This document shows, piece after piece, positions 1-46,393 of a stretch of 46,393 bases of DNA; the stretch's first letter is position 1; each line of letters opens with the position of its first letter. Source of the stretch: a virus; the IMG/VR virus record IMGVR_UViG_3300047564_001494, positions 1-46,393 of that record. One strand, 5' to 3'. The translations under genes and the position numbers were made by a program. The notes beneath the pieces were generated by a model that was given only the letters and a program-made list of their open reading frames with translations, made no database searches and was not told the DNA's origin.

Positions 1-95
1 GTGACGGGGTTGCCGTCGATGTCGAAGGCGTCCTCGCCAACGGTGCGGGTGACGTTGGGGTAGAGGGCGTGAATAGCAGAAGCGAAGTAGATCAT
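1..95 (-). CDS. Small tail-associated protein, 5' part only
   Basis: The first 31 codons of a minus-strand gene that runs off the left edge. It starts at an ATG whose last three bases overlap the TGA of the upstream fibre gene (ATGA), so it is translationally coupled to it. The visible residues begin MIYFASAIHALYPNVTRTVG and continue with a short acidic stretch ending DGNPV. This resembles, from memory, the short proteins that follow fibre genes in cyanophages, but I assign no function. If the right end of the window were joined directly, the frame would hit a stop soon after the join, so the real continuation is not visible. Confidence 0.7.
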   Translation of the reverse strand, partial: MIYFASAIHALYPNVTRTVGEDAFDIDGNPV

Positions 96-625
96 GCTGC
101 TACCTCGATGAGGGTGATGGTGGAGGTACAGTTGCTGTCCTGGACAATTGCAGTGCCAGCACCTGCAGGGTTCTTGATTTGCGTTTTATAGGTCGTTGCA
201 GAAGTGGTAGCTGGAGCATCCATAAAACTGCACCCACATGCTCCTATTCTGTTGTCGCCAGCAGAATTGTCATACGCTACTGCTCTGTCAAAAATGACAA
301 CCTCTGTCCCTCCACGCAAAAGGCGGAATTCTCCATAGCCGCTGCCAACCTTACCGCAACCGGCCTGACTGACTAATACCAAGATCTTGCTAGTTGCCGA
401 TGTCGGCGTAATTGTCGCCGTCAAGCCGGTGTCCCCAAACGCGACGCTACTGGTGGTAACCACTGTCGAATACGCCGCATTCACCACCTGCAAAATGTTC
501 CCCGCCCGGTTGATCCGATCCAGCGTGCCGCCGGTTGTGGGCAGGGTGAAGACCTGATCGCCAGCAATCGCTGGGGCGTCGATCTCGCTGTAGCCCGATG
601 TGGAGCCGTTGAGTCTTAGGGTCAT
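92..625 (-). CDS. Tail fibre-associated protein
   Basis: A 177-residue protein encoded between a chaperone-tipped fibre gene and the small gene at the left edge. It overlaps both by 3-4 bases. Its N-terminus (residues about 5-35) has the Gly/Ser/Thr-rich pattern SGYSEIDAPAIAGDQVFTLP followed by a TTGGTL turn, which is common in fibre and receptor-binding proteins of cyanophages. The rest is predicted to be beta-rich (residues 40-100) and ends with a Cys-containing C-terminal part. It most likely belongs to the host-recognition apparatus or is a fibre accessory domain. Function is inferred from context and composition only. Confidence 0.72.
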   Translation of the reverse strand: MTLRLNGSTSGYSEIDAPAIAGDQVFTLPTTGGTLDRINRAGNILQVVNAAYSTVVTTSSVAFGDTGLTATITPTSATSKILVLVSQAGCGKVGSGYGEFRLLRGGTEVVIFDRAVAYDNSAGDNRIGACGCSFMDAPATTSATTYKTQIKNPAGAGTAIVQDSNCTSTITLIEVAA

Positions 626-1659
626 GGGGTTACCTCCAGGGCGGCGACACGGGACAGCAGGTCAGCGTTGCTGGCCTCAAGGGTTTCGATGCGCTCCATG
701 GCTTCCTGCAGTGCCTTGACGGCCTTCATGTAGAGCACGGAGTAGTTCACCGATTTGGTGACGGTGCCAAGGTCGTTGCCCTCTTCGTCTCGGTCGGGGG
801 ATTCGCTGACGAGGCCCGGGGAGACAAGTTCAGCCTCCTGGGCGACAAGGCCGATCTGGGTGTGGGTTGAAAAACCCGTATCCTCTTTGAAATTAAACTT
901 TCGCACCGTAAGCGACTTTATATCGCTCCATTGCGAGCCCGCCCCTACAATGTTCTCCTTTAATTTTTCGTCAGAGTAAGCGCCATAACTGTTGTTGGCG
1001 TTTTCAAGGTCTCCGTCAGCGCGGATTACTACAACAACGGTCCCGTTCTGCGTTGAACTTGCATTGTTATAGCCAATCATCATCCCGGCGTTTCCCGTAG
1101 TTAGGTCTGTGTGCAAACCCAATACAGTCGAATTTGTAGAGTAAATATCAGTCAAACCAGTACTTCCAACCCTCATCCGCTCAGTCGGGATGCTCGCTCC
1201 GTCGGCGGTAGTGGAGAACACTAATCTGCCCGGCATGTCGTTAGCGCCGGGGGTGCCGTCTACATAACCAACAATAGCTGCTCCTTGTATAGGAATAGTG
1301 CCATCAGTTCCTGCAAATAAAACGGCCCCTAATTCGTCGCCGTTTTGAACAAGATTAACAGTACCATTTGACGTGCCCCGAGATTTAACAAAGTTTACCA
1401 AAGGGCCTGCGATTGATGAACTATTATGTGAAAATATTGCTGTTCTACTTAGATCATTTGAGGAACTTTCTACTTGAAACGGGCTTGTAATAGTGCCGTA
1501 TAAATTAGTTCGTGCCGTACTGGTCCCCACCAGCAGCCTGCCGGAGCTGTCCCACGTCGGGGCTCCGGTGCTCAAATCTGCTGGAGTAATTGATCCATCA
1601 GGCAACCCACCAGCACTAATGCCAGTGACGGTTCCTGATCCGTTAATTGTAATAGGCAT
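622..1659 (-). CDS. Tail fibre with C-terminal peptidase S74 intramolecular chaperone
   Basis: A 345-residue fibre protein. The start is taken at the ATG before PITINGSGTVTGI, not the upstream alternative six codons earlier, because that would lengthen the overlap with the T7-type fibre gene. The N-terminal two thirds is Gly/Ser/Thr-rich and beta-like. The C-terminus from about residue 225 carries the peptidase S74 / endosialidase chaperone pattern (YSDEKLKENIV, then KFNF, GLVAQEAE). In this family the Ser before the Asp is the self-cleavage site after the fibre has trimerised. A predicted coiled coil (ALQEAMERIETLEA...) closes the protein. A second gene with the same type of C-terminus sits at the right edge, and the two share DNA identity. 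Confidence 0.88.
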   Translation of the reverse strand: MPITINGSGTVTGISAGGLPDGSITPADLSTGAPTWDSSGRLLVGTSTARTNLYGTITSPFQVESSSNDLSRTAIFSHNSSSIAGPLVNFVKSRGTSNGTVNLVQNGDELGAVLFAGTDGTIPIQGAAIVGYVDGTPGANDMPGRLVFSTTADGASIPTERMRVGSTGLTDIYSTNSTVLGLHTDLTTGNAGMMIGYNNASSTQNGTVVVVIRADGDLENANNSYGAYSDEKLKENIVGAGSQWSDIKSLTVRKFNFKEDTGFSTHTQIGLVAQEAELVSPGLVSESPDRDEEGNDLGTVTKSVNYSVLYMKAVKALQEAMERIETLEASNADLLSRVAALEVTP

Positions 1660-1661
1660 AA

Positions 1662-2591
1662 TTAAACAATGCTCCAAGAAGCTCCAGAAGGAATAGTAAC
1701 CGTGACACCATTATTGACAGTGATGGGTCCAGCACTTACTGCATTTTTATTGGCAGTCAGTGTGTAGTTAGTAGTGACAGTTTGACCGTTCTCAAAGAAC
1801 ACGTCATCAGAACCACCACCCGTTGCTCCACCACCGATCTTTCCCCAGGTGGAACCGTATCCTTCAAAGTACCCAAGGCTAGTGTTGTACCGGACCATAC
1901 CCGAGTTGGGAGATCCAGGACGTTCAGCAGTAGTACCTGAAGGGAGATCAAAGTAACCTGTGGCGGTGTTATTTACGTTATTGGCGAAGGTGGTGACACC
2001 AGAGACACTTGGAGTCCCAGCAAGCGTTACATCGGTAAGAGTGACACCAGTAGCAATCTTGTTGGTGGTAACGGCACCATTATCAATAGTAAGAACAAAT
2101 CCGCTCCCACTAACAGTAATGTCTCCTTTGTCACCATCAGAAATACCGGCACTGACAGTTGTATCGACGTACTGCTTAGTGGCAGCATCAGTACTGGAGG
2201 ACGGAGCACCAAGGTTGGTAATCCGGAATCCACCCATGTTGAGGATTCCAGACAGAGTGCCCCCAAAAGTACTAAGAGCACGATCAAAAATTTCCTGAAC
2301 AACGTACAGCACCTGAGAGGTATTGGTGTTAAGGTCTTGTGACCGAATAGCAGAACCTGGAAAGAACGTAGCCTTAGCTGCAGAGTTATCAGTTTCTCGG
2401 TAAATACGAACTGTAGCGCCGTTGGCAGGAGCCGTCGTAAATTGAACCGTGGTAGCGTTGGCTAATGTATATGCAGTTGTGATTACACCATTGACACTCA
2501 CTTTAATGTCAGTGGTCTCTAGATATGGGAAGGTAAAAGAAAAGAGGACGGTTGTTCCGTCCCCTGTGTAGATATTCTGAGTGACAGCCAT
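1662..2591 (-). CDS. T7 gp17-like tail fibre, virion-attachment protein
   Basis: A 309-residue protein whose first about 150 residues match the T7 tail-fibre N-terminal domain: YTGDGTTVLFSFTFPYLETT, then SAIRSQDLNTN and LYVVQEIFDRA. In T7 this domain attaches the fibre to the tail. The rest is a Gly/Thr/Ser-rich beta-structured rod with ALNMGG-type and DAATKQYVD motifs. It is shorter than T7 gp17 (about 550 residues), which fits a modular fibre in which the receptor-binding parts lie in the following genes. Its start overlaps the stop of the internal virion protein gene by one base, so it belongs to the late transcription unit. Confidence 0.9.
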   Translation of the reverse strand: MAVTQNIYTGDGTTVLFSFTFPYLETTDIKVSVNGVITTAYTLANATTVQFTTAPANGATVRIYRETDNSAAKATFFPGSAIRSQDLNTNTSQVLYVVQEIFDRALSTFGGTLSGILNMGGFRITNLGAPSSSTDAATKQYVDTTVSAGISDGDKGDITVSGSGFVLTIDNGAVTTNKIATGVTLTDVTLAGTPSVSGVTTFANNVNNTATGYFDLPSGTTAERPGSPNSGMVRYNTSLGYFEGYGSTWGKIGGGATGGGSDDVFFENGQTVTTNYTLTANKNAVSAGPITVNNGVTVTIPSGASWSIV

Positions 2592-5500
2592 TACTTGTTA
2601 ACCATGTTAAGGAGTGCGTTAGCACGTTCGGAATCACCAGATTGACGAGCACTCTTAGAGAGCTGTCTAATGGACTGCTTATGTACAAGTTCTGCTACCT
2701 TGTCTTCAGTAGCTTGCAGCTCCATCCATGCTTGCTTCTTGGCATTCTCGAGAATAGTTTTAATCCTTGCACCGTGAAGCGTTTCATCTACGGTATAAGG
2801 ACGACCAGCAGCCCGATCCCGCTCCATATTGAGGATAGACTCAAGCATCTGTGGATTCTTGAATTCAGCGGTAAGCTGTGCTTCAAGGTTTTGCTTACCA
2901 ATCAGATACTGATACTTCGACTTCATTTGAGGGGTTAGGACTTCATTGTTCGGACCAGTGTTGAACGTGGTTTTAGCGTCAATACCTGAACGGAAGAAAA
3001 GGTCCCGAGTCGGTGTAGAACCAAGGTTGATCTGAAACGGAGACACGGCATTGAATGCACGAGTCATGAAGTCGTAATCATTGATCCGGGCACCGGTAAG
3101 GATGTCATGGCGGTAAGGGAGTTTCCCGTCAGGACCAGCCATAAACTCGGCGTATAGATTTCGGTTGCGAAGGGAATCCTGGATACCGTTATCCAGCTCG
3201 CGCATACCCGGACTCAGCAGCTTGCCGATCTCATTACGCATACCACCCCAAGGGATAGTATTGTTAGCAATGTTGGCAAGGATACCTGCAGGCCGTGTTC
3301 CCTTAAGCTGCATAAAATCATTGAGCTGAGTAATGCCAGCAAGGAACGATTTGTTAGTGACGTTTGCACCAATGATGTGGCCTAATCGACCAAACATATC
3401 TTCAGTCCACTTCTCTCCCATTTCACGGGAGGCATCACCGATATCAGCGACAGTGGAGAGGAAGCTGTTAAACGGCTCGAGAGCGTCGTAACTGATGTAC
3501 TTATCACCCACTTTGAGCGACCGTGGACGCCAACCCATTTGAATCCAAGTATCACGGAGCTGTTTGTCAGCAGGACCGTTACCCGTCAGCATCCCATTAA
3601 GGAATAACGTCGAGGCAGTCATCACGGTGGCGTACCCAAGGGCCACACGCCCATTAACAAGGGCCTTCATAGCAGCATGATCCTCAGGACTCTTAATGCC
3701 GTAAGTCAGCATCTTGGGATCGTCCCAAGCAAGGTTCCTGATGTCATGCACCTCCTGAAGCTTTCGGTTGAGCAAAGGGGTGTGCTTTGCAGTCAGCTCT
3801 AGGGCGTTGTATGCGGTCTTAGTAAAGAGTAGGAAGGGCTTAGCAAAAGGGGCCTTCTCAGCAAAACGCTCGAAGTCAGCAGCCCAGCCACGAAGGTCTT
3901 GGGTAAGTGAAACTTCTTCCTGAGCACGTTTGAGCAGTGTGTCTTGGATCTGCCCATCAGCAGACCATACCTCACGTTCAAACTTGGCCTCGTACAGCCG
4001 CGTAAGCTGTTTAGCATCAGCATCTGAGACAACACCTTTAGACTGTTTAAGGGTCTCATAGGCATCGTTAAACGCCAATTGACGCACACGACCACGAGCA
4101 AGGAGGTGCCCAAAGAACTGGTCTCCTGCAGCCATTGCACGGCTACTCCAATTGAACAGCGGGAACTGGTTCAGCTTCCGAATCATGTCGGCACCGTTGT
4201 AGGCGAAGTTATCGCCATCTGAGCCAAACTGACGGAAGTATTGACCCATTGCTTCCCATTCCAGGTCCCTCGCACGGTTGATCTCGATGCTGTCAGCAAT
4301 AGACTTTGTGGTTGGGGTATCCCCTGTGATCTGACCAGCCCACCGCTGCTTGGCAAACATCCAGGCTTCTCCAATGGATTCCTGCATAGCACTAATGCCA
4401 GCAAAGGCGCCACGGGTTACCTGATCGTCACCACGGAGGTAGTCCCCCATACTGCCAATAATCGTGGCCACAGGTCGCATGAAGGTTGAGAGGCCAGTGC
4501 CAGTGAATGCCCGCATCGGAGTGCGCGGACCCGATAGAACACTGTGAACCATCATGGACTGAAGTTCACCGACAATCGCACTCTTTTGGGAGTGATCAGC
4601 ATCCGTGTATCCGTGCAGCTTGTTCTTAAAGAATGTCTCTAGATCCTTAAAGGTTGAGATCTTGTCACCAGCAGTGGCAAGGAATTCGATGTATGTATTA
4701 AGCAGTGCGTCGTTTGTATCACCACGAAGTGCTTGCTTAATCGTGTTGACCTGAGCAGCCGCAGCATCTGAAGCCTCAGTCAACTTGGTCATAAAATCGA
4801 TATCCTTGTCGGCACTATTGGCGACACCACCAGAAACGGACTTGCCCTTTCCAGTTCCCATCATCCTCAGGTTATAGCTATTCAGCATTGAGGTCTCTTT
4901 ACGCAGTCGTGCCAGTGTGGCAATGCGGCTAAAGATCAGATCACCAAGGCTGTCTTTGTCAAGGATGTCAATTTGATCGGCAACGCTCTGAGCACCACGG
5001 GAGATGTCTCGGACCTGCTTAAGCAGCGTTCCTACGAGAACGTCGTGAGCCATGAGCTGGGAGGCATTGAAGATTTCACGACCCTCGGCAATATTTCCTC
5101 CAAACCTTGAACCACCTTCAGGGTTACCAAAAGTTCCCAGGAAATCAACGATTTGCTCATCACTGACAGGAGAATCTCGATAGTGACCCGAGTCGTCAAG
5201 AAACTCATTGACGCGGATTTGAGCATCCAACAAATCATTCTGGATTTCCTTGGCACTTGCAGCACCGTAGATCCTTTTAAAGTCTGGATCTACCTGGTAA
5301 AATTTGGCCAGGTTCTCGGCCTCCTGAACACTCATGCCTGGAGCACCAACCTCAATACGTCGGATTTGTGCTTCAGTCAAGGTTGAACGGGGTGTTCCTT
5401 CAGCTTGGGTAAAGTCCTTTTTAATGACTACTGAGTCGCGCAGAGCGCCCATCGGATCACCATCAGCAGTGATTGCTTGACCGCGTTCTGGAGTTCCACC

Positions 5501-6742
5501 GTCATAGACAAAGGCATCATCTGAATCGACCTGATCACGGGAGATCCGATCCATTGCAACATCGGTGGTTTGGTCGGCTTGGCGTGTGGCACGAAGCTCG
5601 TAGTTTCGGTTAGGTCCCCAATCAACTCCACGCTTGTTAGCCTCATCAACCATCAGCTTTTGTTTCTGGGCATCATCAAGCTTGGACCAGGGGCTGGCAC
5701 CAGTGGAATTGACACGCTTTTGCCACTGAGCAAACGTTTCGTCAGTAAGGAGTTTGGCCTTCTCGCTTTTATGAGCAGCCATCTCGACACGCTTACGGGC
5801 TTCCCGCTCCAGTCGTTTCGTCTTTGCTTCGTAGGCTTTGCCTTCTAAGGTCCGTAGTTCAGAAAGGTGCCGATCCTGGGCAAGCTTGGAGATCTCAGGG
5901 TCAACAGGCTTTGTGGTTGCAGCTCGAGCAGCTTTGACACCACGTACACCCGCACCAGCGGCCTCTAAGGCGGCACCAAAGACACCCCCAATACCTAGGC
6001 CATCAGCCATGTTGTACACAGCCCGCTGAGCCGGGGACATGTCGTCAGTCGTTGCAATCGGAGCAAGGATGGACTTCCACTCTGGCTTCAGCTTGATCAA
6101 GGCTGCTGCAACGTTGCTCTCTTGAGATTGGTTGCTAGTGACATCGGCCACAAGGCCGAGAGCAGCATCCTGAGCTAACCGGCCTTGAACCGTAGCCTTG
6201 TTTCCAGAGAGAAACTTGAGAGGCTTAGCCGCAGCATTGCCAACAGGACCAGCCTTAGAGACAACTCCAGCAGCTTTGCCAGCAGCACCCCGAGTAGCCA
6301 CACCGAGAGTAATTAGCTCTACAGCAGAACGGAGAACATTTCCCCAGACTGTACGAGTAATTGGCTTCTCAAGTTGCATAAAAGGAGGCTTATAGTCATC
6401 GCCTTTCTCGTAGAACTTAGGGTCAAGCCACTTGGGAAGTGCCATGACACTATTAGCAGCGTCAATAACTCCACCACCGACAGCGTTAGCTGCCTCTTGG
6501 GCGTTCTGACCAAGCCCAAACTCTTTTGGGTTTAATGTTTCCTGGGAAGATTTAGGCCGTCCAGTCTTTGGATCAATAGATTGTTGAAGTGCTTTTTGGT
6601 CAGCAGCCGCTTGTTGCTTGGCCTGTTCATCCTGCTGCTTCCGAAGAGCTTGCTCATTATCAAGTTGTTGATTGATGCGTTGATCGCTTAAAACGTCTTG
6701 CTGGTCAATCTGGATATTATCTTCAGAAAAGGGGGTAAACAT
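2591..6742 (-). CDS. Internal virion protein, T7 gp16-like
   Basis: The largest protein of the window, 1383 residues. Its place between the gp15-like gene and the gp17-like fibre gene, and its size, match gp16 of T7 (1318 residues), an inner-core protein ejected into the host to help form the DNA-entry channel. The N-terminus is Gln/Lys-rich and charged, followed by an Ala/Gly-rich hydrophobic section (residues about 100-270), then long charged helices. I do not see the N-terminal lytic transglycosylase of T7 gp16. In this phage a muramidase-like domain is instead in the preceding gene. The start ATG overlaps the upstream TGA by one base. Confidence 0.82.
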   Translation of the reverse strand: MFTPFSEDNIQIDQQDVLSDQRINQQLDNEQALRKQQDEQAKQQAAADQKALQQSIDPKTGRPKSSQETLNPKEFGLGQNAQEAANAVGGGVIDAANSVMALPKWLDPKFYEKGDDYKPPFMQLEKPITRTVWGNVLRSAVELITLGVATRGAAGKAAGVVSKAGPVGNAAAKPLKFLSGNKATVQGRLAQDAALGLVADVTSNQSQESNVAAALIKLKPEWKSILAPIATTDDMSPAQRAVYNMADGLGIGGVFGAALEAAGAGVRGVKAARAATTKPVDPEISKLAQDRHLSELRTLEGKAYEAKTKRLEREARKRVEMAAHKSEKAKLLTDETFAQWQKRVNSTGASPWSKLDDAQKQKLMVDEANKRGVDWGPNRNYELRATRQADQTTDVAMDRISRDQVDSDDAFVYDGGTPERGQAITADGDPMGALRDSVVIKKDFTQAEGTPRSTLTEAQIRRIEVGAPGMSVQEAENLAKFYQVDPDFKRIYGAASAKEIQNDLLDAQIRVNEFLDDSGHYRDSPVSDEQIVDFLGTFGNPEGGSRFGGNIAEGREIFNASQLMAHDVLVGTLLKQVRDISRGAQSVADQIDILDKDSLGDLIFSRIATLARLRKETSMLNSYNLRMMGTGKGKSVSGGVANSADKDIDFMTKLTEASDAAAAQVNTIKQALRGDTNDALLNTYIEFLATAGDKISTFKDLETFFKNKLHGYTDADHSQKSAIVGELQSMMVHSVLSGPRTPMRAFTGTGLSTFMRPVATIIGSMGDYLRGDDQVTRGAFAGISAMQESIGEAWMFAKQRWAGQITGDTPTTKSIADSIEINRARDLEWEAMGQYFRQFGSDGDNFAYNGADMIRKLNQFPLFNWSSRAMAAGDQFFGHLLARGRVRQLAFNDAYETLKQSKGVVSDADAKQLTRLYEAKFEREVWSADGQIQDTLLKRAQEEVSLTQDLRGWAADFERFAEKAPFAKPFLLFTKTAYNALELTAKHTPLLNRKLQEVHDIRNLAWDDPKMLTYGIKSPEDHAAMKALVNGRVALGYATVMTASTLFLNGMLTGNGPADKQLRDTWIQMGWRPRSLKVGDKYISYDALEPFNSFLSTVADIGDASREMGEKWTEDMFGRLGHIIGANVTNKSFLAGITQLNDFMQLKGTRPAGILANIANNTIPWGGMRNEIGKLLSPGMRELDNGIQDSLRNRNLYAEFMAGPDGKLPYRHDILTGARINDYDFMTRAFNAVSPFQINLGSTPTRDLFFRSGIDAKTTFNTGPNNEVLTPQMKSKYQYLIGKQNLEAQLTAEFKNPQMLESILNMERDRAAGRPYTVDETLHGARIKTILENAKKQAWMELQATEDKVAELVHKQSIRQLSKSARQSGDSERANALLNMVNK

Positions 6743-9700
6743 CAGCTAGCTGTACCATGTAGGAAAGTAAAACGACGACCATCAGGGGTGGCGATAGTTA
6801 AAACATCACCATGCTCAGAGGGTTTTTTAGAAATGACGCGAGCACCATTCTTCAAGACAACTGGAGTTCCAGCGGGAACTGCGTAATCCCAGCCAAGATG
6901 CCTGCCGTAAGAACGACCAGCCCCGAATTCACCGCCAGGGGCAGTGACACCGGAAGAAAGGGGTACAAGTCCACTTACAAGTTTAAAGGAGATATACTTA
7001 TCAAGAGAATCACGCCTAAAGAAAGAACCGCTTGTATCTTTAACATCAAGATGTGCCCCAGTAGAAGTGGGTCCGATGTTGCCAACTCGATATGCAACTT
7101 GAGGACGTAATCTTGTAGTATCAATATTGAAGGAGCTTAGGTTCGCTCTTGCCTGCTCCATTGCCGAAGCAAGTTGACCAGGCTTAAGTTTCTGCAGACC
7201 AATCCAAGCATTACCAAGTCCAGGGACGTAGCTCTGGGCTGAGGCTTGGCCGGACCAGAACTTACCAGTACGCTCACGAAGATAGGCAATAGCAATCCTG
7301 TCCTGAACCTGCTCATTAAACAATTCACCGGGTCGAGCAACTCCTCGATCAATAAGACCTTGAAGTGTCGAGTGGATAAATTGGTAGCGACCGGCAGCAT
7401 GGATATCACCATTGCGACCTAGTGATAGGACTTCACTAATACTCATCTGGGTAAGAGGTCGCCCAAAATTGGCTGTACCTGTACCAGAGCCGATAGCTGT
7501 ATGACCACCGTCTCGACCACCTTTATTCATGGCGTCATAGCCATTCAACTTGGGGTCGGTAGAAATACTCTCCTTTGAGGCGATGAGATCCAGCACTGGC
7601 TGGTAGGGGCTCATGTTGGCTCCACCAGTACCTCCTTCGACAGCACGTAGTGTGCGGTCAATAGAAGGGCGCCAGGTAAGCAGTTGCCTAAACTCTGGTC
7701 GCACACCGTCGTACAACTGGGCCGATGGAGGTCGCTGAAGGGGACCACGCCCATAAGCTTTCATTTGAGCATCTGCGATGTCAAACGGTGATGCGTTCTT
7801 AATACGACTCGTGATAGCCCAAATAATAGGTGGAATAGAGCCACCACCTTGACGAAAGCCTTCGAGCTGAAGAATCTCCTCCTCGTTAAGAATTTTTTCA
7901 GTAAAGAGTGCTTTAGGATTAGACGTAATTTTGGCTTGAATATCTCGAGCCCGCTTACGCTGAGCCTCGGCACTAGTACCTTTACCAGCCAACTGGAAGC
8001 CGGGGTTCTTAAGGTCAGGAGACTTCCCATCCGTTTGCATACGAATCGAAAACATTCCCTTTCCTTGACGCCCACTCTCAATCTGCTTAATAATATCGTT
8101 TCTGGCTTGATCCCAGGCTTCCTGAGGTGCAACACCTTGGCCAATTAGAATAGAAGCCTTCTCTGAAACCATACGGCGAGCTACGCCTTGTGCAATAAAG
8201 AAGTCACCATTTTGGTTATACCCTTTATCAACACGCCCAATGGATTCCTTGAGTTCAGCATCAACTGCATTGAAGATGTTAGTCTTCACATCAGCAGGCA
8301 CCATCTCCTGCTTCTTTGCAGCATCCCCATACTTGTCACGTAGCTTGGCTGAATATCGACCACTGTTCAGCTCGCGCATGGTGAGAACGCCATCGACCTT
8401 CTTCTGAAGAAGGATGGCATCACCTACCTCATCAGCAAGCTCTTCGGCAGTTTCCATCGACTTAAGCCAGGCAGGCGGGGAGCCGAAGCCGCGACTTTGC
8501 CACTCAGCAATAGCTTCCCTGACTTCATCTTTAGAGAGGGGCCGTTGAGCTGCGAATTGGTTAAGCCTCTGTTCAAACTGAGACTTCTCATCCTCAGTTG
8601 CTTGCTCGCGGTCAGCTCGAACTTGGTTGTTGTACTCCCTCACTGCAGAGCGCAGTTGAGGCATGTCCATACCAAAACGCTCACCAAAGGTGACAGCCTT
8701 CGATTCACCATTGGGGATGAATTGCGTAGACTCAAGCTCCATCAGATCATCTGACGTGAACTTGCCTGACTTGGCAGCGTTTACTAGATAGCCGATAGCT
8801 GAACGACGCTTCTCACCCAACTCCTTTGGATCACCGCCTGACATACGTTGAATCCAGTTGAGCACACCAGTACCGCGCTCAGCCTGCCATTCAGTAAGCA
8901 AATCGTTAGTCTCTTTCTGAGTACGGTCAAGCTCCAACTCCTTTGATCGCTTTTCAGAAAAGAGGAGTTGCTCCTTAGACTCCTGCTTACGCATACCTTC
9001 ATAAAGGTACTCGTTAGCAAAAGCTTTATTAAGGCCACGGAACTGTTTTAGGTACTCTGCCCGTACAAGGGTATTGACAGCTTGAAACGTCTCTGGGGAT
9101 CCCTCAGCGGCTTGGGCAAGCGAGATTTGTTTACCGTTAATATCAAAAGGTTTGTCAGCGATCTCGGCACGGAAAGCGCCGTAGTTCTCTCCACCTTGAA
9201 TAGCCCACTGCTTACTAGCGCCGTAAAGCTGTCGCCCAGATAGGTTGCGAATTCTGGAGATGTACTCTTCAGAGTATCCGGATGCTTTGAGCTTATTGAC
9301 AACGTTATTGACTTGAGTATCAGCAGCATCGATTTTAGCTTCACCAGCCTTTAAGGCCTGGTAATCTTCAAACGTGATGCCGGATTCAAAGGCGATATTG
9401 GCACCTTCGATTTCAGCTAGTTCATTACGCTTCTTCTTCTGATCGAGAACAACCTTGGCAATAGTCCCAGAGAAAGCTGACAAGGCAGCAAAGGTTCTTT
9501 CATCCTGCTCAGACTTAATAAGATAGTTATTAGCCTGAGTCTTAAGGTTCCGTGCCTCAGCCTCAAAGACTGCACGGTCAGATGCTCGTTCAAATTGACG
9601 GTTGTCTTGACGGTTGCCCGATTCAATACTTTGATTGCGTTCGACTTGAGATTGAAAAGCATCCCGATTCCTACGTTCAATGTCAGAGTTCTCTCTCATC

Positions 9701-9813
9701 TGCCGTAGCAGATTATTACCCTGTTGGCCGATAGCATCGACACTAGCCGTAGACATCTGGATGGGGTTAAAACCTCTCTCGCGGGCGTACCCTTGATACT
9801 TAATTTGTTCCAT
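6742..9813 (-). CDS. Internal virion protein with muramidase-like and truncated M23-like domains (gp15 position)
   Basis: A 1023-residue protein in the position of T7 gp15. The first 700 residues are mostly helical and charged. Around residues 735-880 lies a lysozyme-like segment: LIASKES, then YDAMNKGG, LTQMSISEVLSL and GRYQFIHSTL, with the Glu of KES as a likely catalytic acid. At residues about 965-1023 is the start of an M23 (LytM) fold, with HLGWDYAVPAGTPV. The protein then ends at FLHGTAS, before the final HxH zinc motif of true M23 enzymes. It probably acts in the ejected core, opening peptidoglycan during DNA entry. The M23 part may only bind. Muramidase activity is inferred. Confidence 0.82.
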   Translation of the reverse strand: MEQIKYQGYARERGFNPIQMSTASVDAIGQQGNNLLRQMRENSDIERRNRDAFQSQVERNQSIESGNRQDNRQFERASDRAVFEAEARNLKTQANNYLIKSEQDERTFAALSAFSGTIAKVVLDQKKKRNELAEIEGANIAFESGITFEDYQALKAGEAKIDAADTQVNNVVNKLKASGYSEEYISRIRNLSGRQLYGASKQWAIQGGENYGAFRAEIADKPFDINGKQISLAQAAEGSPETFQAVNTLVRAEYLKQFRGLNKAFANEYLYEGMRKQESKEQLLFSEKRSKELELDRTQKETNDLLTEWQAERGTGVLNWIQRMSGGDPKELGEKRRSAIGYLVNAAKSGKFTSDDLMELESTQFIPNGESKAVTFGERFGMDMPQLRSAVREYNNQVRADREQATEDEKSQFEQRLNQFAAQRPLSKDEVREAIAEWQSRGFGSPPAWLKSMETAEELADEVGDAILLQKKVDGVLTMRELNSGRYSAKLRDKYGDAAKKQEMVPADVKTNIFNAVDAELKESIGRVDKGYNQNGDFFIAQGVARRMVSEKASILIGQGVAPQEAWDQARNDIIKQIESGRQGKGMFSIRMQTDGKSPDLKNPGFQLAGKGTSAEAQRKRARDIQAKITSNPKALFTEKILNEEEILQLEGFRQGGGSIPPIIWAITSRIKNASPFDIADAQMKAYGRGPLQRPPSAQLYDGVRPEFRQLLTWRPSIDRTLRAVEGGTGGANMSPYQPVLDLIASKESISTDPKLNGYDAMNKGGRDGGHTAIGSGTGTANFGRPLTQMSISEVLSLGRNGDIHAAGRYQFIHSTLQGLIDRGVARPGELFNEQVQDRIAIAYLRERTGKFWSGQASAQSYVPGLGNAWIGLQKLKPGQLASAMEQARANLSSFNIDTTRLRPQVAYRVGNIGPTSTGAHLDVKDTSGSFFRRDSLDKYISFKLVSGLVPLSSGVTAPGGEFGAGRSYGRHLGWDYAVPAGTPVVLKNGARVISKKPSEHGDVLTIATPDGRRFTFLHGTAS

Positions 9814-9817
9814 TTAC

Positions 9818-10618
9818 CTATTTAAAAAAGCCAGCTATACTTAAACCAAGTCCAATATCACTTGTCAGCCCACTCAGTGCGGAACCAAAAGTACTACCCG
9901 TAGCCCCTTTAATCGGAGCTGGCGGTTTAGATGGCATACGTGGATCCATAAGTGTTGCTCGTGGTAGTGCCAGAGGAGCCAGGGGATCAGGAGCCCGAAG
10001 TGGGACAAGCATTCGACGAGACTGTGCATTGAGATCTGCACCGTACTTATCAGTAGCAATCTGATTCATAGTTACCTTGCTCTCCTTCTCGGCACTCACA
10101 AGGCTCTCAGCGAGCACTGCCTGGTTCCGGCCATAACTAGCCATAGCGGAAGCTAGAGCCTTACCAGCGGACCTTCCAGACACCCCTGCGGCTTGAACCT
10201 GACCTTCTTCCTGGAGCATCTTTACCAGCATGTCCTGCTGATCAAATGCCATCCCGGTTAGGATTTCTTGGAATCGACGGTTCTCAGCTTCAAAGGCGAC
10301 AGCAGCTGCTTGGTTATTAAACCCAAGCTGCAGACCATAGATGCGCTCAGACTCGTTGTATTGACGTGCTTGGTTAGAGTAGTCAAAATTGCGGATCGCT
10401 AAATCAGAGACGTACTGACGAATGGAGCTTTGCTCTTGATAAGTAGCGTTATCGTCAATGTTCTGGCGATTGATTTGATTCTCAGCAATCCGCCAGTTGT
10501 AGTCCTTTAACGTCTCTTCCCAGTTATAATTCCAGACACTGGTGTCGTAGGCATACTGGGCGTTAGCAGCCTTCTTCTGTGATCTGCTTTGTGCAATTGA
10601 ACTAATTAGTCCAAACAC
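9818..10618 (-). CDS. Internal virion protein, T7 gp14-like
   Basis: A 266-residue, Gln/Asn/Ala-rich, helical protein between tail tube B and the two large internal virion proteins, the place of gp14 in T7-like phages. Gp14 is the smallest core protein and reaches the outer membrane after ejection. Residues 30-200 look like continuous amphipathic helix. The C-terminus is Gly/Ser/Leu-rich (GLTSDIGLGLSIAGFFK) and could interact with membrane. The start is GTG with a strong AGGAGG six bases upstream, lying over the end of the tail tube B gene. This start is well supported. Confidence 0.82.
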   Translation of the reverse strand: MFGLISSIAQSRSQKKAANAQYAYDTSVWNYNWEETLKDYNWRIAENQINRQNIDDNATYQEQSSIRQYVSDLAIRNFDYSNQARQYNESERIYGLQLGFNNQAAAVAFEAENRRFQEILTGMAFDQQDMLVKMLQEEGQVQAAGVSGRSAGKALASAMASYGRNQAVLAESLVSAEKESKVTMNQIATDKYGADLNAQSRRMLVPLRAPDPLAPLALPRATLMDPRMPSKPPAPIKGATGSTFGSALSGLTSDIGLGLSIAGFFK

Positions 10619-10621
10619 TAC

Positions 10622-13048
10622 TTACCTCCTAGTATAGAATTTAGGTGAATAGTTACCCTCCCATTTCATTGATAACAGACTTACAGGAAACGGTGAATCA
10701 GAAAAGATTCTCAACCTGATATTCTCAGATCGTTGATGAATCGGAATAGTAAACTGCGATGTATTAACAAACGGGATATCATTGGCAAGGTAGTAGTCAG
10801 CATTACGAACACCTTCAGTGTCTTGCCATTCAGAACGACCTTTGGAGTTCAATTTGAAGACAACATCGCCACCAAGCCCTAAGATAAACTTGAGTCGAGC
10901 AATAGTAAGAGAAGCGGTGTAGTCTGATTGCTGACCCTTGTCCCCACCTCGATAGAAGATTTGAGGGATTTCAACGTCCATGCTGTAGGTATAGCCTACA
11001 ATCAAATCCTCAGCACTCAGATTAAGTTCAGGGATTTTGGCGTAGAATCCACCGCCATCCTGAAGAACTGTTGGGAACAGGACAAGACCAGAGTTGCTGT
11101 ATGTCGGAGTGACTTGACCTGGGTTAGCAGTTACCACACACAAAGTGCGTGAGCTGTCATGTTTGTACGGAAGATAAACTTTCGTATGTTCATCTCCAGG
11201 TGTATTGACAAATGTCTTACTTGCTGGTGCAGCCCAGATATCAAGTCGTGGGTCAACCTTTGAACCATCTGAAGTAAGGAAGGTTGATGAGGTCGGGCTT
11301 TGGATCAAGGAAAGCTTTTGGACGACATAGGCACTTGACTGCTTAGTAACTGTCCAGAAGATATCCCGGTCAACGACGTGGTGCATGACATTACCAGGCA
11401 TCGTCCATTTAAACCAGGATTGAAGCTCCCGCTGATCTCCACTTGTGTAGAACCTGAACAGGTAAAGATCCCTGCTCGAGGTCGACCCAAGGGAAAGGAG
11501 GCTGTTCTGAGGAGAGCTGACAACTTGATCAACACCAGATGGGATCCATTCGGGCACAACCCTTGAAATATCCAGCACAATCGGACTCTCATCCTGGCCT
11601 CGAGTCTGCATCTCAAAGACACGGATGTAGGATGGTGTCGCTGAAATGAATCCAACAGTGGTTCCCAAATCTACTGGATCATTTTTAACATCCATTTCGT
11701 AGTTTGAAATGGTCTTGATGGTGCTAGTAGTTGGAGTCAGCACACCCTGAGAACTTTGCATCAGGAACTGCTGTGATCGGCTAAACAGAAGCAGGCCCTG
11801 CGCCACAGGTACAACACCATGAAGAGTTGCAGGACGGATGCTGGAGCAAGAGATATCAACAGGATCTGATGCAACAACAGTTAGAGCACTGTTATGATAG
11901 AAGTTAAGATAGTCACCAGCTTGGCTAAGAGAGACATTCTCTTCTGTCAATGCGCCAAGACGGTTGCTGTAGAAGAAGAGCTGCTGAATCGTTGATCCAA
12001 CGAAACTGGGGTGTTCATTGGTATCATCATCACCAACAAGTCTCGGTTCCCACGAAGTCTGTTGAAAGGTGAATGTACCGTTAGCATTTCGGATAAGCTG
12101 GTGAGGCATCGTTGACGCTGTCAAACCGACACTCACATCAGGCTTCACCGTCTCTTCCCAATATCCAACACCAGAAACACCGTTGTCAGCGACAAATTTA
12201 ACGTAGTAGTTATCCTCGTTATTGACGCTGTTGCTTACCTGAAAGATGCGACCATGCTTACTTTGCAGGGGAAGCTTGGAGATATTCTCGACAGAGTCTT
12301 GATAGGCAACTAAGCCTTCCTTATCCTTACCCCCTTTAGCTGTAATAGAAAAGGCCGTAGCACTTTCTACTTCAATACATGTACCAATGCGAGTAGCAGT
12401 GATGCCGCTGATACCGTTAAGTGACGTAGTCAGGGAGTCAAGGATGACATCCGCATTAACAGTACTATTGGTTTGCGAAGGTGTTGAGATCGTTGGCTCA
12501 GCATTAAATGTTGTATAGGTGACAGTTGTTGAGTTGATCTTAACTTCATACCTCTCGCCAAACTGAACCGCCAACAGACGCACCGTAGCCCGTTTGCCGT
12601 AGGCGTATGTCGGTGCAGCTTGAGTGGTAACCGTTACATTCTTGTTTGTGATGAAGGTATAATCATTGATGGTAAGGATATCGTAGTCATCCTTTCCGCC
12701 AGTCAAATAGGCAGTAGCTCCAGAACCGTAGCTAACGGTTTTCGGAGTACCATCAACAAGACTCCAAATACGGATGTTTGCTCCGTAGATAACTCCTACA
12801 TACTGTTCAGAGGCATCACGAAAGATGGAGAACCAACGACCATTATCATATGTGCCTGGTGCAATGACGTTGCCTGAACCGTCTTTCAGCTCAACAACAA
12901 ACTTACCTCCAGGCCGCTTAAGTAAACCGAAGGTAGGTTCCGGGTAGGCATTAATACATGTTTTTACTTGACCTGGAAACTTAAGGTCATCAGTCTGCTG
13001 AGAGACGCCACCAAGGTAATTTGGTATACTTTGAGTTACTGCAGGCAT
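10622..13048 (-). CDS. Tail tubular protein B (T7 gp12-like nozzle)
   Basis: An 808-residue protein beginning MPAVTQSIPNYLGGVSQQTD, the typical N-terminus of the T7 gp12 family (PNYLGGVSQQPD-like), followed by PGQVKTCINAYPEPTFGLLKR. T7 gp12 is 794 residues, so the length fits. Six copies form the conical nozzle at the end of the tail and carry the fibre attachment sites with gp11. It follows the gp11-like gene with only one base between them and is followed by gp14 with overlapping ribosome binding site. Function by family and synteny. Confidence 0.93.
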   Translation of the reverse strand: MPAVTQSIPNYLGGVSQQTDDLKFPGQVKTCINAYPEPTFGLLKRPGGKFVVELKDGSGNVIAPGTYDNGRWFSIFRDASEQYVGVIYGANIRIWSLVDGTPKTVSYGSGATAYLTGGKDDYDILTINDYTFITNKNVTVTTQAAPTYAYGKRATVRLLAVQFGERYEVKINSTTVTYTTFNAEPTISTPSQTNSTVNADVILDSLTTSLNGISGITATRIGTCIEVESATAFSITAKGGKDKEGLVAYQDSVENISKLPLQSKHGRIFQVSNSVNNEDNYYVKFVADNGVSGVGYWEETVKPDVSVGLTASTMPHQLIRNANGTFTFQQTSWEPRLVGDDDTNEHPSFVGSTIQQLFFYSNRLGALTEENVSLSQAGDYLNFYHNSALTVVASDPVDISCSSIRPATLHGVVPVAQGLLLFSRSQQFLMQSSQGVLTPTTSTIKTISNYEMDVKNDPVDLGTTVGFISATPSYIRVFEMQTRGQDESPIVLDISRVVPEWIPSGVDQVVSSPQNSLLSLGSTSSRDLYLFRFYTSGDQRELQSWFKWTMPGNVMHHVVDRDIFWTVTKQSSAYVVQKLSLIQSPTSSTFLTSDGSKVDPRLDIWAAPASKTFVNTPGDEHTKVYLPYKHDSSRTLCVVTANPGQVTPTYSNSGLVLFPTVLQDGGGFYAKIPELNLSAEDLIVGYTYSMDVEIPQIFYRGGDKGQQSDYTASLTIARLKFILGLGGDVVFKLNSKGRSEWQDTEGVRNADYYLANDIPFVNTSQFTIPIHQRSENIRLRIFSDSPFPVSLLSMKWEGNYSPKFYTRR

Positions 13049-13049
13049 A

Positions 13050-13664
13050 TCAGCGAGCTAGTGTTTTGTAGGGTTGATAGCTGTTATAGAAATTATTGCC
13101 GCGCGGCATACCAAAGAACGAGTAGTTACCTTGATTGCATTCATACTCCATAGCATTAGCACGTGCCATAGCTTCTTTCTGCTGAAGCATCTGATACACT
13201 GAGCTATCTCCAATCATCTTGGTTGAGGCTTGGACAGCAGCCCGAGAAGCAACGAAGTCACGGAAAGGTGTGGGGAGGTCAGTGAACTCAAAGAGCCAGA
13301 CGACATCGCACTTAACTTGACTAGTCCACGTATAGGTATGGTCGATCTTGTTATAGAGTTTCCCATCTCTACGGACAACCTCAATGCCTTTGTTTTCGTA
13401 GAGGTCACTTAGGTCGATGAGGAGGATATTGTCTGGGATCAGAATTTGACCGTTAATATCTGGAGTAAATGGGTATTCGGTCTCTGTATTAAAAGACCAA
13501 CCCTCAGCTTGCACCTCTCGATTAACCTCGATTAAAGTGTCGTAGGCAATAGCTACATCAGGGTTGGTCTGATCGAGAGTAGTGACAGGAGCCTGTCCTA
13601 CTGCTCCGAGTATTTGATTTACGGCAGCCAGTTCGGTGGCCACTAAAGCATTAGGAAAGGGCAT
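13050..13664 (-). CDS. Tail tubular protein A (T7 gp11-like adaptor)
   Basis: A 204-residue protein with the gp11 family pattern: ELAAVNQILGAVGQAPV near the N-terminus, EVQAEGWSFNTE around residue 55, a DLPTPFRDFVASRAA segment and an Asn/Tyr-rich C-terminus. T7 gp11 (196 residues) forms the adaptor ring between portal and nozzle. It is the first gene after the strong terminator behind the capsid group, so it may be served by partial read-through or by its own weak promoter. Confidence 0.92.
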   Translation of the reverse strand: MPFPNALVATELAAVNQILGAVGQAPVTTLDQTNPDVAIAYDTLIEVNREVQAEGWSFNTETEYPFTPDINGQILIPDNILLIDLSDLYENKGIEVVRRDGKLYNKIDHTYTWTSQVKCDVVWLFEFTDLPTPFRDFVASRAAVQASTKMIGDSSVYQMLQQKEAMARANAMEYECNQGNYSFFGMPRGNNFYNSYQPYKTLAR

Positions 13665-13677
13665 ATCACTATTAAAG

Positions 13678-13704
13678 AAAAAAGGGGGCCATAGAGACCC
13701 CCCG
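13678..13704 (-). terminator. Intrinsic terminator after the capsid group
   Basis: On the minus strand a run of G (GGGGG) is followed by a short loop and CCCCC, then six T residues. It sits between the 57-residue gene and the tail tube A gene, the same relative place as the terminator behind gene 10 in T7. Leaky termination here would give more capsid than tail transcripts. Confidence 0.85.
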
Positions 13705-13715
13705 GTATTAAAAGA

Positions 13716-13889
13716 TCAGACGTTGGTGATATTGCACTCAACGCTGGGATAGGCAAGACGCAGACCCTTGGTTACCGACTTAACAGCGGAGTCAGGGATA
13801 GCAGTGCCGCCAAAGCGACGCTGGGTCTTGGCCACAGAAATGCGCTCTGCATCAGTCGTGCAGATACCTTGATTGTTAGCAGCAGCCAT
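13716..13889 (-). CDS. Small protein of the capsid group, unknown
   Basis: A 57-residue protein that starts MAAANNQGICTTDAERISVA and ends with ECNITNV. The ATG lies two bases after the stop of the 161-residue structural gene, and the frame runs cleanly to a TGA just before the terminator. It is basic in the middle (KTQRRFGG) with Cys at both ends. I do not recognise a family. The position suggests a minor head component or head-assembly factor. Confidence 0.72.
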   Translation of the reverse strand: MAAANNQGICTTDAERISVAKTQRRFGGTAIPDSAVKSVTKGLRLAYPSVECNITNV

Positions 13890-13891
13890 GA

Positions 13892-14377
13892 TCAGAAGAT
13901 CCGATATTCAAGGAAGGAGCCAGCACGGATCACAGCAGACTGGGAACCGGTCTGAGTGTTCTGCGCGAATTGGAAGAGCACCTGGCCAGCGGTAGAACCG
14001 TTAGCGATCACACCGGTCAGACGGATGAAACCGTCAGTGCCGGAGGCAAACAGAACGGTGTCATCAGCTTCAGCGGTGATGGATGCACACACAATCGCCG
14101 TGGCATCTGCAGCCTGCTCTTCAGAGAAGAGGCGGTACAGCGTCGGGCTAGCGGGCACATCAACGCGGTACTTCAGGTCACCAGTCGCAGTGCTGGTGTA
14201 GAAGAGGTTGTAGCGGAAAAGAATACGCTCATTCTTTCCAACAGGAAGGGTGAACTGGGGAACAGTTACCAGGGTGGCACTGTTGGTTACGGTTTGATCC
14301 GCATCCAGCACGTTGCCAAGCTGCATAACATCGGGCTGATAGACAGCACCGAAAGCCCCATTAGTAGTGAGAGACAT
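13892..14377 (-). CDS. Putative head decoration or minor structural protein
   Basis: A 161-residue, beta-rich, Thr/Ala/Val-rich protein without Lys-rich or helical segments, encoded between the major capsid gene and the terminator. The alternating hydrophobic pattern (TLVTVPQFTLPVGKNERILF) fits a beta-sandwich capsid accessory protein. The place directly behind the capsid gene in the same transcript suggests high expression, as expected for a decoration protein. No family motif is recognised, so the role is inferred from context. Confidence 0.7.
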   Translation of the reverse strand: MSLTTNGAFGAVYQPDVMQLGNVLDADQTVTNSATLVTVPQFTLPVGKNERILFRYNLFYTSTATGDLKYRVDVPASPTLYRLFSEEQAADATAIVCASITAEADDTVLFASGTDGFIRLTGVIANGSTAGQVLFQFAQNTQTGSQSAVIRAGSFLEYRIF

Positions 14378-14396
14378 TGGTTAGATCCAAAAAGAT

Positions 14397-14615
14397 TTAC
14401 GTTGCGGAAGTGTTTCCAGCAATAGTGCTGGCGGCAGTAGCACGGTCAGCAACACCACCAGAAACTGCACGACCAAACTCCACAGGGGAGAGCGGGTTAA
14501 TGGTGAAGGACTTGACCGTCTTGGTCGATCCAAAGATCTTGCCGTTAGGTGCGTTAGGGGCAGCAGCACTGCCACCCGTCGTCACCACACGCGAGGAGCC
14601 AGGAGAAATAGACAT
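14397..14615 (-). CDS. Small protein behind the capsid gene, unknown
   Basis: A 72-residue protein, Ser/Gly/Ala-rich in the N-terminal half (MSISPGSSRVVTTGGSAAAP), then a short conserved-looking core (TKTVKSFTINPLSPVEFGRA) and an Ala/Thr-rich end. It lies 18 bases behind the capsid stop and 19 bases before the next gene in the same direction. Other frames over this region also stay open by chance. I chose this one because it fits the tight spacing and has phage-like composition. Function unknown. Confidence 0.62.
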   Translation of the reverse strand: MSISPGSSRVVTTGGSAAAPNAPNGKIFGSTKTVKSFTINPLSPVEFGRAVSGGVADRATAASTIAGNTSAT

Positions 14616-14633
14616 TTCTTAGGACCTCACTTA

Positions 14634-15650
14634 TCAGGCGCGGGCCGACTGCAGCTCGATAGCGGCAGCAGGGTTGAGAGTGCCACAACCCATGGCCAGA
14701 CGGCCAAGAATCACATCGCCTTGATAAAGAACGCTCACGTCGCCGCTGGTCACTTGGACCTGGGGACCGATAGCTTCCACAACACCAGCAGCATCTTTCT
14801 GGTAGATCAGACCGCAGTGGGTCGAAAAGTCGCCGCTGTAATCATTGTTCTCACCGCTCACGCTGCCGACAGTACCGGCCAGGAAAGGCAGGTTGTTGGA
14901 ACGCTTGATGTTGATACCAGCAATCTGGTACAGGCCATCACCGCTGTTCAGGTTGCCCTGGGAGGCACCGAACTCACGGTTGAGGATGTTGGTATCAACT
15001 TGGCTGATCAGGGCGTAGTACTGACGAGGGGCCAGCACAGCACAACGACCAGAGGTAGGAACATTCTTCTCATCCATGATGGAAGCAGCTTCAAAGAAGG
15101 CGTCCACGAGGGCTTGAGCGTCATACTCCTTCTGAGCACCCAGTTGGATCACCGAACCGCCGGGCTCAGGGCCAGGGGAGGCAGTGATGGGATGGGCTTC
15201 ACGAGCAGCCTTGGCGATCATACGGAAGATCTTCTTATCGTATGCTTCGGCAAGAGCGTGGCCGATTTTTTTGCTTATCTCGCCGCGCAGATCGTAGTGA
15301 GCCAGAGTCTCATCCAGGTCATACACGAAAGCAGAGCTGATGAGAAGGTCATCACAGACGATGGTCTTTTCTGCCACCGGGGGATCACCACTACCCAGGA
15401 TCGGAGTGCCGGGGGTGTGGTAACCAGCCTGCATACGACCGGTGAAGATGAACTGCATGGCCTTCCCATTCTTCAGGGTGCGGCGCATGATGGTGTCACG
15501 AGCCACGCAAGCGGACTCATAAGCCTTGAACAGTTCGCCCGAGAAGAGCTTCAGATAAGTTGCGTACTTAGTATCATACGCCTGAGAGCCGGAGGTATTA
15601 GATACCGCCTTATTAAGAGTACCGAGTACGGTTTGATTAGTGTTAGCCAC
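14634..15650 (-). CDS. Major capsid protein (T7 gp10-like)
   Basis: A 338-residue protein that matches the T7 gp10 family (T7 gp10A is 345 residues): N-terminus ANTNQTVLGTLNKAV, then LKLFSGELFKAYESACVARD, KNGKAMQFIFTGRM, and near the C-terminus GLIYQKDAAGVVEAIGPQVQ. It has the HK97-type fold in known relatives. The start is GTG (VANTNQ), with no ATG nearby in frame. It is preceded by a 320-base structured non-coding leader and followed by three small genes and a terminator, so it heads its own strongly expressed unit. Confidence 0.95.
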   Translation of the reverse strand: MANTNQTVLGTLNKAVSNTSGSQAYDTKYATYLKLFSGELFKAYESACVARDTIMRRTLKNGKAMQFIFTGRMQAGYHTPGTPILGSGDPPVAEKTIVCDDLLISSAFVYDLDETLAHYDLRGEISKKIGHALAEAYDKKIFRMIAKAAREAHPITASPGPEPGGSVIQLGAQKEYDAQALVDAFFEAASIMDEKNVPTSGRCAVLAPRQYYALISQVDTNILNREFGASQGNLNSGDGLYQIAGINIKRSNNLPFLAGTVGSVSGENNDYSGDFSTHCGLIYQKDAAGVVEAIGPQVQVTSGDVSVLYQGDVILGRLAMGCGTLNPAAAIELQSARA

Positions 15651-15656
15651 TGTTAG

Positions 15657-15976
15657 AAAAGAGAGAGTTGTTAAAGTTCTCCCTAACCGGTTAGGAATTC
15701 ACATGGACAAGAAGTCATGTGCATTCGATTAAAGTGTTTGTGTCTGTCTCTCCAGACTGTCAATGGCTAAAGGGTGTCCGCCTTAGCGGGCCTTGAGCCA
15801 AGAGGAGTTAAGTCCGACATTGAGGTGCTTAACTCCCGTTGTGGACCTTCGAGAAACGAAGAGCCAGAACTGACGGAATCCATCCGACGTAGGTGCGCTA
15901 ATAGCAGCAACCCGCTCCATACCCAATTCCTTGGGGTTTACATCGCCGTTATAAAGCCACGGTCGCGGGCATTACA
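15657..15976 (-). promoter_or_regulatory. Structured leader upstream of the major capsid gene
   Basis: A 320-base gap in an otherwise gapless late region. Read on the minus strand it has several inverted repeats: a 9-bp perfect stem GGAGTTAAG/CTTAACTCC with a 16-base loop (about 15803-15836), then GGCTcAAGG/CC(C)TTtAGCC enclosing CCGCTAAGGCGG, a GTCTG/CAGAC hairpin, CACATG/CATGTG, and the palindrome CCTAACCGGTTAGG (about 15683-15696). These suggest a processed or stabilised 5' leader, plus probably a phage promoter for the capsid unit. I cannot identify the promoter sequence itself. Confidence 0.6.
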
Positions 15977-17155
15977 TCAAAGAATTCTGAAGAAGTTATT
16001 GATGTAATAGACAAGCTGATGCTCAGGAACCGTGTGGTTCACAATCGTCTTTCTAGGGTCAGTCAGAATAGATTGATAGTACAAAGATTTGCCAACTATC
16101 TGACCACCAGAGTAAAGGATAGATGCTGAGATGAGGTTAATATTAAAGGCTCTAGGTGCAGCGGTAAGTCGACTACGCTTGACAAGGTTCGCCGGTACAC
16201 CAGCAATACTGAATAGCCTTGGACTAGCAACAAGCCGTCGTGTCAACAGGAGATTGGCTGCACGATAGACACCAGTGAAGGTGCCCTTATCGGCAGGCAG
16301 TATACGAGAGACTACCTTGGTGATGGTTGCAGCTACACCAGCTATAGAGAAGCCACCAGGAGCTGCAGTCAGCTTTCTCCCTACAACAGGTGAGGCAGAA
16401 ACACCTGCAACTGTGATCGTACCTTTGGCAGCAAGGATCTCAGCTTGATGGATGATGCCAGCATCAACGCCAACAACGGAGAAGGTTCCTTCGTCAGCAG
16501 CTAGGTTTCTACCCTTAGCAAATCCTGCAGCATTACCAACAATACTACGAGTACCTAGATCAGCAGTCAGTACAACCGTCTTATCCCTAAGCTCAACAAC
16601 CCAACTACGGAAGGCACTACTAGCATTAACTGTGACGTTAGTACTTGCCCAAGTAGTCCGTGTTCCGTTGGTATCATGACCAGCTGCTTCCGTACCTGCA
16701 AAGGCACGGTTCACCATTGTGCCAGGAGCTAGGTCTACGTTAGTAGCAGTCCGGTGACCGGCAAAGGCAGCGACCCAACTTGTGTTGTCAGTACGTTGAA
16801 GGTTTAATGCGGGGTAGTTAACTGTAGTAGTTGCTGAACCACTACCACCAATAGAGGCACCACGTGTGGCACCCCTATACACATGACAAATCAGCTCAGT
16901 AGCGTTTGTCCAGGTACCACTAGTAGTTGTAGTAGCTGTAGCTATCGCAAAATGGAGACGGCTCGAGTTGGTATTACCACCGCTAGAACCAATCTGAGTC
17001 CATGTAGGCACTGTGCCCCCAGCGGTTGGGGCTGTAGGCACAGTGTTACTACCATCTCGATACGCAAAGATAAGGATCAGGTCTCCAACTTGGTGAGCCG
17101 GAATGGTGACCGTTGTTGTTGCTGCGCCTTGTGCGCCAATATAAGAAACGGTCAT
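15977..17155 (-). CDS. Tandem-repeat virion protein
   Basis: A 392-residue protein. Residues 1-195 resemble a beta-sandwich domain seen in phage and bacterial surface proteins, with VSYIGAQGAATTTVTIPAHQ at the start, a WTQIGSS segment and RSWVVELRDK at the end. From about residue 196 to 360 there are about seven repeats of 22-23 residues with the pattern L-x-A-x-x-G-x-F-S-I-A-G-V-x-A-x-I, for example LTAAPGGFSIAGVAATI. Such repeats are common in phage fibres and head appendages. It is the last gene before the capsid leader in an accessory island and may form a head or tail appendage. Confidence 0.78.
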   Translation of the reverse strand: MTVSYIGAQGAATTTVTIPAHQVGDLILIFAYRDGSNTVPTAPTAGGTVPTWTQIGSSGGNTNSSRLHFAIATATTTTSGTWTNATELICHVYRGATRGASIGGSGSATTTVNYPALNLQRTDNTSWVAAFAGHRTATNVDLAPGTMVNRAFAGTEAAGHDTNGTRTTWASTNVTVNASSAFRSWVVELRDKTVVLTADLGTRSIVGNAAGFAKGRNLAADEGTFSVVGVDAGIIHQAEILAAKGTITVAGVSASPVVGRKLTAAPGGFSIAGVAATITKVVSRILPADKGTFTGVYRAANLLLTRRLVASPRLFSIAGVPANLVKRSRLTAAPRAFNINLISASILYSGGQIVGKSLYYQSILTDPRKTIVNHTVPEHQLVYYINNFFRIL

Positions 17156-17164
17156 TGCATTGCC

Positions 17165-17602
17165 TTAGCTTACAGTTAGGATTCCGTTTGTTTGATCAAG
17201 GTCGACGGTAAGAGTTTCACCAGCAGCGACAGTAACCGAGGAGCCATAATCCCAGTAACCAATGAGCGGGTCTGCAGGAGAGGTAGGCGTGTCGTTGAAC
17301 AACACGGCATAGCGAGCTGTAAAACCTGCTCCTGAGCCCGTCCATACAGGATCAGTACCACCAGTGAGTTTGAATGTACCGCTAGTCTCTGCACCAGTAA
17401 TGGTTCCAACAGAGATACCACCAGCCGTGTATCCACCACCAGTTGTCAGTTCAGTGACGTTGGCAAGTACCGTGTGAGTGGCAACGTTGGGAGTCGTGTT
17501 AGTCAGCGCAACCTTTAGGACGTGAGTTGTACCGGTCTGCAATTGATGCACACCAGAGCAAAGATCCTCAGGAAAGGTATTGTATTTAACAAAGGCAGCC
17601 AT
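17165..17602 (-). CDS. Phage structural protein, probably appendage
   Basis: A 145-residue beta-rich protein that begins MAAFVKYNTFPEDLCSGVHQ and has a Gly/Thr-rich centre (TTGGGYTAGGISVG) and an aromatic turn YWDYGSS, ending in TVDLDQTNGILTVS. Similar small proteins are frequent in tailed phages of aquatic bacteria, next to capsid or fibre genes. I infer a virion role from composition and context, between the collagen-like gene and the repeat protein. Confidence 0.72.
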   Translation of the reverse strand: MAAFVKYNTFPEDLCSGVHQLQTGTTHVLKVALTNTTPNVATHTVLANVTELTTGGGYTAGGISVGTITGAETSGTFKLTGGTDPVWTGSGAGFTARYAVLFNDTPTSPADPLIGYWDYGSSVTVAAGETLTVDLDQTNGILTVS

Positions 17603-17604
17603 AA

Positions 17605-18165
17605 TTAGTTATTTTGAACAGTAATGCCACTGGATACCCAGCCGCGTTGTTGAGTAGTACCGGATTCATTGGAGTGGTAGACACGGCCAGGAGGTCCTGA
17701 TGGACCAGGCTTTCCTTGAGGCCCCTGCTTACCCTCCCTGCCTTGCGGTCCTGGAGGGCCTGGGATCCCACGCTCACCAGGCTCACCTGGCTTGCCGTCC
17801 CGACCATCAACACCTGGCAAACCTTCAGGTCCAATCATCGACACACCCATCGGCCAGCCATCGTGACCCTTCGGCCCGTAGATAGTCCAATGCATGTAGT
17901 CGATATAGAACTGACCCGCTGTGCCTAGGAATGGGGACGGTGGAGCGGTGCCGCTAAGGATCCCTAAACCATCCATGCCATCCTTACCTGGCTCTCCCTG
18001 CTCTCCCTTTTCACCACGCAAGCCAGGCTTGCCTTGCTCACCAGCAGGGCCAGGTGGACCGGGCTCCCCATCGAAGCCGGGCTCACCTGGATCTCCTGGC
18101 GGGCCAGGTGGTGCATACTCAGGGACAAACGACAGAATGCCAGTAATTGGATTCAGTCTAAACAT
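17605..18165 (-). CDS. Collagen-like virion protein
   Basis: A 186-residue protein with two blocks of Gly-X-Y triplets (residues about 20-68 and 112-162), rich in Pro at X and in Lys/Glu/Gln at Y, separated by a compact segment (GTAGQFYIDYMHWTIYGPKG). Collagen-like blocks in phage proteins form trimeric stalks of fibres and appendages. The N-terminal MFRLNPITGILSFVPEY and the C-terminal residues are non-collagen caps. It overlaps the upstream gene by one base. It probably forms a trimeric fibre that carries or spaces the neighbouring structural proteins. Confidence 0.85.
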   Translation of the reverse strand: MFRLNPITGILSFVPEYAPPGPPGDPGEPGFDGEPGPPGPAGEQGKPGLRGEKGEQGEPGKDGMDGLGILSGTAPPSPFLGTAGQFYIDYMHWTIYGPKGHDGWPMGVSMIGPEGLPGVDGRDGKPGEPGERGIPGPPGPQGREGKQGPQGKPGPSGPPGRVYHSNESGTTQQRGWVSSGITVQNN

Positions 18166-18386
18166 TAGGAAATACGAGTAACGCTAGTTAGATATCCATT
18201 GCCGTCATATGTCATGGTGACAGTGGATACAATCTGACCGCTAGCACCACCAGCCCTGTAGACGACAGTTGTAGGGTTACCGTTTGCATCATTGGTAACC
18301 CCGATGAAGTCGTGCTCAGGAACACTGAGGCCGGTCTCCATCTGACGGGATGAGAACCGACCCGTTTTAATGTTCTGAGATGTCAT
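18165..18386 (-). CDS. Small structural-island protein, unknown
   Basis: A 73-residue protein starting MTSQNIKTGRFSSRQMETGL. The second half is a beta-hairpin-like region with TMTYDGNGYLTSVTRIS, similar to small YD-type strands. It overlaps the collagen-like gene by one base and lies three bases behind the 58-residue gene. It may be a small fibre cap or linker protein, but I do not recognise a family. Confidence 0.65.
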   Translation of the reverse strand: MTSQNIKTGRFSSRQMETGLSVPEHDFIGVTNDANGNPTTVVYRAGGASGQIVSTVTMTYDGNGYLTSVTRIS

Positions 18387-18389
18387 AAA

Positions 18390-18566
18390 TTACCAAGTGG
18401 TAGGAGAGACTTCCAAAGTCCCAGGCTTTGCAACCTGAGCCTTGGGGCTATATCGAGTAATTGCTGCCCCGGTGTAGCCATAGATGAAACCACGAGCAGC
18501 GCTGCTAGGGGTCACATAAAGAATCGAAGCAACCGAAGAGATCTTCGGATCAAAAGCTTTTGCCAT
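18390..18566 (-). CDS. Small structural-island protein, unknown
   Basis: A 58-residue protein, MAKAFDPKISSVASILYVTP through a Gly/Tyr segment (ARGFIYGYTGAAI) to a Pro/Thr-rich end. The start is taken at this ATG rather than twelve codons upstream, because this leaves one base after the RlpA-like stop rather than a long overlap. Composition suggests a small beta-structured virion component. Function is not known. Confidence 0.6.
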   Translation of the reverse strand: MAKAFDPKISSVASILYVTPSSAARGFIYGYTGAAITRYSPKAQVAKPGTLEVSPTTW

Positions 18567-18567
18567 G

Positions 18568-18873
18568 TTACTTAATTCGTGTGATGGTAACTTGACCAAC
18601 ACCCTCCCTATCTAAACCAATTGCTCTCGCAGCAGCACGACTGAGGTCAAGCTCACGACCATGAATAAAAGGGCCACGATCATTGATTCGTACAGTAGTG
18701 CAAAGTTTGGTGCGTTTGTTGCAGACACGAAGACGGGTTCCAAATGGAAGCGACCGGTGGGCTGCAGTCATTGAGTTCTGGTTAAAGATCTCACCAGAGG
18801 CAGTGGGTCTTCCGTGATACGGAGCGCCATACCATGAGGCAAGTGAAGCGAGGGTAAGTGTCAGAGAAAGCAT
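18568..18873 (-). CDS. RlpA-like double-psi beta-barrel protein
   Basis: A 101-residue protein that is essentially one RlpA domain: ASWYGAPYHGRPTASGE, then MTAAHRSLPFGTRLRVCNK, VRINDRGPFIHGRELDLS and a final AARAIGLDREGVGQV. Glu28 and Asp65 fall at the positions of the acidic residues that matter in lytic RlpA proteins. The first ten residues (MLSLTLTLAS) are hydrophobic and could act as a short signal or anchor, without a lipobox Cys. RlpA proteins cleave or bind denuded peptidoglycan glycans. In this place, between scaffold and capsid genes, it is probably a virion-borne wall-penetration factor. Confidence 0.87.
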   Translation of the reverse strand: MLSLTLTLASLASWYGAPYHGRPTASGEIFNQNSMTAAHRSLPFGTRLRVCNKRTKLCTTVRINDRGPFIHGRELDLSRAAARAIGLDREGVGQVTITRIK

Positions 18874-18921
18874 GAGTTCATTGCAAAGGACTTTTATATT
18901 GCTTACTTCTTTGTTCCCAAG

Positions 18922-19128
18922 TTAGACTTCTTTGAGGAAGCCCGGCAGTTGTTGTCCACCCTTATTCTTTAGCTTGCGCTCCTGAAGACGCCGAAGCATC
19001 TCAGGGCTTGCATTAGGGATACCCTTATAGCTTTGACCGCCAGGGATATAAGGTTCTTGCAAATCAAAGCTTGCGCCTTTTGCAATACGGAGCTGTCGGT
19101 TCTTCCCCACTTTTGTGGGGCGAGCCAT
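18922..19128 (-). CDS. Small basic protein next to the scaffold gene
   Basis: A 68-residue basic protein (MARPTKVGKNRQLRIAKGAS, then PGGQSYKGIPNASPEMLRRL and a Lys-rich end KNKGGQQLPGFLKEV). The ATG is two bases behind the scaffold stop. It is probably translated with the scaffold. Positive charge would suit contact with DNA or scaffold during head assembly, but this is inference and no family is recognised. Confidence 0.65.
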   Translation of the reverse strand: MARPTKVGKNRQLRIAKGASFDLQEPYIPGGQSYKGIPNASPEMLRRLQERKLKNKGGQQLPGFLKEV

Positions 19129-19130
19129 GA

Positions 19131-19910
19131 TTAATAGTTAAGGTTAGAACGTTCAAGTTTGTCGTAGACATCCTGTCGATAAGCAGGATCATTGTCATAC
19201 CTAGGGTCTTGCATCGCACGGACAACCTCTGCTTGGCTACGGTATACATCCATAGACTGTGCAGCTTTGCCCGTAAGCATCTGACCCTCGTATCCAACTG
19301 AGTCTTTAAATCGGTAGCTCAATGCCTGAATTGCAAAGTAGATAGCCTGAGGATCTCCTTTATCCATGACTGAGTCATAGACTTTGATCTCATCAGGAGT
19401 GAGGTTTTGAGAAGCCCAGGAGATCATGTTGTTGTACTCCTGTTCACCACCAACTACACCTTTCATCTCAGCGATATCTTCGCTGGACATCTGGTACACC
19501 GGTTCCGGTTCAGGTGACTCTTGCCGATAAGCAAGGAACATATCTGCAATGTCAGATGCAGACATACCATCAAGTGCAGCCAAAGTCTCTTGACTGAACT
19601 CACCACCATCAGCTTCTTCAGCGAGACGATTCAGGAAGGAGTAATCGATAGGCTCATCTACCTCCCTGGTCTCTTCCTCAACAGGCTCCTCAGTCTGAGT
19701 CGCTTCTTCAGGTTCTCGAGACCCAAGCTTCCGTTGGAGTTCAACGTAGGCTTGCTCTAGTTCTTGAGCATCACGATACTTGCCAGCAAGCAGATTGTTC
19801 TGCTCCTGTTCAAGGCGCTCACCGATTTCAAGGTTTTCTTGATCCCGCTGTTCCGACTCCTCAATAGCAGCCGGGTCATCGCTGGGATCATACGTCAGAT
19901 TGAATGCCAT
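19131..19910 (-). CDS. Capsid assembly scaffolding protein (T7 gp9-like)
   Basis: A 259-residue, strongly acidic and helical protein (many EE and EQEQ runs, residues 15-110), between portal and capsid genes. T7 gp9 (307 residues) is the acidic scaffold that directs procapsid assembly and then leaves. The C-terminal half is less charged (GYEGQMLTGKAAQSMDVYRS) and would contain the capsid-binding end. Family assignment rests on position, length and composition. Unlike T7, seven genes separate it from the capsid gene. Confidence 0.85.
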   Translation of the reverse strand: MAFNLTYDPSDDPAAIEESEQRDQENLEIGERLEQEQNNLLAGKYRDAQELEQAYVELQRKLGSREPEEATQTEEPVEEETREVDEPIDYSFLNRLAEEADGGEFSQETLAALDGMSASDIADMFLAYRQESPEPEPVYQMSSEDIAEMKGVVGGEQEYNNMISWASQNLTPDEIKVYDSVMDKGDPQAIYFAIQALSYRFKDSVGYEGQMLTGKAAQSMDVYRSQAEVVRAMQDPRYDNDPAYRQDVYDKLERSNLNY

Positions 19911-20115
19911 TAAATGTTTCTACTTTAAGATTACCAAGCCCAACAGTCTCTACCTTGACAACTCGACCAAGGGTCGGCTTAGCAACAAGGTGAGTCCGAC
20001 GAGCGTATTTGTTTTCAGAAAACTCTTCCCGATCCTCCTTAGACAGGGGGTTGGAAACCGGGGGGAGGGGCTTGTTCTTGACCCGTTGGGGCCTGCTCGG
20101 TTGCTGCTTGTCCAT
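19888..20115 (-). CDS. Small protein between portal and scaffold, start uncertain
   Basis: A 75-residue reading frame that bridges the gap between portal and scaffold. It overlaps the portal end by 77 bases and the scaffold start by 23. Residues 25-75 (KEDREEFSENKYARRTHLVA, then VETVGLGNLKVETFNGI) look protein-like, while the N-terminal part is antisense-like Pro/Lys/Gln and may not be translated. There is an AGGAGG near 20037, but no ATG or GTG follows it in this frame. It may be a short head-tail factor. I rate it as plausible, not certain. Confidence 0.45.
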   Translation of the reverse strand: MDKQQPSRPQRVKNKPLPPVSNPLSKEDREEFSENKYARRTHLVAKPTLGRVVKVETVGLGNLKVETFNGIQSDV

Positions 20116-21661
20116 TAATTAGGTTCATTGCATCGGGATTCTTACTAGGATCAAACATCGGTGTGCCTGCAAGAGCTGCAGTTTGATTCACCAATGCCAT
20201 CTCTTTCTGAATACCCATTTGTTGTTGCATCTCAGCTTGCTGCTGTTGAGCAGGCTTGATGAGATTTAGAATGTCAATACCTTGTGAGGTAGCAAGACGC
20301 TTGATCGCCTCATCAGCATTGACGTACTTGCCAAGTGCTTCAGGTCCAATGGTCTGAGCAATGGTGGTCAAGAAGGCCGTAAGGCTTTCCCGATCCTGGC
20401 CACGGCCAAGCGCATTGATACCTGCCACGATGGTTGGACGTACCAGACCCTTAGGTAGACGCACGATCTCACCATCACGTTGCATGACATTGAGTTTGCG
20501 GTTCAGATACGGAATCAGAAACTCAACAGTCAACAGAGAGAACAGTCCTCCCAATTGTTGCTCCAGTTCCATCTGTGTCATCCGCACTTCCTCAGCAGTG
20601 GTCCGTTCAGATTGACGGACATTCATGACAAGGAATGCTTCGCTGATCCGACGCTCGAGTGTGGCTGCCATCTCAGCAGCAGTCCTGAAGTCAGCAGTCT
20701 TACCCACTTGGATAACACCGATATCTTCAGGTCGACCCTGAACGATGGCCCCATTGCCTGCAGCAGCGATAGTCGCAGGCTTGGTGGTAGAGGATGGGGA
20801 AACAACAAAGACCACCTTTGCGGCGGCTGCAGAGCCTTCAACGAGGGCCTGCATCAATGCTTCCAAGGATCGCAAGTCGCCTAGGAACTCCTCGACTCGA
20901 CCCCTGCCGTAGCACTCACCATCTACCGTGTTGAATCGAAGCGGTAGCCAGGGGCTAGCATCCAATGGAGCCTTACCCATGCTGTTGGGAACTACTTTAT
21001 CGAGTACTTCCTGATGCCAGATCCAACGATTGTTGTCCTTACGGACGTGGGTGAAGACATCGATGTCCTCATCATTATTTGAACTGTCATCACCTGGAGT
21101 ATTAGGTGCTGTCTCAAGCAGCGGTCCCAATAGCTTCTTGCTGATGCGTTCCTTGGTGACTATCTCAATTACATTACCGCTACCATCTCGGTCTACGGCG
21201 TACCTATTCAGTGGGTACAGCTTCAACCCATTCCTCTGATCCATATAGACCAGAGCATTACCACCTACAACAAGGTGCTTGATTGCCTGGTGAATAGCTA
21301 CACGATCACTGCTTGCAGCAATCGAATCCATCACCATCCGTTCAAGCTTGGCAAAGCTCAGGTCAAGTTCAGAGCGGGCTTCAGCCGGGATCTCAACACC
21401 TAACTTGGAATCATTGACCTGCAGCTTAAAGAAGCTGGTTTGAGGGGGCAGCAGAGCTAGCATCAATTTAGATGCCAGAGTTACTACACCCTTTGCACCA
21501 ACGCTTTGCCAAGGTGTAATGAGTTTACGATAAGTGTTGCGACCACTCACCTCATCCTCTTGAATTAGATAAGGAAGCGTGAGCTTGGAGCACTGTACAG
21601 CTACATCTAGAAACTGGGTGCGATGACGAGTTAGATAATCATACCGTGTACGTGCATTCAT
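20039..21661 (-). CDS. Portal (head-tail connector) protein, T7 gp8-like
   Basis: A 540-residue protein (T7 gp8 is 536). It has the family pattern: RYDYLTRHRTQFLDVAVQCS at the N-terminus, WQSVGAKGVVTLASKLMLAL, ALVYMDQRNGLKLYPLNRYA around residue 150, and LGGLFSLLTVEFLIPYLNRK near 390. Twelve copies form the DNA channel at one capsid vertex, to which terminase docks. The C-terminus is Gln/Pro-rich (QAATEQAPTGQEQAPPPGFQ). It follows the proline-rich gene with two bases between them. Confidence 0.95.
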   Translation of the reverse strand: MNARTRYDYLTRHRTQFLDVAVQCSKLTLPYLIQEDEVSGRNTYRKLITPWQSVGAKGVVTLASKLMLALLPPQTSFFKLQVNDSKLGVEIPAEARSELDLSFAKLERMVMDSIAASSDRVAIHQAIKHLVVGGNALVYMDQRNGLKLYPLNRYAVDRDGSGNVIEIVTKERISKKLLGPLLETAPNTPGDDSSNNDEDIDVFTHVRKDNNRWIWHQEVLDKVVPNSMGKAPLDASPWLPLRFNTVDGECYGRGRVEEFLGDLRSLEALMQALVEGSAAAAKVVFVVSPSSTTKPATIAAAGNGAIVQGRPEDIGVIQVGKTADFRTAAEMAATLERRISEAFLVMNVRQSERTTAEEVRMTQMELEQQLGGLFSLLTVEFLIPYLNRKLNVMQRDGEIVRLPKGLVRPTIVAGINALGRGQDRESLTAFLTTIAQTIGPEALGKYVNADEAIKRLATSQGIDILNLIKPAQQQQAEMQQQMGIQKEMALVNQTAALAGTPMFDPSKNPDAMNLINGQAATEQAPTGQEQAPPPGFQPPV

Positions 21662-21663
21662 TA

Positions 21664-22152
21664 TTAGACACCGATATTAAGACCGGGTGAACTTGGTGCC
21701 TGCTTGGCAATTTTAAATTGATTAGTTCCCTTTGACGTTTGACCCGAAGCCCTACCAGAAGACTTCTTACGTCGAAAACCACCAGCGTTTCCAGTCACTC
21801 CAGCACTCATCCCACCAGGAGCAAACATTTGGGGTGGGGTTTCAGGAGGTGGGGCTCCTGCAGCGGGTGCAACTGGGGTTACTGATGCAGTTGAAGTTGC
21901 ACCTTGCAAAAGACTCTGATCAATTGCCAGTGGAGTTGGCTTGTAAGGCGCGGGAGGAGGCGGTGGTGGCGGCGCAGGTGCGGGAGGAGGAGGAGCAGCT
22001 GCTGCTGGTGCTGGTCGCACGGGCATCCACCCCTGTTTTGTTCCTTGCGAGGTTCCCCATACTCGCCACTCCGAAATGCTACCGTCTGCGTTAGTACGTC
22101 GCTCCCCCCTTGCAGGGACTCTAGAAGCCCCTCTTACCGTCGGCATTGGCAT
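21664..22152 (-). CDS. Proline-rich protein upstream of portal
   Basis: A 162-residue low-complexity protein. Residues about 45-75 are nearly all Pro and Ala, flanked by a short folded-looking part (NADGSISEWRVWGTSQGTKQ, residues 21-40) and a basic Gly/Ser/Lys-rich C-terminus (FRRKKSSGRASGQTSKG). It lies directly before the portal gene. The WRVWGTSQG part could be a small beta domain and the Pro-rich part a spacer. It is likely a minor virion or assembly protein. No family recognised. Confidence 0.68.
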   Translation of the reverse strand: MPMPTVRGASRVPARGERRTNADGSISEWRVWGTSQGTKQGWMPVRPAPAAAAPPPPAPAPPPPPPPAPYKPTPLAIDQSLLQGATSTASVTPVAPAAGAPPPETPPQMFAPGGMSAGVTGNAGGFRRKKSSGRASGQTSKGTNQFKIAKQAPSSPGLNIGV

Positions 22153-22154
22153 AA

Positions 22155-22343
22155 TTAAGATTCCTCATTGATTAGTGATAGCACCCACTCAACAACAGAA
22201 CGTTGGCCACTCTTATACATAATCGTGCTCATCGAATCATTCGGTTGTGGCAGGAATTGTGGAAAGTTTTCTTCAAGCTCAGCCACTATCTTCTCAACCG
22301 TCAATCCAAGGCTAAGCGTATTGTGGGAGGTTTGGATTAGCAT
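22155..22343 (-). CDS. Small protein behind nrdB, unknown
   Basis: A 62-residue acidic protein, MLIQTSHNTLSLGLTVEKIV followed by a helical segment ending in MSTIMYKSGQRSVVEWVLSL and INEES. The ATG at 22343 lies inside the end of nrdB (overlap 32 bases). An upstream TTG is less likely as start. The conserved-looking last 25 residues suggest a real small protein. It marks the switch from nucleotide metabolism to the structural module. Function unknown. Confidence 0.62.
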   Translation of the reverse strand: MLIQTSHNTLSLGLTVEKIVAELEENFPQFLPQPNDSMSTIMYKSGQRSVVEWVLSLINEES

Positions 22344-23028
22344 GTTCAAAGAATGCAGGCATACGTGCCCGCTTTGTGTCTGACAACTCAGGTGCCTTAC
22401 CTTCGTACATCAAACGGTCACTAGACCTAAGCCAGAAATCTTTATCCAGGAACTTGTCACTGGTGTTTCTAGCCATCGGTTCAAAGATCCACGCCACCGT
22501 TGCCTTACGGAGCTTGTCCAAAGACGATGACGGCTTTAGCCCAAGCTCTTCACACACCAATGAATTGCAAGCTACGTGAATCTGCTCATCCCTGGAGATG
22601 TCTGCAGATACTGTTCGTAAACCAGCGTCACCATTAAAGCGAAAGAATGGCAGTAGTACGAAGAAAATCGCACGTTCGGCCACCAACGCTTTGAGGATCG
22701 TGTGATCAGGATGCGCTTCCCACGCAGATCGTAGTCGGAGGGATTCGTCTTCAGCTTTAGGATTAGTGCCGATAGCATTGGCGATGTAACCGAGAGCCAG
22801 GTCGTGGTTTTCTTCATCGCGGATGTTTGACTCCAGCAATCCGCGTGACATCTGTGGGACATCACGGTTAAGAGCTTCTTGAATGAAGTCACCAACGGGG
22901 AGTTCCATATGGCGTATTGCCAAGGCACGGAAGATAGTTTCTTCAGCGCCTTCTTTAAGTTGACCAGCAGTTGTTTGTACTGGTGTCCACTTCCTCTTTC
23001 GATTGAGTAGCTTCTCATACGGGTTCAT
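22312..23028 (-). CDS. nrdB: Ribonucleotide reductase class I small subunit, radical Tyr replaced
   Basis: A 238-residue, short NrdB (E. coli NrdB is 376). The metal-binding pattern is intact: Glu42 on the first helix, Glu72 and His75 in DEENH, Glu119 in LVAERAIFF, and Glu148 and His151 in SRDEQIH. The position of the radical tyrosine (four residues after the first His) is Leu79. The nearest Tyr is Tyr81. The enzyme therefore resembles class I subtypes that do not use a stable tyrosyl radical. The start is the ATG overlapping the nrdA TGA (ATGA). With NrdA it makes dNTPs for phage DNA. Confidence 0.87.
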   Translation of the reverse strand: MNPYEKLLNRKRKWTPVQTTAGQLKEGAEETIFRALAIRHMELPVGDFIQEALNRDVPQMSRGLLESNIRDEENHDLALGYIANAIGTNPKAEDESLRLRSAWEAHPDHTILKALVAERAIFFVLLPFFRFNGDAGLRTVSADISRDEQIHVACNSLVCEELGLKPSSSLDKLRKATVAWIFEPMARNTSDKFLDKDFWLRSSDRLMYEGKAPELSDTKRARMPAFFEHANPNLPQYA

Positions 23029-24413
23029 TCTGCACAATCACACATAGGTTTACCGGAATCTTCAAGCAGTGATTCCAGATAGTTCTCCACTTCAGCAGCA
23101 TCCAAAGCTGCGTAAGCATCGGACTTATCTTGGGTATCAGACATGACTTGAAGAGAATAATAAAGGGAGGTCTGCGGAGATTGCAGCCACTCTTCAATAA
23201 ACACCTCGTCATAGAAGACCACATCGGACCAGCTATTAAACGAGTAACCGTGAAGAAGTCCCGTCTTATCAAGCAAAGAGATGATGCCGTTTGCCACACC
23301 CATGTAGGCATCCCAGCCCACCTCAGATGCGATCTCAACATCACCATAGTTAAAGCTTTCTACTCCGAACGTACCGCTATCTCGATCCACCCATCGTGAG
23401 ATAGGAGGAGCAATCTCCGGCGTCGTTGTAAAGCCATCCAGGTCGGAGTATCGATAGGAGCAAGATGCCGTTGGCGCAATAGCAAACGCTCGGACCATTC
23501 CGTTGCTACGAGCAATGGCGGCAGCACCTTCAATAGCACGTTTAAATTCAGTAGCGAGAACACCTGCAGGAGAGTCATCAAAGGTCTTGAGAGCCTCCGC
23601 AAAGGCGCTGTAAGAGACGTTGTATCGACGTAGGAGGTTGGCTAGGCCAAGCATCCCGAGACCCACCTGGCGGTCAATCTCAGGGCTTAGGTACTCACCG
23701 CTTTCACCGACTCCGGTCTTGGCATGGAGAGCACACAGCTCCTGCATCCCACGAGAGAATGCCTCTTGCAGATCTCCGATTTCACAGGCTCCAAGGTTGA
23801 CGTGTTGGAGCAGGCAGGTTCCCCGACTGGGGAGGTAGACCTCGAGGCAGACATTTCCATAGATTCGTTGGCCGAATGTATCGACCTTAGTTTTGTTGAG
23901 CCAAATGTCACCACGTTTGATGCCAAGGATTACAGCTTCTTTGACATCTTGCGGAGCAGTCCGCCACCAATGTGGATTAATGTTGACACACCGCTTGACC
24001 CACGGAAGATCAGCTCGACTAGCAGTGACAAACTCAAGTATGTCAGGGTGCTGAAGATCAAGATGACATACAACAGCTCCATTCTTATAGACGCCTCCGC
24101 GCCTCAGGATTTCATTCAGGGTTGAGTAGATCTTGGCGAAGGACACAGGGCCTGACGCCACAAGTCCTCGTCCATTTGAATCTCCTTTTGGACGTAGTTT
24201 AGATAGGTGTACAGCAACGCCTGCTCCGTATCGGAGAGCGTGGGAGACAAACCTCCAGCTTGCTTCGATTCCATTGGGACCTTCCATTTCATCCTCCACC
24301 ACGAACACGGTGCAGGACACAGGTAGACGGGATGTCGGATCATCAATCCAACTTTGAACCCGGCCAGTACGGGCGATAAGTTCTTTATTCACAGTAGTTT
24401 CAGACAAGGTCAA
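23025..24413 (-). CDS. nrdA: Ribonucleotide reductase class I large subunit, minimal form
   Basis: A 462-residue NrdA, much shorter than the E. coli enzyme (761), without the N-terminal ATP cone. Catalytic residues are present: Cys34 (LPVSCTVF), the radical-site group Asn187-Val-Cys189-Leu-Glu191, Cys200 (RGTCLLQ), the Tyr pair in TSLYYSLQ near the C-terminus, and a C-terminal Cys458-Asp-Cys460 for redox exchange. The Tyr pair identifies class I, not class II. The annotated start is TTG at 24413. GTG at 24392 is an alternative. It overlaps the MazG-like gene by 14 bases and is coupled to nrdB. Loss of the ATP cone suggests loss of dATP feedback inhibition. Confidence 0.92.
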   Translation of the reverse strand: MTLSETTVNKELIARTGRVQSWIDDPTSRLPVSCTVFVVEDEMEGPNGIEASWRFVSHALRYGAGVAVHLSKLRPKGDSNGRGLVASGPVSFAKIYSTLNEILRRGGVYKNGAVVCHLDLQHPDILEFVTASRADLPWVKRCVNINPHWWRTAPQDVKEAVILGIKRGDIWLNKTKVDTFGQRIYGNVCLEVYLPSRGTCLLQHVNLGACEIGDLQEAFSRGMQELCALHAKTGVGESGEYLSPEIDRQVGLGMLGLANLLRRYNVSYSAFAEALKTFDDSPAGVLATEFKRAIEGAAAIARSNGMVRAFAIAPTASCSYRYSDLDGFTTTPEIAPPISRWVDRDSGTFGVESFNYGDVEIASEVGWDAYMGVANGIISLLDKTGLLHGYSFNSWSDVVFYDEVFIEEWLQSPQTSLYYSLQVMSDTQDKSDAYAALDAAEVENYLESLLEDSGKPMCDCAE

Positions 24414-24780
24414 TCAAAGAGGGTTCAAAATAGGTCGGGCCTTTAAGGATCTTTCCATCCTCACGGCGAATAGGCTTACCATCCACACCAACCTTGCTCA
24501 TGTTGCTTTCATGCACACGGTTGTAAGCACTCTGCAGATCCCAATCAAACGCTGCAGCCATCTGATGACAGACATACACCAGATCAGCCAGCTCTTTAAG
24601 GAGATGCTCTCGTGCTCGCTTGTTAGTAATGTCTTCCTTCAGATCCAGGTAGGCATGGGCGACTTCAAGGTGCTCCTCATCGATCAAATTCTGCTGAAGA
24701 TTCAAAGAGGTAGTCGTCAATCCTTGCGGCAGCTCGTATGTTGTCCTGAATTCGCTGGCTGCTGTTTCGTAGAAACTCAC
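24400..24780 (-). CDS. MazG-like nucleotide pyrophosphohydrolase
   Basis: A 126-residue protein from the GTG at 24780: VSFYETAASEFRTTYELPQG, then the metal-binding pattern IDEEHLEVAHAYLD and, further on, HLLKELADLVYVCHQMAAAF, the EExxE...ExxD signature of the all-alpha NTP-PPase (MazG) superfamily. The upstream part of the longer open frame has no family pattern, so I place the start here. Phage MazG-like enzymes hydrolyse nucleoside triphosphates or related alarmones and favour nucleotide recycling. The gene overlaps DUF3310 by 104 bases and nrdA by 14. Confidence 0.8.
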   Translation of the reverse strand: MSFYETAASEFRTTYELPQGLTTTSLNLQQNLIDEEHLEVAHAYLDLKEDITNKRAREHLLKELADLVYVCHQMAAAFDWDLQSAYNRVHESNMSKVGVDGKPIRREDGKILKGPTYFEPSLIDLV

Positions 24781-24964
24781 GTTCGTTTTCAAGGTAGTGG
24801 ATTGCTTTTTCGAGATCGGCCAGTGCGTCATCGGTTTTGAATCCAGCACGGCAGATGTATTTGATGGCATTGCCAAGGTGATAGTTGAGTTTTTGGTCAC
24901 GAATAAAGTCCCAGACTTCTACGGTTCCTCGTTTGTAGTAGCCGGGACCTTTGGCATTGGCCAT
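24677..24964 (-). CDS. DUF3310 protein (SaV-like)
   Basis: A 95-residue protein of the DUF3310 family, frequent in T7-like and other phages: HLGNAIKYICRAG around residues 29-42 and DLEKAIHYLENE at 49-61, with a basic C-terminal tail. In T7 a DUF3310-like domain is part of gp1.7, which affects thymidylate metabolism. Its place before MazG and RNR genes fits a nucleotide-related role. The C-terminal 34 residues are read in another frame as the start of the MazG-like protein. Confidence 0.82.
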   Translation of the reverse strand: MANAKGPGYYKRGTVEVWDFIRDQKLNYHLGNAIKYICRAGFKTDDALADLEKAIHYLENEREFLRNSSQRIQDNIRAAARIDDYLFESSAEFDR

Positions 24965-25155
24965 TGTTTAACAAGATTAGATACGGTGTTTGAAAGAACA
25001 AAGTTCTGATGTTGTAGTGCTATGAAGATCGTGATGATGTCTTCCTTCTTGGCCTCAGGCAGCAGATCCTGATAGCGCCTCAGCCTGAAGCTCTGTTCCA
25101 CGGTCAGCTCTAACACTGGTGGCGGGGGTCCAAAGGATTGGGGTGTTGTTGTCAT
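24919..25155 (-). CDS. NblA-like phycobilisome degradation protein, candidate
   Basis: A 78-residue protein starting at the ATG at 25155 (MTTTPQSFGPPPPV). The core is ELTVEQSFRLRRYQDLLPEA, followed by KKEDIITIFIALQHQNFVLS and NTVSNLVKQW. This matches the NblA layout: ELsLEQeFkLR helix, then a second helix with a hydrophobic/Gln pattern, and about 60 residues in total. NblA directs Clp protease to phycobilisomes. In phage infection this would dismantle light-harvesting complexes and supply amino acids. It overlaps the exonuclease gene by 101 bases and DUF3310 by 46. The assignment is from pattern memory and needs a profile search. Confidence 0.55.
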   Translation of the reverse strand: MTTTPQSFGPPPPVLELTVEQSFRLRRYQDLLPEAKKEDIITIFIALQHQNFVLSNTVSNLVKQWPMPKVPATTNEEP

Positions 25156-25849
25156 GGTCAAAGTTTTCGTATTGAAGGATCTTGGCAAGACGTGCATTGC
25201 GAAGTGCATCTTCTTCCGTCAGATCTTTGCTTTCAAAAGCATTGACCACGGTCTCCCACGTACACCCGTGCTGATCCAGCAGTGCCGTAGCACGTTTGAT
25301 ACCAATGCTTGGGATGCCTGCGTAGCCATCGGTCTGGTCTCCGCTCATCGTCTGTACGAAGTGCCAGCGATCCCCCTCCTCCTTGGTGATTTCGGTCACA
25401 GGATTCGTTAGGTCAAACAAGAGACCAGGGATCTGCCGCATGTCTTTGTCAGGTGAGCAGATGATGTGAGCAGCCTCTGCTTCGATGGGGTCAGTAGCAA
25501 AGATGCCAAGCGCATCGTCAGCTTCCAGACCATCGACCATCATGGTGATGTAATTATCACCACACCAGTTCAGCAGCCGTTTGTACCCGCAGGGCTTCTT
25601 CCTATTTCGATGCCCCTTGTAATCCGAGGAAATTTTTTTCCTGAAATTTATTGGGCTTGAGAAGAACAGGATGAAGTCATCGAACATGCCCATGCACTCA
25701 GCAATGGACATCAGCTCCCGTTGGAACATGTCCAGGACCTCGTTGAACCGGCTGGTGACAACGATCAAGTCGTCTCCGTAGTCAACCTCGTCCTCACAGG
25801 CAGCACAGCTTTTGTAGGCCAGGTAATCGGCGTCAATTAGAAGCGTCAT
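25055..25849 (-). CDS. 5'-3' exonuclease (T7 gp6-like)
   Basis: A 264-residue FEN/T7 gp6-type nuclease. The N-terminal acidic site is MTLLIDADYLAYKSC (Asp7, Asp9 region). Later acidic patches are VDGLEADDALGIFA and SPDKDMRQIPG, and the helix-hairpin-helix part is TDGYAGIPSIGIKRATALL, typical of FEN nucleases. It degrades host DNA and removes RNA primers at concatemer junctions. The gene begins with an overlap of four bases with the small basic gene upstream. Its last 100 bases also encode the start of the NblA-like gene. Confidence 0.92.
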   Translation of the reverse strand: MTLLIDADYLAYKSCAACEDEVDYGDDLIVVTSRFNEVLDMFQRELMSIAECMGMFDDFILFFSSPINFRKKISSDYKGHRNRKKPCGYKRLLNWCGDNYITMMVDGLEADDALGIFATDPIEAEAAHIICSPDKDMRQIPGLLFDLTNPVTEITKEEGDRWHFVQTMSGDQTDGYAGIPSIGIKRATALLDQHGCTWETVVNAFESKDLTEEDALRNARLAKILQYENFDHDNNTPILWTPATSVRADRGTELQAEALSGSAA

Positions 25850-25986
25850 TTCCCCTGACCACGACGTAGTTTTCGACCATGCGAAGGCAGAGAACGTGTC
25901 CCGTTGCCCTGCTTTGTGTGCTTGAACTTTGCACGAGATTCAAATTGTTTTTTAGCAAGGTTTGTTTTTGATTTAGTAGCAGCCAT
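25846..25986 (-). CDS. Small basic protein, unknown
   Basis: A 46-residue, very basic protein (MAATKSKTNLAKKQFESRAK at the start, RSLPSHGRKLRRGQGK at the end). It starts three bases behind the stop of the PD-(D/E)XK gene and its TGA overlaps the exonuclease ATG (TGATG-like arrangement), so the three are translated together. It resembles small ribosomal-type or nucleic-acid-binding peptides. A function in replication or packaging is possible, but unproven. Confidence 0.68.
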   Translation of the reverse strand: MAATKSKTNLAKKQFESRAKFKHTKQGNGTRSLPSHGRKLRRGQGK

Positions 25987-25989
25987 TAA

Positions 25990-26385
25990 TTAATACCAGA
26001 ACATTTCCCAACCTTCGGGAGCCTTGCCAAATGGCCAGCGAACCTTCCAAGTTTCAGGATTAACCAGAACTCGGTGCTCCACTGCACCAGCTTTACCAGG
26101 CGAGTAATACCTATTAGACCGGGGATCCCACTCCTCAGTCTTTACATCAACATGAAGGACTTCACCGCAATGGCAGAGAACAATGTCTGTCTTGCCTGTA
26201 CACCCAACGTTTTTAAAAACCTCAGCACCGCGCTTTAAAGCTTCAGTGATGACAACATATTCAGCAATATCACCAAGCCTGCTGGTATCAGTGAGTGTTA
26301 GCCCACGTGGCTCCGGTAGTGGCTTCAGCGGCGATAGGTATTCGGAGGTTGTAGTGCTCTCCGGCTTGAGCTGCTGCGAGTTCAA
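25990..26385 (-). CDS. PD-(D/E)XK nuclease-like protein
   Basis: A reading frame of 131 residues behind the DNA polymerase gene. The core RLGDIAEYVVITEALKRG has Glu42, then a Cys/Gly turn KTDIVL with Asp67, and VDVKTEEW with Asp80-x-Lys82, which is the PD-(D/E)XK arrangement seen in small cyanobacterial and phage endonucleases. Two Cys (C71, C73 in LCHCGE) are unusual. The start is uncertain: the longest frame begins with TTG at 26385 and overlaps the polymerase by 98 bases, and no ATG or GTG follows in frame before the core. It may be a Holliday-junction or repair nuclease. Confidence 0.68.
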   Translation of the reverse strand: MNSQQLKPESTTTSEYLSPLKPLPEPRGLTLTDTSRLGDIAEYVVITEALKRGAEVFKNVGCTGKTDIVLCHCGEVLHVDVKTEEWDPRSNRYYSPGKAGAVEHRVLVNPETWKVRWPFGKAPEGWEMFWY

Positions 26386-27559
26386 GATTAAACATTAAGT
26401 TGTCCGCATGAGCGGGGTTACATTCAAACTGAAGCTCGTCATGGACAAATGCCAGTTGATCAGCTTCGATATTCATTTGTTTGATCTGATCGTTAGCGAT
26501 GACCATCCACCGCTTAGCAATGACACCAGCTCCTGATTGAAGCAGATAGTTCAGTGCTTTGTGGGACCCATCAACAGTGATGCGCCTTCCGTCAATCGAA
26601 TTGATGTGCCCATCTTTTTCGACTTTTCGCTTGACTGCAGCAACAAAGTCACTAAGACCTTCAATTGCATCAAGATACGCTTTCCGTATTTCGGCCCCCT
26701 TTTTTCGAGCTTTATCGGCTGAAAGCTGAGGGTCATAGGAATATCCAATCTTTTCGTTCCCAGCTCCATAAAGGAAGGCATAGGTAACGGTTTTAACAAG
26801 CTTACGGCTAATGCCAATCTTGTCGGCATTAACTTGGTGGATATCACCATTGAGCAGGATTTCAGAATACCTGCCATCGTCATAACGAGCAAGGTAATGC
26901 GCGAACATCCGCAGCTCGATGCCGCTAAGGTCCGCCCCAACCATGCATAATCCTGGAGTAGCAGTGAAGAGTCGTCTGAATCGTTCATCCGATGGGACTT
27001 GTCCTAGGTTTGGATTTCGATGAGCACAACGGTGGGTGTTAGTAGCAACCGAACAGTGGTGATGAACTCGGCCATTTCGACAAAGCTTCTGCCAGGCATT
27101 GACGCCTTCCGACAACATGCCTAGCTGCTTTTTCATTTCCAAACACTTGAAGAAGTCAAGTGCCAATGGAGTGCCGATCTCAGTAAGCACTACCTCATCG
27201 ATAGTAGGCTTACCTTTATCTGTGAATAGAGTTGGCTTCCAGCCATAGAACGTCTGCATCAACCATGCGATGTGGTCTCGACTGGTTGCATTAAGGTCCT
27301 TGATGCGCGTAGAAGGGCATCCAGTGAAATATCCTTGGGTCTTGTTAGGACGACGAGGAGTAAACTCGCCTCCCGCAACGAAAGGATGTTGCTTTCTAAG
27401 AGATGCCTGCAGCGATTCAAGTGAAGATCGTAGTTCTGATTCCAACTCATGAGCGGATCGTTCGTCAAATTGCCATCCATGGATTTCCTGTTTAGTCAGG
27501 ATTTCTGCAACGCGATGTTCTAGTCCGACCCATTCAGGTATTTGTGGAAATGCTTCCAT
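26288..27559 (-). CDS. DNA polymerase A, polymerase domain (split gene)
   Basis: A 423-residue protein with only the polymerase part of a T7 gp5-like enzyme. It begins with sequence homologous to the middle of gp5 (VGLEHRVAEILTKQEIHGWQ). Motif A is ADLSGIELRMFA with Asp210; motif B is KTVTYAFLYGAG with Tyr260 at the position equivalent to E. coli Phe762; motif C is FVHDELQF with Asp374 and Glu375. The proofreading domain is a separate gene upstream that overlaps by 40 bases in another frame. The ATG lies inside that gene. The two proteins should assemble into a functional polymerase. Confidence 0.93.
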   Translation of the reverse strand: MEAFPQIPEWVGLEHRVAEILTKQEIHGWQFDERSAHELESELRSSLESLQASLRKQHPFVAGGEFTPRRPNKTQGYFTGCPSTRIKDLNATSRDHIAWLMQTFYGWKPTLFTDKGKPTIDEVVLTEIGTPLALDFFKCLEMKKQLGMLSEGVNAWQKLCRNGRVHHHCSVATNTHRCAHRNPNLGQVPSDERFRRLFTATPGLCMVGADLSGIELRMFAHYLARYDDGRYSEILLNGDIHQVNADKIGISRKLVKTVTYAFLYGAGNEKIGYSYDPQLSADKARKKGAEIRKAYLDAIEGLSDFVAAVKRKVEKDGHINSIDGRRITVDGSHKALNYLLQSGAGVIAKRWMVIANDQIKQMNIEADQLAFVHDELQFECNPAHADNLMFNLELAAAQAGEHYNLRIPIAAEATTGATWANTH

Positions 27560-28035
27560 AGCTTGGTGGTAACTTGTACGTCTTGAACCATGTAGTCCTC
27601 CATGTCTTGGGACCAGTCTTTCCAGTCAGTCTGCTTGGCAAACTCACCTTTGTATTCACCTAGGCGATAGCCATAGGCTTCCAAAGAATGACGGCCGTAC
27701 AACTGCAACGGCATTCGTGGCAGGTTGCGCTTTTGATCTATCTTGAGAATGTCAGGATGAAAAAGCCTAGAAAGCACAAGAGTGTCAAGACACCTAGGTG
27801 GTTGGAACCATCCATAGAATTTCTGAATTACTGGCACGTCATAGTTGATGATGTTGTGCCCAATGATCGTGTCAGCCTCTTCCAACATCGTGATAGCACG
27901 AGATATTGGAGCCTGGCTGCCTTCGTCATTGAAGACATAAATCTCACCGTTATCAAGGTCTTTGATAGCAACACAGTGAATAGTGGAAACGTTGTTGTAA
28001 AGACCGTCGGTTTCAAGGTCGAAGATCAGGTTCAT
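27520..28035 (-). CDS. DNA polymerase A, 3'-5' exonuclease domain (split gene)
   Basis: A 171-residue DEDDy proofreading exonuclease, equivalent to the N-terminus of T7 gp5. Exo I is IFDLETDG with Asp6 and Glu8, Exo II is GHNIINYDVPV with Asp66, and Exo III is YMVQD with Tyr148 and Asp152. It ends with the helix that in T7 leads on to the polymerase domain (LWKHFHKYLNGSD, then stop). The polymerase ORF starts 40 bases before this stop in the -1 frame. It can act as separate subunit or a frameshift may join the two. It overlaps the previous small gene by four bases. Confidence 0.92.
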   Translation of the reverse strand: MNLIFDLETDGLYNNVSTIHCVAIKDLDNGEIYVFNDEGSQAPISRAITMLEEADTIIGHNIINYDVPVIQKFYGWFQPPRCLDTLVLSRLFHPDILKIDQKRNLPRMPLQLYGRHSLEAYGYRLGEYKGEFAKQTDWKDWSQDMEDYMVQDVQVTTKLWKHFHKYLNGSD

Positions 28036-28232
28036 TCAGTAGCCTCCAGTTCGGCGGCGATTGAGCAGAGGTAATCAACGCATTCCATGCCGTCCCAGTG
28101 GTGGTTCACCTGATCCGCAGCAGCTCGCAGGGCACCAGCCAATGCTCCAATGTCCATTTCAAAGGGGTCTGCAGTCCAGCTGTCCTCGTACTCCTTGAGC
28201 ACAGCAGCAGCGGCGGGGGAGAGGTCAGTCAT
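28032..28232 (-). CDS. Small acidic protein, unknown
   Basis: A 66-residue protein starting at the ATG at 28232 (MTDLSPAAAAVLKEYEDSWT), with a helical Ala-rich core ALAGALRAAADQVNHHWDG and SIAAELEATE at the end. Similar short Ala-rich proteins with LSPAA and LRAAADQV occur in cyanophages and cyanobacteria (from memory). The ATG overlaps the TGA of the preceding gene by one base. It sits between primase-helicase and polymerase genes and is probably replication-linked, with function unknown. Confidence 0.7.
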   Translation of the reverse strand: MTDLSPAAAAVLKEYEDSWTADPFEMDIGALAGALRAAADQVNHHWDGMECVDYLCSIAAELEATE

Positions 28233-28405
28233 CACTCAGCAATCCGATAGGTTGGATCTTTGATGACAGCCTCCATCTGCTGGATCACATCAGCCCGAAA
28301 CGGTTGAGCACGTTGCACCATTTCTGGAGACGGCGGTTTGGGGCGCTTGAGCTGTGCCTCGTAGTTAGAAGTCTGTTGTTGCTTCAAATTCGGCTTCAAC
28401 ATCAT
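28232..28405 (-). CDS. Small protein between primase-helicase and polymerase
   Basis: A 57-residue protein, MMLKPNLKQQQTSNYEAQLK, then a Pro-rich link KRPKPPSPEM and a helix VQRAQPFRADVIQQMEAVIK. It begins inside the last 41 bases of the primase-helicase gene, whose acidic C-terminus is read in another frame. ATG at 28405 or 28402 is possible. No family recognised. Spacing and overlap make it a likely real gene. Confidence 0.6.
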   Translation of the reverse strand: MMLKPNLKQQQTSNYEAQLKRPKPPSPEMVQRAQPFRADVIQQMEAVIKDPTYRIAE

Positions 28406-29957
28406 GTTCTTTAAATTGACAAGTGGATAAGTCAAAGGAAAGTTCGCAGGCTGGTCCGACTTCACCAGTGAATCGGTTCTTCAGAACCCGCACCGTGGTG
28501 TTGCTGGTCCCCTTCTGCTGGTTGCGCTCGAGGGCGATCACGGCATCACTGAGCTGAGCAATAGAAGCGGACCCTCGAAGCTGACCCAACGTGACTCGTG
28601 CCCCCTCCTCGTGGTTCTGATCACTGGAGGTGCGCCTCAGGTGCGAGACAAGGAACATCGAGATACCAGTCCGTTCCACAAGGGAGCGCAGGCGGGTCAT
28701 GGTTTGATCGATGATCCGGCGTTCATCACCATCAAGACCACTCAACAGGATGCTGAGGTGATCGAGGATGACAACCCGTACATCAAGGCCCTGAGCGAGG
28801 TATTCCACCCGGTTGTAAATGACATCAGGATCAAACGATCCGAAGCCATCGAACAGGTAAAGGTTCCAATCCTTCAGTGTCTTGTTGTACGCATTAAGCA
28901 AGGTCTCACGATCGTGTTCACCGATGTGAAACGCTTTGCCCTCAGCAGCAGACATCAGACCAAGTGCTGTACGTCTGTTGCTTTCCTCAAGTGCGAGATA
29001 ACCCACTCGTTCGCCGCTGGAAAGTAGATGAGTTGCAAGCTCGCGCATGAAGGAACTTTTGCCGATTCCACTTCCTGCAGTGACGCAGATAAGCTCTCCG
29101 TATCTAATACCGTGAAGCTTCTGTTGAAGACCCTTATACGGGTACTCATGGGCACAAGGAGGGTTAGGAGTGGTGATTACTTCAAGGAGGCTCTTCGCTT
29201 CGACAATGCCATCTGGGCGGTATGGGGCAGCGTTCCAGATCGCTTCCCTAATCGCCTGTGCCTGGCCTGCCTGGATTGCATCGGAAGCATCCTTGAAATC
29301 ATGCAGACAAGCAATCTTGACTTTGCCTGGTGGTAAGACCCCAGCCGCATCCTTCGCCGCCTGACGGCCAGCATCGTCGTTGTCAAAGAACAAGACAATC
29401 TCTTGATAGCCCTGGAGCCACTCAAGCTGCCTTTGAATCGAGCGTTTTGCCGATGCGGCACCATCCGGTACTGAAACCATCGGCCAACCCGACATAGCTT
29501 CATAACACGAAAGAGCATCGAGCTCCCCTTCGGTGATAACCACCCTCTTTCCAGAGCTTGGGAATAGATGCTGTCCAAAGAGGCTGTGGTCTGAGTTGTT
29601 TCCATCCCAGGTGAATTGTTTGTCAGTGGTTTTGACCTTTGCACCTGTGCAGATCCCATCACTGTTGAAGTAGTGAAAGTAAAGGCGGCTTCCGTCTCGA
29701 TTGACTCGATACTTGCGGCACACCTCCTCACTAATCCGACGCTTAGGAAGTGGTTCAGGTGACCCTTTGAGGGTGAATGTCATCCGTGGTTGTTTCGATG
29801 GTTGATAATCAGATCCATCACCAGGCTCCCAATGCTGACAGCCAAAGCAGTAGCCATGGCCGTCGTCATAACGAGCGAGATTGTCCTGTGATCCACAAGA
29901 GGGACAGGGCTCATGCCTTAGGAACTCGCTGACGGACTGCATTTGCGATGGATGCAT
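28365..29957 (-). CDS. Primase-helicase (T7 gp4-like)
   Basis: A 530-residue bifunctional protein (T7 gp4A is 566). The N-terminal zinc finger is C18-x2-C21 and C37-x2-C40. The TOPRIM motifs are VVITEGELDALS and FFDNDDAGRQAA. The RecA-like helicase has Walker A GSGIGKSS near residue 300 and Walker B VVILDHLSILLSG near 395, followed by a SHLRR sensor segment. It unwinds DNA and makes primers for the split polymerase. Start at ATG 29957 or 29942. The acidic C-terminal tail ends with Phe (EATTDF), as in T7 gp4, where it contacts the polymerase. Confidence 0.95.
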   Translation of the reverse strand: MHPSQMQSVSEFLRHEPCPSCGSQDNLARYDDGHGYCFGCQHWEPGDGSDYQPSKQPRMTFTLKGSPEPLPKRRISEEVCRKYRVNRDGSRLYFHYFNSDGICTGAKVKTTDKQFTWDGNNSDHSLFGQHLFPSSGKRVVITEGELDALSCYEAMSGWPMVSVPDGAASAKRSIQRQLEWLQGYQEIVLFFDNDDAGRQAAKDAAGVLPPGKVKIACLHDFKDASDAIQAGQAQAIREAIWNAAPYRPDGIVEAKSLLEVITTPNPPCAHEYPYKGLQQKLHGIRYGELICVTAGSGIGKSSFMRELATHLLSSGERVGYLALEESNRRTALGLMSAAEGKAFHIGEHDRETLLNAYNKTLKDWNLYLFDGFGSFDPDVIYNRVEYLAQGLDVRVVILDHLSILLSGLDGDERRIIDQTMTRLRSLVERTGISMFLVSHLRRTSSDQNHEEGARVTLGQLRGSASIAQLSDAVIALERNQQKGTSNTTVRVLKNRFTGEVGPACELSFDLSTCQFKEHDVEAEFEATTDF

Positions 29958-30132
29958 AAACGGCTGCAGTATCTACGAAGTACGAATGCCAATCATCGAT
30001 TGCCTCGATAAAGGCATCGACTACATCATCAGGAGACAGCACACCATCTTTTACGTTGTCATCCGCGCAGCACAGCGTGTCTGAGAAAAACTCAACAAGC
30101 TCATCATACGCAGCTTTCTTATCAAGGATCAT
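29911..30132 (-). CDS. Small acidic protein, unknown
   Basis: A 73-residue acidic, helical protein (MILDKKAAYDELVEFFSDTL, then DGVLSPDDVVDAFIEAIDDW). Start taken at the ATG that overlaps the endonuclease stop (ATGA), rather than three codons upstream. It overlaps the primase-helicase start by 47 bases. Its strong negative charge could mimic nucleic acid or modulate the neighbouring enzymes. No family recognised. Confidence 0.7.
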   Translation of the reverse strand: MILDKKAAYDELVEFFSDTLCCADDNVKDGVLSPDDVVDAFIEAIDDWHSYFVDTAAVYASIANAVRQRVPKA

Positions 30133-30482
30133 GTCAACCATTCAATGGGAATCGAGTGAAATGCACACCAAAGGAAGCCGTTCTTCTCCGCCCATTTGGC
30201 GTAAGTCGTTTTGGATCCTTTGTTGATCTTGTTAAAGGGGGATTGAAATACGAAGCGAATGTCTAGCTCAGGATTGGCTGCCTTGACAGCTTTCATCTTG
30301 CGCCGGTCCTCCTCCGTGAGTTGCCCTTTGGTCTCTAAATAGATTCCATTAGGCAATAAAAAATCAGGCGTGTAGTTACACCTGAGCACGTAGGGAACCT
30401 TGGTCGATTCATACTCGTAATCAACCCCCAGGTTGGTGAGAAGATCAGCGACCTTCTCCTCCAACCCAGAGCGGAAAGCCAT
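30129..30482 (-). CDS. Endonuclease I, Holliday junction resolvase (T7 gp3-like)
   Basis: A 117-residue protein (T7 gp3 is 149). It has the T7 endonuclease I site: Glu8/Glu9 in GLEEKVADLL, Asp40 in NYTPDFLLPN, and Glu50 and Lys52 in YLETKGQL, with the same Asp-Glu-Lys spacing as T7 D55, E65 and K67. It resolves branched DNA and helps break down host DNA. It overlaps the SSB gene by one base. The C-terminus is shorter than in T7. Confidence 0.93.
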   Translation of the reverse strand: MAFRSGLEEKVADLLTNLGVDYEYESTKVPYVLRCNYTPDFLLPNGIYLETKGQLTEEDRRKMKAVKAANPELDIRFVFQSPFNKINKGSKTTYAKWAEKNGFLWCAFHSIPIEWLT

Positions 30483-31051
30483 CAGAAGTCGATGTCTTCT
30501 TCGGTGACCGGAGCCGGGGTGACATTCGGATCATCAGCTTTAAAGCCTTTCGTTTTACCGAACAGCTCAGCTACATCCTCAGCATTCATATCCCCTGCAT
30601 CCACACCAGCACTGTTAGACAGGCTGATCAGTTGAATGCCTTTGAGCTTCAGACTGGTGCCGTAGGTGACACCATCTTTGAGGATGTAGGGCTTCTGGAA
30701 GAAGGCCAACTTGACCGTAGCTCCCGAATAAATCGGAAGACTGGTGTTCGTGATAACCGTACCTTCGCTATCCACGATGGTCGGCATGTTCTCTTCATTC
30801 CAAGAGAACTTCACTTTGTACTGGTTTTCAGCAACCTCTTCCCAGGGTTCGGGCTTGAGGGTGGATCGCTTGGGGTTCTTCAGCTTTGATTCACACCACT
30901 TAAGGACTTCCGTGCGGTCATCCTCGAGTTGCTGAATCAGATCATCAGTGAAAATAGTAGCAAGAGAGTAACCAAACTTGCTGGGCTTCATCACAGCCTG
31001 GTAACCCTCAAGGACAACAGGCTTTTCAGTGACGATAGTTTTGGTGGCCAT
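30482..31051 (-). CDS. Single-stranded DNA-binding protein (T7 gp2.5-like)
   Basis: A 189-residue protein (T7 gp2.5 is 232). It has an OB-fold-like beta pattern (VKFSWNEENMPTIVDSEGTV, then YSGATVKLAFFQKPYI and TYGTSLKLKGIQLISL). It ends with a very acidic tail, VTEEDIDF, with a final Phe. In T7 the acidic tail and terminal Phe contact the polymerase and primase-helicase. It has one base in common with the RNA polymerase stop and with the endonuclease start. Function from family and synteny. Confidence 0.92.
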   Translation of the reverse strand: MATKTIVTEKPVVLEGYQAVMKPSKFGYSLATIFTDDLIQQLEDDRTEVLKWCESKLKNPKRSTLKPEPWEEVAENQYKVKFSWNEENMPTIVDSEGTVITNTSLPIYSGATVKLAFFQKPYILKDGVTYGTSLKLKGIQLISLSNSAGVDAGDMNAEDVAELFGKTKGFKADDPNVTPAPVTEEDIDF

Positions 31052-33387
31052 TAACAGAAAAAGTAGGTTGATTCAAGGACAGAGTCGAGATCCAGATCAC
31101 CAATGATTGGTGGAGGTGTCTCGGCTCCAATAGCTTCAGCAAACTCCTCGAGGAAGCTGCTGTCTGCAAAGATTTCGTAGTAGGTCTCCCTAACTACACG
31201 GTTGAGTTCACCCATGTCTGTAGCCCTGCAAAGGACTGAGTCATGGATGACGGTGAATGGGGCGGTGAACTTTAGGAATGCAAGATGCAACAGACTTGCA
31301 TCCAAACTGTGAATGAGGTTGGGAGCAGTGCTGGACTTATGTCCATTGATGTCTGGACCTACAGGTTCATCAGCAAGTTTGATCTTGCATGTTCCTAGGA
31401 TTTCCAACTCAACACGCTTATAGCTGTACTTTTGCCGGTCTTGTTTGACCAGAAAGCCAGATGGTGTCTCCCATTGCAAGTGATCAGCGCCACGTTTGAT
31501 TGCAGCACCTACCTCCTGCTTAATCCAGTCCATGACCTGCATCGGCCCAGGCACTACTTCATACATTGCTTCCCTAACAGCATTGACAATCAAAGTCAAT
31601 TCATCAGGAGTGAACTCGGCTCCCTTTTCCTTCAGCGCATCACGGATGTACTGACGATTTGAGTGACGAGTGGCATTGTATGGGATAGTCATAACGGTTC
31701 TTTTTGTGACCTTCCGATCTAAAAGATCCGCTAAATGCTGAGGCAACTTAGGCTTTGCTGTCTCTGCAACAATCTTGTATGCATCTACTGGTTGCTCACC
31801 ATTGATGACATTGACAAGCTTGGCAGTGGATCTGTCTTGCGCCAATCCAGCCAGGATCTGTAGTCCTGAACAGGTGGCATCGACAGCGATGGGCTGAGAT
31901 GTCCAACTCCTCGTGCATTCAATGACACAAGCGTTGTATTCCTCACACGCAGCAAGGAATTGCCACGGTTCAGAAACACCTTCCCATTCACATAAATTGA
32001 CTAGTGGATCGGTTGCAACACGAGAGATCAGGGCAAGGTTTGCTTTGACCCACTCCTGCCGCTCCAGCAGGGTTGCCTTGTCCAAGCCGTAGGTGGTAGC
32101 GACCTGGAAGGCCAACCACCCCTCAGCCTCATCAGTCATGAAGCTGGGCTCCGCAAACTTCAGTAGCGATTTACCGAAGTCAGTGTCCTGTGGGGTGAGA
32201 AAGGCAGGGATTGGGTAGGTGCGACCTCGATAGTCAAAAGACCACGGGAGATAGAACTTGTCCTTCTCCTTAAAGATCTCCACCGTTTGCATAGTCATCC
32301 TCGTTCGACACGAGCGTTTAAAGCTCGCGGCGTTTTGATTCATGACCTCAGCAGCCGTGCGTCGATACTCGTGCCTAGCTTCTTCGTTGTCTGCAATGTC
32401 CCACGGTTTGGCGGGCATAGGCAGCTCAACGATGGGTAGGAACTTACCCACCTTGTAGCCCTTCTCCAACAAGATCTCTGCCACCTCAACCACAAAAGGA
32501 TTGAGGGTGTAGGCGACCTTCTGGAGCTTGTTCAAAAACAGGAGTGGGACGTTCCCCTGTATTAATGTCGGGTCGCCCCTTCGGACCATTTCGTGGCCCT
32601 TCATGACCTCATTGGTGAGGTAGCCACCTGGCTGAATCGGTGACCAATCACGGGGTGGGATGAGCATCGGCCAGGCCATCGGAGCAAACATCAGCGCATC
32701 GCGCATCAGCTCCTCTTTCTGCATGGCAAACAGCAAGGATGGGACAATCAAGGTCTGACGACCCTTGAGCCCTTCCTGCCGAAACAGACGGTCAAACCAG
32801 CCGGTGGAGCGCATGACGCAGTCCAGCAGCCAGGCCCCCAGCTTGGCCCGCACGATGCCTCCCCACGGCTGCCAGTGGTAGTCATGGCGGTTCATCAGCG
32901 TTCGGGCCACGGTGGCCTTCTGCTGGGTGCCGCAGGCGCTGTGCCAGTAGCTCCTCCTGATGCGGTCCATTAGATCCTTGTCCTGGGCCTCGTACCAGCG
33001 GATCTGGGCCTCTTGCTCTAAGGCGTGACCAATGGCGTTGATCACGTTGGCCACCTCGTTGGACTTGTCCTTGGGGCTGAACACCTTGTCAAAGGTCAGC
33101 TTCAGCGCAATGGCTGCTGCTGCCTCTGGCTCGATGCCCTCGAGGTACTGGTGGATGGTGGCAAAGTCCTTGCCGTTGTGGCCCTCGTGGATCCGTCTCA
33201 CCGTCTCCTCGATGGTGCGGGCCACCTCGGGTAGCGCAGCGGTGATGCTGGCGCACCCATAGACCGATGCGGAGGCGTAGGTGCGCTCCTCCAGCTTGCG
33301 GGTGTTGTCGATCAGCCGGTCACGCCCGCAGGCGATCGCACGGCGCTCCAAGGCGAGCTGCTCATCAATCTGAGCGGGGGTTGGCAT
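31051..33387 (-). CDS. Phage single-subunit DNA-directed RNA polymerase
   Basis: A 778-residue T7-type RNA polymerase (T7: 883). The palm motif is DATCSGLQILAGL near residue 502 (T7 Asp537). The O-helix region is KRTVMTIPYNATRHS near 566, with Lys and Tyr present but Asn where T7 has Gly640. The second catalytic Asp is in FTVIHDSVLC near 714 (T7 Asp812), and LIHSLDASLLHLAF precedes it. It transcribes the replication and late genes from phage promoters. It is the first gene behind the terminator and attP region. A CCACT-containing motif lies 12 bases upstream of its ATG. Confidence 0.96.
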   Translation of the reverse strand: MPTPAQIDEQLALERRAIACGRDRLIDNTRKLEERTYASASVYGCASITAALPEVARTIEETVRRIHEGHNGKDFATIHQYLEGIEPEAAAAIALKLTFDKVFSPKDKSNEVANVINAIGHALEQEAQIRWYEAQDKDLMDRIRRSYWHSACGTQQKATVARTLMNRHDYHWQPWGGIVRAKLGAWLLDCVMRSTGWFDRLFRQEGLKGRQTLIVPSLLFAMQKEELMRDALMFAPMAWPMLIPPRDWSPIQPGGYLTNEVMKGHEMVRRGDPTLIQGNVPLLFLNKLQKVAYTLNPFVVEVAEILLEKGYKVGKFLPIVELPMPAKPWDIADNEEARHEYRRTAAEVMNQNAASFKRSCRTRMTMQTVEIFKEKDKFYLPWSFDYRGRTYPIPAFLTPQDTDFGKSLLKFAEPSFMTDEAEGWLAFQVATTYGLDKATLLERQEWVKANLALISRVATDPLVNLCEWEGVSEPWQFLAACEEYNACVIECTRSWTSQPIAVDATCSGLQILAGLAQDRSTAKLVNVINGEQPVDAYKIVAETAKPKLPQHLADLLDRKVTKRTVMTIPYNATRHSNRQYIRDALKEKGAEFTPDELTLIVNAVREAMYEVVPGPMQVMDWIKQEVGAAIKRGADHLQWETPSGFLVKQDRQKYSYKRVELEILGTCKIKLADEPVGPDINGHKSSTAPNLIHSLDASLLHLAFLKFTAPFTVIHDSVLCRATDMGELNRVVRETYYEIFADSSFLEEFAEAIGAETPPPIIGDLDLDSVLESTYFFC

Positions 33388-33433
33388 GTTGTCTCAAGTG
33401 GAAAGGTTGTCGCTAGAACCCGATTTACTTATT

Positions 33434-33500
33434 TTGATTAGTGGATCCTTGTAACCACAAGAAAAGCCGGGCTTTCACCCGGCTCTTGTCCACTAATCAA
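33434..33500. repeat. 12-bp inverted repeat enclosing a terminator hairpin
   Basis: The 12-mer TCCACTAATCAA is present on the plus strand at 33489-33500 and on the minus strand at 33434-33445, with a 43-base interval that holds a second inverted repeat (ACAAG/CTTGT) and the terminator stem. The same 12-mer occurs on the minus strand at 37837-37848 in the leader of a small early gene. It could be an arm-type binding site of the integrase, or a promoter element that was copied. Confidence 0.7.
33461..33484 (-). terminator. Intrinsic terminator between integrase/attP and RNA polymerase
   Basis: On the minus strand AGCCGGG, a six-base loop (TGAAAG) and CCCGGCT form a perfect 7-bp stem followed by TTTTC. 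It would stop transcripts coming from the marR-int genes before the RNA polymerase gene, so RNA polymerase needs its own promoter or read-through. Confidence 0.82.
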
Positions 33501-33517
33501 TCTCAGTCTGGCCGCGA

Positions 33518-33556
33518 ACCTGAAACTAGCGCGTCTACCAATTCCGCCACATCCGC
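33518..33556 (-). other. Probable attP: 5' half of a tRNA-Leu gene
   Basis: Read on the minus strand from 33556, the sequence is a perfect-looking tRNA-Leu 5' part: the acceptor strand GCGGATG, then TGGCGGAATTGGTAGACGCG of the D-arm region, and CTAGT followed by the anticodon loop TTCAGGT (anticodon CAG). After position 33518 the expected partner of the anticodon stem (ACTAG) is missing, so the tRNA is not complete. Marine cyanopodoviruses with an integrase gene are known to carry about 40 bases of host tRNA-Leu as att site. The site lies about 160 bases behind the integrase stop. Confidence 0.83.
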
Positions 33557-33717
33557 AAGTGGCACAAGGTCAACCAGCGCAATCGATCTCGAGGATTTTT
33601 TGGCGGTTTTCCCTGCGGTTTCGCAAATTGAGACTCACAGAGATTGGAGTCATTTGCTGGCGAAAGCGTAGCAGATCGGGGGTCACTAGTCGCGCTCAGT
33701 CAGGAGCTAGTCCGGAC

Positions 33718-34596
33718 TCAGATCGCATTAATGGCGTCGTAACGCGCTTGGTCGGTGACCTTGGCGTACCGCAATGTGGTGGTCACATCGGAATGGCCCA
33801 TCAGTCCCATCAGGGTGCGGATCGGCACACCGGCTTCCGCGCACCATGTGGCGAACGTGTGGCGCAGGGAGTGGAAGGTCCACTTGTCGTCTTTCTTAAC
33901 AGAGTAATTCCTTACTTTTTTGAAAGCACGAATCAGTTGGTCCTTACCACCAGGCCAGTCATCTCCAAACAGCAAAGTATTGCGCGATGCGTACTCTGTC
34001 CGTTGGGTCATGATGGGCTTGATGCGTTCGTGCAGTGGAACCGCACGGAAGTTCTTGCCCTTGGTCTGGAAGCCATCGCGACCACCGATGTAGATCTGAC
34101 CTGTTCCCAGGTCAACATCCTGCATCCGTAGCTTGAGCAGCTCCCCCTGGCGCATCCCTGTGTAAGCAGCAACCACGATGATCGCGGCCACATCATCCCG
34201 AGAGAACGGGTCGATGGCAGCCTCATACATCTGGTCCACCTCCTCTTTTGTAAACCACGTCAGACGGTGTTCACCCTCCTTGCGTCGCTTGAATTTGGGT
34301 GGCGTGATGTCAGTCACCCCCATCGAGGAGCAGTGATTCAATACGGTTGAAACCGCGCTGATCACTCGGTTGATGGTGGAGTCGGACATGTTGCGTTCCT
34401 CTTCCAAATCGATACACGCTTGGTTCATCACCATCGGCGTGATTTTGGCTAGTGGAAAAGAGTTGCCAACACAATTCGTGAAGTGTTTGCAGTTGTACGT
34501 GTTGGTAGCAACAGAAGCACCGTGCCTCCATGAGTCCCTGGTACGAAAGGTGAAGTCGACCGCATCACCCCAGGTCATAACGGATTTAGTGGCCAT
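33718..34596 (-). CDS. int: Tyrosine-type site-specific integrase
   Basis: A 292-residue phage integrase. The catalytic residues are all visible: Arg near residue 147 in YTGMRQGELLKL, His-x-x-Arg near 243 in FHSLRHTFATWC, His near 266 in LMGHSDVTTT, and the nucleophile Tyr near 275 in LRYAKV. The N-terminal part is a core-binding domain (NTYNCKHFTNC, INRVISAVSTVLNHC). With attP next to it, the phage could integrate in a host tRNA-Leu gene. It overlaps the MarR-like gene by 11 bases and so is co-translated with it. Confidence 0.95.
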   Translation of the reverse strand: MATKSVMTWGDAVDFTFRTRDSWRHGASVATNTYNCKHFTNCVGNSFPLAKITPMVMNQACIDLEEERNMSDSTINRVISAVSTVLNHCSSMGVTDITPPKFKRRKEGEHRLTWFTKEEVDQMYEAAIDPFSRDDVAAIIVVAAYTGMRQGELLKLRMQDVDLGTGQIYIGGRDGFQTKGKNFRAVPLHERIKPIMTQRTEYASRNTLLFGDDWPGGKDQLIRAFKKVRNYSVKKDDKWTFHSLRHTFATWCAEAGVPIRTLMGLMGHSDVTTTLRYAKVTDQARYDAINAI

Positions 34597-34978
34597 CGAG
34601 AATCTCCTTGATTTTGGAAACCATGGTGTGGCCCTCTTCTGTCAAGGTGACAATGCGCCTCCTTGCATTAAGAGGATCCACCTTCTTGATAATTAAGCCC
34701 ATACCGGGTTTACCTAAGCGATGGTGTGTACTAAGCCAATCTGTATTGCGACTTGTGCTATTAGGTGATAAACCTAAATCATCCTGAATCGCCTGTAGAT
34801 TACAAGGATCATGAGATGCGATATAGCAAAAGATCGAAACAAGTTGGCCGGGTACTTCAAAGTCTTTGACCCGAAACAACTCGTGAACCATGCACAGACG
34901 CCACATGAGATCGTCTGTTTTTTGGTTGAGTAGTGGATGAGATGTTTCGGACACTAGACCGGTTGAAGAACCAATCAC
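34586..34978 (-). CDS. MarR-like winged-helix regulator
   Basis: A 130-residue protein with a winged-helix pattern typical of MarR: QLVSIFCYIASHDPCNLQAI, then LGLSPNSTSRNTDWL (recognition helix) and a wing LIIKKVDPLNARRRIVTLTE, ending in EGHTMVSKIKEIL. The start is GTG at 34978. ATG at 34906 would also keep the whole DNA-binding domain. Located upstream of int and overlapping it, it may control int expression or the early region. Whether it acts as a lysogeny repressor cannot be told from sequence. Confidence 0.75.
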   Translation of the reverse strand: MIGSSTGLVSETSHPLLNQKTDDLMWRLCMVHELFRVKDFEVPGQLVSIFCYIASHDPCNLQAIQDDLGLSPNSTSRNTDWLSTHHRLGKPGMGLIIKKVDPLNARRRIVTLTEEGHTMVSKIKEILDGH

Positions 34979-35160
34979 ATCCTAGCAATAGCAGACCCAC
35001 CTGAACCTGAACGGATCCGTAGTAGATCCGTAGATCCAGGTGCGGGATGCCGTCCCTGTCCCATCCTAAATACAATCCAGCCCCATCAAGCAACGTCATC
35101 GGGTCGGGCAAGCAACGATCAATAGTAAGACATCTGTACTAGTTGTGTAGGAATGATGCG
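34979..35160 (-). other. Non-coding stretch before the MarR-like gene
   Basis: About 180 bases with no convincing gene. It contains a repeated GGATCTAC element (minus strand, about 35018-35037) and CTGTACTAGT at 35134-35143 (plus strand), which also occurs in the candidate early promoter region at 38541-38550. Upstream promoter or operator sites for marR-int are likely here, but I cannot place a clear -10 and -35. Confidence 0.4.
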
Positions 35161-35313
35161 TTATCCGCATTGAGCGACGTCCTCTTGATGATGCGATAAC
35201 TGCATAAAAACGGTGTGCCAGTCGTCACCCCATACGTCCTGGTACTCCTGAGCAGTGAACGCAGAGCCCTTGAAGGCAGGTTCAGCCACAGGTTTCATCT
35301 CATCACTAGACAT
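35161..35313 (-). CDS. Small acidic early protein, unknown
   Basis: A 50-residue protein (MSSDEMKPVAEPAFKGSAFT, then QEYQDVWGDDWHTVFMQLSH and an acidic end). The ATG overlaps the stop of the preceding gene by eight bases. It is the last of a row of very small early genes. The acidic, Trp-containing centre suggests an interaction peptide. No family recognised. Confidence 0.6.
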   Translation of the reverse strand: MSSDEMKPVAEPAFKGSAFTAQEYQDVWGDDWHTVFMQLSHHQEDVAQCG

Positions 35314-35611
35314 TGTTTTCGTTTGGGTAGTTGAGTACACCTATGTAAGCTTGGGTAATGATAGTTACTTCGTGCCCAATATCAGCCAACTCTTTGATCT
35401 TTGCTCGAGCCCTACTTTCCTGTTTATATGCATACTCTTTGACCTTTGCGTCCTTGCGGTTGTAAGATCGAACGATGCAACAATACGGATCAGGTAGGTG
35501 CCAGATTACTGAGTCTTCTAAGACATCAATAAACGGCGGCGAAGCAAGATCGTTTTCATCTATGTTAAATACTTCTTCCCATCCATTAGGGAATGGATCC
35601 TTCTTAGACAT
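35306..35611 (-). CDS. Early protein of 101 residues, unknown
   Basis: The start is taken at the ATG before SKKDPFPNGWEEVFNIDEND, because the longer frame upstream covers the preceding gene. The middle has two Cys (PDPYCCIVRSYNRKD) and the C-terminal half is a basic helix (KVKEYAYKQESRARAKIKEL). It overlaps its neighbours by eight bases at both ends. Function unknown. The arrangement (acidic N-terminus, basic helix) could bind nucleic acid. Confidence 0.65.
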   Translation of the reverse strand: MSKKDPFPNGWEEVFNIDENDLASPPFIDVLEDSVIWHLPDPYCCIVRSYNRKDAKVKEYAYKQESRARAKIKELADIGHEVTIITQAYIGVLNYPNENNV

Positions 35612-35768
35612 ATGACAGCTCCATCTGTCTGCGCTCACAATCTTGGATACAGTAAAGCGCGTCCTTGATATCACTAGCACTGGACTCCGGATCATTCAAT
35701 GTGTCCTTGTAATGAAGACACATCAATAACAAAGCATCAAGGTATGTTAGCTCATCAAGTGAATTCAT
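35604..35768 (-). CDS. Small acidic early protein, unknown
   Basis: A 54-residue protein, MNSLDELTYLDALLLMCLHY followed by KDTLNDPESSASDIKDALYC and a short end with Cys. The helical, Cys-containing pattern is seen in other short cyanophage early proteins. The stop overlaps the next ATG (ATGTCTAA). I place it from the overlap pattern and clean frame. Function unknown. Confidence 0.6.
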   Translation of the reverse strand: MNSLDELTYLDALLLMCLHYKDTLNDPESSASDIKDALYCIQDCERRQMELSYV

Positions 35769-35862
35769 CCATAGGTACAGTTGTCTAGACTTTGTCTAGG
35801 GGGTGCGGTTCTGGGTGCGTCCATGCTTAGGCGGTGGACCACGAACCCAGCTAGAAACCATG

Positions 35863-36021
35863 CTAATTATCGTTGTCATCATCCCATTCATACATTTCGA
35901 CTACACGATAAATGCGTTGATTGGGGTAGAATTCAAGGGCTGTGAGTAATGCACTGGAACGACTTGTGGCCATTAGTTCAGTGGTACGTCCTTGTAGGAA
36001 GACCTTGAAGCGTTTACTCAT
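35863..36021 (-). CDS. Small early protein, unknown
   Basis: A 52-residue protein, MSKRFKVFLQGRTTELMATS, then SALLTALEFYPNQRIYRVVE and an acidic tail (EWDDDNDN). The shape (beta-strand, helix, beta-strand) resembles small phage proteins with ribbon folds. Upstream it has TCACAAGGACGCACC, the leader that recurs before other early genes, with the strong SD AAGGA. Function unknown. Confidence 0.65.
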   Translation of the reverse strand: MSKRFKVFLQGRTTELMATSRSSALLTALEFYPNQRIYRVVEMYEWDDDNDN

Positions 36022-36071
36022 ACGTGGTGCGTCCTTGTGACTCTTAACGGAATTGCATGGTTGAAGGGCAC

Positions 36072-36097
36072 AAAAAATGGGAGGTGATGAGCCTCCC
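36072..36097 (-). terminator. Intrinsic terminator in the early region
   Basis: Minus strand: GGGAGG, seven-base loop, CCTCCC, then ATTTTTTG. It lies just behind the 55-residue membrane-type gene, so the upstream small genes form one unit. The following genes (36021 and below) then need read-through or another promoter. Confidence 0.88.
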
Positions 36098-36105
36098 GAT
36101 AATTG

Positions 36106-36273
36106 TTAGTGTTGACGTGTTAGCCTATGCGTTGCAGCCGCTCTTTCAGCATCAGACATGAACATAATAGCAGCAGCGGTGGGATAGGTAGAAGTAGGAG
36201 AATGTTTTCCAAGATCAGAAATAATAGCTGCAACTGTGAATGTAGGGATCAAGAAACAAAGTAGGTTCTTCAT
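36106..36273 (-). CDS. Small protein with N-terminal membrane or signal segment
   Basis: A 55-residue protein, MKNLLCFLIPTFTVAAIISD, with a hydrophobic segment at residues 3-19, then a Ser/Thr/Pro-rich link and a C-terminal helix (MSDAERAAATHRLTRQH). It could be an inner-membrane peptide that changes host envelope functions early. The ATG is two bases behind the upstream stop. A terminator follows directly. Confidence 0.62.
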   Translation of the reverse strand: MKNLLCFLIPTFTVAAIISDLGKHSPTSTYPTAAAIMFMSDAERAAATHRLTRQH

Positions 36274-36274
36274 G

Positions 36275-36418
36275 TCAAATCACACCGTATAGTGCGTCAT
36301 TGTAGATAACATCATCCATGTCATCATCTTCTAGCCAAGTTGGATAATGTGGTTCGGGTTGCGATTGCATTAGCTCATCCAATTCGTAAGTGTTGAGAAA
36401 GTAATTTTGACGTGTCAT
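36275..36418 (-). CDS. Small acidic early protein, unknown
   Basis: A 47-residue protein, MTRQNYFLNTYELDELMQSQ followed by a Pro/Trp link and an acidic end (EDDDMDDVIYND). The ATG overlaps the TGA of the previous gene (ATGA). Strong negative charge is typical of early phage inhibitors of host nucleic-acid enzymes, but this is only a suggestion. Confidence 0.62.
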   Translation of the reverse strand: MTRQNYFLNTYELDELMQSQPEPHYPTWLEDDDMDDVIYNDALYGVI

Positions 36419-36603
36419 TGCACAGCTCCAAAACGTTTTTCAGTGATTACAACTGATGAGATCTTTGTGTCTTGTTCGAGTCGATCTCGTGCCTCTCGAG
36501 CACTTTCATGGGTTTTAGTGACAAGCCCGCAACCTATAACCCCAGAGCTTGTTTGGTACTGTTTGTGGTAAGTGGCGTTGACGTAGTAAAGAGTGAAGCT
36601 CAT
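36415..36603 (-). CDS. Small early protein, unknown
   Basis: A 62-residue protein (MSFTLYYVNATYHKQYQTSS, then GLVTKTHESAREARDRLEQD and a strand ISSVVITEKRFG). Its pattern of strands around one helix resembles a small alpha-beta domain. Upstream lies TTAAGGACTCACC, a variant of the early leader. Function unknown. Confidence 0.68.
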   Translation of the reverse strand: MSFTLYYVNATYHKQYQTSSGVIGCGLVTKTHESAREARDRLEQDTKISSVVITEKRFGAVQ

Positions 36604-36625
36604 AGTGATGACGGTGAGTCCTTAA

Positions 36626-36859
36626 TTAGATACAAGCGTAATAACGTGGTGCAACCTTTTTGCCGTGTTGAGTACGGATAACAGCAACACGATGTTGCTG
36701 CTCAAGACGCTCTACAATATGTTTGGTTCCCCAGCTATGGTGAGAGCGTAGTGTTTCGGAATTAATTTCATAGAGACGACGACCAGGATTGCTTTTAATG
36801 TATTTAAGAACAAGAAGATCAAGTGTTTTAAGTGTGAGATTGGCGAATAGTTTGGTCAT
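36626..36859 (-). CDS. Small basic protein, possible winged-helix DNA binder
   Basis: A 77-residue basic protein. The helix LKTLDLLVLKYIKSNPGRRL, a second helix SETLRSHHSWGTKHIVERLE and a possible wing VAVIRTQHGKKVAPRYYACI look like a small winged helix. It could regulate early transcription. Upstream lie TCACAAAGACTCACC and a TTTCCACAAATCAAACG element. The DNA-binding idea needs a structure prediction. Confidence 0.65.
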   Translation of the reverse strand: MTKLFANLTLKTLDLLVLKYIKSNPGRRLYEINSETLRSHHSWGTKHIVERLEQQHRVAVIRTQHGKKVAPRYYACI

Positions 36860-36910
36860 TGTTTTAATGGTGAGTCTTTGTGAAGTCGTAACGTTTGATT
36901 TGTGGAAAGG

Positions 36911-37615
36911 TTAGGCCGCAGTTACATACTTTGAGCCCGTTCCATGTGCATGGACAAAAATGTCACGTTTGGCACCATCACACAGTTTGCAGGTGATACA
37001 TTGTGCTTCACTATTGTCTACAGTTGCTGGGCATTGTTTAGCGTAGATGGGTGTAACATTCTTGCTAACCACTACAAATGTTTTCCAACCATGAGCTGTA
37101 GCTTCTAGATAATCATTAAATCCGTCGCATGATGCCTGGAATATACCTTTAAATTCTTGAGCAAACTCTTCTCTCCACTGGTGAGTGTATCCAGTGTGAC
37201 CTGTGGCAAATGCATTTAATGCGATCACAATACCAGGGTCGATAACACTAGGATCACCATAGGCACCCCAACGGATGCGGCGATTCTTTAATGCTAGAGA
37301 TAGTTTAAGGTAATTAAGCTCACTGTATGCACCGCGTTTATATGCTTTCCACACGCTATTAGGCCCCTGACCCACGTTGACATAACAGGAACGTTGACCT
37401 AATGCGTCCTTGCGGTGTGGACAGTTACCACATATAGAGTAATCTTCTCCCGTGTTAATGGCTGCAACTGGGTTAATGTCTTCGCGCAATATAAATACTT
37501 GCGCCATGTCACCAGTTTTTCGATTAGTACTCTTTAGAGTAAGGATAGCAACGTAAGGTTTACCATCAATTGGTGATAGACCACGGTCGATGATGAAGCC
37601 TTTGACTTTTTTCAT
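36911..37615 (-). CDS. Conserved Cys-rich phage protein, function unknown
   Basis: A 234-residue protein of a family I recall from many phages (DUF7227-like): ICGNCPHRKD, CYVNVGQGPNSVW, IRWGAYGDPSVIDPG, then GHTGYTHQWRE, GWKTFVVVSKN and two Cys pairs near the C-terminus (CITCKLCDGAKRD). The Cys distribution suggests metal or Fe-S binding. The GAYGDP and HTGYTHQW signatures are strongly conserved-looking and may form an active site. It has its own leader CATCACAAGGACCCACC with a TCCACT motif upstream, so it is probably an early, well-translated gene. Confidence 0.75.
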   Translation of the reverse strand: MKKVKGFIIDRGLSPIDGKPYVAILTLKSTNRKTGDMAQVFILREDINPVAAINTGEDYSICGNCPHRKDALGQRSCYVNVGQGPNSVWKAYKRGAYSELNYLKLSLALKNRRIRWGAYGDPSVIDPGIVIALNAFATGHTGYTHQWREEFAQEFKGIFQASCDGFNDYLEATAHGWKTFVVVSKNVTPIYAKQCPATVDNSEAQCITCKLCDGAKRDIFVHAHGTGSKYVTAA

Positions 37616-37650
37616 GGTGGGTCCTTGTGATGAGTGGAATCGTAACGGAT
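37616..37650 (-). promoter_or_regulatory. Leader of the Cys-rich gene, recurrent motif
   Basis: Reading towards the gene: GTTACGATTCCACTCATCAC, then AAGGACCCACC and ATG. AAGGA is the ribosome binding site. The TTCCACT element lies 17 bases before ATG. Similar leaders stand before the genes at 37820 and 38080. It may include a promoter of the phage RNA polymerase. Confidence 0.5.
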
Positions 37651-37655
37651 TTGGA

Positions 37656-37820
37656 TTAATAAGGATTAGACCAGTTGTTAACCTGATGATCTGTGATTAG
37701 ACCATCCCGATGCAAGCTATCAAGAAAGTTATTGAATGCCTCACGTTTAGCAATAGGATCGTTCCGGTACATTTGACCAATACATTCCTTAAATTCGGAA
37801 ATAGCTTGTGTCTTGTTCAT
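37656..37820 (-). CDS. Small early protein, unknown
   Basis: A 54-residue helical protein, MNKTQAISEFKECIGQMYRN, then REAFNNFLDSLHRDGLITDH and a short end. It looks like a small helix bundle. Its ATG is preceded by AACAAGGAATCACC, the strong version of the shared leader. Function unknown. Confidence 0.68.
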   Translation of the reverse strand: MNKTQAISEFKECIGQMYRNDPIAKREAFNNFLDSLHRDGLITDHQVNNWSNPY

Positions 37821-37860
37821 GGTGATTCCTTGTTGTTTGATTAGTGGATAGGTTGCACTT
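37821..37860 (-). promoter_or_regulatory. Leader of the 54-residue early gene, recurrent motif
   Basis: Towards the gene the sequence reads GCAACCTATCCACTAATCAA, then ACAACAAGGAATCACC and ATG. It includes a full copy of the 12-mer TCCACTAATCAA that forms the inverted repeat near attP. The stop of the upstream gene lies within it at 37841, so a promoter here would overlap coding DNA. Confidence 0.5.
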
Positions 37861-38080
37861 CAGAAGAGATTGAATCACTGTACAATTCTTCAGGAGTGTA
37901 GATCTCAAACCATGCATGAGGGTATGTGTTGCTATATTGCTCACATACATCTTCAGCGCGTTGTTCGAAACTATCCTGAGAATCAAAAGACGTTCTTGTG
38001 ATCTTGTTGACAACACATTGCTCTGTGACGCTAACAATAAACAAGTTGTCGAGATCAACTTTGTAGATTGTGGCAGACAT
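37841..38080 (-). CDS. Small early protein, unknown
   Basis: A 79-residue protein. The start is the ATG before SATIYKVDLDNLFIVSVTEQ, three bases behind CACC of the leader, not the longer frame that reaches through the leader. A beta-strand region (CVVNKITRTSFDS) is followed by a helix (EQRAEDVCEQYSNTYPHAWF) and an acidic end. It looks like a small alpha-beta domain. Function unknown. Confidence 0.7.
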   Translation of the reverse strand: MSATIYKVDLDNLFIVSVTEQCVVNKITRTSFDSQDSFEQRAEDVCEQYSNTYPHAWFEIYTPEELYSDSISSEVQPIH

Positions 38081-38115
38081 GGTGACTCCTTGTGATTTGT
38101 GACTAGTGGAATAGT
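38081..38115 (-). promoter_or_regulatory. Leader of the 79-residue early gene, recurrent motif
   Basis: Towards the gene: GAAACTATTCCACTAGTCAC, then AAATCACAAGGAGTCACC and ATG. AAGGAG is a strong ribosome binding site. The TTCCACTAGTC element corresponds to TTCCACTCATC and ATCCACTAATC in the two following leaders. Confidence 0.5.
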
Positions 38116-38133
38116 TTCCCAAGGAATGGGAAT

Positions 38134-38184
38134 GGGACAGGAAGGGATTCGATCCCACGCATCATGCGATTCGAGATCCTGCCC
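38134..38184 (-). other. Compact three-way-junction RNA element, tRNA-arm-like
   Basis: Minus strand: GGGCAGGA (38177-38184) pairs with TCCTGtCCC (38134-38142). Inside are two perfect small hairpins, CGCATGATGCG and GGGATCGAATCCC. The second looks like a tRNA T-arm with a TCGAAT loop, and the closing stem like an acceptor stem, but D-arm and anticodon arm are missing. It is not a functional tRNA. It could be a tRNA remnant, an RNase P-like processing signal or a regulatory structure before the early gene leader. Confidence 0.45.
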
Positions 38185-38767
38185 GTTTGATTGTGTTGCG
38201 TCCGTGTTGTTATCTATGAATCCCGATTCAGTATGCCCTAACCCATAGCGTCCCTGTTGATATGCACCGGGAGATGCTTGGCGGCGGTGACCTAATCCCA
38301 CTTCCTGCGAGCGGTGGCCGGGTTCAATTGTCTAGGTTCGGAGCGTGGCGACCGTCAGGGCTGAGCCTGATTGTCTGGCGGTGAGGCGTGGCGGGTGTCG
38401 TTCCCGCTTCCTTCATCCGATGTACCCAAGGTAATGGGCAACCGTGGCACTTGTCAACAAGTCTGGCCCAGGCTTAACACTGGCTTAACAATTGGGACAG
38501 GGCTGGTCATTGGATAGAACTGCGCGATCTATATATACCACTGTACTAGTACACTTGTACTGAATTGCGAACAGATCGCATGACATTTGATAATGAGAAC
38601 CATTCACAATAAGCCGTAGATATTGAGACCATTTGCCAATACATTTGCACTACTTGCCTGTTGAATCTACCAGAATCAGTAACTAGCGCGGCCTATCTGA
38701 GGGAAAAAGGGGGGCATGGGGGGTAAACAGCGTCTCTGCCCTAGCGATAAGGCTTGAGAAATTTCTG
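38185..38767 (-). other. Non-coding early control region
   Basis: About 580 bases without a convincing gene. The left part (38185-38440) is G+C-rich with many short inverted repeats. A reading frame through it lacks an ATG and family features. The right part is A+T-rich and contains the candidate sigma-70 promoter at 38532-38560. This is the longest gene-free stretch of the window and probably controls the group of small early genes. Confidence 0.5.
38532..38560 (-). promoter_or_regulatory. Candidate host sigma-70 promoter with palindrome
   Basis: Minus strand: GTACAA (weak -35), 17 bases, TATATA, with TGG directly before it as an extended -10. The spacer contains the perfect 12-bp palindrome TGTACTAGTACA (38542-38553). 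A regulator bound there would block the promoter. The downstream genes are the small early group, so a host-polymerase promoter is expected here. The -35 is poor, and the call depends on the extended -10. Confidence 0.45.
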
Positions 38768-39091
38768 TCATTTTTTCAACGAGACCAGGAATGACGGATC
38801 CAACCCTGCTTCCTCGATCATCTTGTTACACCCCACCATATTGAGCTGATACCACTGCTCCTGATCAAGACCAACCAACATCCCCCCGACCTTGATATTG
38901 CAGATCAACGGACGATGCTCATAGACTGAACACCGTCCATCCTCCGTCAACATCTCACAGGACCCATCCTCTTGTGTCTGATACGGAAACCGTTCCACCA
39001 ATTCCCTCAACACAGGATGATCCCAATACCCCTCTAAGACGCTCTGTACCCGCTTACAACACTCACCGCACCCAGTACACGGATAATCCAT
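38768..39091 (-). CDS. YkgJ-type CxxCxxCC cluster protein
   Basis: A 107-residue protein that starts MDYPCTGCGECCKRVQ: Cys5, Cys8, Cys11 and Cys12 give the CxxCxxCC signature (zinc/iron-chelating family, PF03692 type). Further Cys follow in GSCEMLTEDGRCSVYEHRP and LICNIKV. The family is thought to hold an Fe-S or zinc centre. The function in phages is unknown. A strong AGGAAGGGGG lies before the ATG. It is the second gene of the early region, after thyX. Confidence 0.85.
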   Translation of the reverse strand: MDYPCTGCGECCKRVQSVLEGYWDHPVLRELVERFPYQTQEDGSCEMLTEDGRCSVYEHRPLICNIKVGGMLVGLDQEQWYQLNMVGCNKMIEEAGLDPSFLVSLKK

Positions 39092-39136
39092 CAGAACCCC
39101 CTTCCTGGACCTTCTAGAGGCCTCTCATAGCCATCT

Positions 39137-39778
39137 TTACTTTGACCACATGGCATCAGCAACATTAGGAACATGACAATACAACAAATCCTGAATCTGA
39201 CCAGCAATCACGGCATGTTCCCGTTGAGTCCCATGACCAGTCCTTAGATCACAATAATGCAACCAAGACCGAATCGAACCATTCATATACAACCGAGATG
39301 GTGAAGACATGGGTAATACATCCCTGGCACACTCCTTTGCCACACCACTACTAACCATCTCCCGATAGAGGTCTTCACTTTCAGCGTAAAGCTGATGAAT
39401 CCTACGGTAAAAGATCTCCTTCTTATCAGTACTAAGATCATCAATACTATTCTGCCTATTCTTCGTATCCTGCCTTCTTAGAGCTGGGACAACCGGAGAC
39501 CCAATAGCGGTCACATCAGCATACCGTTGACTGAACTCCTGAAAGGAGAAGCTGCGATGCCGAAGGATCTGAGCAGCAATAGATCTTGTAGTATTAATTT
39601 CTACACACATATTCACCATCTCCATTGGAGACCAATGATTATGATCAATCAGGTACTTAATTAGTTTAGCACTGGTCTCAGTGTTTGATTGATTGGATGG
39701 ATTGGATACCCTAGCCATGTAACTGATGAGTTCTTCAGCGTTAGGGGTGATGTGGATGAGCTGAACGGTGTGGTGCAT
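39137..39778 (-). CDS. thyX: Flavin-dependent thymidylate synthase ThyX
   Basis: A 213-residue ThyX with the signature RHRSFSFQEFSQRY (residues 73-86, RHR-x7-S type) and conserved Ser/Arg residues further on (CARDVLPMSSPSRLYMNGSI, then RSWLHYCDLR). It methylates dUMP to dTMP with FAD and folate, forming a homotetramer. It works with the phage ribonucleotide reductase and MazG-like enzyme to supply dNTPs, although it is encoded far away, at the left physical end of the genome. It is the first gene of the genome in transcription order. Confidence 0.95.
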   Translation of the reverse strand: MHHTVQLIHITPNAEELISYMARVSNPSNQSNTETSAKLIKYLIDHNHWSPMEMVNMCVEINTTRSIAAQILRHRSFSFQEFSQRYADVTAIGSPVVPALRRQDTKNRQNSIDDLSTDKKEIFYRRIHQLYAESEDLYREMVSSGVAKECARDVLPMSSPSRLYMNGSIRSWLHYCDLRTGHGTQREHAVIAGQIQDLLYCHVPNVADAMWSK

Positions 39779-40185
39779 GTAGTAAGTTAATAAATTTTAT
39801 TTAGGAAGAATGAATCCTGTATCATTCAGATGGCGTAGCCATTCAGATGATCTTGATTCAGGCTTCCTTTTAACACTATATCTTTTAAATTAAAGATATT
39901 AGAATAAGTAGTAACAAGATGGATAGGACTCCATTCGTCGCTTCGCTCCTCATTCCGTGTTGGCCTTGGCGGTTCCATCGGATTCCCAGGATTCATTACT
40001 AGTTAAGTACTAGTTTTGTGTCATTTAAGAGACAGTACTCACAGGATGTCCATCCCCAGGGACATCAATAGAAGGGGGAAGTGGGGATCTCACGTCTTCG
40101 TGAGAGACGCAGTTCCCCCCATCTCCCCCTTTTATTACCCTGTAATAATGTCGGGTCGGTCAGACCGGTTGCTACACCTTGCGTC
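39779..40185 (-). other. Non-coding region holding the physical genome ends
   Basis: A 407-base gap between terL (last late gene) and thyX (first early gene). In T7-like phages this is where the terminal direct repeats and the concatemer junction lie. It contains a large hairpin (40072-40134), GATGTCC/GGACATC (7 bp, about 40044-40066), TTATTAC/GTAATAA (40133-40149), ATATCTTT/AAAGATAT (about 39887-39908) and a direct repeat CATTCAGATG at 39823-39832 and 39840-39849. An A+T-rich part before thyX (about 39860-39930) could have the early promoter. In a permuted assembly only one copy of a terminal repeat is visible. Confidence 0.65.
40072..40134. terminator. Large hairpin, probable bidirectional terminator behind terL
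   Basis: The arms AAGGGGGAAGTGGGG and CCCCCCATCTCCCCCTT enclose the perfect inner hairpin CTCACG/CGTGAG with a TCTT/AAGA loop. On the plus strand TTTTATT follows. On the minus strand TTCTATT follows. It stands about 50 bases behind the terL stop and could end late transcription. In a concatemer it would also lie near the packaging cut. Confidence 0.65.
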
Positions 40186-41937
40186 TTATAATGAGACCCA
40201 GGTGGGAATAGTACCCCGTTTTTTACCGCCTCTAGCCTGCTGACGTTGGCTCAGGTCAAGGCCAAGGGTGAGGTGATTAGCGCCGGATTGGGGGTCATCA
40301 AGCCAGGTATCGAGAATGTCTTGCCAGTCTTCTTGACGCTTGGCTTTAACGGCCTCATAGGCTGAGATGCCCATGGCATCGGTGAAGTATTTGACACCCT
40401 GAGCTAGGGAGTCCAATCTGTCATCGTGTCTAACGGCGCCTTTCTCCCGGCACATGCGGGACATCTGGTAGAAAAGCATGTAGAGAAGGCGTTCTTCTGG
40501 TGCTGCGTCTTTATTGGAGGAGTAATCCCACTCCACGACGCTTCGATCAATGATGAGTCGGTGTTGATTCATCACTGGTTCTAGGGCATCGATGATTCGG
40601 TCTTCTTTACGGACGTTTGCCCGGACTTCTTCTACGTCTACGGCTTGTTTGGTCTGCTGTAGGTGTTTCTTGAACAGCTCAGCCACGATACCGTCACCGA
40701 AGTTGGTTTCAATAAGGAGTTTGGTGACGTTGTACTTCTTACAACCCCGAAGAATATCAAGAAGGGTGGTGTCACTGTATCCATCGCGGTATGCCCGCAC
40801 TTCATGGACGTACAGGAAGCCATTGCGTTGGGAGATGTAGGTAGCGGAGGTTTCGTCAGTACCACGACCGGAGGGGTCTACTGAGCAGATGGTCTCGGTA
40901 TAGGGGCCCCATTCACCTTGGAGTTGCATAGGTGAATAGAAGTAGTCACCAGGAAGACCAACCGTAGGGAGATCTCTCAATACATTCCTTGGGTCGGAGC
41001 ACCAGACCACCGCATCAGGAGCTTGGGTTGGGTTGACGGAGGTCACCACAAGGTCAGAGAACTTCAGTGGGAACTTCTCAGCGTCACTAAGGGTCGTATC
41101 GAGCATGAACTGAAGCATGAAGTTGCTTCGGCCCATGGCTGCTTCCCGTTCCAGCAGATCATCAGCACTAAAGCGATCTGGGTCAGTAACAGCCCAGGCT
41201 TCGATGCCTTGATCAATGTCCTCTTGGAGTTGGGGAGCGATCAGCCCCTCGTAGTTGCTCAGAGAACGGGGATACCGGGCAGGCCAGACAAAGGGTCGGT
41301 AGTTCCGTTCAGCTAACTTGCGGTAGATGGTGAAGGTGGTCTGAGGTGTCCCTAGGTACATGATTCGGGAGTCCTTCTTTGGTGTCAAGATGGATTCAGC
41401 TTCGGTACATAACTGAAGGAGCTTCTCCCGCATCATCTCGGTCATGGAGTTACCCGGGACTTCGATGTCATCAAGAATCATCAGGTCAGCACGAGAACCG
41501 GTGAGCTGACCGGTAATACCCACACTCTTGACGGAGGGGGCTTGGTGGGGGGAGCAGTTCACGTCAAAGCTGATCCGGGACCACCGGGAGTCATCACTCT
41601 TTGGTCTCAAATGGACAAGCCACGGGGTTTCAATGATCAGCTTTTGAAGAAAGATCGACATGTTGTCAGCCCGCTCTTTAGAAGCGGAGATGATCATAAT
41701 CTTCTTTTCTGGGTTGTTAAACAGAGTCCACAACACAAAGGCACCGGTAATCCAGCTCTTACCGACACCACGGAAGGCTTGGATCTGTAGACGCTTAGGG
41801 CCGTGCTGAAGGTAGTCAGCAATGGCGTATTGAGCACGAGTCGGGGAGGGGAGATCAAGTTGCTGCCATAGGGCTTGCAGAAACAGCTTGAAATCGCCCT
41901 TTAAGGCGGTTAAAACATCACTCATATGTACTGACAT
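40186..41937 (-). CDS. terL: Terminase large subunit (T7 gp19-like)
   Basis: A 583-residue packaging motor and nuclease (T7 gp19 is 586). Walker A is FRGVGKSW (residues 55-62), Walker B is LMILDDIE (152-159) with the catalytic Glu. The nuclease acidic sites are CSVDPSGRGTDET, KLLIETNFGDG and RHDDRLDSLAQGVKYF. The protein starts at MSVHMSD. The second ATG at 41925 is possible. It is the last late gene, which fits the right end of T7-like genomes. Together with the small subunit it cuts and packages concatemers. Confidence 0.96.
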   Translation of the reverse strand: MSVHMSDVLTALKGDFKLFLQALWQQLDLPSPTRAQYAIADYLQHGPKRLQIQAFRGVGKSWITGAFVLWTLFNNPEKKIMIISASKERADNMSIFLQKLIIETPWLVHLRPKSDDSRWSRISFDVNCSPHQAPSVKSVGITGQLTGSRADLMILDDIEVPGNSMTEMMREKLLQLCTEAESILTPKKDSRIMYLGTPQTTFTIYRKLAERNYRPFVWPARYPRSLSNYEGLIAPQLQEDIDQGIEAWAVTDPDRFSADDLLEREAAMGRSNFMLQFMLDTTLSDAEKFPLKFSDLVVTSVNPTQAPDAVVWCSDPRNVLRDLPTVGLPGDYFYSPMQLQGEWGPYTETICSVDPSGRGTDETSATYISQRNGFLYVHEVRAYRDGYSDTTLLDILRGCKKYNVTKLLIETNFGDGIVAELFKKHLQQTKQAVDVEEVRANVRKEDRIIDALEPVMNQHRLIIDRSVVEWDYSSNKDAAPEERLLYMLFYQMSRMCREKGAVRHDDRLDSLAQGVKYFTDAMGISAYEAVKAKRQEDWQDILDTWLDDPQSGANHLTLGLDLSQRQQARGGKKRGTIPTWVSL

Positions 41938-41939
41938 GG

Positions 41940-41969
41940 AAAAGCCCCCACAGACGTGCTGCAGGGGCT
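41940..41969 (-). terminator. Hairpin with T-run directly before terL
   Basis: Minus strand: AGCCCC, a loop with CAG/CTG inner pairs, GGGGGCT, then TTTTCC and the terL ATG. By form it is an intrinsic terminator. Here it could limit terL expression relative to the upstream genes, or hide the terL start. Confidence 0.72.
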
Positions 41970-41998
41970 TGTAGGGGTCTCTAGAAGAGTGTTAGGGG

Positions 41999-43057
41999 TT
42001 AGCCCCGATTCTTCCTGGCACGACGCAGGTTGTCTTGGATCATTTCATCCCGGCCAACACCACGACGAGTGACAGCCTTCATGAGGTCCTTTGCAGTCGG
42101 AGGCTTAGGAGCATCGGTAGTCGTGGTCTCCACTTTGTCCATGTTGGGAGGCTTAGGAGCCGAGTAGCCGGAGGATTGGGGAGCTTTGGGCTTAGCACCA
42201 GTGGGAGAGCTGCTACGGGTCACAGCAGAAGGCATCCGTGCCGGGGAAGCGGAGCTACGGGACTGGGTAGCGGGGCGCGTAGCAGGGGCTTCAGGCTTAG
42301 GTGCTGGCTTGGGCTGATCAATTTTGACTTGCTGACTACCGGGGATGTAGCGGCCATCAGTAGCGGGCTTACCAGTACTACGACCAGGATTGGTACGACC
42401 TCCTGGAGTATTGCGACGTGGGTCATTACGCGACTGATTCGACTGGTCGCGAAGGAATCCACCGATAGCATTACCAGCCTTGCGTCCGACGTAGTCAGCA
42501 CCAGCCATACCAACTGCGCCAATTACACCACCACGCAGCCCACCCATGCTGATTGGTGCGCGGCCAGGCAGAAGTCCACGGACACCACCAGAAGCAGCAG
42601 CGGGCTTGGGTGCGCTAGCAGCTCGTTGCTCAGCCGTCGCACCACGGGGCCTACCGCTATCTGTCGGGAATGAGTTGGGATTGCTGGTGTTGCCCCAACC
42701 ACGAAATTGGCCAGGAAGTTGAGGTCTGCCCATATCCCGCACACGGACCTGTTGAACAGGACCACCGTTAGAGCGGGGAGCAGTGGGCTTGTTGCTGCTG
42801 GGCTTGGTAACAGCACCACCTTTGTTGCCAGGAGGCAGGGATGCCCGGCTACCACCGGTTACACGAGCAGAGCCAGTGTTAGTCCGTTGGGAGCTGTTGG
42901 TAACTGGTGCGGACCCACGGCGACCACCACCGTTTTGGGTAACTTGAGCGTTGGAGACACTCTGCCGATTAGCCCGTTGAGGGTTTTGACCTTTAGTAAC
43001 CGGCTTAGATGCCTTGCCCTTACTACGATTAGAAGAAGATGTGACTTTAGGAGCCAT
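41999..43057 (-). CDS. Long disordered basic protein before terL
   Basis: A 352-residue protein with low complexity: very rich in Ser, Pro, Gly, Arg, Lys, Thr, with almost no aromatic residues, for about 160 residues on both sides of a more ordered centre. The centre (residues about 165-200) is GGLRGGVIGAVGMAGADYVG, a Gly-rich hydrophobic segment that could insert in a membrane or pack as a helix. It overlaps the HNH stop by one base. Possibilities are a virion protein, a DNA-condensing protein or a membrane-active factor. No family recognised. Confidence 0.72.
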   Translation of the reverse strand: MAPKVTSSSNRSKGKASKPVTKGQNPQRANRQSVSNAQVTQNGGGRRGSAPVTNSSQRTNTGSARVTGGSRASLPPGNKGGAVTKPSSNKPTAPRSNGGPVQQVRVRDMGRPQLPGQFRGWGNTSNPNSFPTDSGRPRGATAEQRAASAPKPAAASGGVRGLLPGRAPISMGGLRGGVIGAVGMAGADYVGRKAGNAIGGFLRDQSNQSRNDPRRNTPGGRTNPGRSTGKPATDGRYIPGSQQVKIDQPKPAPKPEAPATRPATQSRSSASPARMPSAVTRSSSPTGAKPKAPQSSGYSAPKPPNMDKVETTTTDAPKPPTAKDLMKAVTRRGVGRDEMIQDNLRRARKNRG

Positions 43058-43386
43058 TATTTAATCCAAGATAAAATTAGGTGTTCTTTATTAGGGTTCT
43101 CCCCAAAGGTTGATCTCATCCACGAGATCCAGTTTTGTGTTCCCTTCGCCTGATTGCAGGATTTACAACTGGGCACAAGATTATTGGTCTGACTACTTCC
43201 GCCATTAGAACGGGGACGAACGTGATCCAAAGTAAGTTCATCAATGTCATAGGATTCTCCGCAATAGACACATTGACAGCCAAAGTGCTCTTTGATGGCT
43301 CTTCTCCAGAGCCGCTTAGCCTCAGGAGATGTCATGGTTATTAGGTTTTGCAGATAGTGATCAGGTGAGGGGAACAGAGGTGTCAT
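43057..43386 (-). CDS. HNH endonuclease with zinc motif
   Basis: A 109-residue HNH nuclease: CQCVYCGESYDIDELTLDHV, then RPRSNGGSSQTNNLVPSC and KSCNQAKGTQ. The two CxxC pairs bind zinc, and DHV, the Asn and the later Asn/His positions make the ββα-metal site. The start overlaps the upstream HNH stop (ATGA). ATG at 43335 (MTSPEAKRLW) is also possible. HNH proteins next to terminase genes can help DNA cleavage in packaging or be mobile homing enzymes. Confidence 0.88.
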   Translation of the reverse strand: MTPLFPSPDHYLQNLITMTSPEAKRLWRRAIKEHFGCQCVYCGESYDIDELTLDHVRPRSNGGSSQTNNLVPSCKSCNQAKGTQNWISWMRSTFGENPNKEHLILSWIK

Positions 43387-43628
43387 CGCTTCGCGTTGGT
43401 TTTGCGAGCACCTTTTGCACGGTTAACCTTTCGCGGAACAATGCGAAGGTTATCCTTTGAATTATTCATCGGGTTATTATCCTTGTGGTCAACTTCATGA
43501 CCACTAGGGATATCACCCATAGAGCGACGTGCTCGATGCCTCGCAGCATCTTCTTTCTTATGAGCACGACGGTAATCTTTGAGATAAGTAGCGCGGGCCT
43601 TATACTCGGCTTTCCAATCTCGTGCCAT
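43383..43628 (-). CDS. HNH endonuclease, homing-type
   Basis: An 81-residue, very basic protein. The HNH core is SGHEVDHKDNNPMNNSKDNL, then RIVPRKVNRAKGAR, the form of free-standing homing nucleases without zinc Cys pairs. A basic N-terminal helix (WKAEYKARATYLKDYRRAHK) may bind DNA. It overlaps the small terminase gene by 29 bases and the second HNH gene by four. Such genes move by cutting alleles that lack them, and here it sits in the packaging operon. Confidence 0.87.
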   Translation of the reverse strand: MARDWKAEYKARATYLKDYRRAHKKEDAARHRARRSMGDIPSGHEVDHKDNNPMNNSKDNLRIVPRKVNRAKGARKTNAKR

Positions 43629-43863
43629 TCATACGACTCCGAACTAGTTCTGGATCAATCTTGGGTAGGATCGACACAAGTTGATCAAGGGGAGAACCAT
43701 CAACAGCAATACCGTTGATATCATTGTTTTTAAGCCAGTCACACATCGCTTTAAGATCTTGGGTTGTAGCTTCTCCAGACTTAATACGACGAAGATACTC
43801 TTCAGTAACAAGACGATGTAGTTCGTTAAACTGGTCTTCTGTGGCTTTTTCTTTACGAGCCAT
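43600..43863 (-). CDS. terS: Terminase small subunit (T7 gp18-like)
   Basis: An 87-residue protein (T7 gp18 is 89). It has the pattern LHRLVTEEYLRRIKSGEATT followed by QDLKAMCDWLKNNDINGI, which I recognise from small maturases of T7-like cyanophages. It recognises the concatemer and presents it to terL. Unlike in T7, three genes separate it from terL. It overlaps the upstream membrane-protein gene by 11 bases. Confidence 0.85.
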   Translation of the reverse strand: MARKEKATEDQFNELHRLVTEEYLRRIKSGEATTQDLKAMCDWLKNNDINGIAVDGSPLDQLVSILPKIDPELVRSRMNGTRLESRV

Positions 43864-44101
43864 TTCTCAGTACAATCTGATCTAGTTTATTTTCGATGCG
43901 GATCATGTGATCCTCCATCTTTTGAAGGGCGTTGGCCAGTTCTTGACGTGGGACGTACTTCTCAGCAAGGCGTAATTCAACACCATCAATGCGTTTATCA
44001 ATTTGATCCATGCGTGAGTTAGAACGTCCGTGAACAGTAAAGATCCCGCTACCAACACCAATAACAAGAGACACAGCTCCTGTAATAATGGCTTCAAGCA
44101 T
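43853..44101 (-). CDS. Small membrane protein with coiled coil, lysis candidate
   Basis: An 82-residue protein with an N-terminal membrane segment (LEAIITGAVSLVIGVGSGIF, residues 2-21) and then a charged predicted coiled coil (MDQIDKRIDGVELRLAEKYV, KMEDHMIRIENKLDQIVL). The layout fits an inner-membrane spanin-like or pinholin-like lysis protein, or T7 gp18.5-type. It lies directly behind the endolysin gene with an eight-base overlap. Which lysis role it has is uncertain. Confidence 0.72.
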   Translation of the reverse strand: MLEAIITGAVSLVIGVGSGIFTVHGRSNSRMDQIDKRIDGVELRLAEKYVPRQELANALQKMEDHMIRIENKLDQIVLRNGS

Positions 44102-45080
44102 CTTTAGTTCTCATGATGTTAATGAGTTTGGTGGCGTATATGGGATCTGTTGCGTAACCCTCGTGGACAAGAAGCTGAGCGCACTCTTCGGCGGTGGATG
44201 CTCGGTTGACACCCTTCATGTCTTTATAATCCTTGTACCATTTAGAGACAAGATCTGTGACACAGGCATCCAATGTTGGGTAGTCCTTAAACCACGCATC
44301 AACCTTGCGCTCCATACCAGCAACGAATTCGGTGGTACGGACGAGAGCACCTTCACCAGTTTTACCTTTGATACCAAAGTAGTTATTCCGACCTGAGGTG
44401 TGTTGACCCCATCCAGATTCCAAAGCCCATTGAGCTGCAACCACTTCGGGGAACTTGGCACCAGCACGTTGGGCAGCACTTTTGACACCCTCCCAGGAAT
44501 TCGATGCGTGTTTTGCGGGGACGGGAATGTCCTTTTTAATGAGCCGGAAGGTCATAAACCAACCAGTTCGAGGACCTTCTACTTCCCAGCGGCGGAGCCA
44601 GTTCTTCCAGGAATACCGGACTTCCTTACCGCCTGAACCAATAGTGACGTACCCACCGTTGACGTTATCCATCTCCCCGTAGGGATCGTGAAAGACACCG
44701 TTGACTCCGTCATCACCAATGATGAGCATCCAATGGCCACCACCTCGAGGAGCGGAAACTGGACCTTTGTGAAGGATGCCGGTAGCAACAGGAAAGCCAG
44801 CCCTTAGTTCGGATAGAAGGTTGGTCTTAGATCCGTTTTGATAGAAGCTTGCAAGAACACCATATTGTTGACAAGCTTTAATGTGCGCGGTGTATTGAGT
44901 TGTATCACCGTATTCAAGTACGGTCTTTAAATAGTCATCATCAGCGTTGCTACCACGCAATGCATCAGGACGGAGAAACTTAATGGCCATAGCACAAGTA
45001 GAGCTAAAGCACATTCGATCTCCGTGGACTGTTGCACTATCAGTTTGCGGGTAGTACTGCTTAACAGGCAGCAGTACCAT
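44094..45080 (-). CDS. Two-domain endolysin: C39-like peptidase plus glucosaminidase
   Basis: A 328-residue lysis enzyme. Residues 1-180 are a papain-like C39 peptidase: GDRMCFSSTCAMAIKF (Cys24 or Cys29), RGGGHWMLIIGDD (His116) and FHDPYGE (Asp132) give a Cys-His-Asp site. Residues 195-325 are a glucosaminidase (FlgJ-like): VVAAQWALESGWGQHTSGRN with the catalytic Glu221, then NYFGIKGK and DYPTLDACVTDLVSKWY. One domain cuts peptides, the other glycan chains. It lacks a signal peptide and needs a holin. The gene lies between two small membrane-protein genes. Confidence 0.9.
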   Translation of the reverse strand: MVLLPVKQYYPQTDSATVHGDRMCFSSTCAMAIKFLRPDALRGSNADDDYLKTVLEYGDTTQYTAHIKACQQYGVLASFYQNGSKTNLLSELRAGFPVATGILHKGPVSAPRGGGHWMLIIGDDGVNGVFHDPYGEMDNVNGGYVTIGSGGKEVRYSWKNWLRRWEVEGPRTGWFMTFRLIKKDIPVPAKHASNSWEGVKSAAQRAGAKFPEVVAAQWALESGWGQHTSGRNNYFGIKGKTGEGALVRTTEFVAGMERKVDAWFKDYPTLDACVTDLVSKWYKDYKDMKGVNRASTAEECAQLLVHEGYATDPIYATKLINIMRTKDA

Positions 45081-45084
45081 TGGC

Positions 45085-45288
45085 TTACTTCCTGAAACCG
45101 TCTAGGATCTTCCGAATGCGGTCATCTTCCTTGCGGAATGGGGCGAAGTAACGAGCAAGCTTGACAACCAGTTGAGCAACGGTGTTAGAGCGGTACTTCT
45201 TACTGAGACCCAGGTATTCAGAAGCAATAAAAAGAATAAAAAAAGCCAAGACCTCATAAGAGACCTTGACTCCAAAGATGGTGATCAT
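45085..45288 (-). CDS. Small membrane protein, holin candidate
   Basis: A 67-residue protein with one membrane segment (VSYEVLAFFILFIASEYLGL, residues 9-28), then a basic, charged C-terminal part (FAPFRKEDDRIRKILDGF). One-helix small proteins next to the endolysin gene are frequent holins in T7-like phages (T7 gp17.5). Upstream is a TTATCCACTTACG element similar to the early leaders, about 15 bases before ATG. The second small membrane protein of this cassette is the competing candidate. Confidence 0.7.
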   Translation of the reverse strand: MITIFGVKVSYEVLAFFILFIASEYLGLSKKYRSNTVAQLVVKLARYFAPFRKEDDRIRKILDGFRK

Positions 45289-45314
45289 TATTCGTAAGTG
45301 GATAAAATTTTTAT

Positions 45315-45824
45315 TTAAAAGCCAATCTCAACTATTGAATGTCTCTCGTTCTGGGCGTAGTATTCCTTCCTGGCCTCTCGGACTGAGGTGGTGTAGATCA
45401 AGACACCGAAGCGTCTCCACAGCCAGGCCCGCCGGGAATCATCCCGGATGAAACCAGCATCGGACTGCTTATAGCCGTCTCCGTCCTCATACTTGTGGGC
45501 CTCAATCGGCACCCGTCCTCCCCAGACCTGTTTGGCGATCGCCATAGCCCGGGGCATGTGGGAAGAGTCCGTAACCACCAGAAGGCGGGAAACGCCCATC
45601 CGCCGGAGCAGCTTGTAGGTGTGGGTGAAGTTGGTCACCGTATCCCAGGCCTGCATATCAACCGTGATCCTGTCCCGGCTGACACCAGCAGAGTCGTAGT
45701 GGGAAAGGCCGTGGTCACCTATTTCGGAGGAGATGACCACAGCCGCATTGGGGAACTGGAGGGCCAGCTCAGCAGCTTTTGTAGCTCGTAGGCTGTTTCC
45801 CCCCAGTTGGAGGATGATGTCCAT
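45315..45824 (-). CDS. YdcF/DUF218-like protein
   Basis: A 169-residue protein with the DUF218 layout: DIILQLGGNSLRATKAAELA at the N-terminus, PNAAVVISSEIGDHGL, VDMQAWDTVTNFTHTYKLL in the middle and LLVVTDSSHMPRAMAIAKQV, ending with a basic C-terminus. Bacterial members (SanA/YdcF) act at the cell envelope, and some bind S-adenosylmethionine. In this late operon, between fibre and lysis genes, it may modify cell wall or fibre. It starts two bases behind the fibre stop. Confidence 0.8.
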   Translation of the reverse strand: MDIILQLGGNSLRATKAAELALQFPNAAVVISSEIGDHGLSHYDSAGVSRDRITVDMQAWDTVTNFTHTYKLLRRMGVSRLLVVTDSSHMPRAMAIAKQVWGGRVPIEAHKYEDGDGYKQSDAGFIRDDSRRAWLWRRFGVLIYTTSVREARKEYYAQNERHSIVEIGF

Positions 45825-45826
45825 TA

Positions 45827-46393
45827 TTAGTTAGCTTCCAGGGCAGCGACTTTGGCTTCAAGGGTTTCGATCTTGGCAATGGCTTCTTGCAGCGCAGCTG
45901 TCAGCAGGGGCACCAGCTTGGATGGGTCGATGCCTTGGTAGATGGGGTTGCCGTCATCGTCAACAGCATCCTTTTCGCCAGTGACACACTCAGGGACAAC
46001 TGCCTGGGCTTCGTGGGCGATGAAGCCATCAACCGTCTTGCCCGGATCCGCAGTGAAGTTGAAGCGGTGGACTTGAAGCTGGTTTACGCGATCGATGGCG
46101 CCGGTTAGCGAGACAACGTTTTCCTTTAGGCGGTAATCGGAATTAGTAGCGAAGGTTGTTATTGTTGTTGTGGAAGTAACAGTGCCAACGTTTGCACTGC
46201 CGGATTTAATGCTCCAATGATAGTAAGTGCCACTAGTTGGGTTAGTGCATTGGGTAGTTATTGCCCATCTACTTGGAGCATCGTTAACTTGAAATAAGCC
46301 TGCGCCAAGGTCTGCACTGTTATTGATACTAACTACGCCATTGCTATCAATCCTCATCCGCTCCGTCGGGCTGCTCGCTCCGTCGGCGGTGGT
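45827..46393 (-). CDS. Second tail fibre with peptidase S74 chaperone, 3' part
   Basis: The last 188 codons of a fibre gene that begins beyond the right edge. It has the S74 chaperone: NSDYRLKENVVSLTGAIDRV, then HRFNFTADPGKTVDGFIAHE and AQAVVPECV, with a closing coiled coil (QEAIAKIETLEAKVAALEAN). The Ser-Asp junction is the cleavage site in this family. The N-terminal stretch (TTADGASSPTERMRI) is nearly the same as in the fibre at 622-1659, also at DNA level (46352-46393 compared with 1171-1212). Confidence 0.88.
   Translation of the reverse strand, partial: TTADGASSPTERMRIDSNGVVSINNSADLGAGLFQVNDAPSRWAITTQCTNPTSGTYYHWSIKSGSANVGTVTSTTTITTFATNSDYRLKENVVSLTGAIDRVNQLQVHRFNFTADPGKTVDGFIAHEAQAVVPECVTGEKDAVDDDGNPIYQGIDPSKLVPLLTAALQEAIAKIETLEAKVAALEAN

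Follow-up and report, generated by a model that had tools for sequence, protein, structure and literature searches.

The locus considered here raises the question of whether a short open reading frame on the minus strand of a viral genome, most of it buried in the genes on either side, is a genuine nblA gene, and if so, what such a gene would accomplish for a phage that carries no other evident gene for the light-harvesting apparatus of its host. The window is the whole stretch of DNA that was analysed, 46,393 nucleotides, which is the full IMG/VR virus record IMGVR_UViG_3300047564_001494. The initial annotation had claimed a 78-residue NblA-like frame that has 101 bases in common with the end of the exonuclease gene and 46 bases in common with the DUF3310 gene; the frame is present, running from ATG to TAG over 78 codons (237 bases), its peptide is identical to the one originally quoted, and both overlaps are exact by coordinates (Table 1). 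The order of genes is RNA polymerase, single-strand binding protein, endonuclease, primase/helicase, split DNA polymerase, exonuclease, nblA, DUF3310, MazG and ribonucleotide reductase, and therefore nblA is placed in the replication module. It is very probable that this reading frame represents a true nblA gene, carried by a T7-like cyanophage of clade B (MPP-B).

Table 1. Coordinates of nblA, its parts and the adjacent genes in the window.
Feature	Position	Strand	Evidence or remark
nblA, 78-aa NblA-family proteolysis adaptor (viral, assigned by family)	24919..25155	-	PF04485; PDB 3cs5; 233 viral-contig stretches; core dN/dS 0.06
Overlap of nblA N-terminal part with exonuclease C-terminal tail	25055..25155	-	101 bases; the constrained frame is nblA
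nblA-only stretch, most of helix 2	24965..25054	-	90 bases; dN/dS 0.06; model helix 37-64
Overlap of nblA C-terminal tail with start of DUF3310 gene	24919..24964	-	46 bases; tail varies in sequence and length
T7-like 5'-3' exonuclease (gp6-like)	25055..25849	-	PF02739 E=2.5e-10; phrog_107 E=2e-62
DUF3310 protein	24677..24964	-	PF11753 E=5.8e-13
MazG-like nucleotide pyrophosphohydrolase (start codon uncertain)	24400..24900	-	phrog_671 E=4e-31

Several other features of the window were observed. The DNA polymerase is split over two overlapping frames (26288-28035), one with the 3'-5' exonuclease part and the other with the polymerase part; the split is annotated likewise in S-TIP37 and P-SSP7, with the remark that either a frameshift or a split gene may be involved. 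An integrase gene and a transcription-regulator-like gene (33718-34596 and 34586-34978) lie upstream of the RNA polymerase gene. At each end of the record (45827-46357 and 622-1677) lies a tail-fibre-like gene; the two both match phrog_18345 and phrog_9942, and may be either paired fibre genes or a single region that the linear ends of the record have cut in two.

Judging from sequence comparisons, the protein is NblA at the family level. The score with the Pfam model of NblA (PF04485) is only just above the curated cut-off (25.2 bits versus 25, the alignment covering positions 1-49 of the 50 in the profile; 25.4 bits in the genome-scale search), and the same model is matched by all 40 of 40 aligned relatives with E <= 0.01. 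A phmmer search of the PDB finds the crystal structure of a cyanobacterial NblA (3cs5, E=6e-5), with which the window protein shares 17 of 55 residues (~31% identity) in an ungapped alignment that includes the PP-P...L-VEQ-F-L motif; the profile of the relatives also finds 1ojh, weakly. The helix-loop-helix core and the N-terminal motif (PP-P...VEQ-F-L) are thus common to the window protein and cyanobacterial NblA, but the window protein has a longer, proline-containing N-terminus and a longer, variable C-terminal tail, and the C-terminal SNLVKQW, which shows little or no variation among phages, differs in the cyanobacterial sequence. The N- and C-terminal motifs of NblA are those through which ClpC and phycobiliproteins, respectively, would be bound. 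An AlphaFold2 model predicts an NblA-like helix-loop-helix consisting of helices at residues 19-34 and 37-64 (pLDDT about 88-94 within the block; pTM 0.45; tails of low confidence). The solved NblA is a dimer that forms a four-helix bundle; Foldseek found no match in the PDB for the short hairpin monomer model, and so the evidence for the fold rests on secondary structure and sequence. Since the score with the NCBIfam equivalog model NF045916 is 26.9 bits versus a cut-off of 100 and Foldseek gave no PDB match, the protein is best described as a divergent viral member of the family and not as an equivalog according to NF045916. Thus the original assignment to NblA, for which a profile search and a structure prediction had been proposed as checks, is upheld by the PF04485 score above cut-off, the match to 3cs5 and the predicted helix-loop-helix. 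The phage alignment was also used to scan bacterial genome contigs; matches were limited to two contigs of a single metagenome bin, and these are possibly phage contigs that were binned with it.

NblA is an adaptor that joins phycobilisome subunits to the ClpC chaperone, so that the Clp protease receives the antenna as its substrate (PMC7966870, PMC4103541). By analogy with the family, the phage protein would be expressed together with the replication genes during infection, its two-helix form would dimerise, bind phycobilisome subunits and tether them to the host ClpC, and the host Clp protease would then dismantle the antenna; the likely benefit would be that amino acids become available for making phage proteins and that the dying cell absorbs less light. 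Inactivation of nblA in a T7-like cyanophage reportedly resulted in slower infection and less loss of phycobilisomes, in a study published in Nature in 2025. Phage-borne NblA is also found in the freshwater Microcystis/Planktothrix phages Ma-LMM01, MaMV-DC and PaV-LD, which belong to other phage lineages, and there it is expressed in infection and phycobilins are lost (PMC9602691, PMC4103541).

There is a small chance that the window encodes instead an NblA-fold protein that acts away from the phycobilisome, steering host Clp proteolysis toward different proteins or serving as an anti-adaptor, as might be suggested by its divergence from cyanobacterial NblA and by the occurrence of relatives in Prochlorococcus podoviruses such as P-SSP7, of which the copy is below the Pfam search threshold. 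Prochlorococcus hosts are not known to possess phycobilisomes. However, a match to the NblA model is retained in the window protein as well as in close relatives from Synechococcus-type phages, conservation of the core is strong, and a marine viral NblA (of metagenomic origin and different sequence) brought about phycobilin loss in a freshwater cyanobacterium, according to the account of Nadel et al. 2019 given in PMC9602691. Degradation of the phycobilisome is the preferred reading of the function of this gene.

The reality of the gene was assessed by its conservation and by the pattern of selection. Relatives of nblA were found by tblastn in approximately 37 phage records, nearly all of them T7-like phages of Synechococcus and Prochlorococcus (the search also returned three chance hits). 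A relative is also encoded in 233 viral-contig stretches, the best 80 of which were retrieved; at the loci that were checked, the exonuclease gene ends inside nblA and a DUF3310-like gene starts near the end of nblA. A profile made from 39 relatives, excluding the window, identified the nblA frame with E=9.5e-43 among the 1038 stop-to-stop frames of the window, the next best being 0.018. Among 59 sequences, the core of nblA outside the exonuclease overlap has a dN/dS ratio of 0.06, indicating strong purifying selection, and within the exonuclease overlap the pN/pS ratio is 0.40 in the nblA frame versus 1.86 in the exonuclease frame. Therefore, it is the nblA frame on which selection acts here, and the C-terminal tail of the exonuclease is largely dictated by nblA. 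The C-terminal tail of NblA itself is variable (pN/pS 0.80). The exonuclease overlap is open in 54 of 54 relatives, compared to approximately 42 expected from shuffled exonuclease codons; an open overlap by itself is weak evidence for a gene, but the codon-level pattern of selection is strong evidence. An NblA-family protein is conserved at one locus in this group of phages, under purifying selection. Although 147 of the 237 bases are shared with other genes, and although chance alone would often leave the exonuclease overlap open (63% for the window), a spurious frame produced by codon usage in the exonuclease and DUF3310 genes has next to no probability, and such a chance frame is already refuted by the profile result just given, by a 90-base non-overlapping core under strong constraint, by an overlap that is constrained in the nblA frame and not in the exonuclease frame, and by homology to the NblA family and to a solved NblA.

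Comparison with the relatives favours a start codon at 25155 or close by: in several, an ATG is located a few codons to either side of this position, and GTG stands exactly there in the three nearest contigs that were checked. A second in-frame ATG is located upstream, at 25209. No Shine-Dalgarno-like sequence was found before the ATG of nblA, and no sigma-70-like promoter was found near nblA in a promoter scan; the latter is unsurprising because the phage has its own RNA polymerase. The overlaps would be ordinary compaction, with the nblA frame beginning inside the exonuclease gene and passing its stop codon, and together with the lack of a Shine-Dalgarno-like sequence they suggest probable translational coupling.

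The RNA polymerase has 80% identity to that of S-SRP01, 57-61% to those of Synechococcus clade B phages, and 40-41% to those of the clade A phages S-CBP2 and S-CBP42; by these identity values, rather than by a tree, the phage appears to belong with T7-like clade B (MPP-B). The nblA genes of clade B phages (S-SRP01, S-TIP37, S-RIP2 and S-CBP1/3/4; PHROG 27006) are found at the same site after the exonuclease gene as in the window, and the window protein has 49-80% amino acid identity to the copies from clade B Synechococcus phages. Marine and estuarine podovirus nblA genes form a separate cluster in a phylogenetic tree (PMC9602691), and the same paper attributes to Nadel et al. 2019 the prediction of nblA in 14 cyanopodovirus isolates. 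Thus the nblA gene is already known, as are its general effect and its occurrence in T7-like cyanophages, and its presence in this virus is a sound but expected find, as closely related marine viruses are known to carry nblA at the same place. The initial annotation also anticipated that automatic annotation may miss the gene, and this is borne out: nothing is annotated at the nblA position of S-RIP2, no separate nblA is annotated in S-TIP37, where part of the match falls within the annotated exonuclease, and in other phage records the gene is labelled "hypothetical protein". The paper on S-SRP01 makes no mention of nblA. A gene that targets photosynthesis thus lies unannotated within overlaps in public cyanophage genomes, and is therefore undercounted in surveys of annotated auxiliary genes.

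Nearly all clade B phages possess psbA and hli (PMC4646655, PMC9381782), which are usual but not strictly defining. In the window record there is no profile match to psbA or hli (PF00124, PF00504), in searches of which the controls worked, in agreement with the earlier statement that no clear light-harvesting function other than nblA is present. Neither gene was found in the complete genome of S-SRP01 or in the nearest metagenomic relatives of the window, three of which are at least 44 kb long, though these contigs may be incomplete. In contrast, psbA and at least a weak match to hli are present in S-TIP37, in P-SSP7 and in three more distant contigs that carry nblA. The NblA model is matched by 19 of the 20 records compared for psbA and hli, the exception being P-SSP7, in which a syntenic NblA relative (2480-2791) is kept that has no match to the model at the threshold used. 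The hli and psbA genes of S-TIP37 occupy the slot that separates the capsid assembly gene from the capsid gene; in S-SRP01, this slot is taken up by an RlpA-like gene and hypothetical genes. The same slot in the window, from capsid assembly to major capsid (14634-19910), contains lipoprotein-like, collagen-like tail-fibre and minor tail-like genes.

These comparisons raise the prospect, which we consider evenly balanced, that clade B of the T7-like cyanophages includes a branch, possibly for the most part freshwater, that lacks psbA and hli, retains nblA under strong selection, and dismantles the antenna without supporting photosystem II. Its members would be the window virus, the reservoir (freshwater) isolate S-SRP01 and the metagenomic relatives, the freshwater reading being tentative. 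If such a branch exists, its strategy toward photosynthesis would be unlike that of its marine sister phages, and a set of phages that possess nblA but neither psbA nor hli would be a natural contrast by which to ask whether removal of the antenna pays without support of photosystem II.
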